DNA of 36,070 nt, from IMG/VR virus record IMGVR_UViG_3300001533_001671, positions 1 through 36,070 of that record; one strand, written 5' to 3'. Of this stretch, positions 1 through 36,070 are shown in pieces. The notes beneath the pieces are model-generated. The model did not search any database, was not told the origin of the DNA, and was given only the letters and a program-made list of their open reading frames with translations. The translations under genes were made by a program, and so were the position numbers. This DNA comes from a virus. Position 1 is the stretch's first letter. Each line of letters opens with the position of its first letter.

Positions 1-1281
1 ATTGTTGGAGAAACAGTTTTTAATGCCGGTACAACATACTATGTTTCTACAACACTTCTCCAAAATGGAAATGTTTTACTAGCTTATACAGATGGCGGAA
101 ATTCTAATTACGGAACTTTTGTAATTTACAGATTTTCCTTATATGAATATTCTGAAGTATTCACCGGAGAAAATACTATTACAAGTATTAGTATAAATAA
201 TATTGTATATAGTCCTATATTTAATACTATATTTGGTTGTGATAAAGTTTCCAGTGATATAGTAAGTATTACTTTAGAAAATAGTATAAGTTCTATAGAA
301 ACAACAACAGCTATTGGTAATATAATGAGTTTAGTATCTATAGATTCTATTGGAAAGGTTTTTTGTGTAACAATTGCTGGGGAATATATAAGTTTAGATA
401 AAAACCAGGAATTTTATAAAACGTATATAGATAGTTATGTAAAAACAAATGAATTAGTATCTTCAAGTTATTCGACAGGAGCTATAAATAGAGAGTATTA
501 TTTAATAGACGGTAATTACAATATTAACAAATCCATAGATGGTGGTATTACGTGGGAGGTTGTGGGTGTTTCAACTAAAATTATATCAATTCTAGCCAAA
601 GATAGTTCATATTATTATCGATTGTCTTATGGAAAAGTCTATAAATCCAGTGATCTATCGGTTTGGGAAGAGCTACCAACAAATATAGCTAATGATATAC
701 AAAGGTTGTTTCTTGTAGGAGAATATCTATTTGTCCAAGATTCTGATGGGCATTTGGAAGCTAAGATTGAATCTGGTACTAGTTTTTCTTATATTGGTAT
801 TTGTGGAGAGATAAAAGGGTTTGGCTTTGCAGAGAATTCATATTTTACAGCAATAGGGAATGAGGTAATTCTGTTAGTTAATCCTTTATCAATTAGGTGT
901 TATGATACAAATGATTTAGGACTTGTAACATTAACAACTAATCAGACTATAACATCATTTAAGAATTCTAATGCCGAGAGAATTAGTAATCTAGGTTTTT
1001 TAGTGGTTGATGGTACAGCCTTTTGGTGGATAAAAGAAGATTTGAGTACAACAGAGACGGAAACTTATAGTGCAGATATAGCTGTTGTAGATGATTACAG
1101 TACAGAGAAATTTTTATTAGTATCAGACTCTACTATATGGGATGCTGCTAACATTATAGACTCTAGAAAAAATTTGCACATAACACCAGAAGACGGAGGG
1201 GCTGTTATTGTCAATGGGCCTACAGTAATAGGAGTAGGTGAACCTAGTTTGTTGATAGATGGTGCTTTGTGGGTGGAGTAA
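1..1281 (+). CDS. Tail/receptor-binding-type protein with Asp-box repeats (5' truncated)
   Basis: The frame is open from base 1 to the TAA at 1279-1281, so the protein starts outside the window and at least 426 residues are visible. The chain is rich in beta-prone residues (Ser, Thr, Ile, Tyr). It contains a clear Asp-box (SIDGGITW, from base 532; consensus S-x-D-x-G-x-T-W) and a weaker copy (SSDLSVW, near base 649). Asp-boxes are known from sialidase-like beta-propellers and many phage tail or host-recognition proteins, so a propeller-like virion adhesin or glycan-binding protein is inferred. No catalytic residues can be assigned. An internal ATG at 325 is in frame, but nothing favours it as a start over the upstream open frame. 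The short gene at 1285 follows after three bases, suggesting one transcript. Confidence 0.6.
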   Translation: MVGETVFNAGTTYYVSTTLLQNGNVLLAYTDGGNSNYGTFVIYRFSLYEYSEVFTGENTITSISINNIVYSPIFNTIFGCDKVSSDIVSITLENSISSIETTTAIGNIMSLVSIDSIGKVFCVTIAGEYISLDKNQEFYKTYIDSYVKTNELVSSSYSTGAINREYYLIDGNYNINKSIDGGITWEVVGVSTKIISILAKDSSYYYRLSYGKVYKSSDLSVWEELPTNIANDIQRLFLVGEYLFVQDSDGHLEAKIESGTSFSYIGICGEIKGFGFAENSYFTAIGNEVILLVNPLSIRCYDTNDLGLVTLTTNQTITSFKNSNAERISNLGFLVVDGTAFWWIKEDLSTTETETYSADIAVVDDYSTEKFLLVSDSTIWDAANIIDSRKNLHITPEDGGAVIVNGPTVIGVGEPSLLIDGALWVE

Positions 1282-1284
1282 AAA

Positions 1285-1497
1285 ATGAGCTTAAAATATC
1301 ATTACAATAATATCACAACAACTTGTAATACATATACATTTGCAGAGTTAGATGGTATAGCCGAGAAAAAGTTAGGGTTACAAATAAATGGTGTTTTACG
1401 ATATGTAGCTTTAACATCTAATTTGTTTTCCGCAAATATAAGTAATATTAGATGCTATTATCAGGGTGTAATTTATGGTGTATTGAAAAATATTTAA
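1285..1497 (+). CDS. Small protein downstream of the Asp-box tail gene, unknown function
   Basis: This is a 70-residue protein whose ATG lies just behind the stop of the preceding tail gene, indicating translational coupling in the same late transcript. It has no membrane segment or recognisable domain. Composition is Tyr/Asn-rich and beta-prone, with two cysteines (in TTCNTY and IRCYY). The position suggests a small virion or tail-associated protein, but this is context only. A genuine short gene seems likely because of the tight spacing and absence of competing ORFs. Confidence 0.5.
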   Translation: MSLKYHYNNITTTCNTYTFAELDGIAEKKLGLQINGVLRYVALTSNLFSANISNIRCYYQGVIYGVLKNI

Positions 1498-1514
1498 ATT
1501 TTAAGACTATTGTA

Positions 1515-1523
1515 TGTTATACT
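1515..1523 (+). promoter_or_regulatory. Extended -10 promoter candidate upstream of the membrane-protein pair
   Basis: TG-T-TATACT forms an extended -10 element 28 bases before the TTG start at 1551. No convincing -35 hexamer lies at normal spacing. Extended -10 promoters can work without one, but this remains a candidate. Confidence 0.35.
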
Positions 1524-1550
1524 ATGTAAAATTTTAATGGGGGTATTCCT

Positions 1551-2378
1551 TTGAGCTTTATACCAGACATAATCAGTATACTTCCAGTACCTTGGAATTA
1601 CATTACTATTTTTGTATTATTGTCTATTTTTATTTTAGTTGTTGTTTTAGGTTTATACGTAATAACTAGAGTTGTTAGGACAGGTGTAAAAATTGGTAAT
1701 GTAGATATAAAAGGTTCAGAAATAAAACCAGCAGTAAAGATGTTAACTTTAACCGAAGAAACAGTTGATAAATTATTTAGGTTGTTTATTTCAACATTAT
1801 CTTCTACAATGGAGCGAAGTAAAAATAAAAGAATGTCGGATAAAATGGATTATGCTGTAGGTAAGTTAGGGTCAATATATACAGTATATAAAAAGACTTT
1901 TTTTAAGTTAGTTGAGGAAAAAGGAATTGATAAACGCATTATAATAAATCACGATGATTATATAACATTTGATTTATCTTTAAGAACAGCTTTATATTTA
2001 CAAAATGGTGTTGATTGCTACAAATCAGTAATAAAAACAGAACTACGAGATGGGTTTTACAATACTAAAGAAGGTTCTGAATACGAAGAATTCATAAAAA
2101 ACATGGGTATGCGGTTTAACACTATTTTTAGTAAAGCGTTTGAGGGGACGTATAAAAATGCTTCTTTTTATGGCGATTCCCAAGAGCAGATTTATAGACT
2201 TGTTTCTGTGGAAGAGGTGTTTAAGATATTTGATGTTACGTGGCCTATGATAAAAGATGATGTTAGAGATATATTTGATAATGCTAAAAAAATAGATATT
2301 ATATTAGATAAGTTAGAGAAGGAAAAAATGGATGAGAGTATTGAGGCAATCAAAACTTACATACTAGGAGGTAATTAA
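1551..2378 (+). CDS. Single-pass membrane protein, unknown function
   Basis: This 275-residue protein starts with TTG at 1551 behind a G-rich ribosome-binding site. Residues about 16-39 form one strongly hydrophobic transmembrane helix. The remaining ~235 residues are charged, mostly helical and probably cytoplasmic. No enzymatic motif is seen. The next gene, also a membrane protein, starts two bases after the stop, so the two are translationally coupled and may form a complex. Lysis functions (holin or spanin-like), superinfection exclusion or host-membrane takeover are all possible from position between tail genes and the early region. None is supported by a specific motif, and the large soluble domain is atypical for a holin. 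Confidence 0.55.
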   Translation: MSFIPDIISILPVPWNYITIFVLLSIFILVVVLGLYVITRVVRTGVKIGNVDIKGSEIKPAVKMLTLTEETVDKLFRLFISTLSSTMERSKNKRMSDKMDYAVGKLGSIYTVYKKTFFKLVEEKGIDKRIIINHDDYITFDLSLRTALYLQNGVDCYKSVIKTELRDGFYNTKEGSEYEEFIKNMGMRFNTIFSKAFEGTYKNASFYGDSQEQIYRLVSVEEVFKIFDVTWPMIKDDVRDIFDNAKKIDIILDKLEKEKMDESIEAIKTYILGGN

Positions 2379-2379
2379 G

Positions 2380-3507
2380 GTGTTTATAAAAGTATTTAAT
2401 AGAAAGGTTTCAATATGCTTATGTATAGGGTTTATTGTCGTTGTAATATTATCTTTGTTTTTCGGAGTAGTTAATTTATATAATCAGATAATAAGGTTAG
2501 AGGAATATAATAAAGATTTAGTAGTTACAGCACAAGAAGATTTGAAAGATATTGTTGTGTTGCAAAGTAAATTAAGGGCAAAGGAATTCACAGATACGTT
2601 TGCCGTTTATTCTGAGATAGAAAAACCTCAATGGTTTAAGAAATATGAGGGGTTTTATGTTTTTCATAGTATAGATAAAACAGAAGATTATTTATTTGAT
2701 CCTGATAGTATGGAATTAAGAAGCGGTTTTAATAAGACTTACAATATAGTTGATAAAGCTACTGGTGAAGTTTTACATAAAAATGTTTCACCTGAATGGG
2801 ATAGATCAGTATTGAATAAGTTCTTAAATATTTCTGTAAGGAATACAAGATTATTTGGGGTAGAGGGTGACCCAATAATAATAGACCAAGTTACGAAAGA
2901 GATATTGATAGATGATTCATATAATTGTGCCGATGTTCCTGAAGTAATGGGTAATGATAGAAGACGTTATATGTCATTAGATTGGAAGCACCCTAACAAT
3001 ATGAATCCAGAAGCTAGTAAATGGGTTATTGATAATGTAATAAATTGGGATAATGATAAAATATGGTTTTATTTTTTTACAGCACCAGGTATAACAGAGG
3101 GAGATTTAGTTAAAGGCAAGGCATTTAATTTTGAAGAATTTCCTATGACTTTATCAACTATAGAAGGTAGGGAGGTTGGATATACTGTTGTTGTAGAAAT
3201 AAAGAATGAGTATGGGATGGTGTTACAATTAAGGGTAATGTTTGGGGCACAGGAATATGAATTTACACAATCTTTCACTGATACATATAAAGCTTTCATA
3301 TTATTTTCCGATACGTTAGCAAATAACAAAACATTTGTAATTTTAATACCCACTGTAGCTTTACTAATTATTGTGGTTTTATTGATAATTATAGCCGTTT
3401 TGTATTTTAAGCGGGGGCATATACATATTTCAAATAAAAACACAGAAGAATTGTACGAATTATTAGAAAAAAAGATCATAGCTATTGACAAAAAATATAA
3501 ATTGTAG
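2380..3507 (+). CDS. Two-helix membrane protein with a large external domain, sensor-like topology
   Basis: This 375-residue protein begins with GTG at 2380. A transmembrane helix at about 12-33 is followed by ~280 residues of soluble, predicted extracytoplasmic sequence. A second, very hydrophobic helix lies at about 316-342, with a ~32-residue basic/acidic tail. This layout (TM, external domain, TM, short internal tail) is that of bacterial sensory receptors but without any output domain. The external part has many aromatic and acidic residues and could fold like a PAS/Cache-type domain; that is inference from topology alone. It is coupled to the 1551-2378 membrane protein. Function is unknown. 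The promoter of the following hsp20 gene begins inside its 3' end. Confidence 0.55.
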   Translation: MFIKVFNRKVSICLCIGFIVVVILSLFFGVVNLYNQIIRLEEYNKDLVVTAQEDLKDIVVLQSKLRAKEFTDTFAVYSEIEKPQWFKKYEGFYVFHSIDKTEDYLFDPDSMELRSGFNKTYNIVDKATGEVLHKNVSPEWDRSVLNKFLNISVRNTRLFGVEGDPIIIDQVTKEILIDDSYNCADVPEVMGNDRRRYMSLDWKHPNNMNPEASKWVIDNVINWDNDKIWFYFFTAPGITEGDLVKGKAFNFEEFPMTLSTIEGREVGYTVVVEIKNEYGMVLQLRVMFGAQEYEFTQSFTDTYKAFILFSDTLANNKTFVILIPTVALLIIVVLLIIIAVLYFKRGHIHISNKNTEELYELLEKKIIAIDKKYKL

Positions 3508-3513
3508 TATATT
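3485..3513 (+). promoter_or_regulatory. Sigma70-type promoter for the hsp20 gene
   Basis: The -35 TTGACA (3485-3490) and -10 TATATT (3508-3513) are separated by exactly 17 bases. It overlaps the last codons of the upstream membrane-protein gene and points at the Hsp20 ORF. A small imperfect hairpin (GCCTAC / GTAGGGC) lies in the predicted 5' leader around 3528-3543. Confidence 0.7.
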
Positions 3514-3569
3514 GTTTAGTATAAAGTGCCTACGTAGTAGGGCTTAATATATTTTTATGGAGGTGCGTA

Positions 3570-3992
3570 ATGTATACGGCCAAAGAACTTTTTAACTTTT
3601 TTGAGGATTTGGAAAGTGTGTTTGAAGGAACTACAAAGTTAGCAACTGCTAATTTGTACCAGAACAATTTTCCACCTACGGATGTCTATATCCACGATGA
3701 AACCAAGGATATAGTCTTTGAAATGGCGTTGGCGGGGGTTCCTAAAGATCATATCCATGTGTCAGTTGAAGGGGATTATATGATCCTTGAACTAGATAAA
3801 GTGGATAGAGCGCGGGAAGGATTTGTACGATATCAGAGAGGTATCAAGTCAACCTCTTGCAAACAGAAGTTTTTCGTACACTCTGGAAAATATGATTTGT
3901 CTGGGATTAAAGTGTCCTATAAAGAAGGGTTACTTATTGTAAATATTCCAGCGAAAGAAAGTCAGCGTAAAAAAGAAGTTAAGATTTCTTAA
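3570..3992 (+). CDS. Small heat-shock protein Hsp20 (alpha-crystallin family)
   Basis: This 140-residue protein is an ATP-independent holdase chaperone. From about residue 35 it shows the alpha-crystallin domain: PPTDVYIHDET leads the first strands, FEMALAGVPKDHI matches the family's A/P-G-hydrophobic segment, and KEGLLIVNIP matches the conserved A-x-x-x-n-G-v-L region. It ends with VKIS, close to the C-terminal I-x-I oligomerisation motif. The length is normal for the family. The gene has its own promoter (3485-3513), RBS GGAGGTG and a strong terminator, so it forms a monocistronic unit. It is visibly richer in G and C than the flanking genes, hinting at separate acquisition. Phage Hsp20 genes are known, for example in T4-like cyanophages; a role in virion assembly or stress protection is inferred. 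Confidence 0.9.
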   Translation: MYTAKELFNFFEDLESVFEGTTKLATANLYQNNFPPTDVYIHDETKDIVFEMALAGVPKDHIHVSVEGDYMILELDKVDRAREGFVRYQRGIKSTSCKQKFFVHSGKYDLSGIKVSYKEGLLIVNIPAKESQRKKEVKIS

Positions 3993-3997
3993 AAAAG

Positions 3998-4024
3998 AAC
4001 CCCCTCAAAAGAGGGGGTTTTAAT
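3998..4024. terminator. Bidirectional intrinsic terminator between convergent operons
   Basis: The stem AACCCCCTC / GAGGGGGTT has an AAAA loop. A T-rich tract follows on the plus strand and an A-rich tract precedes it (a T tract on the minus strand). It sits between the hsp20 stop and the end of the minus-strand recombination operon, so it can stop both. Confidence 0.85.
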
Positions 4025-4633
4025 TTAATAGGATACATTAGAAACTTTATTTTGCATACTAACAGAGAATGTTCTATCAGCATGGGATACAAGGTGTTTC
4101 TGATCATGTGATATCATTATGAATTGTAGCCCGAGTTTGTCACATAATGTTTTGATGAATTCCCCTGTAAAAACCCTCTTGTCTTCTGAAACGTGTTTGA
4201 AAATCTCATCAAGTATAAAAACAGGTGAAGATTTTTTAGAAGCTATTTGGAACATAGCAACACGTAAGGCAATAGAAGCTATATCAAGTGCCGTTCCACC
4301 ACTACCATCTTTAGGTTTAATAGACTGTCCTTCTCTGGTAAACAATAGATCACAAGATGTTCTATCTCGTTTAATATCAAATACCAGTTCAAAAACATAA
4401 GGATCGTCTAGTATTTTACTTAATGCTGTGGTAACTGGTGTTTCAATGTTGAATTTCAAAGCAGATTGTGTTTGAATAGCAGCTTTATGAATAAGCTCCA
4501 AAGCTACAGAAGCATCCCCAACATCAACTTCTAATTGATTTATAGTAGTTTTATTTTTATCCAGAAGTTTTTTTATAGTGTTACGTTTACCTTTGATCTG
4601 TTCTACCTGTTTTCGTAATTCATGAATATTCAT
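4025..4633 (-). CDS. Rad50/SbcC-like ATPase, C-terminal half (split gene)
   Basis: This is a 202-residue protein from ATG 4633, which shares its A with the TAA of the upstream gene (TAATG coupling); an upstream in-frame TTG is less likely. Residues 1-50 are a coiled-coil-like helix. The rest is an ABC-type lobe II: signature region DGSGGTALD (109-117), Walker B FILDEIF (139-145) and the H-loop ISHD (174-177). These are the parts missing from the product of 5986-7047, which has Walker A and the zinc hook. Together they would make one Rad50/SbcC ATPase head that works with the Mre11-like nuclease in DNA end processing. Rad50 is normally one chain, so the split is notable; both halves look intact. 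Confidence 0.85.
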   Translation of the reverse strand: MNIHELRKQVEQIKGKRNTIKKLLDKNKTTINQLEVDVGDASVALELIHKAAIQTQSALKFNIETPVTTALSKILDDPYVFELVFDIKRDRTSCDLLFTREGQSIKPKDGSGGTALDIASIALRVAMFQIASKKSSPVFILDEIFKHVSEDKRVFTGEFIKTLCDKLGLQFIMISHDQKHLVSHADRTFSVSMQNKVSNVSY

Positions 4634-4881
4634 TACAACCAACCCTTTAGAGTGTTTTCAATATCAGGTATTTTAGCATCAATCATAGTGTTAATAGCAT
4701 CTAGTTCATTTTGTAATATTTGAACTTTCTCCTCAGCTTCTTTCACAGAAGTTACACCAAATTCTTTTAGACTGGATTTATAATTTTCCAAAGAACCTGT
4801 CAGTGTGGCGTGTTGAGTTTTAACTTTTTCAACAGCAGTTTTTAGTGTTTGTAGTTTGTTAATCCTTTCGTTTTTTTCCAT
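4633..4881 (-). CDS. Small coiled-coil protein within the split Rad50 operon
   Basis: This is an 82-residue protein whose ATG at 4881 has an ideal RBS (AGAGGAG, 9 bases upstream). A longer reading from 4959 lacks such a site. The sequence is almost entirely charged heptad-like helix (NERINKLQTLKTAVEKVK and similar), with a short break around Gly-Val-Thr. Its stop overlaps the start of the Rad50 C-half. Because it lies between the two Rad50 halves, it could be a separated piece of the Rad50 coiled coil or a bridging subunit. It could also be an unrelated helical protein; no catalytic motif is present. Confidence 0.7.
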   Translation of the reverse strand: MEKNERINKLQTLKTAVEKVKTQHATLTGSLENYKSSLKEFGVTSVKEAEEKVQILQNELDAINTMIDAKIPDIENTLKGWL

Positions 4882-4894
4882 AAGTATCTCCTCT

Positions 4895-5098
4895 TTATTT
4901 GTTGATCCCATCATCATAGCCGTCTTCATAACCAATTTCATAAGGGTTATCAAAATCAAATTGGTATAGCAGTTGTTGAAATGATAAGTAAATTCCGTTA
5001 ACTTTGAATTTAGCTTTTTCCAAATCGGTGTTTTTTATAATGAAGTGGTTTTTATCATGATAATTTTCAACACCCGATGCTTTTAAGATAATATCCAT
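4895..5098 (-). CDS. Small acidic protein, unknown function
   Basis: This 67-residue protein starts at ATG 5098, with RBS GGGAG partly inside the end of the nuclease gene. Spacing to that gene is one base. The C-terminus carries an acidic, Gly/Tyr-rich repeat-like tail (GYEDGYDDG). No known domain is recognised. Tight packing in the operon argues that it is expressed with the Rad50/Mre11 genes. Confidence 0.6.
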   Translation of the reverse strand: MDIILKASGVENYHDKNHFIIKNTDLEKAKFKVNGIYLSFQQLLYQFDFDNPYEIGYEDGYDDGINK

Positions 5099-5099
5099 T

Positions 5100-5993
5100 T
5101 TAATCTCCCAAGAAATTTTCTATTATTGAAATGATGTTAGAAGAGGCGTCAGCTTCTAAAATAACATTTTTAAGATTACCTTCAAAGTCTATAGTGATAT
5201 CATTATTTTCTATAGCTTCGATATAAGCAGAGAAATCAGTAGCCTCCTTTTCAGATAAGTGGTTTGTAGAGATAACATCTTCTTCAATAGGAATATAAAT
5301 AAGTTCTAATGCCTTTGTATTAGTATCATACAGATAAACCCTAGGTTTGAAATCTTTTTGCTTAGTGTTTAATCTGAGCAAAGAACCAGGATTAACTAAA
5401 TGCCGATCCCCATCAGAGAAAATGAATGGTGTATGATTATCACCAGTTAAGATTATATCATATTCTGGAAAGTTTTTCAATACATTATCACCAAAAACAG
5501 GATTGGAGACGTACTTAGATAAAGTATCATCTCTACCCAAAATAAGTTTGTGCCAAATAGCAATATTGGTTTTATCAGGATGTGTGTCAAAATGACACAG
5601 TTCTTCACCCCAATGGAAACCATATAAATCAATATCATCAGTAAGGTGATAAGGTTCATTAGAAGATAACACTTGATATAAACCAGTTTTAATAAGGATA
5701 CTCATAATAGACTTTGGTAAATTATCCATTCTATGAGCAAGTAAATCATGGTTGCCTAAAATACCTACCATATGTGGCAAATTATCCATAAGGAGGTTTA
5801 GGAGTTCGGTAGTGCGCTCCTCTCTAGCTTTATGGGTTGTATCACCAGCATTAAGTATTGTGGCATTATGCTTTTTAGATAATTCTTTTAAGAAAGACAT
5901 TTTTCTAATTTGGGTAGCAATGAAATCATCTTTGCGAGAAACAGGTGTGTTGATTTGAAAATGATTATCTGCTGTTAAAATTAACTTACTCAT
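5100..5993 (-). CDS. Mre11/SbcD-like DNA repair nuclease
   Basis: This is a 297-residue calcineurin-like metallophosphoesterase. Motifs visible from the start: D9-x-H11 (TADNHF), GD51 (NAGDTTH), GNHD at 80-83, H148 (IWHKL) and the GDNH motif at 184-187, together the two-metal site of Mre11/SbcD. GTG 6002 is an alternative start. ATG 5993 is chosen because GGAGG lies seven bases before it. The start overlaps the end of the Rad50 N-half by 8 bases, and the zinc-hook codons of that gene contain this gene's RBS. The protein should partner the split ATPase in nucleolytic end processing, comparable to T4 gp47 with gp46. Confidence 0.9.
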   Translation of the reverse strand: MSKLILTADNHFQINTPVSRKDDFIATQIRKMSFLKELSKKHNATILNAGDTTHKAREERTTELLNLLMDNLPHMVGILGNHDLLAHRMDNLPKSIMSILIKTGLYQVLSSNEPYHLTDDIDLYGFHWGEELCHFDTHPDKTNIAIWHKLILGRDDTLSKYVSNPVFGDNVLKNFPEYDIILTGDNHTPFIFSDGDRHLVNPGSLLRLNTKQKDFKPRVYLYDTNTKALELIYIPIEEDVISTNHLSEKEATDFSAYIEAIENNDITIDFEGNLKNVILEADASSNIISIIENFLGD

Positions 5994-7047
5994 GAATAGC
6001 ACCTCCGCATAAGGGACAAGAGTCGCCTAATGTTTCCTTATATTCAACTTCTAGTTCTTTTATTTTAGCACCAACACTTTGTAGTGTACTATTGTTTGTA
6101 CTGATTTTGTTAATAAGATTAACTATACTATCAATAGCGGAAATTATATCAGAAACATCAGGTATAGAAGCTAATTCCTTATCTACTTTATCATACACTC
6201 GTTTCAAACCAATTGTTTTTTTCCTAACATTTGTAATATGTTCACAAGTAGAGGTTAGAGTCATAATAGTTTTATGTAATTCTACAGCCGAAGTAGCTTT
6301 GGTGATTAAGGTGTTAAGAGTTTCAGAAATAGAAGTTACATTAGGAAGATCAGCTAGAGATGATTCAGCATTAGAAATTTGCATAATAAGATGTTTCATT
6401 GAATTTATTTGTTGTTCCAAGGCCGCTTTCTCTAATTCTAGCTTTTCCAAGTTTTCCAAATCCCCGTCAATAACATCTAAACCCTCAAAGGTTTCTAATT
6501 CTGCTTCAAGGTTAGTTGTTTCATCATTAAGGTGTTTGATTTTACTTTTAACACCCCTTATGTACGTGTTACCGTTTTTAATACTATTATCTATTTTTTC
6601 TAAATTTACAATCTGGTTTAATTGTTTAGCAACTTCTGATGCTGATTCAGACAGAAGATAATGGTTATCAAATTGAGTTTGAATGTTGGTATCAGATAAG
6701 TTAAGGAATTCAGTCACTTGTTCTGGTACAGATTTACCAAAGGCTCGATACTCTTCACCGTTAATGCTGTAGTAATTATCTGATTTATTTTTAGCCCGCT
6801 TAACCCAACCATTTTCTGTAATAATAGTAACTGAGGTTTCACCTTTAATATTGCCAGTTTTTGTTCTATTCCAATGTGATACATAATTATCACCGTCTGG
6901 TTTATTATACAGTACCCATAAAAAAGCTCTTATAATAGATGATTTGCCATTATCGCCAGAGCCAATGATAGCGTTTAGACCTTCCGTAAATTCAAGTGTA
7001 GAATTTTTATGAGATTCAAAATTACGAAGTTCTAGTTTTTTAATCAT
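5986..7047 (-). CDS. Rad50/SbcC-like ATPase, N-terminal half ending at the zinc hook
   Basis: This 353-residue protein begins IKKLELRNFESH, typical of the SMC/Rad50 N-terminal strand. It has a Walker A motif at 29-36 (GSGDNGKS) and long coiled-coil sequence from about 150 to 340. It ends with the zinc hook CPLCGG (C344, C347) only six residues before the stop. A full Rad50 would continue with the returning coiled coil and the Walker B lobe; here these are encoded separately at 4025-4633. The stop is exactly at the hook, so the gene looks like a functional split at a natural hinge rather than a random truncation. RBS AAGGAG precedes ATG 7047, inside the end of the upstream gene. Confidence 0.88.
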   Translation of the reverse strand: MIKKLELRNFESHKNSTLEFTEGLNAIIGSGDNGKSSIIRAFLWVLYNKPDGDNYVSHWNRTKTGNIKGETSVTIITENGWVKRAKNKSDNYYSINGEEYRAFGKSVPEQVTEFLNLSDTNIQTQFDNHYLLSESASEVAKQLNQIVNLEKIDNSIKNGNTYIRGVKSKIKHLNDETTNLEAELETFEGLDVIDGDLENLEKLELEKAALEQQINSMKHLIMQISNAESSLADLPNVTSISETLNTLITKATSAVELHKTIMTLTSTCEHITNVRKKTIGLKRVYDKVDKELASIPDVSDIISAIDSIVNLINKISTNNSTLQSVGAKIKELEVEYKETLGDSCPLCGGAIHE

Positions 7048-8308
7048 GTGTTTCTCCTTTTAAGTTACTGTGTTCATCGAAATCTTTAGAAGTTTTCAAT
7101 CCTTTCTCAATTAGTGTTTGCCTCCTTCTTTTTTTCATTAGTTCAAATTTTTGTTGAGGAATTTCAATTTCAACATGGTGTGTATCTTTTAACCATGCCT
7201 TGAAACGATCCCAAACCTTACCATAAGTGTTAAGATGCCCTATAGTTACTGGTGTGTAAGTCTTTAAGTAATTCAAATGCACATTAAAAAATGCACCAGT
7301 AGTTCCTAGAACAAAATCATAATTAGTTGAAAAATTACACAAATGCTTATTACTCATATAAACATTATATAATTCTTGAATTTTGTTAGGTAATATCGCC
7401 TTATGTTGATTTGAGATATCTCCACCAAATAAAGACAAGTAATCCTCAGTAATTTTACCAGGAATAGATTCTAATTTATGAACTTTTGTAGGTGTTTGGC
7501 CCATAAATTCCAATAAATTAGAATTAAAAGTTCTAGTATTATATAAAAAATTAGGTAACGAATCGGCTAAACCAGATTTATTATATGGCAAATACTCAGG
7601 TAGTTTAACTATATTAAAAGTATCTATTGTTTCTAAAATCATAGCTTCGGTTATAGTTTTATCAACCGTTAGTTTTTTATTCTCAAAGAATGTTTGATCG
7701 AGTATTTCTTGTAGAATGCTAATACCTTTTTTTACAGTTTTAGTGCAGGAACCACCAATTTTATTTGGTATAGCGTGTGTGGTTAAATTCTCTTTACTAT
7801 TCCAGTATTCAAAATACTTTAGGTATTTAAATTCCTCTGCACTTATGGTATTTTCAGAGGATGTAGTTAAGCCGTGAAATCTAGTATCTGGTACACTAAT
7901 AGGCATAATACTAGAGATGTTATTATAATGTGTTGTAAGGTCAGCAACCTCAACAACACCCAATTCTTGTTGAAAAAATGAATATAGGTTAAGTAACCTA
8001 CCATGTTCTTTTAAGAAAGTTGTTGTAAAAGTATATGATTTGACACGGTTTACACCTCTGAATTGTTCTGTGATAAGGATATCATTTTTGACCATATCCA
8101 AAAGTATTCGTCTAATTTTACGAACATCCCAGTATGTAAAATATTTATTCATGGATTCCGCACTAAATGTAGTCCAAGGCTTATCCAAGAAAATACCGTC
8201 TCCATTTATTAGATTCCTATGTATCCAAAAATCAATATTGTTAATCATAATGGCAGATTCAATGCCATAAATTTCCGCTAAAAAAGTATCAAAATGGTGT
8301 TGACTCAT
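7040..8308 (-). CDS. Winged-helix replication-initiator-like protein
   Basis: This 422-residue protein is the first gene of the minus-strand operon. Its N-terminal ~110 residues (IDFWI, then FSAESMNKYFTYWDVRKIRR and a following strand) resemble the winged-helix N-domain of phage and plasmid replication initiators or replisome organisers. In those proteins a 'filling/typing' strand segment precedes the recognition helix. The remaining ~300 residues have no recognised motif and end in a basic segment (KKRRRQTLIEKG). It is driven by a perfect promoter in the divergent intergenic region and overlaps the Rad50 N-half by 8 bases. Origin binding or transcription control are both possible. Confidence 0.6.
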   Translation of the reverse strand: MSQHHFDTFLAEIYGIESAIMINNIDFWIHRNLINGDGIFLDKPWTTFSAESMNKYFTYWDVRKIRRILLDMVKNDILITEQFRGVNRVKSYTFTTTFLKEHGRLLNLYSFFQQELGVVEVADLTTHYNNISSIMPISVPDTRFHGLTTSSENTISAEEFKYLKYFEYWNSKENLTTHAIPNKIGGSCTKTVKKGISILQEILDQTFFENKKLTVDKTITEAMILETIDTFNIVKLPEYLPYNKSGLADSLPNFLYNTRTFNSNLLEFMGQTPTKVHKLESIPGKITEDYLSLFGGDISNQHKAILPNKIQELYNVYMSNKHLCNFSTNYDFVLGTTGAFFNVHLNYLKTYTPVTIGHLNTYGKVWDRFKAWLKDTHHVEIEIPQQKFELMKKRRRQTLIEKGLKTSKDFDEHSNLKGETHD

Positions 8309-8360
8309 ATGGGCTCCCGTGCTATAATAAGTTAAGTTTTTTTAGAAATAACTGTTGATA

Positions 8361-8389
8361 ATTATATCAGGTAAAGAGACTTTTGTCAA
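8361..8389 (-). promoter_or_regulatory. Perfect consensus promoter for the minus-strand recombination operon
   Basis: Read on the minus strand, the -35 is TTGACA (8389-8384) and the -10 is TATAAT (8366-8361), with a 17-base spacer. It faces the initiator-like gene at 8308. Confidence 0.85.
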
Positions 8390-8441
8390 GTGGTTTATAG
8401 TAAAAAACCTCTAAAAAAGTTAATTTTTTTCTCAAAAGGGG

Positions 8442-8470
8442 TAGACATTAGTTCAATTATATGGTATAAT
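8442..8470 (+). promoter_or_regulatory. Promoter for the plus-strand replication operon
   Basis: The -35 TAGACA (8442-8447) and -10 TATAAT (8465-8470) have a 17-base spacer. It fires away from the minus-strand promoter, with 52 bases between the two -35 boxes. The leader leads to an AGGAGG site before GTG 8497. Confidence 0.8.
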
Positions 8471-8496
8471 GCTTTTTAGCAACTAGGAGGTAGTGC

Positions 8497-9510
8497 GTGA
8501 CATTTTTGAGAAATTTTTATGCTAACTATAAAAAGAACGAAGTAGGTAAAGAAATAGCCCATATTGTATTATTTGTAGTTAGTACCGTATTTTCATTTAA
8601 TTTATTTTGGCAGTTGTCTAATGTTATATTTTGGCAACTAGTATGGGGTGTTCTAGCAATTGTATTTGAGTACATGAAAGTACAGGCATTTATGTATTCC
8701 AAGTATTATTTTAAGAATTTAAAGATAAAAAATATACTTTCAATAATACCTTTAATTTTGGTGTTTTCTGTGTATCTTCTGATGGCCGTGATTTCTGGTA
8801 CAGCAACATGGGGCTTTGCTAAAATTTCTATAGAACAACAATCTTTAACTTCTGTAGATAGGAATTTGTCTAAGGATATTAGTAATTCTAGGATTACAAT
8901 GATTGATAAAGAATTAGAATTTTTAGATGATGTAATTCGTGCTACAGTTGAAGAAAAAAAGAAAATGAATTCTTATGCGGGAAGTTACCAAACAGGTCAG
9001 TCTATGATGACAAAAGATTTTTTGGAGCTTTCTAATAGAAGAAATGATCTTTTAAAGGAACGTTCTCAGATAGCCTTAAAGATATCCGATACTAAGGAGG
9101 TTGTTGATGTTGATGCTAATGATATTTTCAGGTTAATTGGGGAAACGCCTCATGTGAATTTAGGAGCTGAGGCCGTTAAATTTTTAATGTTTTTAGCAAT
9201 TGTATTGTTATTAGAAATTGTACTATGCCTTACTTCTGGGGAGATTAGTAATAAGTCGGATGTTGATTCTATGAGACAGAATAATCTTATTAAATATGTA
9301 AATGCACTGTTTGACACCGATGCAAATAGACTTAATTCTGATAAAAAAATCGTAGAAAAGACTGGTGTTTCTTTGGGGGATTGTAAAAAATATAGGAAGT
9401 TCCTCACTTCAAAAGAATTTGGTGGTACGCCTTTGATCACTTATGGTCGGGGTTATTCTAAATCAGATTTCACAAAAAGTGAGATTATTTCAATAATTAA
9501 AAATGTTTAA
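8497..9510 (+). CDS. Membrane protein with central coiled coil and C-terminal helix-turn-helix-like segment
   Basis: This 337-residue protein starts with GTG at 8497 behind AGGAGG. Three hydrophobic helices near 20-40, 44-60 and 80-104 are followed by a charged helical region (about 120-200) and a fourth helix at about 226-246. The C-terminal ~90 residues are soluble. They contain a segment (283-303, IVEKTGVSLGDCKKYRKFL) with helix-turn-helix spacing, including the small residue in the turn. It is the first gene of the plus-strand replication operon. A membrane anchor for replication or a DNA-binding membrane regulator would fit, but no family is recognised. Confidence 0.6.
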   Translation: MTFLRNFYANYKKNEVGKEIAHIVLFVVSTVFSFNLFWQLSNVIFWQLVWGVLAIVFEYMKVQAFMYSKYYFKNLKIKNILSIIPLILVFSVYLLMAVISGTATWGFAKISIEQQSLTSVDRNLSKDISNSRITMIDKELEFLDDVIRATVEEKKKMNSYAGSYQTGQSMMTKDFLELSNRRNDLLKERSQIALKISDTKEVVDVDANDIFRLIGETPHVNLGAEAVKFLMFLAIVLLLEIVLCLTSGEISNKSDVDSMRQNNLIKYVNALFDTDANRLNSDKKIVEKTGVSLGDCKKYRKFLTSKEFGGTPLITYGRGYSKSDFTKSEIISIIKNV

Positions 9511-9537
9511 AAAAAAGGATTTTTGGAGGCAAACATT

Positions 9538-9990
9538 ATGTATTACAGTAGAATTAAATCGAAGTTTCGTGGGAGAAAATTTACAGATAAAGAATACGCT
9601 ATTCTTTTTGATGTAGGTTCTGAGAAAGTGATGATTTTTGATGAGGATCAAAATCTTATTTATGATTTGTATAAAAATAAATTAGCAGACCCACAAGAAC
9701 AGGTTACATTTGATCAATTTCGGAGGGATTATGATCTTTGTTTGATTGCAAAGAGAGAGCAGTATTCAGTAGAATATAATATTGATGGTTTGTACCGAAT
9801 AAACGGTATGTTTTTGAGAAAGATGTATAAGAATGGATACCCCCTATCTGTTACGAATTTAAATGTAACTAGGATTGATGATGAATTGCAAGAGGAACGA
9901 TTTATTTTTCCTAGTCGATTTAAGGTTTATAAATTAGTTGATAAAGTTAATGGCGAAATCATTAGTGGGTGTTTTGGTGAACCTCAATAA
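9538..9990 (+). CDS. Unknown protein of the replication operon
   Basis: This is a 150-residue protein. ATG 9538 is chosen over the in-frame TTG at 9523 because GGAGG lies directly before it at good spacing. The N-terminus is basic (RIKSKFRGRKF). The rest is a mixed alpha/beta soluble sequence without catalytic motifs. It lies between the membrane/HTH protein and another unknown upstream of the primase, so a replication-related role is a contextual guess. Confidence 0.6.
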   Translation: MYYSRIKSKFRGRKFTDKEYAILFDVGSEKVMIFDEDQNLIYDLYKNKLADPQEQVTFDQFRRDYDLCLIAKREQYSVEYNIDGLYRINGMFLRKMYKNGYPLSVTNLNVTRIDDELQEERFIFPSRFKVYKLVDKVNGEIISGCFGEPQ

Positions 9991-10013
9991 ACTTTTAAGG
10001 GGGTTTCACCTAC

Positions 10014-10436
10014 ATGATTCAGAAAGAAGTAATAGCAAACACAAAATTATCTAACTATATTGTAACACTCCTTTCTAAGAAATATTCTTTAGGTGAGTTA
10101 AAGGGTAAGTCTAGGCATTACTCTGAGGAAGATATTCTGTTTTTACAGAAAATGGCTCATTATAGGAAGCACAGAACAGACATTTTGAAACTTTTTAATT
10201 TAATAAAAAGATATCCTGGTATTGAAGAATCTGTTTTGAAGAAGAAAGCAAAGCTTACTAATTATCGGTATAATATTGCCTTAGTGGAATTGACTCATGT
10301 ATGTTATTTATGGGAAGACGTTGTGACCCCAAAGAGTTCTTACACCAAGCCTATTATAAAATATTATATTGATGGTGATTTTTTTGCGAAGTATTTAAGA
10401 TTGTTTAATAAAGAGTGTATTAAGAAGAAATGTTAG
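10014..10436 (+). CDS. Unknown basic helical protein of the replication operon
   Basis: This 140-residue protein has ATG 10014 with RBS AAGGGGG. It is Lys-rich and mostly helical. The segment IEESVLKKKAKLTNYRYNIALVEL may form a helix-turn-helix, but this is weak. It ends ten bases before the primase gene. No family is recognised. DNA or RNA binding is plausible from charge and context only. Confidence 0.55.
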   Translation: MIQKEVIANTKLSNYIVTLLSKKYSLGELKGKSRHYSEEDILFLQKMAHYRKHRTDILKLFNLIKRYPGIEESVLKKKAKLTNYRYNIALVELTHVCYLWEDVVTPKSSYTKPIIKYYIDGDFFAKYLRLFNKECIKKKC

Positions 10437-10445
10437 GGGTGTGTT

Positions 10446-11342
10446 TTGAAGGATTTAAAGTTTGATGCCATAAGATTCTGTGAGGATTACAATATAGATT
10501 ATTGGTTAGAGGGTAAGAATGTATCCCCAGGATGGGTAGCGGTTCAATGCCCATTCTGCGGGGATACATCTAATCATGGAGCATTTAATCCAGTCAAAGC
10601 TTATTATAGTTGTTGGAAATGTGGTTGGCACTCAGTTTACAACGCTGTAAAAGAAATTACTGGAGAACCTAATGTAAAGCCTATATTAAAAAAATATGGG
10701 TTGTTATTGGCAGATTACACAAATATTAAAGATCGTTTATCTGACGCAGGGACTAAGGAATTTGTCTTACCTGGAAGTGCATTACAAAAACCACACAAAG
10801 ATTATTTATTGTCTCGGCGATTTGATCCAGATTTTATTGAGAAAAAATATGGTGTTTTAGGAACATTAGATCATGAACAGTATGCTTATAGAATCATAAC
10901 ACCTGTTTTTTGGGATGGAGATATTGTTTCTTTTTTAGGAAGGGATTATACAAATAAGCAATTGCTGAGGCATAAGGATTGTCCTATAGAAATGGCCAAA
11001 GTATATCATAAGAATATACTTTATGATTTAAATCATTGTTATAAAAGAAGTGTTATTGTTGTGGAAGGGGCTTATGATAAGTGGCGTCTAGGTGATAATG
11101 TGTGTGCTACATTAGGGACTGGTTGGACGACTGAACAAGCTTTGTTACTTGCTAAGAGATTTGACAATGTTTTTATTTTTTATGATAAAGGTGTGGAATC
11201 TCAGAAAAAAGCTAAAGGATTGGGTTTGTATTTAAATGGGTTAGGTATTTATGCGGAAACCATAAGTACAGATTATGATGAACCTGATGATATGGCAGAA
11301 TCAGATATAACATACTTAAAGAAAGAATTAGGGGTTTTATGA
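10446..11342 (+). CDS. DNA primase (CHC2 zinc finger plus TOPRIM)
   Basis: This 298-residue protein starts with TTG at 10446. An N-terminal zinc ribbon has C35, C38, C56 and C59 (CPFCG ... CWKCG), as in bacterial and phage DnaG-type primases. The TOPRIM domain shows the catalytic Glu in VVEGAYD (E207) and the acidic motif FYDKG (D247); the usual DxD is reduced to D-K-G. The protein is shorter than bacterial DnaG and has no helicase domain, which is encoded separately downstream. It should synthesise RNA primers for lagging-strand replication. Its TGA overlaps the ATG of the following helicase (ATGA). Confidence 0.88.
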   Translation: MKDLKFDAIRFCEDYNIDYWLEGKNVSPGWVAVQCPFCGDTSNHGAFNPVKAYYSCWKCGWHSVYNAVKEITGEPNVKPILKKYGLLLADYTNIKDRLSDAGTKEFVLPGSALQKPHKDYLLSRRFDPDFIEKKYGVLGTLDHEQYAYRIITPVFWDGDIVSFLGRDYTNKQLLRHKDCPIEMAKVYHKNILYDLNHCYKRSVIVVEGAYDKWRLGDNVCATLGTGWTTEQALLLAKRFDNVFIFYDKGVESQKKAKGLGLYLNGLGIYAETISTDYDEPDDMAESDITYLKKELGVL

Positions 11343-13036
11343 TTGGTTATTTTTGGATAAATTTAGCAGATAAAAAAATTCACATTAGATTACCTGTGAC
11401 GGCTCATCACAAAGGTTCTAAGAAGCTACGTTGGTTTTTAGAAGAATTAGATTTACGAAGACCCGCTGCCTATTTTAAAAATAGTTTGAGTGAGTGGGTT
11501 GTAAAGTTAAAAAAAGATAAGGTTAAGCAGTTACTTAAATTAGGCTTTGATACAGAACCTTGGACTTTTAATTACGCCTATGGCCCTACAGATAGGACTT
11601 ATAAAAGCTATAAGCTCAAAGATGATTTGAAATTTCTACGATTATTTCAAAGGGATGGTGTTAGGTATATAACATCTAAAAATGGTCGAGCAATTTTAGC
11701 ATTGGAGCCGGGGTTAGGGAAAACCCCAACAAGTTTAGGTTACGCTATTCAACATCCAACTAAAACATATCCAATTTTAGTAGTCTGCCCAGCTACTGTG
11801 AAAGAGCAGTGGAAATCAGAGTATAATAAATTTATAGGTAAAGGTACTGTTAAGGTTCTTTATGGTAGAGATAGTTTAGATAAGTATGAGGGTGTTGATG
11901 TTGTAATAGTTAATTATGAATTGTTAGCATATAATATGGAAAAGAGTAAATCTGTTGATGGTAGGAATTTATATAAACCCAATGAGTCTTTAAAACAGTT
12001 TATAAGAAATAATTTTCAGTATTTAATTATTGATGAATTCCATTATATAAAATCGGATGGGAAGAATATAAACAAATATTCTAAAGCTTATAAAGCTGTT
12101 CGTAAAATATCTAGGGAAATACCTAATGTAGTAGCTTTGTCTGGAACACCCTTCGAAAATGGGCCAGCAGAGTTGTTTAATATTTTAGAGATTGTTAGAC
12201 CTGATGTGTATAAAAATAGGTTAAGTTTTTATGAAAGGTATTGCGGGCCAGAAACTTCTAATTTTGGAACAACTTATACTGGAGCCACTTTAACAAACGA
12301 ACTTCATAGAAGATTGGTTGATACTTGTATGTTTAGACTAAAGAAAGAGAATGTTTTGAAGGAATTACCCCCAGTAACACCTTCTGTAATACCTATTCGT
12401 TTACAAAAATACAAGGAGTATGCAAAGTATAAAAATGAATTAGAGAAAGAAATAAAAGACCCAACAAATAAATTGATAGCAGCTAATAAGTTTGAAAAAT
12501 TATTACAGAAATCCTATGAGTTAAAGAAGGATGTTGCTTTTAAATTTATAGATGATGAGTTGTTAAAAAAAGATAAGGTTGTTTTATTCTGTTGGCACAC
12601 TAAAGCAGTAAAGGAGTTATCTGATCGATATGGAGCAGTTTCTGTAAAGATTGATGGTAGTACACCATCAGAAAAGAGAAGTCTTATTAAAGAAGAATTT
12701 GTAACTAATCCCGAGAAGAAATTATTTATAGGTAATATCCAATCCGCAGGAACTGGGTTAGATGGGTTGCAGAAAGTTTGTGATACAGTTATATTCCTTG
12801 AGTTGACTTGGAAGCCTACTAAAATAGATCAGGCTATAGACCGAGTAAATAGAATGGGTTTTACTGGTGATAAGATATTTCTTTATTACTTGGTAGCTTT
12901 AGATACTATTGAAGAGGATTTGGCAGAATTGTTAGATAAGAAGCGTCGAAAGTTTGATAAAGTAATTGATGGGGAGGAAACAGCTCAGTTTGATTTGTTG
13001 GAAGAGCTGATTAAGCGTGACCAAGAAAGAATTTAA
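11339..13036 (+). CDS. SNF2-like superfamily 2 helicase/translocase
   Basis: This 565-residue protein has both RecA-like lobes: Walker A GLGKT (125-129), DEFH box (232-235), motif III-like LSGTPFENG, and motif VI-like QAIDRVNRMG near the C-terminal third. The first ~100 residues form an extra N-terminal domain. Motif pattern and length resemble phage SNF2-type helicases such as T5 D10, which act in branch migration, fork processing or recombination. The start overlaps the primase stop by four bases, placing it firmly in the replication operon. The exact substrate cannot be deduced. Confidence 0.88.
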   Translation: MIGYFWINLADKKIHIRLPVTAHHKGSKKLRWFLEELDLRRPAAYFKNSLSEWVVKLKKDKVKQLLKLGFDTEPWTFNYAYGPTDRTYKSYKLKDDLKFLRLFQRDGVRYITSKNGRAILALEPGLGKTPTSLGYAIQHPTKTYPILVVCPATVKEQWKSEYNKFIGKGTVKVLYGRDSLDKYEGVDVVIVNYELLAYNMEKSKSVDGRNLYKPNESLKQFIRNNFQYLIIDEFHYIKSDGKNINKYSKAYKAVRKISREIPNVVALSGTPFENGPAELFNILEIVRPDVYKNRLSFYERYCGPETSNFGTTYTGATLTNELHRRLVDTCMFRLKKENVLKELPPVTPSVIPIRLQKYKEYAKYKNELEKEIKDPTNKLIAANKFEKLLQKSYELKKDVAFKFIDDELLKKDKVVLFCWHTKAVKELSDRYGAVSVKIDGSTPSEKRSLIKEEFVTNPEKKLFIGNIQSAGTGLDGLQKVCDTVIFLELTWKPTKIDQAIDRVNRMGFTGDKIFLYYLVALDTIEEDLAELLDKKRRKFDKVIDGEETAQFDLLEELIKRDQERI

Positions 13037-13047
13037 GGGAGTTTACT

Positions 13048-14493
13048 TTGAAGCTAGATAGAGAAAAGGTTGATAGTACCCAAGAAAAGAATATAATAAT
13101 TGGGTCTATTGTATCTGATAAATTCATTAAAACATATAATCAATTAGTAGGGGATTTTGATTTATTTGTATCTACTAATTTAAAGATTGTTGGTAGGTGG
13201 TGCTTAGAGTATTATAATAAATACAAAAAAGCTCCTAAAGAAATGATTGTTGATATTTTTCAAGTAGAGAAAGCGAACTTAAAAGATGATCAAATACAAT
13301 ACATTGATAAACTTTTAAAACATTTAAATGAGTTTTATCTTGATAGTGAATTCAATGATGATTATTTTCTAACAAATGCAAAGAAGTATATTGATGAACG
13401 GAACTTAATTACTATGTCAGAGAGGATAAGGGGTTTAGCCCTAAAAGGCGAAACTGAGCAGGCATATAATGAGGCTAGGAATTTTAAGCGTATTGAGAAT
13501 GAACTTGGCATGGGTGTTGATATACTCAATGATAAAGAGTTTGTAGAGGAGATGTTCGCTTCCCCTGATAAAGATGTTTTTACTATACCCGGTGATTTAG
13601 GTAGGGCAATTCAGGATAAATATCGTGGGGATGTTATTGGTGTTGGTGGAAGGCAGAAGTTGGGCAAATCATGGGTTCTTATGGAACTAGCTAAGTATGT
13701 TGCCATAAGTGGGTGTAAAGTGGCATATTATACATTAGAAATGAAAAGTTCTGTGATGGGTAAGCGAATATTTAAGTCACTTTCCGGAACATTAGATTAT
13801 AATAAATCTGGCGAAATAATGTTACCTTTTTTTACCAAAGAGAATAAAACTGGTAAGGAGAAAACCGAAATTAACTTTGAGTACCAGAGGCCAGAAGCAC
13901 TAAATTTAGAAATTACTAAAAAACAGCAAAGGATGTTCAAGTTAGCTGTCAGGAATGGTGGATTCAGGTTGTTTGATAGAACAACAGGTGGTGCTACTAT
14001 GGAACAAATTGAATATTCTTTGGAGAACTTAGAAGAGTATGATGATTTTATTTGCGATGTTGCTATTATTGATTATGATGATATTGTTGAAGTAAAAGGT
14101 GCTGATGGAAGAGATGATCGGAGTAGATTAAATCACGTATGGTTGTATGCCAAGAAAATAGCATCGGAAAGGAATATGTTAATAATTTTAGCTTCTCAGA
14201 ATAATAGGGCAACATTCCAAAGAGATGCTAATGTTGATGATATTTCTGGTGATATTAGAAAATTTTCTCATGTATCACACTGGATTACATTAAATCAAAC
14301 ACCACAAGAGAAGAAGGCTCATATTATGCGGGTTAAAGTTGAAGGAAGGCATGGTGATTTTAATCCATTGGATGAAGTAATTTGTTTACAGAATTTATCT
14401 ATTGGTAAAGCAATATTAGATAGCCGATTCAAACGAAACGTGACAAATTATGCAGAGTGGATTGATCAAATGAATGAGGAATATATAGTTTGA
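13048..14493 (+). CDS. DnaB-like replicative DNA helicase
   Basis: This 481-residue protein starts with TTG at 13048 with AAGGGAG upstream. The N-terminal ~150 residues are helical, as in DnaB N-domains. The C-terminal RecA-type motor has Walker A at 201-208 (GRQKLGKS), an aromatic/basic helix after it, the segment YYTLEMKSS typical of DnaB motif 1a, and the Walker B-like strand VAIIDYDD. A Gln/Asn-rich strand (ILASQNNRAT) matches the sensor motif. It should unwind the fork in front of the polymerase encoded two genes downstream. The next gene starts within its last codons. Confidence 0.87.
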   Translation: MKLDREKVDSTQEKNIIIGSIVSDKFIKTYNQLVGDFDLFVSTNLKIVGRWCLEYYNKYKKAPKEMIVDIFQVEKANLKDDQIQYIDKLLKHLNEFYLDSEFNDDYFLTNAKKYIDERNLITMSERIRGLALKGETEQAYNEARNFKRIENELGMGVDILNDKEFVEEMFASPDKDVFTIPGDLGRAIQDKYRGDVIGVGGRQKLGKSWVLMELAKYVAISGCKVAYYTLEMKSSVMGKRIFKSLSGTLDYNKSGEIMLPFFTKENKTGKEKTEINFEYQRPEALNLEITKKQQRMFKLAVRNGGFRLFDRTTGGATMEQIEYSLENLEEYDDFICDVAIIDYDDIVEVKGADGRDDRSRLNHVWLYAKKIASERNMLIILASQNNRATFQRDANVDDISGDIRKFSHVSHWITLNQTPQEKKAHIMRVKVEGRHGDFNPLDEVICLQNLSIGKAILDSRFKRNVTNYAEWIDQMNEEYIV

Positions 14494-14828
14494 AAAAAAT
14501 AAAAATACCTTTGTTAGATACCGTAGTGGAGTTTTATCATGGGGCTAAAGAGTATAAAAAGTTTATAGGCAAGTTGGATAATTCAGAACCTACTGTATTT
14601 GATTTAAGAAGTTTTATTGGGGATGAGCAAAATGCACCAGAAGGAATTCATAACGGTAGTTGTTTATGGATTAAGGATGAAAAGGATTTGTCTGTATTAG
14701 TTCATGAATTGACTCATCTAATAGATTTCTTTTCAGAGAGTTATGGCTTCTCTGATGAAATGGAGTTTAGGGCATATTTAATGGAATATGTTTTTTCAGA
14801 GATTTTTAAGTATTTACAAAGGAGTTAA
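14490..14828 (+). CDS. Small HExxH metallopeptidase-like protein
   Basis: This 112-residue protein starts with TTG at 14490, overlapping the helicase stop by four bases. It contains H72-E73-L-T-H76 followed by an acidic helix with E92 (DEMEFRAYLMEY), a possible third zinc ligand as in gluzincins. The preceding segment has a Trp/Cys strand. Small phage proteins of this kind are usually annotated as hypothetical. No substrate is known to me, and peptidase activity is inferred from the motif only. Placement between replicative helicase and polymerase is unusual for a protease. It could also be a structural zinc protein. Confidence 0.65.
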   Translation: MKKIKIPLLDTVVEFYHGAKEYKKFIGKLDNSEPTVFDLRSFIGDEQNAPEGIHNGSCLWIKDEKDLSVLVHELTHLIDFFSESYGFSDEMEFRAYLMEYVFSEIFKYLQRS

Positions 14829-14830
14829 AT

Positions 14831-17380
14831 ATGGTTAAAGGTTTTTATCGTGGTGAAAAGACAGAGGTTGCCGAGTGTGAGTCTTGTGATTTGTATGGTA
14901 CTTGTAAACATGGTGAGTTTTCCGTAGAAGGTAATGGTAATAAGAAGATTCTAATTGTTAGTGAATATCCCAGTAAGAAAGAAGATGATTTGGAGGAATC
15001 TTACTGTGGGCAGACTTATGGTTATTTAAGAGATGCCTTAAAATTAGTTGGTGTTGATTTAGTAGAAGATTGTTGGTATACTCATGGAATTAGATGCAAA
15101 CCTCCTAAAGAAAAAGGTAAGGTTGTAATTCCAGCCAACGCTTATAAGTTTTGTAGGGAAAAGTTACATAATACAATTGAAGAATTAAAACCCAAAAGTA
15201 TTATTACTTTAGGGGCAGAGGCTTTGAAGGTTTTAATTGGGCATAAGACTTCTGGTAGAGCTAACTTTGCACCATTTTCAAAATGGACGGGATGGGAAAT
15301 ACCAGATCAGGATTTTGAAATTTATTTATACCCGTTGCATTCACCACTACACATTCTTAGGAATTATGATCATCCTATAATTGAACGTAAGTTTTTAGAA
15401 GGATTGAAACAAGCTACAAAAATTAAGTCTTTTTATAAAGCTGATTATAGCTCTGATGTAACTGTTATTTTGGAAGAAGATGAGGCTATAGAGTGTTTAA
15501 CTAATTTACTTAAAAAGCATACGTTAGCCTTTGATTATGAGACCACTTCAATTAAAAGTAATAGGCAAGAATCAAAAATCTTGTGTGTATCTTTTTCAGA
15601 TGGTTTTCATTCTTGGGCGTTCCCAATATTTGACACAATACCTTTCCATAAAGCTTTAATGAAAGTGTTGAAGAGTGTTAGAATAAAGAAAATTGCTGCT
15701 AATATGTATTTTGAATATGTTTGGACTAAATCAAGGTTAAATTATGAAGTACGAAACTTATACTTTGATACAGTGTTAGCAGCTCATGTACTGGATAATA
15801 GAGATGGTATCACAGGTCTGAAGTTAAATACATATTTTAGGTTAGGGGTACTTGGGTACGATTCAGAAGTCGATGATTATATGCGAAGGACTAAGGAGGG
15901 TGAAGATAAAAAAAGCGGTAATCGTTTAAATTGTTTAGACGAAGTATCAATGGATAAATTAGCTTATTACTGTGCACTAGATAGTTTATTTACTTATAAG
16001 ATATATGAGCAACAAGTAATTGAAATGGCTGATATGGGAGTAGGGGAGGGGTATAAATTACTTCATGATTCTACATTAGCTTTAGCTGACGTACATTTGA
16101 ACGGGTTAAAAATTAACGAGGGCACTTTAAATAAAAATATTGCTAAATTGGATGATATGATTAGTGCTTTGCATGAAGAAATTGTAGCAGATGAGAGACT
16201 GCAACTATGGGATAAAGATACACCATTCAATTATAATTCTTCCCAACAAATGGCACATATGCTTTTTGATATATTAGGTTATACACCAACAAAGTATACA
16301 GCAAAAGAGCAACTAAGTACCGATAAGGAGTCCTTAGAGGCAATACCAGAAACGTTTGTACAGCGGTATTTGAAAATGAAAAAATTAGAGAAGTTGAAGA
16401 CCACGTATTTACTGGCAACTAAGCGTGAAATTGTAGATGGTTGTGTACGCCCATTTATTAGTTTGAATGGTGTAAAAAGTTTTCGAGCCTCATCAAATAG
16501 TCCGAACTACCAGAATCTCCCGTCACATGATACATTCGCCAGGGAAATGGTATTATCAGCCATAGAGCCTCAGCATGATTTTATAGTTGAAATAGATGAG
16601 AAGTCTCTTGAAGTAATGATTGGTGCTTGTTACCACAAATCAGAGCAAATGTTAAAATTCCTTAATGATGAGTCTACTGATATGCATCGGACTGTAGCTT
16701 GCAAACTTTTTGGGTTATCCAATGAATCCTTAGTCACTAAAAAAATGAGAGGTATAGGTAAGCTTGCTAATTTCAGTATATTTTATGGTGCGGGGGCACT
16801 TCATTTAGCAACAACTATTTGGGAGAAAAAACTCACTAAGAAGTTAAAACAGCACTTTAAGACTATCGGGGTTAAAAACTTTAATCAATTTCAAATACAT
16901 TGTAAAAAGTTTATGGAGTGGTATTTTAATGACTTGTTTCCTGAATATGCCGCCTACAAAAAATCTAATTTAGAGTTTTATCATAAACACGGGTATACTC
17001 AGTATAAATTGGGTTTAAGAAGTAATGCAATTATGACACCAAACCAGGCAGGAAATTACCAAATTCAAGGTTCTGCAAGTACCGTGGTATTGTATGCATT
17101 GACTAGAATTAACGAGTATATAAAGAAGCATCATTTGAAGTCGAGGCCAGTTTTATATATACACGATTCATTAGAATTTGATGTTGTTTCATCTGAATGG
17201 CCTGAACTCAAGCCAGTAATTCATTATTGGATGACTAAGGGTTTACAAGATACATTTGATTGGATTATAGCCCCATTAGGTTTGGAAGCAGTTTACCATT
17301 ATAATAATTTTGCAGATTGTGATAAAGAGGAAAAATGGGGTATGTATTCTGGTAACTTAACAGTAAAAGATTTTGAGTAG
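14831..17380 (+). CDS. Family A DNA polymerase fused to a 4-Cys uracil-DNA-glycosylase-like domain
   Basis: This is an 849-residue replicative polymerase. Residues 1-195 resemble Fe-S (family 4/5-type) uracil-DNA glycosylases: C16-x2-C19 plus C89 and C108 as cluster ligands, SEYPS in place of GEAPG, RCKPP, and LHSPLH in place of the HPS motif. The 3'-5' exonuclease follows, with D235-Y-E237 and the YCALD motif III. Polymerase motif A is D589 with E594, motif B has R640, K644, F648 and Y652, and motif C has H778-D779-S. These match the E. coli Pol I catalytic set; Phe at the O-helix position is Pol I-like. Start ATG 14831 follows RBS GGAG. UDG-like fusions are found on some phage polymerases. 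Whether the glycosylase part is active cannot be judged. Confidence 0.93.
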   Translation: MVKGFYRGEKTEVAECESCDLYGTCKHGEFSVEGNGNKKILIVSEYPSKKEDDLEESYCGQTYGYLRDALKLVGVDLVEDCWYTHGIRCKPPKEKGKVVIPANAYKFCREKLHNTIEELKPKSIITLGAEALKVLIGHKTSGRANFAPFSKWTGWEIPDQDFEIYLYPLHSPLHILRNYDHPIIERKFLEGLKQATKIKSFYKADYSSDVTVILEEDEAIECLTNLLKKHTLAFDYETTSIKSNRQESKILCVSFSDGFHSWAFPIFDTIPFHKALMKVLKSVRIKKIAANMYFEYVWTKSRLNYEVRNLYFDTVLAAHVLDNRDGITGLKLNTYFRLGVLGYDSEVDDYMRRTKEGEDKKSGNRLNCLDEVSMDKLAYYCALDSLFTYKIYEQQVIEMADMGVGEGYKLLHDSTLALADVHLNGLKINEGTLNKNIAKLDDMISALHEEIVADERLQLWDKDTPFNYNSSQQMAHMLFDILGYTPTKYTAKEQLSTDKESLEAIPETFVQRYLKMKKLEKLKTTYLLATKREIVDGCVRPFISLNGVKSFRASSNSPNYQNLPSHDTFAREMVLSAIEPQHDFIVEIDEKSLEVMIGACYHKSEQMLKFLNDESTDMHRTVACKLFGLSNESLVTKKMRGIGKLANFSIFYGAGALHLATTIWEKKLTKKLKQHFKTIGVKNFNQFQIHCKKFMEWYFNDLFPEYAAYKKSNLEFYHKHGYTQYKLGLRSNAIMTPNQAGNYQIQGSASTVVLYALTRINEYIKKHHLKSRPVLYIHDSLEFDVVSSEWPELKPVIHYWMTKGLQDTFDWIIAPLGLEAVYHYNNFADCDKEEKWGMYSGNLTVKDFE

Positions 17381-17421
17381 AATTTCTGATAAAATTATAT
17401 TATGTTTATGAGGTTTTATTT

Positions 17422-17777
17422 ATGGGGAAGCGATTAACAACAGATACATGGATAGCCATGGCTGTAAAAGTACATGGGGATATGAGATACAAAAAAAGAT
17501 TCCCAGAATGTAGGCACAAAATTCCTCTACCCTTTGACTTTTTTTATACCTGATTATAATATGTTAATTGAGTATCAGGGAGTACAACATTATGTTTTTT
17601 CTAAACACTTTTACGGTATGGAGGAAAAATTTAGAGAGCGTCAACATTGGGATAAAATTAAAAAGAAATTGGGCGTTACCCAATGGGTATAAGTTCTTAG
17701 AGATCAGGTATGATGAGGATATAGAAGTTAAGTTAACTACTGCATTAAAAGAAAAATTTGGAATGTGGGTTGACTAA
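17422..17777 (+). pseudogene. Frameshifted phage endonuclease (homing-endonuclease-like) remnant
   Basis: Three reading frames in succession give one recognisable protein. From ATG 17422 come TTDTWIAMAVKVHGD and FPECRHKIPLPFDFF. After a shift in the T7 run at 17539-17545 comes FIPDYNMLIEYQGVQHY. After a second shift near 17669 comes WALPNGYKFLEIRYDE, up to TAA 17777. This order and the FDFxIP...IEYQGxQHY core match a family of phage-borne Vsr-like/EDxHD homing-type endonucleases. The middle zinc-ribbon part usual in longer relatives is missing. Both shifts sit in or beside homopolymers, so sequencing error remains possible. Location just behind the polymerase gene fits a free-standing mobile endonuclease. 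Confidence 0.7.
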
Positions 17778-17798
17778 AGTTTATTTTTCATGTATAAT
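17770..17798 (+). promoter_or_regulatory. Sigma70-type promoter
   Basis: The -35 TTGACT (17770-17775) and -10 TATAAT (17793-17798) have a 17-base spacer, with TG just before the -10. It overlaps the end of the endonuclease remnant and drives the 17823 gene set. Confidence 0.8.
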
Positions 17799-17822
17799 AC
17801 CAATAACATTTAGGAGGTTTAT

Positions 17823-18098
17823 ATGGTCGATGAAAGGTTTTTGGAATTGATTCATAATTTTGATTTTGTAAAGGTTCGGAAGTTTATAGCATCTCAAGGA
17901 ATTGAATGGGATGGCATAGATTCTGGTTCTAAGGTACCGACCGTTAATGATTTGATTGAATGTGTTATGGATATGTATGGTGAGATTGAACGAGGTGTGA
18001 AATCTATTTTGGCTAGAAATTTTGAATTGTCTATTCATGAATTTCCAGATGGGGTTCATTATGAATTAAATTATTTGTTGGAGAGTTCTTATGTGTGA
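17823..18098 (+). CDS. Unknown 91-residue acidic protein
   Basis: ATG 17823 follows a strong AGGAGG site and a near-consensus promoter. The protein is acidic and mixed alpha/beta without cysteines or membrane segments. No family is recognised. It is the first gene of a short operon that leads to the transglycosylase, and its end overlaps the next ORF by eight bases. Confidence 0.6.
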   Translation: MVDERFLELIHNFDFVKVRKFIASQGIEWDGIDSGSKVPTVNDLIECVMDMYGEIERGVKSILARNFELSIHEFPDGVHYELNYLLESSYV

Positions 18099-18276
18099 GA
18101 CTTTTAGTGGGTGGTTTGTTAAATTTTGTGCAACAGCTAATGGGTTTAATTTACCATACAATAAGCGGGATCGAGATTACTATTATGATTATTATGTTGC
18201 TGGTATGACACCCAGAGATGCTGTTTTAGAAGAAATTAAGGAATATTATTATGATGAAGAAGAAGATTGGAACTAG
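18091..18276 (+). CDS. Unknown 61-residue Tyr/Asp-rich protein
   Basis: The ATG at 18091 overlaps the previous gene. The sequence is rich in Tyr, Asp and Glu (DRDYYYDYYVAG, EEIKEYYYDEEED). Its last 26 bases overlap the start of the transglycosylase gene. No domain is recognised. It may mainly couple translation, or be a small acidic inhibitor; both are guesses. Confidence 0.5.
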   Translation: MCETFSGWFVKFCATANGFNLPYNKRDRDYYYDYYVAGMTPRDAVLEEIKEYYYDEEEDWN

Positions 18277-18790
18277 TCTAATATTATTTTTTATTATGGT
18301 TTCTACAGAGGCAAGTTCCATAGATTTCAAAAGTAATACTTTTATTTATGAAATGCCTCAGAGGTATAAGCGTGTTTATGCGCCTTTTATTTACCAGGAT
18401 TTTGTATTAGAGGTAGCTGATGTAGTTGGTGTTGATCCAGATTTACTTTGCGCTGTTATTAAAGTTGAATCTAATTGGGTAACTTTTGCAATCGGAAATA
18501 ACGGTAATAGCGTAGACCGTGGTCTTGGACAAATAAACTCAAAGTACGAGAGTTGGTATACTGAAAAGTTTGGTATAGAGGATTACAGGTGGGATGATGG
18601 TAAAAAGAATATTCTTTTAACTGCTAAAATTCTAAAGTGGTCTGGCGTAGGGTTCAGTTGCATAACACATGGTGTTGCGGCTTATAATTGTGGTAGGTCA
18701 AGGGTAGTTAAAAATACTATTCCTGAAAGCACTAAAAAATATGTAGAAAAAGTTATGGCATACTATAATTATTACAAGAATCATAAATGA
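18251..18790 (+). CDS. Secreted lytic transglycosylase (SLT domain), probable endolysin or lysis enzyme
   Basis: This 179-residue protein has an N-terminal Sec-type signal (basic MMKKK, hydrophobic stretch to about residue 18, then EASS). The SLT/goose-lysozyme-like fold follows: catalytic E73-S74 in IKVESNW, GLGQIN at 91-96 and AAYNCGRS near 142-149. It cleaves the glycan strand of peptidoglycan. The signal peptide or anchor suggests export by the host Sec system, as for SAR-type or secreted endolysins, rather than a tail-bound enzyme. The family motifs are complete. Start ATG 18251 lies inside the previous ORF; ATG 18254 is equally possible. Confidence 0.85.
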   Translation: MMKKKIGTSLILFFIMVSTEASSIDFKSNTFIYEMPQRYKRVYAPFIYQDFVLEVADVVGVDPDLLCAVIKVESNWVTFAIGNNGNSVDRGLGQINSKYESWYTEKFGIEDYRWDDGKKNILLTAKILKWSGVGFSCITHGVAAYNCGRSRVVKNTIPESTKKYVEKVMAYYNYYKNHK

Positions 18791-18797
18791 TATGGTG

Positions 18798-18803
18798 TAT
18801 AAT
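18798..18803 (+). promoter_or_regulatory. -10 element candidate (TATAAT preceded by TG)
   Basis: GGTGTATAATA resembles the -10 context of the good promoters at 17793, 22036 and 8465, but no -35 box lies at proper spacing. It precedes the short ORF at 18840. Confidence 0.35.
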
Positions 18804-18839
18804 ACTTTTCCTATTTTTATGAGGGGTGATTGAGACATA

Positions 18840-19124
18840 ATGTTAAAGTATTATACAGTAACGTATCAGGAGGATTTTCCAGAAGTACAGCGTAAATTGA
18901 AGTATGATTTAGGTACATGGAAAAGATTGCATAGGATTGGGCAGTTTTAACAATTGATGAGGAATCATTGTATACAAGAATTTAGAGTACATATGTCACC
19001 AGGAACAATTGTGGAAATTGATGTGCCTAATTTTATTTTAGCAGAATTTATTAAGGAGTTGGGTTTATGGGAATTGATAAGAAGCATATCCTTTGTATTT
19101 TCAGAATTCATAACTGGGTGTTGA
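18840..19124 (+). pseudogene. Probably frameshifted small gene
   Basis: ATG 18840 opens 36 codons (LKYYTVTYQEDFPEV ... RIGQF) to TAA 18948. The adjacent frame then reads VLTIDEESLYTRI, and the first frame resumes with EFRVHMSPGTIVEID and NFILAEFIKELGLWE, open to TGA 19124. The three pieces look like one ~70-90-residue protein broken by two compensating indels, near 18946 (T-run) and about 18975-18990. Alternatively 18840-18950 is a real 36-residue ORF and ATG 18993 starts another. A promoter-like -10 lies upstream, and the 3' part overlaps the zinc-ribbon ORF at 19067. Confidence 0.4.
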
Positions 19125-19234
19125 ATAGGAATTTCCTTATTCCCAAAGGGGAATTTATAGACAGCACCTGTAGAAATGTTTCTTTATATATTTGTAAACG
19201 TTGTGGTAAATTGAAAATAGGTAAGGTTAAATGA
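19067..19234 (+). CDS. Small zinc-ribbon-like protein (55 residues)
   Basis: ATG 19067 has AAGGAG eight bases upstream and runs 55 codons to TGA 19234, which overlaps the next start (ATGA). The protein has C10, C35, C43 and C46; HNW near residue 16 and ICKRCGK at the end resemble tiny phage proteins with a single treble-clef or zinc-ribbon motif. The function of such proteins is generally unknown. Coupling to the redoxin gene suggests it belongs to the nucleotide-reduction operon. Confidence 0.65.
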   Translation: MGIDKKHILCIFRIHNWVLNRNFLIPKGEFIDSTCRNVSLYICKRCGKLKIGKVK

Positions 19235-19452
19235 TGTGTACACTTTATACAAATACTTGTAAAAAAGGTAAAGAGGTAGCACTTCTTTTAATAGAAGCTA
19301 AAATAGATTACCAGACTGTTAGGTGTATAGAAAAAATACAAACTATGGCTAAGGCATATAATATGAATTCTATACCATTCCTACTAACAGAAAACGGTAT
19401 ACCTTTGGATTATAATGGGATTAAAAAATATATAAGGGAGGAGCAAACATGA
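19231..19452 (+). CDS. Glutaredoxin-like protein with monothiol CKKG site
   Basis: This is a 73-residue thioredoxin-fold protein: strand MCTLYTNT, active-site C10-K-K-G13, and the cis-Pro segment SIPFLL. It lacks the second active-site cysteine, so it is either monothiol or a degenerate partner. Its stop overlaps the start of the second, dithiol glutaredoxin. Location directly before nrdG and nrdD suggests a role in electron delivery or redox regulation for the class III reductase; which of the two redoxins does this is not shown. ATG 19234 is an alternative start. Confidence 0.75.
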   Translation: MMCTLYTNTCKKGKEVALLLIEAKIDYQTVRCIEKIQTMAKAYNMNSIPFLLTENGIPLDYNGIKKYIREEQT

Positions 19453-19655
19453 TTAAGTTTTATAGTACAGATTGTCCTAATTGTAGGATTCTGGAAAAGA
19501 GATTGATTGAGGCTGATGTGTCTTATGAAAAGATTACAGCCATGAAAACGGTTATGGAGATGGCTGAGAGACATAATTTTTCTAGTGTTCCATTTTGTGA
19601 AAAGAATGGTGTTTTTATGACCTTTCGAGAAACAATTGAATGGTTGGATGGTTAG
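19449..19655 (+). CDS. Glutaredoxin/NrdH-like redoxin (CPNC)
   Basis: This 68-residue glutaredoxin-fold protein has a dithiol active site C9-P-N-C12 after strand IKFYSTD and the cis-Pro motif SVPF. Size and sequence suit an NrdH-type hydrogen donor. It overlaps the preceding redoxin by four bases and ends two bases before the nrdG start at 19658. Some class III reductases use formate and others a redoxin; this arrangement favours the redoxin type, as an inference. Confidence 0.85.
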   Translation: MIKFYSTDCPNCRILEKRLIEADVSYEKITAMKTVMEMAERHNFSSVPFCEKNGVFMTFRETIEWLDG

Positions 19656-19657
19656 TT

Positions 19658-20182
19658 ATGAAAGCGGTAATATATAGTCCAGAAGGTTCTTTTTTGGATT
19701 ATCCCACAGAGGATTATTGTATAGGGTATTTTTTTCACGGATGTGATTTCAGATGTCCTAATTGTCATAACTCTGATTTACAAACACCACCGAATCTTTC
19801 TAAAGGGGTTACTGTAGATCAGTTTATAGACAAGCTCTATGACGATGCCGGGGCATTTGGCACTTACAAGATTGCTTTAATGGGGGGTGATCCTTTATCA
19901 ACTTATAATGAAGAATTTACTTATTCTTTGCTACAAAAAGCTGATGATTTTGAATTTTGTGTTTATACGGGTTATGAATTGGAAGATTTAGATGTTGATA
20001 TGTTAAGAAAATCATCATCTTTGCGATTCTTAAAGACAGGTGTTTTTGATGAATCTAAATTTGTGGGAAGTGAAAAAACAAATAACTTTTTTCAATTAGC
20101 TTCTACAAATCAGAAGTTGTATGAATTAGTTTATGGTGAATTAGTATTAGTTTCTTCTGAAGGGAAGTATAAATATAATTAA
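19658..20182 (+). CDS. nrdG: Anaerobic ribonucleotide reductase activating protein
   Basis: This 174-residue radical-SAM enzyme has cluster cysteines C29-x3-C33-x2-C36 (GCDFRCPNCHN) and the glycine-rich SAM segment ALMGGDPL. It generates the glycyl radical on NrdD using S-adenosylmethionine. Start ATG 19658 is preferred over 19640, which would overlap the upstream gene. nrdD follows 14 bases downstream. Length and motifs are standard for phage and bacterial NrdG. Confidence 0.9.
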   Translation: MKAVIYSPEGSFLDYPTEDYCIGYFFHGCDFRCPNCHNSDLQTPPNLSKGVTVDQFIDKLYDDAGAFGTYKIALMGGDPLSTYNEEFTYSLLQKADDFEFCVYTGYELEDLDVDMLRKSSSLRFLKTGVFDESKFVGSEKTNNFFQLASTNQKLYELVYGELVLVSSEGKYKYN

Positions 20183-20196
20183 ATGTGGAGGCTTGA

Positions 20197-22008
20197 ATGT
20201 TTACAGAATTAAATGGGAATCAGCTTAAAAAGAAGAAGGAGTTTATACGGCATTATTCTGATAAAAGTAAAAATGCGTCAACTGCTAGTTTATTTGATCC
20301 TAATGCAAATGTAACACATAAAAATATATGTACGTTGCAGGGTGAATTATATAAGGATATGACTATACAGATCAATAGAAGTTTGGTGTATGATAAGATT
20401 GAAAGTATTTTTGGGAACCAACAGGCTGATAAGTATTTGGCTCAGTTGAAAGATCATGTTATTTATGTTAATGATGAATCTTCTCTGAAACCGTATTGTG
20501 TGGCTATTAACATGGCCCCAATGCTAGAGAAAGGGACAAAGCCTCTAGGGGGGCAATCAAACGCACCAATCCACCTAAAGTCTTTTGCTGGTATTTTTAT
20601 GAATACAGTTTTCCAGGTGGCCGCTAATTTCAGTGGAGCTGTAGCAACCGTAGAATTTTTATTGTATTTTGATTATTTTGCTAAGAAAGAATACGGCGAA
20701 AATTATTTGGAAACTCATAGGAAAGATATTGTAGGTTATTTTAAGCAGATTGTGTATGGTATCAATGAACCCGCTGGGGCTAGGGATTACCAGTCTGTTT
20801 TCTGGAATATTTCTATCTTTGATAAGTATTATTTTGAAGGGTTGTTTGGCGAGTTTATGTTTCCTGATGGCACTTTCTCTCATTGGGAATCATATAATAA
20901 ATTGCAGAAATTCTTTATGGATTGGTTTGATAGTGAAAGAAATAAAGCTTTGCTAACCTTCCCGGTAATTACGGCTGCTATAAAAACAAGTTCGGAGCCT
21001 AGTTATGATGATAGGATCATTGAGGATCGGGAGTTTTTGGATTTTGTAGCAGATCAGTTTAGTAGGTACCATAGTTTCTTTATCTATCAATCAGATACAG
21101 TTGATTCTCTTAGTTCTTGTTGCAGACTTAGAAATAATATATCCGATCCACAATTTACTTATACTTTGGGCGGTACTGGAATTTCAACTGGCTCTGTAAA
21201 TGTAGTTACCATAAATATGAATAGGGTTGTGCAAAAAGGATACGATATGGATTCCCTGGTAGATGATGTTCATAAGTATCAAGTAGCTTTTCGTCGTATT
21301 TTTGAGGAGTATTTACAATCGGGATTATTACCTGTCTATGATGCGGGTTATATTGAAATGGGTAAACAATATAGTACTATTGGTTTGAACGGGGTTTTAG
21401 AAGCTGCGAGTTATCTTGGGTTGGACACTACATATAATAAAGACTATGTTAAGTGGTTACAGAATTTGTTAGGATCGATTTATAAAAAGAATCGGGAAGC
21501 TCACAAGACTTACGGTATTATGTTCAACACAGAAATTATTCCAGCAGAAAATTTAGGTATTAAAAACTATAAATGGGATAAGGTAGATGGCTTGGTAGTT
21601 CCAGAAGATAGAGAAGTTTACAATTCTTATTTTTATGTAGTTGAAGACGATGAACAGAATTATTTGAATGGGTTTAAGCTTCACGGTCATGAAGTTGCAG
21701 AATATTTGGATGGTGGTTCCGCTAGGCATTGGAATTTGAAAGAGAACTTGACTAAGCATCAATGGAAAAAACTTATTGAAGATGTAGCTAAAATTGGAGT
21801 CCCTTATTGGACTTACAATATACCAGATACTATTTGTGATGATTGTGGTAATATTGATTCAAGGTATTTATCTAAGTGCCCTGAATGTGGGAGTGATAAT
21901 ATAGATCATTCAACAAGGATTATTGGGTACCGTAAAAGGGTTTCATCATTTTCAGAGGCTAGGCGTGTGGAAGAAAAAGCTAGATTTTATGAAGTTTTAG
22001 GCGAATAA
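20197..22008 (+). CDS. nrdD: Anaerobic (class III) ribonucleoside-triphosphate reductase
   Basis: This 603-residue protein converts NTPs to dNTPs without oxygen. Conserved blocks include AGARDYQSVFWNIS, LTFPVITAA and the active-site SSCCRLRNN. C-terminally there is a zinc site (C547, C550, C561, C564) and the glycyl-radical region RIIGYRKR with G577. The N-terminus lacks the ~100-residue ATP-cone of many bacterial NrdD proteins. The length is close to T4 NrdD and implies loss of overall dATP feedback. RBS GGAGG precedes ATG 20197. It forms an operon with nrdG and the two redoxins, and a new promoter starts right after its stop. Confidence 0.93.
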   Translation: MFTELNGNQLKKKKEFIRHYSDKSKNASTASLFDPNANVTHKNICTLQGELYKDMTIQINRSLVYDKIESIFGNQQADKYLAQLKDHVIYVNDESSLKPYCVAINMAPMLEKGTKPLGGQSNAPIHLKSFAGIFMNTVFQVAANFSGAVATVEFLLYFDYFAKKEYGENYLETHRKDIVGYFKQIVYGINEPAGARDYQSVFWNISIFDKYYFEGLFGEFMFPDGTFSHWESYNKLQKFFMDWFDSERNKALLTFPVITAAIKTSSEPSYDDRIIEDREFLDFVADQFSRYHSFFIYQSDTVDSLSSCCRLRNNISDPQFTYTLGGTGISTGSVNVVTINMNRVVQKGYDMDSLVDDVHKYQVAFRRIFEEYLQSGLLPVYDAGYIEMGKQYSTIGLNGVLEAASYLGLDTTYNKDYVKWLQNLLGSIYKKNREAHKTYGIMFNTEIIPAENLGIKNYKWDKVDGLVVPEDREVYNSYFYVVEDDEQNYLNGFKLHGHEVAEYLDGGSARHWNLKENLTKHQWKKLIEDVAKIGVPYWTYNIPDTICDDCGNIDSRYLSKCPECGSDNIDHSTRIIGYRKRVSSFSEARRVEEKARFYEVLGE

Positions 22009-22012
22009 AGAG

Positions 22013-22041
22013 TTGACACTTGTGCTGATTTATGGTATAAT
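22013..22041 (+). promoter_or_regulatory. Perfect consensus promoter
   Basis: The -35 TTGACA (22013-22018) and -10 TATAAT (22036-22041) have a 17-base spacer. It begins five bases after the nrdD stop and drives the secreted-protein gene and possibly the tRNA/RNA-ligase region. Confidence 0.85.
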
Positions 22042-22099
22042 ACGATTAGAGCTTAGGTAAGAGTTTAAAATTTATTTGTTTTCCTATTAGGAGGAAGTT

Positions 22100-22555
22100 G
22101 TGAAGAAGTTTATGTGTTTGGTAGTATTGTTTGGTGTAGTTGTATCAGGTGTAATTGGCCAGGAAGTTAATTCAGAGGTATTTGAGTTGGCCCAAGCCAT
22201 TACTGGGGCAGAAGGTCGTAATTGGTACGCAGTTACTGATTCTGGATTGGTTGCTTGGGAATTTTCTCCCTCGGAAGATGGTGTGTCTGGTGATCTTCTT
22301 ATGAAGATGAAGTCTGGTGATAACATTTTCTTTATGGAAACTGAGTATGTATTTGCAACTAAAACAAAGTTGGTGGTGAATTATATTGAGGGTTATGCTT
22401 ATCATAATGATACAAAAATTTCTAAAGCATATAATGAGATAGTAAGTATTAACTACATTTATACAGCAGGTGCTATGGAATCATTTAATGCAGACGGTAT
22501 TGAGTTTCTTTGCCAAGCTACTATGGATAGACTTCTAAATGTAAATACAAAATAA
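22100..22555 (+). CDS. Secreted/periplasmic protein, unknown function
   Basis: This 151-residue protein starts with GTG at 22100, directly behind AGGAGG and a perfect promoter, so strong expression is expected. Residues 1-20 are a typical Sec signal peptide (KK, a Leu/Val core, cleavage after VIG). The mature part is a mixed alpha/beta domain with one late cysteine. No family is recognised. An exported, strongly expressed early-type phage protein may alter the host envelope or block superinfection; this is inference. Confidence 0.65.
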   Translation: MKKFMCLVVLFGVVVSGVIGQEVNSEVFELAQAITGAEGRNWYAVTDSGLVAWEFSPSEDGVSGDLLMKMKSGDNIFFMETEYVFATKTKLVVNYIEGYAYHNDTKISKAYNEIVSINYIYTAGAMESFNADGIEFLCQATMDRLLNVNTK

Positions 22556-22565
22556 AGGGGGTAGT

Positions 22566-22850
22566 ATGATCACAAGTCAACAACAGGAGAAGATTTTAGC
22601 ATCTTTTAAGGCAATGTACTCTTTAGAAAATGAGATTGAGGCTAGAAAAGACGAGAACAAAGAGACTAGATCATTTATCAATGATCATATCAAAGAGATT
22701 GCTAAGGAAGTTGAGATGAAAGTTTCTTCTGTTCGCAGAGGTTACAAGGATTGGATTGCATCGATTAAAAAGGCGGAAGAGTTTGATGAAGCTCATACTC
22801 TAACTACTTTTGTGATGGAAGCTATGCGTAAATCAGCAGAAGGGGATTAA
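22566..22850 (+). CDS. Small helical charged protein, possibly DNA-binding
   Basis: This 94-residue protein has ATG 22566 behind RBS AAAGGGGG. It is almost entirely helical, and its two halves are joined by VSSVRRGYKDW. The overall pattern is loosely reminiscent of small phage dsDNA-binding proteins such as T4 DsbA, but similarity is too weak to assign. It ends 36 bases before the tRNA genes. Confidence 0.55.
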   Translation: MITSQQQEKILASFKAMYSLENEIEARKDENKETRSFINDHIKEIAKEVEMKVSSVRRGYKDWIASIKKAEEFDEAHTLTTFVMEAMRKSAEGD

Positions 22851-22886
22851 GAATGCCTACCACTCGACAGTAAGTAACAATCAATT

Positions 22887-22959
22887 GCCGACTTAGCTCA
22901 TTTGGTAGAGCAACGGTCTTGTAAACCGTAGGTGGTCGGTTCGAGTCCGACAGTTGGCT
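22887..22959 (+). tRNA. tRNA-Thr (anticodon TGT)
   Basis: Full cloverleaf: acceptor GCCGACT / AGTTGGC (one G-U), D-arm GCTC / GAGC with GG, anticodon stem ACGGT / ACCGT with loop CTTGTAA, and T-arm GTCGG / CCGAC with TTCGAGT. CCA is not encoded. It decodes ACA, a codon suited to this A+T-rich genome. Confidence 0.95.
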
Positions 22960-22961
22960 AT

Positions 22962-23033
22962 GTGTCCGTGGTGGATAGGTAATGCTTTTGTTTGTGGAAC
23001 AAGTTTATGCGGGTTCAAATCCCGTCGGACACC
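22962..23033 (+). tRNA. tRNA-His (anticodon GTG)
   Basis: Acceptor GTGTCCG / CGGACAC, anticodon stem TTTGT / ACAAG with loop TTGTGGA, and T-arm GCGGG / CCCGT with TTCAAAT. The D-stem is weak (three pairs, two of them G-U). The discriminator is C, as expected for tRNA-His. No extra G-1 opposite it is encoded; the base before position 1 is T. It lies two bases behind tRNA-Thr. Confidence 0.88.
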
Positions 23034-23044
23034 AGTAATCTTAG

Positions 23045-23112
23045 AGGGGTCGCTAATGGTAAGCAACGGGGTTCATATCCCTGTGATGGGGGTTCAAATC
23101 TCCCTACCCCGA
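23045..23112 (+). tRNA. tRNA-Met-like (CAT anticodon), short and initiator-like
   Basis: The anticodon arm CGGGG / CCCTG has loop TTCATAT (CAT). Three consecutive G-C pairs lie next to the loop and pair 1-72 is not Watson-Crick (A-G), both hallmarks of initiator tRNAs. The T-arm is GGGGG / CTCCC with TTCAAAT. The acceptor has only five good pairs (GGGGT / ACCCC). The D-arm is short (GCT / AGC), and the whole is ~68 nt, below normal length. It may be a true phage initiator-type tRNA, a lysidine tRNA-Ile2 or a decaying tRNA. Confidence 0.55.
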
Positions 23113-23213
23113 ATGATTATTTTTTTTAATGGTGGAGGTTCTAACTGCTTTGAAAATCCAACAAAATCAAAAGAAATCGGTTAAAATCACTTACTTTTTA
23201 ATCATAAATAGTG

Positions 23214-23219
23214 TATAAT
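23214..23219 (+). promoter_or_regulatory. -10 element candidate before the small ORF at 23259
   Basis: GTGTATAATAAAGGAG has TATAAT preceded by TG and followed by an RBS-like AAGGAG. The -35 region (TTACTT) is poor. A four-codon ORF (MKKN) lies behind the AAGGAG. The bases 23113-23258 hold no other supported gene. Confidence 0.35.
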
Positions 23220-23258
23220 AAAGGAGTGGGATATGAAGAAGAATTAGCAGAGGATATT

Positions 23259-23363
23259 ATGAAAATTCTTACCTGTTATTCAGCGAAATATTACGGTGCA
23301 AGAGGTGGTAGAAAGAAGAAAAATCAGGTTGAAAATATACCTGTCGAATCTAATAGAATTTGA
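23259..23363 (+). CDS. Small basic protein (34 residues), unknown
   Basis: ATG 23259 follows GAGGATATT and runs 34 codons to TGA 23363. The product is basic (GARGGRKKKNQ). It sits directly before the 23377 gene with 13 bases between. It may be an expressed micro-protein or simply a leader ORF; there is no further evidence. Confidence 0.4.
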   Translation: MKILTCYSAKYYGARGGRKKKNQVENIPVESNRI

Positions 23364-23376
23364 AAAGGGGGTTTTT

Positions 23377-23820
23377 ATGGGTGTGATTACAACAACAGAG
23401 GTTTTTTGTAGAGGACGGGTAGCAGGCATTTCTGATTTTTATGGTTTGTCTTTGGATGCCCCGATTGTTTATTGGGCACAAATGGAGGCATTGGATACAC
23501 AGCTAGGTCTTACTGTAGGTAATGTGGATCGAGTTGATAATTCTTCAACAGGTTCTGTTTATGATTATGAACTTACTGGTTTGATTAGTGGAGATGTATT
23601 TACCGTATCCGCTGATGAAGTAACTAAATTTTTTAATGAAAACGGGCAGCAGTTGGCTTCGACTGAGGCTGGAGATGTAGTATATGGTGCTTATGAATTG
23701 TTAGAAGTAACTGGGAAGGTTGCGGGAACTCCAGCAACAACCACATACAAGTTGGTTCCCTCTGGTGGAGTAGCAAATAATTATATCTTAACTGAATCTG
23801 GTGTAGTTGTTACTGGTTAG
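23377..23820 (+). CDS. Beta-rich protein of unknown function
   Basis: This 147-residue protein takes ATG 23377 as start because of AGGGGG just upstream; a longer frame from 23296 overlaps the small ORF. The sequence is rich in Gly, Thr, Val and Asp and lacks Trp-rich or charged helices, as in immunoglobulin-like or head/tail decoration proteins. It lies among RNA genes rather than structural genes. A virion role is only a compositional guess. Confidence 0.55.
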   Translation: MGVITTTEVFCRGRVAGISDFYGLSLDAPIVYWAQMEALDTQLGLTVGNVDRVDNSSTGSVYDYELTGLISGDVFTVSADEVTKFFNENGQQLASTEAGDVVYGAYELLEVTGKVAGTPATTTYKLVPSGGVANNYILTESGVVVTG

Positions 23821-23839
23821 AATTTAGGGAGTTTAGATA

Positions 23840-24946
23840 ATGAGACAGTTAGCAAGTGTTCAAAAAATTGAAAGTTTGAGTCCTATTAAAGGCAAGGATC
23901 GTATTGAATTGGCGAGAATTCAAGGATGGGATGTTATCGTAGGGAAAGGTACTCATAAGGTCGGTGATCTGGTAGTGTATATTCAATACGACACAGTTCT
24001 TCCCGAAAGACCTGAGTTTGAATTTCTTAGAAGTAGGTGTTGGAATAAACGTTATAAAGGTTTTAGAATTCGTAATATGTCTATGGCAGGTGTGTTTTCT
24101 CAAGGCATTGTTTTTCCAACATCTATTCTTATTAAAGACTCTTATAAGGAGGGTAAGGATGTAACCGATGAGTTAGGTGTTATTAGATATGCTCCAGAGG
24201 AACTATTTGAGAATAGTAAATCTAATAATAATCAAAGTGGTTTGTATAGATTTTTTATGAGGTATGGTTGGTTTCGCAAGCTCTTTGGTAAAACTTGGAA
24301 AGAAAAAAAGGGTAAGTTTCCAGAAAATATTAAGAAAACTGATGAGAATAATGTACAGGCAGTTTTTAATTCTTTGCCAAAAGATCACACTTGGACTGTA
24401 ACTGAAAAGATTGAAGGGCAGTCTGTCACTTGTTCAGTGGAGTCTATTAAGTTAGGTTTTTTTACGAAACGAGATTATAAAGTTTTTTCTAGGAATTGTT
24501 TTGTAGGAGAAGGTGCTTCTAATTGGGGGAAGGTTTCTAAGAAGTATAATATTAAACAAAAACTTCTTAAAGAGAAGACAAAGTACACTATTCAAGGTGA
24601 GATTGCTGGCCCAGGAATTCAAAAAAATATTTATGGGTTACCAGAATTAACTTTATTTGTTTTTTCAGTAATTGAAACTGATACTGGGTATAAACTGCCG
24701 TATGATCTTATGATAGAGCTTTGTGATAAATGGGGGTTGCGTTATGTGCCCATTATTTCTACAGGGTTCACTTTACCAGAAACATCGGATGAGCTTATTT
24801 TAATGTCAAATGGTAGCTCTGTTGTGGAAAATGATCATAAGCAGATTAGAGAAGGTGTTGTGTTTAGGAGTGAACAAAATCCTAGATTGTCGTTTAAAGC
24901 TAGATCACCAGAATATCTAAAATGGTGGGATAAAAAAGGTATTTGA
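23840..24946 (+). CDS. RNA ligase with N-terminal OB domain (DraRnl/DRB0094-like)
   Basis: This is a 368-residue protein. Residues 1-110 (SLSPIKGKDRIELARIQGW, GDLVVYIQYDTVLP) resemble the N-terminal OB module of the Deinococcus-type RNA ligases. After a Lys/Asn-rich linker (~125-170) comes the adenylyltransferase: K190-I-E-G (motif I), VFSRN, IQGEIAGPGIQ (motif III), REGVVF (motif IV, 337-342) and SFKARS (motif V, K353). It should seal 3'-OH/5'-phosphate RNA nicks using ATP. It is flanked by tRNA genes upstream and a tmRNA-like RNA eight nucleotides downstream, which suggests repair or maturation of these RNAs. Confidence 0.9.
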   Translation: MRQLASVQKIESLSPIKGKDRIELARIQGWDVIVGKGTHKVGDLVVYIQYDTVLPERPEFEFLRSRCWNKRYKGFRIRNMSMAGVFSQGIVFPTSILIKDSYKEGKDVTDELGVIRYAPEELFENSKSNNNQSGLYRFFMRYGWFRKLFGKTWKEKKGKFPENIKKTDENNVQAVFNSLPKDHTWTVTEKIEGQSVTCSVESIKLGFFTKRDYKVFSRNCFVGEGASNWGKVSKKYNIKQKLLKEKTKYTIQGEIAGPGIQKNIYGLPELTLFVFSVIETDTGYKLPYDLMIELCDKWGLRYVPIISTGFTLPETSDELILMSNGSSVVENDHKQIREGVVFRSEQNPRLSFKARSPEYLKWWDKKGI

Positions 24947-24953
24947 TTTAACA

Positions 24954-25031
24954 GGGGTCGTAAAGGTTTAGACTATTATTAAAACCCGCAAGGGGAGTAG
25001 TAGGACTTGGGTTCAATTCCCAACGACTCCA
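24954..25031 (+). ncRNA. Mini-tmRNA: tRNA-like domain of tmRNA closed by a short hairpin, no tag ORF
   Basis: Acceptor GGGGTCG / CGACTCC pairs fully and contains a G3-U70 pair with A73, the alanyl-tRNA synthetase identity set. Next is a stemless D-loop analogue, TAAA-GGTTTAGAC (bacterial tmRNA: GG(A/T)TTCGAC). A P2-like helix CTATTATT / AGTAGTAG is capped by CCC-GCAA-GGG, with a GNRA-type loop. Then come GGAC and T-arm TTGGG / CCCAA with TTCAATT. Order and spacing match the 5' and 3' ends of bacterial tmRNA, but the ~300-nt tag and pseudoknot region is absent. No 7-nt anticodon loop with T33 fits. CCA is not encoded. It starts eight bases after the RNA-ligase stop and is probably cut from that transcript. 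Confidence 0.75.
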
Positions 25032-25058
25032 ATAAAAATTTATTACAGGAGGTGTTTA

Positions 25059-25553
25059 TTGAATTGGAGAGAGTATCAAAGTAAGGCAATTCAAACAGTA
25101 ACACATGGTACAAGGGAAAAAGCTCTATCATGTTTTTTGTTTGGTATGCTTGGGGAATGGGCCGAATTAGATGATAAGATCAATAATTCAGCATCAGAAG
25201 ATTTGGTAAAAAAGGAACTCGGTGATTTTTCATGGTACCTGGCTAATTATACAAATGCTATGGGTATACATAAAATTAGTTCAGAGTATGTTAATTTTGT
25301 GGTATATGAACCTTGGAAAGTTATTGCAGAATTTCAAGAGAAAAATAAAAAGTGGTACCGGGATAAAAACTGGGAACTTGATGAGGAGGATTTGAAGGTA
25401 GTAAACAAGTATGTAGGAATTTTGTATGGGTTGTTTAATGAGGTGTGTACCAGAAGGAATTATAATCCCTCAGACATTTATACTTTGAATATTGAAAAAT
25501 TATTTTCTCGAAAGAAACGGGGTACTATTTCTGGTTCAGGAGATGAGAGGTAA
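25059..25553 (+). CDS. MazG-like nucleotide pyrophosphohydrolase
   Basis: This 164-residue protein starts with TTG at 25059 behind AGGAGG. It has the all-alpha NTP-pyrophosphatase metal motif: E33-x2-E36 (GEWAELDD), then E53-x2-D56 (KELGDFSWYL) with 16 residues between, inside the EXXE-EXXD spacing of the family. Members hydrolyse (d)NTPs or related nucleotides to monophosphates and PPi. In phages they cleanse the dNTP pool or affect (p)ppGpp signalling, the latter debated. The C-terminal ~60 residues are a variable extension. Confidence 0.8.
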   Translation: MNWREYQSKAIQTVTHGTREKALSCFLFGMLGEWAELDDKINNSASEDLVKKELGDFSWYLANYTNAMGIHKISSEYVNFVVYEPWKVIAEFQEKNKKWYRDKNWELDEEDLKVVNKYVGILYGLFNEVCTRRNYNPSDIYTLNIEKLFSRKKRGTISGSGDER

Positions 25554-25559
25554 TTAGTT

Positions 25560-25937
25560 ATGGCGTTTTATCGGGCAGAGAGTCCATCACGAAGGCGTAA
25601 ATATAATTTTGATTATGAAACTTGTGTTAACGTTATGACTTCTTTGAAATTTGATAAAGATGGATTTTATGTTTCCGTTAAAGCAGTGTTTTCAGATGGT
25701 GTCATTAGGTTAGTTTATTTGAATAAAAGACAAAAGAATGGGCCTTTGTATGGTGAAGCTGTTGTGTCTGGATATTACTGGGTACAAGGTTGGGTTGATA
25801 TGCATCCAGAAGTAAAGCGGTATACTAATGCTGGATTTATGTTTTGGCCTAAACCTACCGATGCCAATTGTCATATGTTACCGAATTGGAATATTCCTGG
25901 ATGGTCTATGCCAATTCGTAGTGCAGATATTAGATAA
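25560..25937 (+). CDS. Unknown 125-residue aromatic-rich protein
   Basis: ATG 25560 lies six bases after the MazG-like gene. The N-terminus is basic (SPSRRRKYNF). The C-terminal third is unusually rich in Trp, Pro, Met and Tyr (PNWNIPGWSMP). No domain is recognised. It sits in the operon that leads to the recombination genes. Confidence 0.55.
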   Translation: MAFYRAESPSRRRKYNFDYETCVNVMTSLKFDKDGFYVSVKAVFSDGVIRLVYLNKRQKNGPLYGEAVVSGYYWVQGWVDMHPEVKRYTNAGFMFWPKPTDANCHMLPNWNIPGWSMPIRSADIR

Positions 25938-25955
25938 AAACTATTGGAGGAATTT

Positions 25956-26240
25956 ATGAGAAGTATTGTTTATTTTTATGGTGTTGATGGCGTTCTGGAG
26001 AATATGGGTTGGAAGGCAACTATGACCGAAGGTTATGTAGCAGAACTTATCGAGGAAAAGGATACCGGTAAGGATGTAATTGATATTGATGGAAGAAAGG
26101 TAGCTATTGAGTGGTTGACTATTGAGAATGATGTTAATAATTTTTTTACAAAGACTGCTTTGATTTTCTTTAATGATCTTGCGGTAGAAAGTAAGGGTGT
26201 TGTTTTTGAGGCCTCTAATAGAGCTTTGATGATTCTTTAG
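25956..26240 (+). CDS. Unknown 94-residue protein
   Basis: ATG 25956 is chosen because GGAGG at 25946 is ideally spaced; an in-frame TTG at 25944 coincides with the RBS itself. The protein is mixed alpha/beta and acidic (EEKDTGKDVIDIDG). No family is recognised. It lies between two other small genes of the same operon. Confidence 0.55.
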   Translation: MRSIVYFYGVDGVLENMGWKATMTEGYVAELIEEKDTGKDVIDIDGRKVAIEWLTIENDVNNFFTKTALIFFNDLAVESKGVVFEASNRALMIL

Positions 26241-26252
26241 AAGGGGGTGTTA

Positions 26253-26414
26253 ATGTTTAAGAAGATTAAGTTTCTTTTTCCAGGAACATACTACAAGGTC
26301 TATGACGAAAGTCGGGATCGGTACCTGGAAATTTGGAAACAATGGTTTGGTTTTAAGTGGGATGTTACTAAGATTCAGGTTGTAAACCGGAGGGCTGTGA
26401 ATGGCAGAAAATGA
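26253..26414 (+). CDS. Small basic protein (53 residues), unknown
   Basis: ATG 26253 has AAGGGGG upstream and runs 53 codons to TGA 26414. The product is basic and aromatic (FKKIKFLFPGTYYKVY, IWKQWFGFKWD). Its last codons overlap the next gene by 14 bases, and they also contain that gene's RBS (GGAGG). Length and codon context support a real gene. Confidence 0.6.
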   Translation: MFKKIKFLFPGTYYKVYDESRDRYLEIWKQWFGFKWDVTKIQVVNRRAVNGRK

Positions 26415-26844
26415 GTATGACATAGATACTTCTGTTGATAAAAATAATCTGGAAGAAGAGTGGGAAAAGCAAGCTGATCTATATGATAAGTATAGTAAGT
26501 TAGCTAATAACGCCTACCATGCCTATAATACCCTTAAAAATTATTATAATGTTGTTAAGGGGAAGGCAGAACTAGAGGCCAGAGCTGGGGAAGTTGATAT
26601 TGGGTGTAAGATGACAGAAAAGGCCATTGCTGCTTATTTGGAACAAGCTCCAGTTTTAGTTGAGCTTAATAAAGAGATTGCAGAAGCTAAGTATGCTTAC
26701 GAGATGTATAATTCAGCGGTTTTTGCAATGGAACATAAAAAGCGGGCTTTGGAATATTTAACTAAGTTAACATTGAATAACTACTATGTACAGACAGAAA
26801 GCTACGATGATTTCAGAAACAAGATGAATAAACCCGAAAAGTAA
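26401..26844 (+). CDS. UvsY-like recombination mediator (probable)
   Basis: This is a 147-residue, all-helical protein. The pattern (repeated helical heptads, a central AAYLEQAPVLVEL segment, then EAKYAYEMYNSAVFAMEHKKRALEYLTKL near the C-terminus) is what I associate with UvsY-like proteins of T4-related phages. UvsY loads the UvsX recombinase on gp32-coated ssDNA. The next two genes encode a gp32-like SSB and a RecA/UvsX recombinase, so the gene order supports the call. Sequence similarity is by eye only; it could be another helical recombination accessory protein. Confidence 0.6.
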   Translation: MAENEYDIDTSVDKNNLEEEWEKQADLYDKYSKLANNAYHAYNTLKNYYNVVKGKAELEARAGEVDIGCKMTEKAIAAYLEQAPVLVELNKEIAEAKYAYEMYNSAVFAMEHKKRALEYLTKLTLNNYYVQTESYDDFRNKMNKPEK

Positions 26845-26861
26845 AACAAAAATGCAATAAG

Positions 26862-26878
26862 GCCGTTGGCCGTTGGCA
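26862..26878 (+). repeat. Short tandem repeat GGCCGTT in the spacer
   Basis: Two copies of GGCCGTT followed by GGC lie in the 58-base gap before the SSB gene. Self-complementary GGCC units could form a tiny hairpin with a GTT loop. No T-tract follows. It may affect translation of the SSB gene or be chance. Confidence 0.35.
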
Positions 26879-26902
26879 GAAATAAAAACTAAGAGGTGAA
26901 TT

Positions 26903-27991
26903 ATGGGATTAGATTTTAATGCGTTGAGGGGTCGGTATGACCATTACAAGGAACATGGTGTTGATGATGAGAGTGGAGGTGGAAATAACCGTAAACAGGT
27001 TATGAATTTCTCTGATTATGACGATGTGAATTTCTGGAAACCGGAAGCAGGGCCTCATGGAGTGGATATTATTCCTTATGTTGTGTCTAGTAAGAAACAT
27101 CCTACTTTTAAGGAAGGTGATACTGATTGTGTTCTTCAGGTTCATGTTCATCGTTTTGTAGGGCCTAATAAGGATAACTTCATTTGTATGAAGGAGACTT
27201 ATGGGAAGTCTTGCCCTATTTGCGAAGAAATGGAATCAAGGCATAATGCTATCATGGAAGAAGAAATGGCTAAGGGTAAGTCACAAAGAGATGCGTGGAT
27301 AACAGCCAAGAACCATAAATCTGTTAAAGCCCTTAAACCTAAGCACCGTGTGTTCTATAATATTATTGATGTTGATGACAGAGAGAAGGGTGTTATGATG
27401 TTTGAAGCCCCCTATTCTTGGTTTGAACAACCGTTGGCATCACAGTTTACAACTCGGTGTGCTAGAAAGCCAAGCACACCTTTTTTCTTTGATCCTGAGA
27501 AAGGCTCTACCATTATTGTAAAATCTACTGATGAGGAGTATGATGGTCATAAGTTTGTTAAATCAGAGCCTACAGGATTTGAGGATAGGGATGTTGTTTA
27601 TGAGGCCGACATTGTAGAAAGTGCATATTCCCTGGATGCAATGCTTAATATTCCTGCTTACGATGATGTTAAAAATGCTTTTCTGGGAATTGCTACTGAG
27701 GATGATGAAGAGTTTTTTGAAGTCCCTAAGAAGGAAGAGACCCCCAAGACTGTTAAGTTTTCTGTACCAAAGCCCCAGGTTAAGGTTGAGGTAAAAGAAG
27801 ATAAGCCAGAAGAAGTTAAAGAGGAAACTCGGGAAGAGCGGATGGCTAGAATTGCAGCTAAAAAGGCAGCCCCTAAGTTGAAATGTCCTGTAGAAGGTGG
27901 TGTATTTGGTGACGATTATTGTGCTTATGATGAGTGCGAAGATTGTGATCTTGTAAGTGAATGCAGCGAAGCTTCCGATATAGGGATTTAA
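26903..27991 (+). CDS. gp32-like single-stranded DNA-binding protein
   Basis: This 362-residue protein has a basic, flexible N-terminus (GGGNNRKQV). An OB-type core carries a zinc site H83-x11-C95-x8-C104-x2-C107 (FICMKETYGKSCPICEE), matching the His-Cys3 arrangement of T4 gp32. The C-terminal part is Lys/Glu-rich and acidic at the end, as needed for partner contacts. Unusually it ends in a second cysteine cluster (C328, C340, C345, C348, C354). It coats ssDNA during replication and recombination and should work with the UvsY-like and RecA-like proteins encoded beside it. A strong terminator follows. Confidence 0.85.
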   Translation: MGLDFNALRGRYDHYKEHGVDDESGGGNNRKQVMNFSDYDDVNFWKPEAGPHGVDIIPYVVSSKKHPTFKEGDTDCVLQVHVHRFVGPNKDNFICMKETYGKSCPICEEMESRHNAIMEEEMAKGKSQRDAWITAKNHKSVKALKPKHRVFYNIIDVDDREKGVMMFEAPYSWFEQPLASQFTTRCARKPSTPFFFDPEKGSTIIVKSTDEEYDGHKFVKSEPTGFEDRDVVYEADIVESAYSLDAMLNIPAYDDVKNAFLGIATEDDEEFFEVPKKEETPKTVKFSVPKPQVKVEVKEDKPEEVKEETREERMARIAAKKAAPKLKCPVEGGVFGDDYCAYDECEDCDLVSECSEASDIGI

Positions 27992-28012
27992 GCTTCTAGT
28001 TTATGGAGTTTT

Positions 28013-28037
28013 TAGCCCACCTGTTTAGGTGGGCTTA
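28013..28037 (+). terminator. Intrinsic terminator after the SSB gene
   Basis: The stem AGCCCACCT / AGGTGGGCT has a small loop (GTTT) followed by TATTTT. It lies between the SSB and recA-like genes. It may be partial, since no clear promoter precedes the recombinase gene. Confidence 0.75.
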
Positions 28038-28054
28038 TTTTAATGGGGGAAATA

Positions 28055-29056
28055 ATGGATATAGAGGATATAACAAAAGTTTCTGATGATAGGGTTAAGA
28101 AGGTTCGGGAAAAGATTACAAAGAAGTATGGTGCAGATTCTTTAGTAGATTTTAATGGGGAAGTTAAAAAGGTTCCCGCTATCCCCACTGGCTCCTTAAA
28201 ATTAGATAGGGCATTGGGTATAGGCGGGTGGCCTCGTAATCGCATTGTAAACGTTTATGGTGGGGAGAGTTCTTCAAAAACAACTATGGCTCTACACGCT
28301 ATTGCTAATGTTCAGAAAATGGGTGGTTTAGCGGCGTTCATAGATTTTGAAGCGACATTCGATCCGTTTTATGCAAATAGCTTAGGTGTGGATTTAGATA
28401 AACTTTTATTTGCACAACCAGAATCTGCGGAAGAAGGGCTACAAATACTACAAGATTTGGTAGAAACCGGTGAATTAGGCATCGGTGTAGTAGACTCCGT
28501 AGCTGCAATTACAGTGGCGGCAGAGCGCCAAAATGAATTTGATCAAGCTAGTCCTATGGGGGGACAAGCTAGACTTATGGGGATGGTTACTAGGAAATTG
28601 TCACCATTGTGTAAAAAGTATGATACGATGTTGTTCTTTATTAACCAAATTCGATCATCTATGAATCCATATGGCCCGAGTACAGTACAGCCGGGCGGAA
28701 GGGCCTTACCATTTGCAGCTTCTGTTATGGTGGAGTTAAAGAAAAAAGAAAAAGTAGCCGCCGGGAAAGACGACCCCTCTGGAAATGTGTTTTTGGCTAA
28801 GGTAGTGAAGAATAAAGTAGCTCCCCCATTTAGGGAATGTACTTATGAAGTAGCCTTTGGGGAGGGGGTGGTTTTAGAAGCTGAGATACTGGACTTAGCC
28901 GAAGAGTTTGATTTTATTCAAAAAGGCGGTGCGTGGTACACTATTGGAGAAGAGCGGTTCCAAGGTAAACCAAAAGCTGTTATGTATCTGAAAGAGAATC
29001 CAGACATTGCTAATGATCTTGAACAAAAGGTTAGAGAAAAATTAGCAGAAACCTAA
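28055..29056 (+). CDS. RecA/UvsX-type recombinase with atypical Walker A
   Basis: This is a 333-residue protein from ATG 28055 (RBS GGGGGA); ATG 28043 lacks an RBS. RecA-like features: IPTGSLKLDRALGIGGWPRNRI, the strand IDFEATFDP, FINQIRSS (motif after L2), the L2-like PGGRALPFAAS, and a shortened C-terminal domain. The Walker A is GGESSSKT (69-76): the invariant Gly before Lys-Thr is Ser74 (codon TCA at 28274). RecA proteins normally have GPESSGKT. All other motifs are intact, so it is likely a functional strand-exchange protein with altered nucleotide binding, unless the base is an error. Confidence 0.92.
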   Translation: MDIEDITKVSDDRVKKVREKITKKYGADSLVDFNGEVKKVPAIPTGSLKLDRALGIGGWPRNRIVNVYGGESSSKTTMALHAIANVQKMGGLAAFIDFEATFDPFYANSLGVDLDKLLFAQPESAEEGLQILQDLVETGELGIGVVDSVAAITVAAERQNEFDQASPMGGQARLMGMVTRKLSPLCKKYDTMLFFINQIRSSMNPYGPSTVQPGGRALPFAASVMVELKKKEKVAAGKDDPSGNVFLAKVVKNKVAPPFRECTYEVAFGEGVVLEAEILDLAEEFDFIQKGGAWYTIGEERFQGKPKAVMYLKENPDIANDLEQKVREKLAET

Positions 29057-29073
29057 TTATTTTAATTAGCCTC

Positions 29074-29099
29074 CTTGACAGGGGGCTTTTTATATTAAA
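29074..29099 (+). terminator. Intrinsic terminator after the recombinase gene
   Basis: The stem AGCCTCC / GGGGGCT (one G-U) has loop TTGACA and is followed by TTTTTAT. It separates the recombination operon from the next promoter. Confidence 0.85.
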
Positions 29100-29103
29100 A
29101 GGG

Positions 29104-29132
29104 TTGACAAGAGTTTACATTTCTGATATAAT
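29104..29132 (+). promoter_or_regulatory. Perfect consensus promoter before the tail-fibre operon
   Basis: The -35 TTGACA (29104-29109) and -10 TATAAT (29127-29132) have a 17-base spacer. It lies ten bases behind the preceding terminator's T-tract. Confidence 0.88.
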
Positions 29133-29154
29133 ATTGGAAACATAAAGGAGCGTC

Positions 29155-29205
29155 TATGTCTAGGAAGTTAACTTATGGCGTTTTCCCTCGCATATGTATA
29201 GAATA
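29155..29205 (+). CDS. 16-codon leader-type ORF
   Basis: ATG 29155 has an excellent RBS (AAAGGAG) and ends at TAG 29205: MSRKLTYGVFPRICIE. It is the first ORF of the strong promoter and is followed, 70 bases on, by an intrinsic terminator. A leader peptide in an attenuation-like arrangement is possible. There is no run of one codon, so simple amino-acid sensing is not evident. It could also be a cut-off relic gene. Confidence 0.45.
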
Positions 29206-29263
29206 GTCCTACACCTATTTTATTTACTTTTTTATCTAGTTTTTTAAAAAAATTAAGGTCTTT

Positions 29264-29275
29264 ATGTGATATAAT
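29264..29275 (+). promoter_or_regulatory. Extended -10 promoter candidate just before the terminator hairpin
   Basis: TGTGATATAAT has TG one base before TATAAT (29270-29275). No -35 box is seen. A start here would fall inside the hairpin at 29276-29304, so it would give a transcript with a damaged 5' arm; the role is unclear. Confidence 0.3.
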
Positions 29276-29311
29276 AATCCTACAATTTAATAAGTTGTAG
29301 GATTTTTTTTA
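29276..29311 (+). terminator. Intrinsic terminator in the leader of the tail-fibre operon
   Basis: A ten-pair stem AATCCTACAA / TTGTAGGATT has a 9-base loop and is followed by a run of eight T. It lies between the strong promoter at 29104 and the first fibre gene. The motif TCCTACA also occurs upstream at 29207-29213, so an alternative pairing with the 3' arm (TGTAGGA) is possible. Confidence 0.8.
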
Positions 29312-29353
29312 TTTATAAAAAGTTCTTCTTTTACAGATTTTGGAGGTACTGCT

Positions 29354-29650
29354 GTGAGTGCTACAGGTAATATAAATGATAAATTAGGAGTGTTTGTAAA
29401 AACACTAATACAGGATGATACATTCCCTTATGATACCTCTGGATTACATATTGTTTATGTATCTATTGTATCAGATGGTTCTGAAAATTTAGAAATTACA
29501 CTAACATACAAAAATACAGAAAAAGGTACTGGAACTATTTATGTTCCTGCTGGACAAACATTCTCTGCTGTTGTATATGATTTTGATTCTATTGATATTG
29601 TTTCAGGGGATTCATATAAAATTGCTCTTTATGAACGGGGGGCAATTTAA
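29354..29650 (+). CDS. Small virion-type protein, first gene of the fibre operon
   Basis: This 98-residue protein starts with GTG at 29354 behind GGAGG. It is beta-rich (VSIVSDGSENLEITLTYK) with no cysteine or membrane segment, as in short baseplate, fibre or decoration proteins. Its stop TAA (29648-29650) overlaps by one base the ATG of the next, larger fibre gene, indicating coupled expression. A precise role cannot be given. Confidence 0.6.
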   Translation: MSATGNINDKLGVFVKTLIQDDTFPYDTSGLHIVYVSIVSDGSENLEITLTYKNTEKGTGTIYVPAGQTFSAVVYDFDSIDIVSGDSYKIALYERGAI

Positions 29651-31311
29651 TGTTGTTTCAAGGTTTTACAGGTGGTGGGGGCGGTGGAGGCTCCGTAAAA
29701 ATTCAGGATGAGGGTGTTGATGTAGTTTCCGCAGCCAGCACTTTGAATTTTGTTGGGGCACAAGTACAAGCTACTGGGTCGGGGGGTTTAGTTACCATTC
29801 AAGTACCACCTTCTACAGACCCCTCACATTTTAATTCTTTAGATGGAAATACCTCACCAATTCCCTCAGATACTCCTGTTGTCGATAGGAAATTATCGGA
29901 TTCTTTAGGAACATTTGATTTTGGTGATTGGGTTGCTGGTGATACTATTCCGACTACTAACACCACACCCATTACTTATTCTACAGGCAGTGCATTTCTT
30001 ATCGCTGATAACACATCCACTACTTTTACAGTAGAAGTTTTAGGTGATGATGACACTACTGTTTTAGCAACACATCAAATTACTTTAACTGGAAATACTG
30101 ATGTAACTTCTGATAATATCCAAATTCAAATAACAGATTTTAACACACAAGGAACAGCTTATAAATGTGTTGCTTCTGTTTCTATTGATATTGCTACAGT
30201 GTTAGGGAATTCCGGTAGATTTTCTGTTGTTATGACTCACGATGATGATGGTACACCTTACACATTTGAGCAAAGAAACATTTTCTATGATGATAATGAT
30301 ACTGCAATTTCTATGTCTGACCCTACTTGGTCAGAAAATGCACCTGTTTTATTTACCTCCTCTGGTGTGAGTTTTTATGGTTCTGGTTCTACATTTAATG
30401 TATCTTTACCCAATATTGATAATACTAATGTTGACACATATAAAATAAGTATGTTTACAATACAGAATTCCTTAGCAGGTTTACCTACTTTAACGTTAGG
30501 CCCATCAGATTTAACTGGTTGGACTAATGCTTATAATAATACTGGAGCTTCTTACAGTAAAGCAGATTGGACTATAAATGTAAATAATGTATTTCTAAAA
30601 GACGCTAATGTTGTTCAGGCTAGATGGAATGATTGGGTAGCTAATACTTTGCAGGATTCTTCATCAAAAAATTTGTTAGTGGCTAGTTATGTAAATAATG
30701 CTACTAGAAACTTTGAAGATTTTAGAAATGAAACTAGGCGATTTGAATCAGATTTAAGCACTTCGTGGGATTCTTCTATAGCCCTAGATACAATTGATAG
30801 TGGTACTGGTTTACAGGTTTTAGGCTCTAAGTTGATCTATCCACAAGAAGATTTTACTATTTATGATAATCCTACAACAGCTACTCAACCAGATTATTCT
30901 ACGGAAACTGGAAGTAAAGTTTATTATACAGAATTTAATCACCCATTAACTTCTCATAGCAATGGTATTTTTATGTTTAGTGCTACTGGATTAGCTGAGG
31001 CTAATATTACTGATGAGAGTTTTAATATAGAAGTTTCTTTGGATGGTACTGATTGGTTCGATGTAACTGAGCCTTATCCTGGAGGTTCTATTGGTAATGG
31101 TGATGGCTGTAGAATTGATGAAGGAATCTATCATTTAGATTCTACCACTAAAAGATTACGATTTACTTTAGGGACTGGAAAATTCACAGGTTCTGATAGT
31201 GGTGATTTATCTAATGGTGGTTATGGGTTGTGGGTAAGAATTATCTATGACGACTCTGTTAATGGAAAAGCCATAGAAATTGATTCAATTGAAATAACTG
31301 ATTGGGTATAA
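29650..31311 (+). CDS. Tail fibre/appendage protein with Gly-rich N-terminus
   Basis: This is a 553-residue protein. Near the N-terminus a poly-Gly stretch is followed by IQDEGVDVVSAASTLNFVGAQV and GGLVTIQVP, a segment pattern I recognise from the N-terminal attachment or connector part of many phage fibre proteins. The remainder is a long series of Ser/Thr/Asp-rich beta repeats without enzyme motifs, ending in EIDSIEITDWV. The start overlaps the preceding stop. It is probably a virion adsorption or baseplate-wedge-associated protein; which one is not clear. Confidence 0.7.
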   Translation: MLFQGFTGGGGGGGSVKIQDEGVDVVSAASTLNFVGAQVQATGSGGLVTIQVPPSTDPSHFNSLDGNTSPIPSDTPVVDRKLSDSLGTFDFGDWVAGDTIPTTNTTPITYSTGSAFLIADNTSTTFTVEVLGDDDTTVLATHQITLTGNTDVTSDNIQIQITDFNTQGTAYKCVASVSIDIATVLGNSGRFSVVMTHDDDGTPYTFEQRNIFYDDNDTAISMSDPTWSENAPVLFTSSGVSFYGSGSTFNVSLPNIDNTNVDTYKISMFTIQNSLAGLPTLTLGPSDLTGWTNAYNNTGASYSKADWTINVNNVFLKDANVVQARWNDWVANTLQDSSSKNLLVASYVNNATRNFEDFRNETRRFESDLSTSWDSSIALDTIDSGTGLQVLGSKLIYPQEDFTIYDNPTTATQPDYSTETGSKVYYTEFNHPLTSHSNGIFMFSATGLAEANITDESFNIEVSLDGTDWFDVTEPYPGGSIGNGDGCRIDEGIYHLDSTTKRLRFTLGTGKFTGSDSGDLSNGGYGLWVRIIYDDSVNGKAIEIDSIEITDWV

Positions 31312-31322
31312 GAGGTATTAAC

Positions 31323-31484
31323 ATGGAAATAAAAGATATTAAAGTAATTGAAGGTAAAACCGGTGATGAGAAGCTCATGGTGTTTTACATTGGTGATAAC
31401 TTAACACAAGGGTATAGAATGAGAAAAGAGCAATTGGCTTCTTTATTTTCTCAACTAAAAATACTTTTCAAAGATGAGTCCTAA
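31323..31484 (+). CDS. Small protein between fibre genes (53 residues)
   Basis: ATG 31323 has AAGAGG ten bases upstream; a TTG at 31302 in the same frame lies within the previous gene. The protein is mixed alpha/beta (DIKVIEGKTGDEKLMVFYIGD). It sits between two large fibre genes on one transcript and may be a chaperone or small structural piece, but no family is recognised. Confidence 0.55.
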   Translation: MEIKDIKVIEGKTGDEKLMVFYIGDNLTQGYRMRKEQLASLFSQLKILFKDES

Positions 31485-31506
31485 AAACTAGGGGGGTCAG
31501 AGCTTT

Positions 31507-33174
31507 ATGCCTTTTTCTGATAATAAACAATTAAAATCGGCCTTTTTTCATTCTTTGTCAAAAGTTCAAACAAACATTACTCAAAATCCTTATGAATCTT
31601 CATATAAGTCGGGTCATTCAGTATTTGATTTAGATGTTTTTTCTGAGCCAGTTCCTTATGCTGTAGATACGGTGGCTGCTGATGCTAATGTTTCTAATTA
31701 CCCAACTAGGTTAGCCAAGTATTCATTAAACGCCTTAACTATGGTACCTGGTTCTAATGGACAAGCTTATTATTTAGATGTAGCTGGAACTTACGTGAAG
31801 CCTTTCATAAATCCTGTTGATATTCCAGCTTCTGATGGCACACCTTCTTTTGGATATGATGTAAGGTTATATAAAGAAGATGGTACTAGAGTATTCCCAA
31901 CACAAGGCAACTGGAACGTTGATTTCTATGGCGGTATTATCCTATTTGATGTGGGTTATACACCCGCTGATTTAGGTTGGGGAACCCCTAAAATAACTTG
32001 TTACGTTTATGTAGGAAAGAATTTAAGAGACTCTTTAGCTGGGATAGTTGGTGGAACCACTTTTCAAGACCCTGTGTTATCCAAAGATAATTTTGACCCT
32101 TCTTTATTATCACCAAGTGAAGGGGATCGGCAAGTAGTAGGTGGGGAAAGTTATGCTATACTTTCTACAGACTTAGGAAATAATACATTTACTGTATCTG
32201 GTGATCAAACTACTATTTTTGTAAATGGTCAACAGTTTTTAGTTAGAGAATCTTCTAATGACGGGCAGTATACAGTAGACTCCTCTACATTTGATACAAC
32301 TAATACCATTATTACAGTTCAGGAACCTATAGTTAATCCCGTAGTCCTGCAAGGAAACATTAAATATGCTTATGGTGATTGGAATGGTAAAGTAAATTAC
32401 ATATCGACATATAAAAGCGGGGTTTGGGCGTCTGAGGTTGCTGAAAAAGGGTATGTTTTATATGTAAATGATGTTAATAAACTTCACAATTATAATGGTT
32501 TAGATTGGGTGGATATTGGATCATCTTCTTCTGCCGATGCAATACAGACAGATGATACTAATTTTAATTATTTTTTAACAGCCACAGAAACAGATGTACA
32601 ATTAGCATTAGATAAACTAGATAAAGTATTATTTGAGGCTAATAGAGTATATAGAGAATCTACTGATTTCACTCCAACAGAATATGGTTTATATGTTGTA
32701 GATACTACTGGTGGGGACGTTACAATTACTTTACCAGAAATTACTGGTGTATCAGATGAACACGTTCTAATGGAGTTTATCAATACTGGCACTAATTCAA
32801 TTATATTTACAACAACACAAAATATTAACGGTGCTGTTGGGGATATTACTCTTTCTACTACGTATGAAAAAGTATCTGTAGTTTCTGAGTGGAATGGGGC
32901 TTCTGGTGAATGGTTTTATGTAAGAACTAAACAGATTACAGAGATTTTAAATTCTGAATCTTATGAGCATTTGGATTTAACTACTGGGGTTACTACTTAT
33001 GCTTTAACCTCAGCACCAATATTACCATTGAAAAGTAAAGTGTTCCTCAATGGCGTTAAAATATCTCGGGATAATGCAGAATATACCTTTTCTGGAAGTA
33101 GTATAGTGTTAAATGAAACTAATCTTGATTTACTTTTAGAAACCGGAATGGAACTGGAACTTTATTATTACTAA
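31507..33174 (+). CDS. Tail fibre/baseplate protein
   Basis: This is a 555-residue protein with RBS GGGGGT before ATG 31507. Visible phage-fibre signatures are TATETDVQLALDKLDKV (the 'T..DVQ.ALD.LD' connector found before fibre tips) and a C-terminal domain beginning near THYDLTTGVT-like sequence (LTTGVTTYALTSAP), with KVFLNGVKIS and a terminal LYYY strand. Such C-termini form beta-sandwich tips. No enzyme motif is seen. The large fibre gene at 33194 follows directly. Confidence 0.75.
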   Translation: MPFSDNKQLKSAFFHSLSKVQTNITQNPYESSYKSGHSVFDLDVFSEPVPYAVDTVAADANVSNYPTRLAKYSLNALTMVPGSNGQAYYLDVAGTYVKPFINPVDIPASDGTPSFGYDVRLYKEDGTRVFPTQGNWNVDFYGGIILFDVGYTPADLGWGTPKITCYVYVGKNLRDSLAGIVGGTTFQDPVLSKDNFDPSLLSPSEGDRQVVGGESYAILSTDLGNNTFTVSGDQTTIFVNGQQFLVRESSNDGQYTVDSSTFDTTNTIITVQEPIVNPVVLQGNIKYAYGDWNGKVNYISTYKSGVWASEVAEKGYVLYVNDVNKLHNYNGLDWVDIGSSSSADAIQTDDTNFNYFLTATETDVQLALDKLDKVLFEANRVYRESTDFTPTEYGLYVVDTTGGDVTITLPEITGVSDEHVLMEFINTGTNSIIFTTTQNINGAVGDITLSTTYEKVSVVSEWNGASGEWFYVRTKQITEILNSESYEHLDLTTGVTTYALTSAPILPLKSKVFLNGVKISRDNAEYTFSGSSIVLNETNLDLLLETGMELELYYY

Positions 33175-33193
33175 ACGTAGGGGGCTTATATAA

Positions 33194-36070
33194 ATGGCGA
33201 AAATATTTCAATCACAGATAAAAGACTTAACAACTCAATTAAATACTGAAAGGATTAAACTTAATACTACAGTATCAAATCCTTCTTATGAGGAGGGGTT
33301 ATTATTTTATGATCAAGATACAAAAGCCCCCTCTTTCTATAATGAAGAATCAGACGTCACTTTTAATTTATCTTCTGAAGTCCCTATTTGTGTTTTTAAT
33401 GACAGTGGTGCTGATATCCCTAATGGAAAAGTTGTTTATCCTACGGGTTATGATAATACTACAGGGTTACCTACAATTGGTATTGCTGATGCTAGGGATA
33501 AAGATAAGTGTAGACTTGTAGGAATGACTACTCATAGCATTGAAAACGGTACTACTGGATATGTAACTAGATTAGGTAAAGTTAATGGTATTGATACAAC
33601 TGGACTTACTGATATTGTTTATCTTACAAGTGATGGTAGTGGGGATGTTACAAATGTACGTCCTGATGATGGTAGTTTTGAGGTTATTATAGGGGCTGTA
33701 GGAAAGGTTGATGCTGTTGATGGTAGTATTGTGGTTGACCCTAATGTAGCACACTTAACAGTTGAAGTAACTGATACAAACGGGTTTCCCCCGGATCAAA
33801 GAACAGGAACTACTTTAACATGGGATGATGGAACTAGAACTTTAGAAATAGCCCCTGTTGGAACTGATTTTCATTTTTATGAATTGGGGGAAAAGTTTGA
33901 GAAAGATTCTGCTGAAAGTATTCAGATTGATGATGTATCTGGACAACATATAATTTATTATACCAATGGGGTTTTATCTAAAACGACTAACCCCTCTGAT
34001 GCTCAAATAGAAACTATTATTTTACAAAATGCTATTGTTGCATTCATTTACTGGAATGCTGTATCGGGGGAAGCGATTATTGTTCAGGATGAAAGGCATG
34101 GTATATCTATGTCACCAAATACCCATCTTTATTTACATAAAACCCAAGGGGCAAAATACCTAACTGGTTTAGCATTAGAAAACTTTGTTATTGGTAATGG
34201 TAGTTTAGCTTCCCATGCACAGTTTGGAAATACGTCTGGTGGTATTGCGGATGAGGATTTAGATCATAGTATTTTAGCTGTAGCAAGTACCACAGGATTA
34301 ACTTATTTATATCGTGGGGATTCTGATGAAAAGTGGTATAAAGGTACTAATGCTGGATATTCTTTTCCAGTGGGGTCAACACCTTTACCACAATATAATG
34401 AGTTTACTGGGGCAGCCTGGCAACTAACTGAAATTACAAGTGGTAATTACCTTAATTTACATATATTTGCGGATGGTAATATTGATGGTGAATTGTTTGC
34501 AATAGTAGGTACGGTAGAATATACTAAACTACAAGATGCTACGTCGGGGCAAGCCGATGAAATTACTACAATTTTAGGTAATTTACCATTACCTGAATTT
34601 GTATTGATTGGTTCTGTTATTATTGAAGGAAAAACCTCTTTTACCAATGCAGTACAAGCTAGGGTTGTTTTGAATGATAATGACGAAGAATATACTAATT
34701 GGACAGTAAGTGAATTATCGGGGGGACAAGCCCCTTCTAATCATAATGCCTTAGCAGGATTACAATTAGTTGATTCTGGTGTGACATGGGGCCATATCAA
34801 TAATCTAGCCCAAACTCTCTATGGGCCTAAAACCTTTAATGACAATGTAGTAATGAATGGTGATTTAACCGTTAATGGAACTACTACTATAATCAATACA
34901 GAAACATTAGAGGTTGAAGATAAAAATATCACTATGGGTAGTGTAACTACACCTACTGATATTACCGCCGATGGTGGTGGTATCACCCTTTTAGGTGATA
35001 CTAATAAAACCTTTAATTGGATAAGTGCTACAGAGGCGTGGACTTCTTCTGAAAACATGGATATAGATGGGCATTTAATACTTCAACAAATTACTGCCCC
35101 GGCAGATACCTCTAATAAACTATATAATGTTGGTGGGGGACTTTATTGGGGGGATAGTAAATTAGATGTTAATTTAAGTAATGTTGCTTATTTGGATCAA
35201 GTTAACACTTTCTCAGAAACTCAAAAAATTCCTTCAATAACCCCCTCGGCTGATTCTACAACAGCTTTTCAAATATTTAAGGCTGATGGCACAACAGATA
35301 TAATGACGGTTGATAGCACTAATAATAGATTTGGATTTGGAACGAATATTCCCAATTATAAAGTACATTTTCACGAAAATAGCACAGGTGCAAACTGGTT
35401 ACAATTTACTAACACCGACACAGGGACAGCAACAACAGATGGATTTGTTATAGGTATAGATGCAAATGAAAATGCAACATTTAGAAACAGGGAAGATACG
35501 AGTATAATTTTTCACACTAATGATATGTTGAGAACTGTTATAACAAACGATGGTGAGTTATTCCATACTGGTAATGTAATGTCAAGACCAATAACAGATA
35601 ATACAGACGCTGTACAATTCAGAAGAGAAGACAATACAACAATATTTAATATTGACACTACAAATGATGAAGCGATAATAAACGCAAAACTAGAAGTGTA
35701 TAGTGGAAAAATTATGTTTGATGAGTGGGGTGGTGATTGCTCTTTTGTTGTCAATGATGGTGCTGATAATAACGTTGTAGCAGGTTATTCGCCTGACGAA
35801 ACAAAATATATTTATGGTGGTGGAGAAATCCTGCACGACGCATCTATCGGGACAACTTTATACAAAAAATTGACTGTAGATACTGGTGGCATAGATATAA
35901 TAACAAGTGGTAACACATACTTAACTCTTGATGATGAGACATACAGTCGAGGTATAGGGAGGCGAGGAGACAGGGCAGATTGGTTCACTTTCTATATGTC
36001 ATCGGGAAGATTTAGATTTGCAGGGACAAATGATGGTAGTTCTGGTAGTGAAATAGCCGCATTTACTTCA
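33194..36070 (+). CDS. Large tail fibre protein, 3' truncated by the window end
   Basis: ATG 33194, behind AGGGGG, opens 959 codons with no stop to base 36070. The protein has a short helical N-terminus (AKIFQSQIKDLTTQLNTER), several beta domains, and the motif SNHNALAGLQL with WGHI typical of fibre connectors. Near residue 556 comes GDLTVNGTTTIINTETLEVEDKNI, a known fibre repeat block of T4-like and related phages (written here as GDLTVNGTTT and LEVEDKNITMG). A later FGFGTNIPNYKVHF is related to the GIGT-P-KLHV tip motif. A terminal chaperone or peptidase domain may follow outside. Codon and base composition change near 35220. Confidence 0.85.
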   Translation, partial: MAKIFQSQIKDLTTQLNTERIKLNTTVSNPSYEEGLLFYDQDTKAPSFYNEESDVTFNLSSEVPICVFNDSGADIPNGKVVYPTGYDNTTGLPTIGIADARDKDKCRLVGMTTHSIENGTTGYVTRLGKVNGIDTTGLTDIVYLTSDGSGDVTNVRPDDGSFEVIIGAVGKVDAVDGSIVVDPNVAHLTVEVTDTNGFPPDQRTGTTLTWDDGTRTLEIAPVGTDFHFYELGEKFEKDSAESIQIDDVSGQHIIYYTNGVLSKTTNPSDAQIETIILQNAIVAFIYWNAVSGEAIIVQDERHGISMSPNTHLYLHKTQGAKYLTGLALENFVIGNGSLASHAQFGNTSGGIADEDLDHSILAVASTTGLTYLYRGDSDEKWYKGTNAGYSFPVGSTPLPQYNEFTGAAWQLTEITSGNYLNLHIFADGNIDGELFAIVGTVEYTKLQDATSGQADEITTILGNLPLPEFVLIGSVIIEGKTSFTNAVQARVVLNDNDEEYTNWTVSELSGGQAPSNHNALAGLQLVDSGVTWGHINNLAQTLYGPKTFNDNVVMNGDLTVNGTTTIINTETLEVEDKNITMGSVTTPTDITADGGGITLLGDTNKTFNWISATEAWTSSENMDIDGHLILQQITAPADTSNKLYNVGGGLYWGDSKLDVNLSNVAYLDQVNTFSETQKIPSITPSADSTTAFQIFKADGTTDIMTVDSTNNRFGFGTNIPNYKVHFHENSTGANWLQFTNTDTGTATTDGFVIGIDANENATFRNREDTSIIFHTNDMLRTVITNDGELFHTGNVMSRPITDNTDAVQFRREDNTTIFNIDTTNDEAIINAKLEVYSGKIMFDEWGGDCSFVVNDGADNNVVAGYSPDETKYIYGGGEILHDASIGTTLYKKLTVDTGGIDIITSGNTYLTLDDETYSRGIGRRGDRADWFTFYMSSGRFRFAGTNDGSSGSEIAAFTS

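Follow-up and report, generated by a model that had tools for sequence, protein, structure and literature searches.

The viral DNA analysed here (the window, 36,070 nt) contains a 78-nt element that is strongly supported, by its sequence and its homology, as a tmRNA cut down to its tRNA-like domain, with the messenger part gone, and is predicted to be chargeable with alanine through a G3-U70 pair. It is one member of a family of such mini-tmRNAs in which there is strong evidence of covariation in the acceptor, P2 and T stems, and in which the bases equivalent to the charging and SmpB determinants of tmRNA are invariant.

The element and its tmRNA identity

Reading of the sequence recovered every part of the element named in the original prediction, and the element combines the features of tmRNA ends, namely an acceptor stem with G3-U70, the D-loop motif, GGAC and a T-arm (Table 1). 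What had been described as a P2-like helix closed by CCC-GCAA-GGG holds as far as that 3-bp hairpin goes; its full build also includes a 7-bp stem (TATTATT/AGTAGTA, two pairs being G-U) and an asymmetric, A-rich internal loop. P2 replaces the whole messenger and pseudoknot part of tmRNA: only 29 nt separate the D-loop motif from GGAC, and the element contains no frame for a tag, with its resume codon and stop. Acceptor pairs 5 to 7 had been said to differ from the common tmRNA sequence; compared with what we take to be the E. coli tmRNA sequence, pairs 5 and 6 do differ and pair 7 is the same. CCA is not encoded, A73 being followed by ATA.

Table 1. Parts of the predicted mini-tmRNA and its neighbouring genes in the window
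Feature	Position	Strand	Evidence
Predicted mini-tmRNA (tRNA-like domain of tmRNA only), G1 to A73	24954..25031	+	RF00023, 55.8 bits; model R1, 81 bits
Acceptor stem, 5' strand GGGGTCG	24954..24960	+	sequence; 7/7 pairing with 25024-25030
D-loop motif GGTTTAGAC (tmRNA GG(A/U)UUCGAC)	24965..24973	+	sequence
P2	24974..25002	+	covarying stem in relatives
GGAC preceding the T-arm	25003..25006	+	sequence
T-arm, TTGGG-TTCAATT-CCCAA, 5 bp	25007..25023	+	sequence; covarying pairs
Acceptor stem, 3' strand CGACTCC (has U70)	25024..25030	+	sequence
Discriminator A73	25031	+	sequence
RNA ligase gene, upstream neighbour	23840..24946	+	Pfam PF09414, PF21189; phrog_968
MazG-like gene, downstream neighbour	25059..25553	+	phrog_229

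The Rfam tmRNA model RF00023 matched positions 24954-25034 above its cut-off (55.8 bits versus 47; E 1.5e-20), with both ends of the model spanned and 302 internal model positions, covering the tag frame and pseudoknots, replaced by 9 nt. ARAGORN called neither a tRNA nor a tmRNA at 24954-25031, and called three tRNAs elsewhere in the window (22887-23113). An ordinary tRNA, including tRNA-Ala, was rejected, as the element is without a D-stem and an anticodon arm, drew no ARAGORN call and matched the tmRNA model better than the rest of that model's Rfam clan. A permuted (two-piece) tmRNA was likewise rejected, since the 5' part comes first in the window and RF04321 scored 18.3 bits against a cut-off of 47. 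Folded as a single strand of RNA, the element was more stable than its shuffles (z = -2.85). The RF00023 score, this fold and the covarying homologues set the element well apart from a chance match.

A broad family with covarying stems

A strict pattern yielded two homologues in viral contigs, with P2 stems wholly different in sequence yet paired. Three narrower patterns matched 13, 18 and 62 loci and a looser one at least 120 loci, among which the matches listed were mostly clear mini-tmRNAs with a few ordinary tRNAs. Pattern scans and pairing filters together gave at least 129 distinct elements (a lower bound) in at least 175 loci, chiefly phage contigs. The letters fixed by the searches were GG(A/T)T..GAC, GG.C and the T-loop, and the filter fixed the 5' G1 and G2; the D-loop motif also occurs in other mini-tmRNAs as GGTTTCGAC, GGTTTTGAC and GGATTCGAC. 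A covariance model built from 18 sequences (R1) separated pattern-confirmed elements (at least 58 bits) from tRNA-like matches, which reached at most 36 bits compared with 81 for the window element. One contig with a mini-tmRNA at 1317-1395 has a second, weaker R1 match on its plus strand (L061, 5-84; 49.7 bits). A comparable pattern run on 84,980 bacterial and archaeal species genomes found 12 loci, five of them scoring as mini-tmRNAs, and the pattern in its GGTTTAGAC form had zero matches in bacterial genomes. Searched by DNA similarity against phage records, the window element gave chance matches only; for the window's DNA polymerase, viral contigs yielded no close relatives and phage records only distant ones.

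The covarying homologues that the original prediction proposed to seek thus exist: the covariation score was 0.698 for 18 sequences (0.159 when shuffled) and 0.773 for a 97-match alignment (0.150 when shuffled). In the latter, which was fitted to the covariance model and includes a few tRNAs, 96% of cells were paired versus 45-52% in slid versions, and RNAalifold found the acceptor, P2 and T helices without guidance. Along with the RF00023 match and the 302 missing positions, these homologues uphold the central claim of a tRNA-like domain of tmRNA that has lost its messenger part.

Several matches were rejected as mini-tmRNAs. Those in Microvirga and Synechococcus contigs have broken acceptor pairing; in Microvirga lenta, one 91-nt match occurs twice, on separate scaffolds (L134, 2189-2279; L135, 6791-6881), with two of its acceptor pairs broken, and perhaps represents decayed or integration-related copies. 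Those in cyanophages S-CAM1 (L128, 2479-2680) and S-SSM7 (L131, 2484-2740) and in Tunturiibacter phage Tunturi_4 (L132, 2122-2960) look like full permuted tmRNAs; the cyanophage records show a hypothetical protein or nothing there. The apparent Tunturi_4 tmRNA, in which the acceptor 3' part comes first and GGGGACGACATGGCTTCGAC follows, begins right after an annotated RF-1 domain release factor gene, such that two ribosome-rescue genes adjoin.

Conserved charging and SmpB bases

The G3-U70 pair is the alanine identity of tmRNA. Both G3-U70 and A73 were present in 129/129 distinct elements, although the searches left them open. The T equivalent to U17 was also present in 129/129, though some patterns fixed it; among the looser-pattern matches listed, where that position was open, it was found in 80/80 distinct elements, and in the same set GG.C, with its A left open, read GGAC in all 80. 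We take this A to be the equivalent of A334, assigned from E. coli numbering. Variation is found close by: acceptor pairs 4-69, 5-68 and 6-67 each show five pair types, and loop position 18 varies. In tmRNA, U17, A334 and A15 make a pocket for Trp122 of SmpB (PMC8363625); position 15 is T in most mini-tmRNAs, the window element included. Because G3-U70, A73 and the U17 and A334 equivalents are invariant while neighbouring pairs vary, selection appears to keep both alanine charging and SmpB binding.

Carriers, genomic sites and partner genes

Mini-tmRNAs recur at two kinds of site: a short way ahead of the major capsid gene, and within tRNA arrays. For about 10 distinct elements the next gene, 33-300 nt downstream on the same strand, encodes the major head protein, and a head maturation protease gene lies upstream in 4/4 loci tested for that. 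Four loci from different phages (L014, L024, L046 and L188) have the mini-tmRNA between these two genes. Five cultured Streptomyces phages (LuckySocke, pSt2308, BRock, Shaeky and Riptide) carry R1-confirmed mini-tmRNAs within tRNA arrays, with no feature annotated there, and GiJojo and Alone3 carry one by DNA similarity only. Other elements sit beside exonuclease or RNA ligase genes. Flanking-frame orientation counts, made with a simple ORF finder that was misled by long chance frames, were left out of the evidence.

In the window, the mini-tmRNA starts 7 nt after the RNA ligase gene, and a good ribosome-binding site (AGGAGG, 25047-25052) precedes the MazG-like gene, all three lying on the same strand. 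The RNA ligase was rejected as a constant partner, being found in only 8/50 records. Elsewhere in the window, genes for a radical-SAM activase-like protein and an anaerobic ribonucleotide reductase occur at 19640-22008, and suggest an anaerobic host.

In all 50 records, some of them possibly fragments, RF00023 gave exactly one match above cut-off per record, always short; in the same set we found no full-length tmRNA by RF00023, no SmpB gene and no RF-1 domain/ArfB gene. Since these records hold no SmpB gene, SmpB of the host would serve the mini-tmRNA. In one relative (L002), ARAGORN called a 652-nt tmRNA starting near the mini-tmRNA and running far beyond it. Surveys based on ARAGORN would miss or misread mini-tmRNAs.

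Relation to known messenger-less tmRNAs

The original prediction knew of no such phage form. One is on record: two papers (PMC4131195 and PMC11915505, citing Mao et al. 2009) describe a 'TLD only' tmRNA (tmID 11587) in Mycobacterium phage DS6A and state that a DS6A-like messenger-less RNA inhibits E. coli tmRNA, an effect said in the former to be independent of charging and perhaps due to SmpB titration. The DS6A RNA, likened here by description and not by alignment, shares with the window element the possession of a tRNA-like domain only, whereas the window element comes from an unrelated-looking phage whose host is perhaps anaerobic. Messenger-less tmRNAs are also known from mitochondria and Mallomonadaceae plastids, the plastid forms being about 65 bp (PMC11915505). 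These share with the phage mini-tmRNA a tRNA-like domain without tag frame, but the mitochondrial genes are usually permuted and the window gene is not. Full-length phage tmRNAs, one-piece and two-piece, have been reported in 402 phages (PMC9004378); these phage-encoded relatives, unlike the window element, still have the messenger domain, so that tagging of proteins is in principle open to them, and ARAGORN surveys pick them up but mostly not the mini form. We found no description of a phage mini-tmRNA family in a literature search that covered subscription journals and preprints thinly. The messenger-less phage tmRNA as a kind is therefore already known from DS6A; what is new is the window member, how widely the family is spread, the unvarying charging and SmpB bases, and the recurrent genomic sites.

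Proposed function

We think it somewhat probable that the mini-tmRNA is an alanylated, SmpB-dependent, dominant-negative decoy of host trans-translation. It would be transcribed with its neighbours, trimmed to ~78-81 nt, charged by host AlaRS via G3-U70 and A73, and bound by host SmpB and EF-Tu. The complex would then enter ribosomes stalled on nonstop mRNA, competing with host tmRNA; having no tag frame, it could not finish trans-translation, and as a decoy would cause less tagging and degradation to take place during infection. That the element is expressed, charged and bound by SmpB, that it acts as an inhibitor and that the phage benefits are the parts of this model that we infer. A plain sponge for SmpB (or EF-Tu or AlaRS) acting off the ribosome would fit the inhibition by such an RNA that is reported in PMC4131195, whether the RNA is chargeable or not and perhaps through SmpB titration. 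Yet with inhibition reported as charging-independent, SmpB titration alone fails to explain why G3-U70 and A73 are kept in 129/129 elements while pairs 4-6 vary, which would be unexpected if charging were irrelevant; we regard the sponge as unlikely, and the invariant charging identity suggests that the element works on the ribosome, as an Ala-RNA together with SmpB and EF-Tu.

A less probable but still credible alternative is active, template-free rescue, in which the element, charged with alanine and working with host SmpB, takes over the stalled nascent chain, adding at least one alanine, and the complex is cleared through drop-off, peptidyl-tRNA hydrolase or other rescue factors, leaving ribosomes freed and phage proteins without a degradation tag. 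The invariant charging identity, which a pure SmpB sponge would not need, and the placement of several mini-tmRNAs within phage tRNA arrays agree with this; against it, no phage RF-1-family release or hydrolase partner was found in the 50 records, and we know of no release route once a chain has been transferred without a template. Mitochondrial messenger-less tmRNAs, which persist alongside SmpB and are thought to aid with incomplete mRNAs (PMC11915505), lend rescue some support, but a similar RNA is reported as an inhibitor (PMC4131195). With similar tentativeness, widespread phage mini-tmRNAs may be not mere SmpB sponges but untagged rescue RNAs replacing host trans-translation in infection. 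It is very improbable that the element is a cis-acting tRNA-like signal that processes or stabilises the adjacent mRNA: the position of about 10 elements ahead of the major head protein gene would suit such a role, but other elements lie in tRNA arrays or beside exonuclease or RNA ligase genes, and AlaRS- and SmpB-specific bases would be unnecessary. Least credible is that the element is the remnant of a tmRNA gene of the host, left behind when a prophage integrated, or a product of misassembly. Integration at tmRNA genes is common (PMC11915505), and the Microvirga and Synechococcus matches do have broken acceptor pairing; however, across 129 divergent sequences the acceptor keeps both of its strands, and these covary, which already contradicts a remnant, and finished genomes of cultured phages carry the element.

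Significance

Disabling or rewiring ribosome rescue by means of a phage RNA would, if true, mean that a virus attacks translation quality control directly. The accessible literature names a single phage example, against at least 129 distinct sequences here, whose invariant charging and SmpB bases suggest a common phage strategy overlooked by gene finders. The cultured Streptomyces phages with a mini-tmRNA allow tests of its role.
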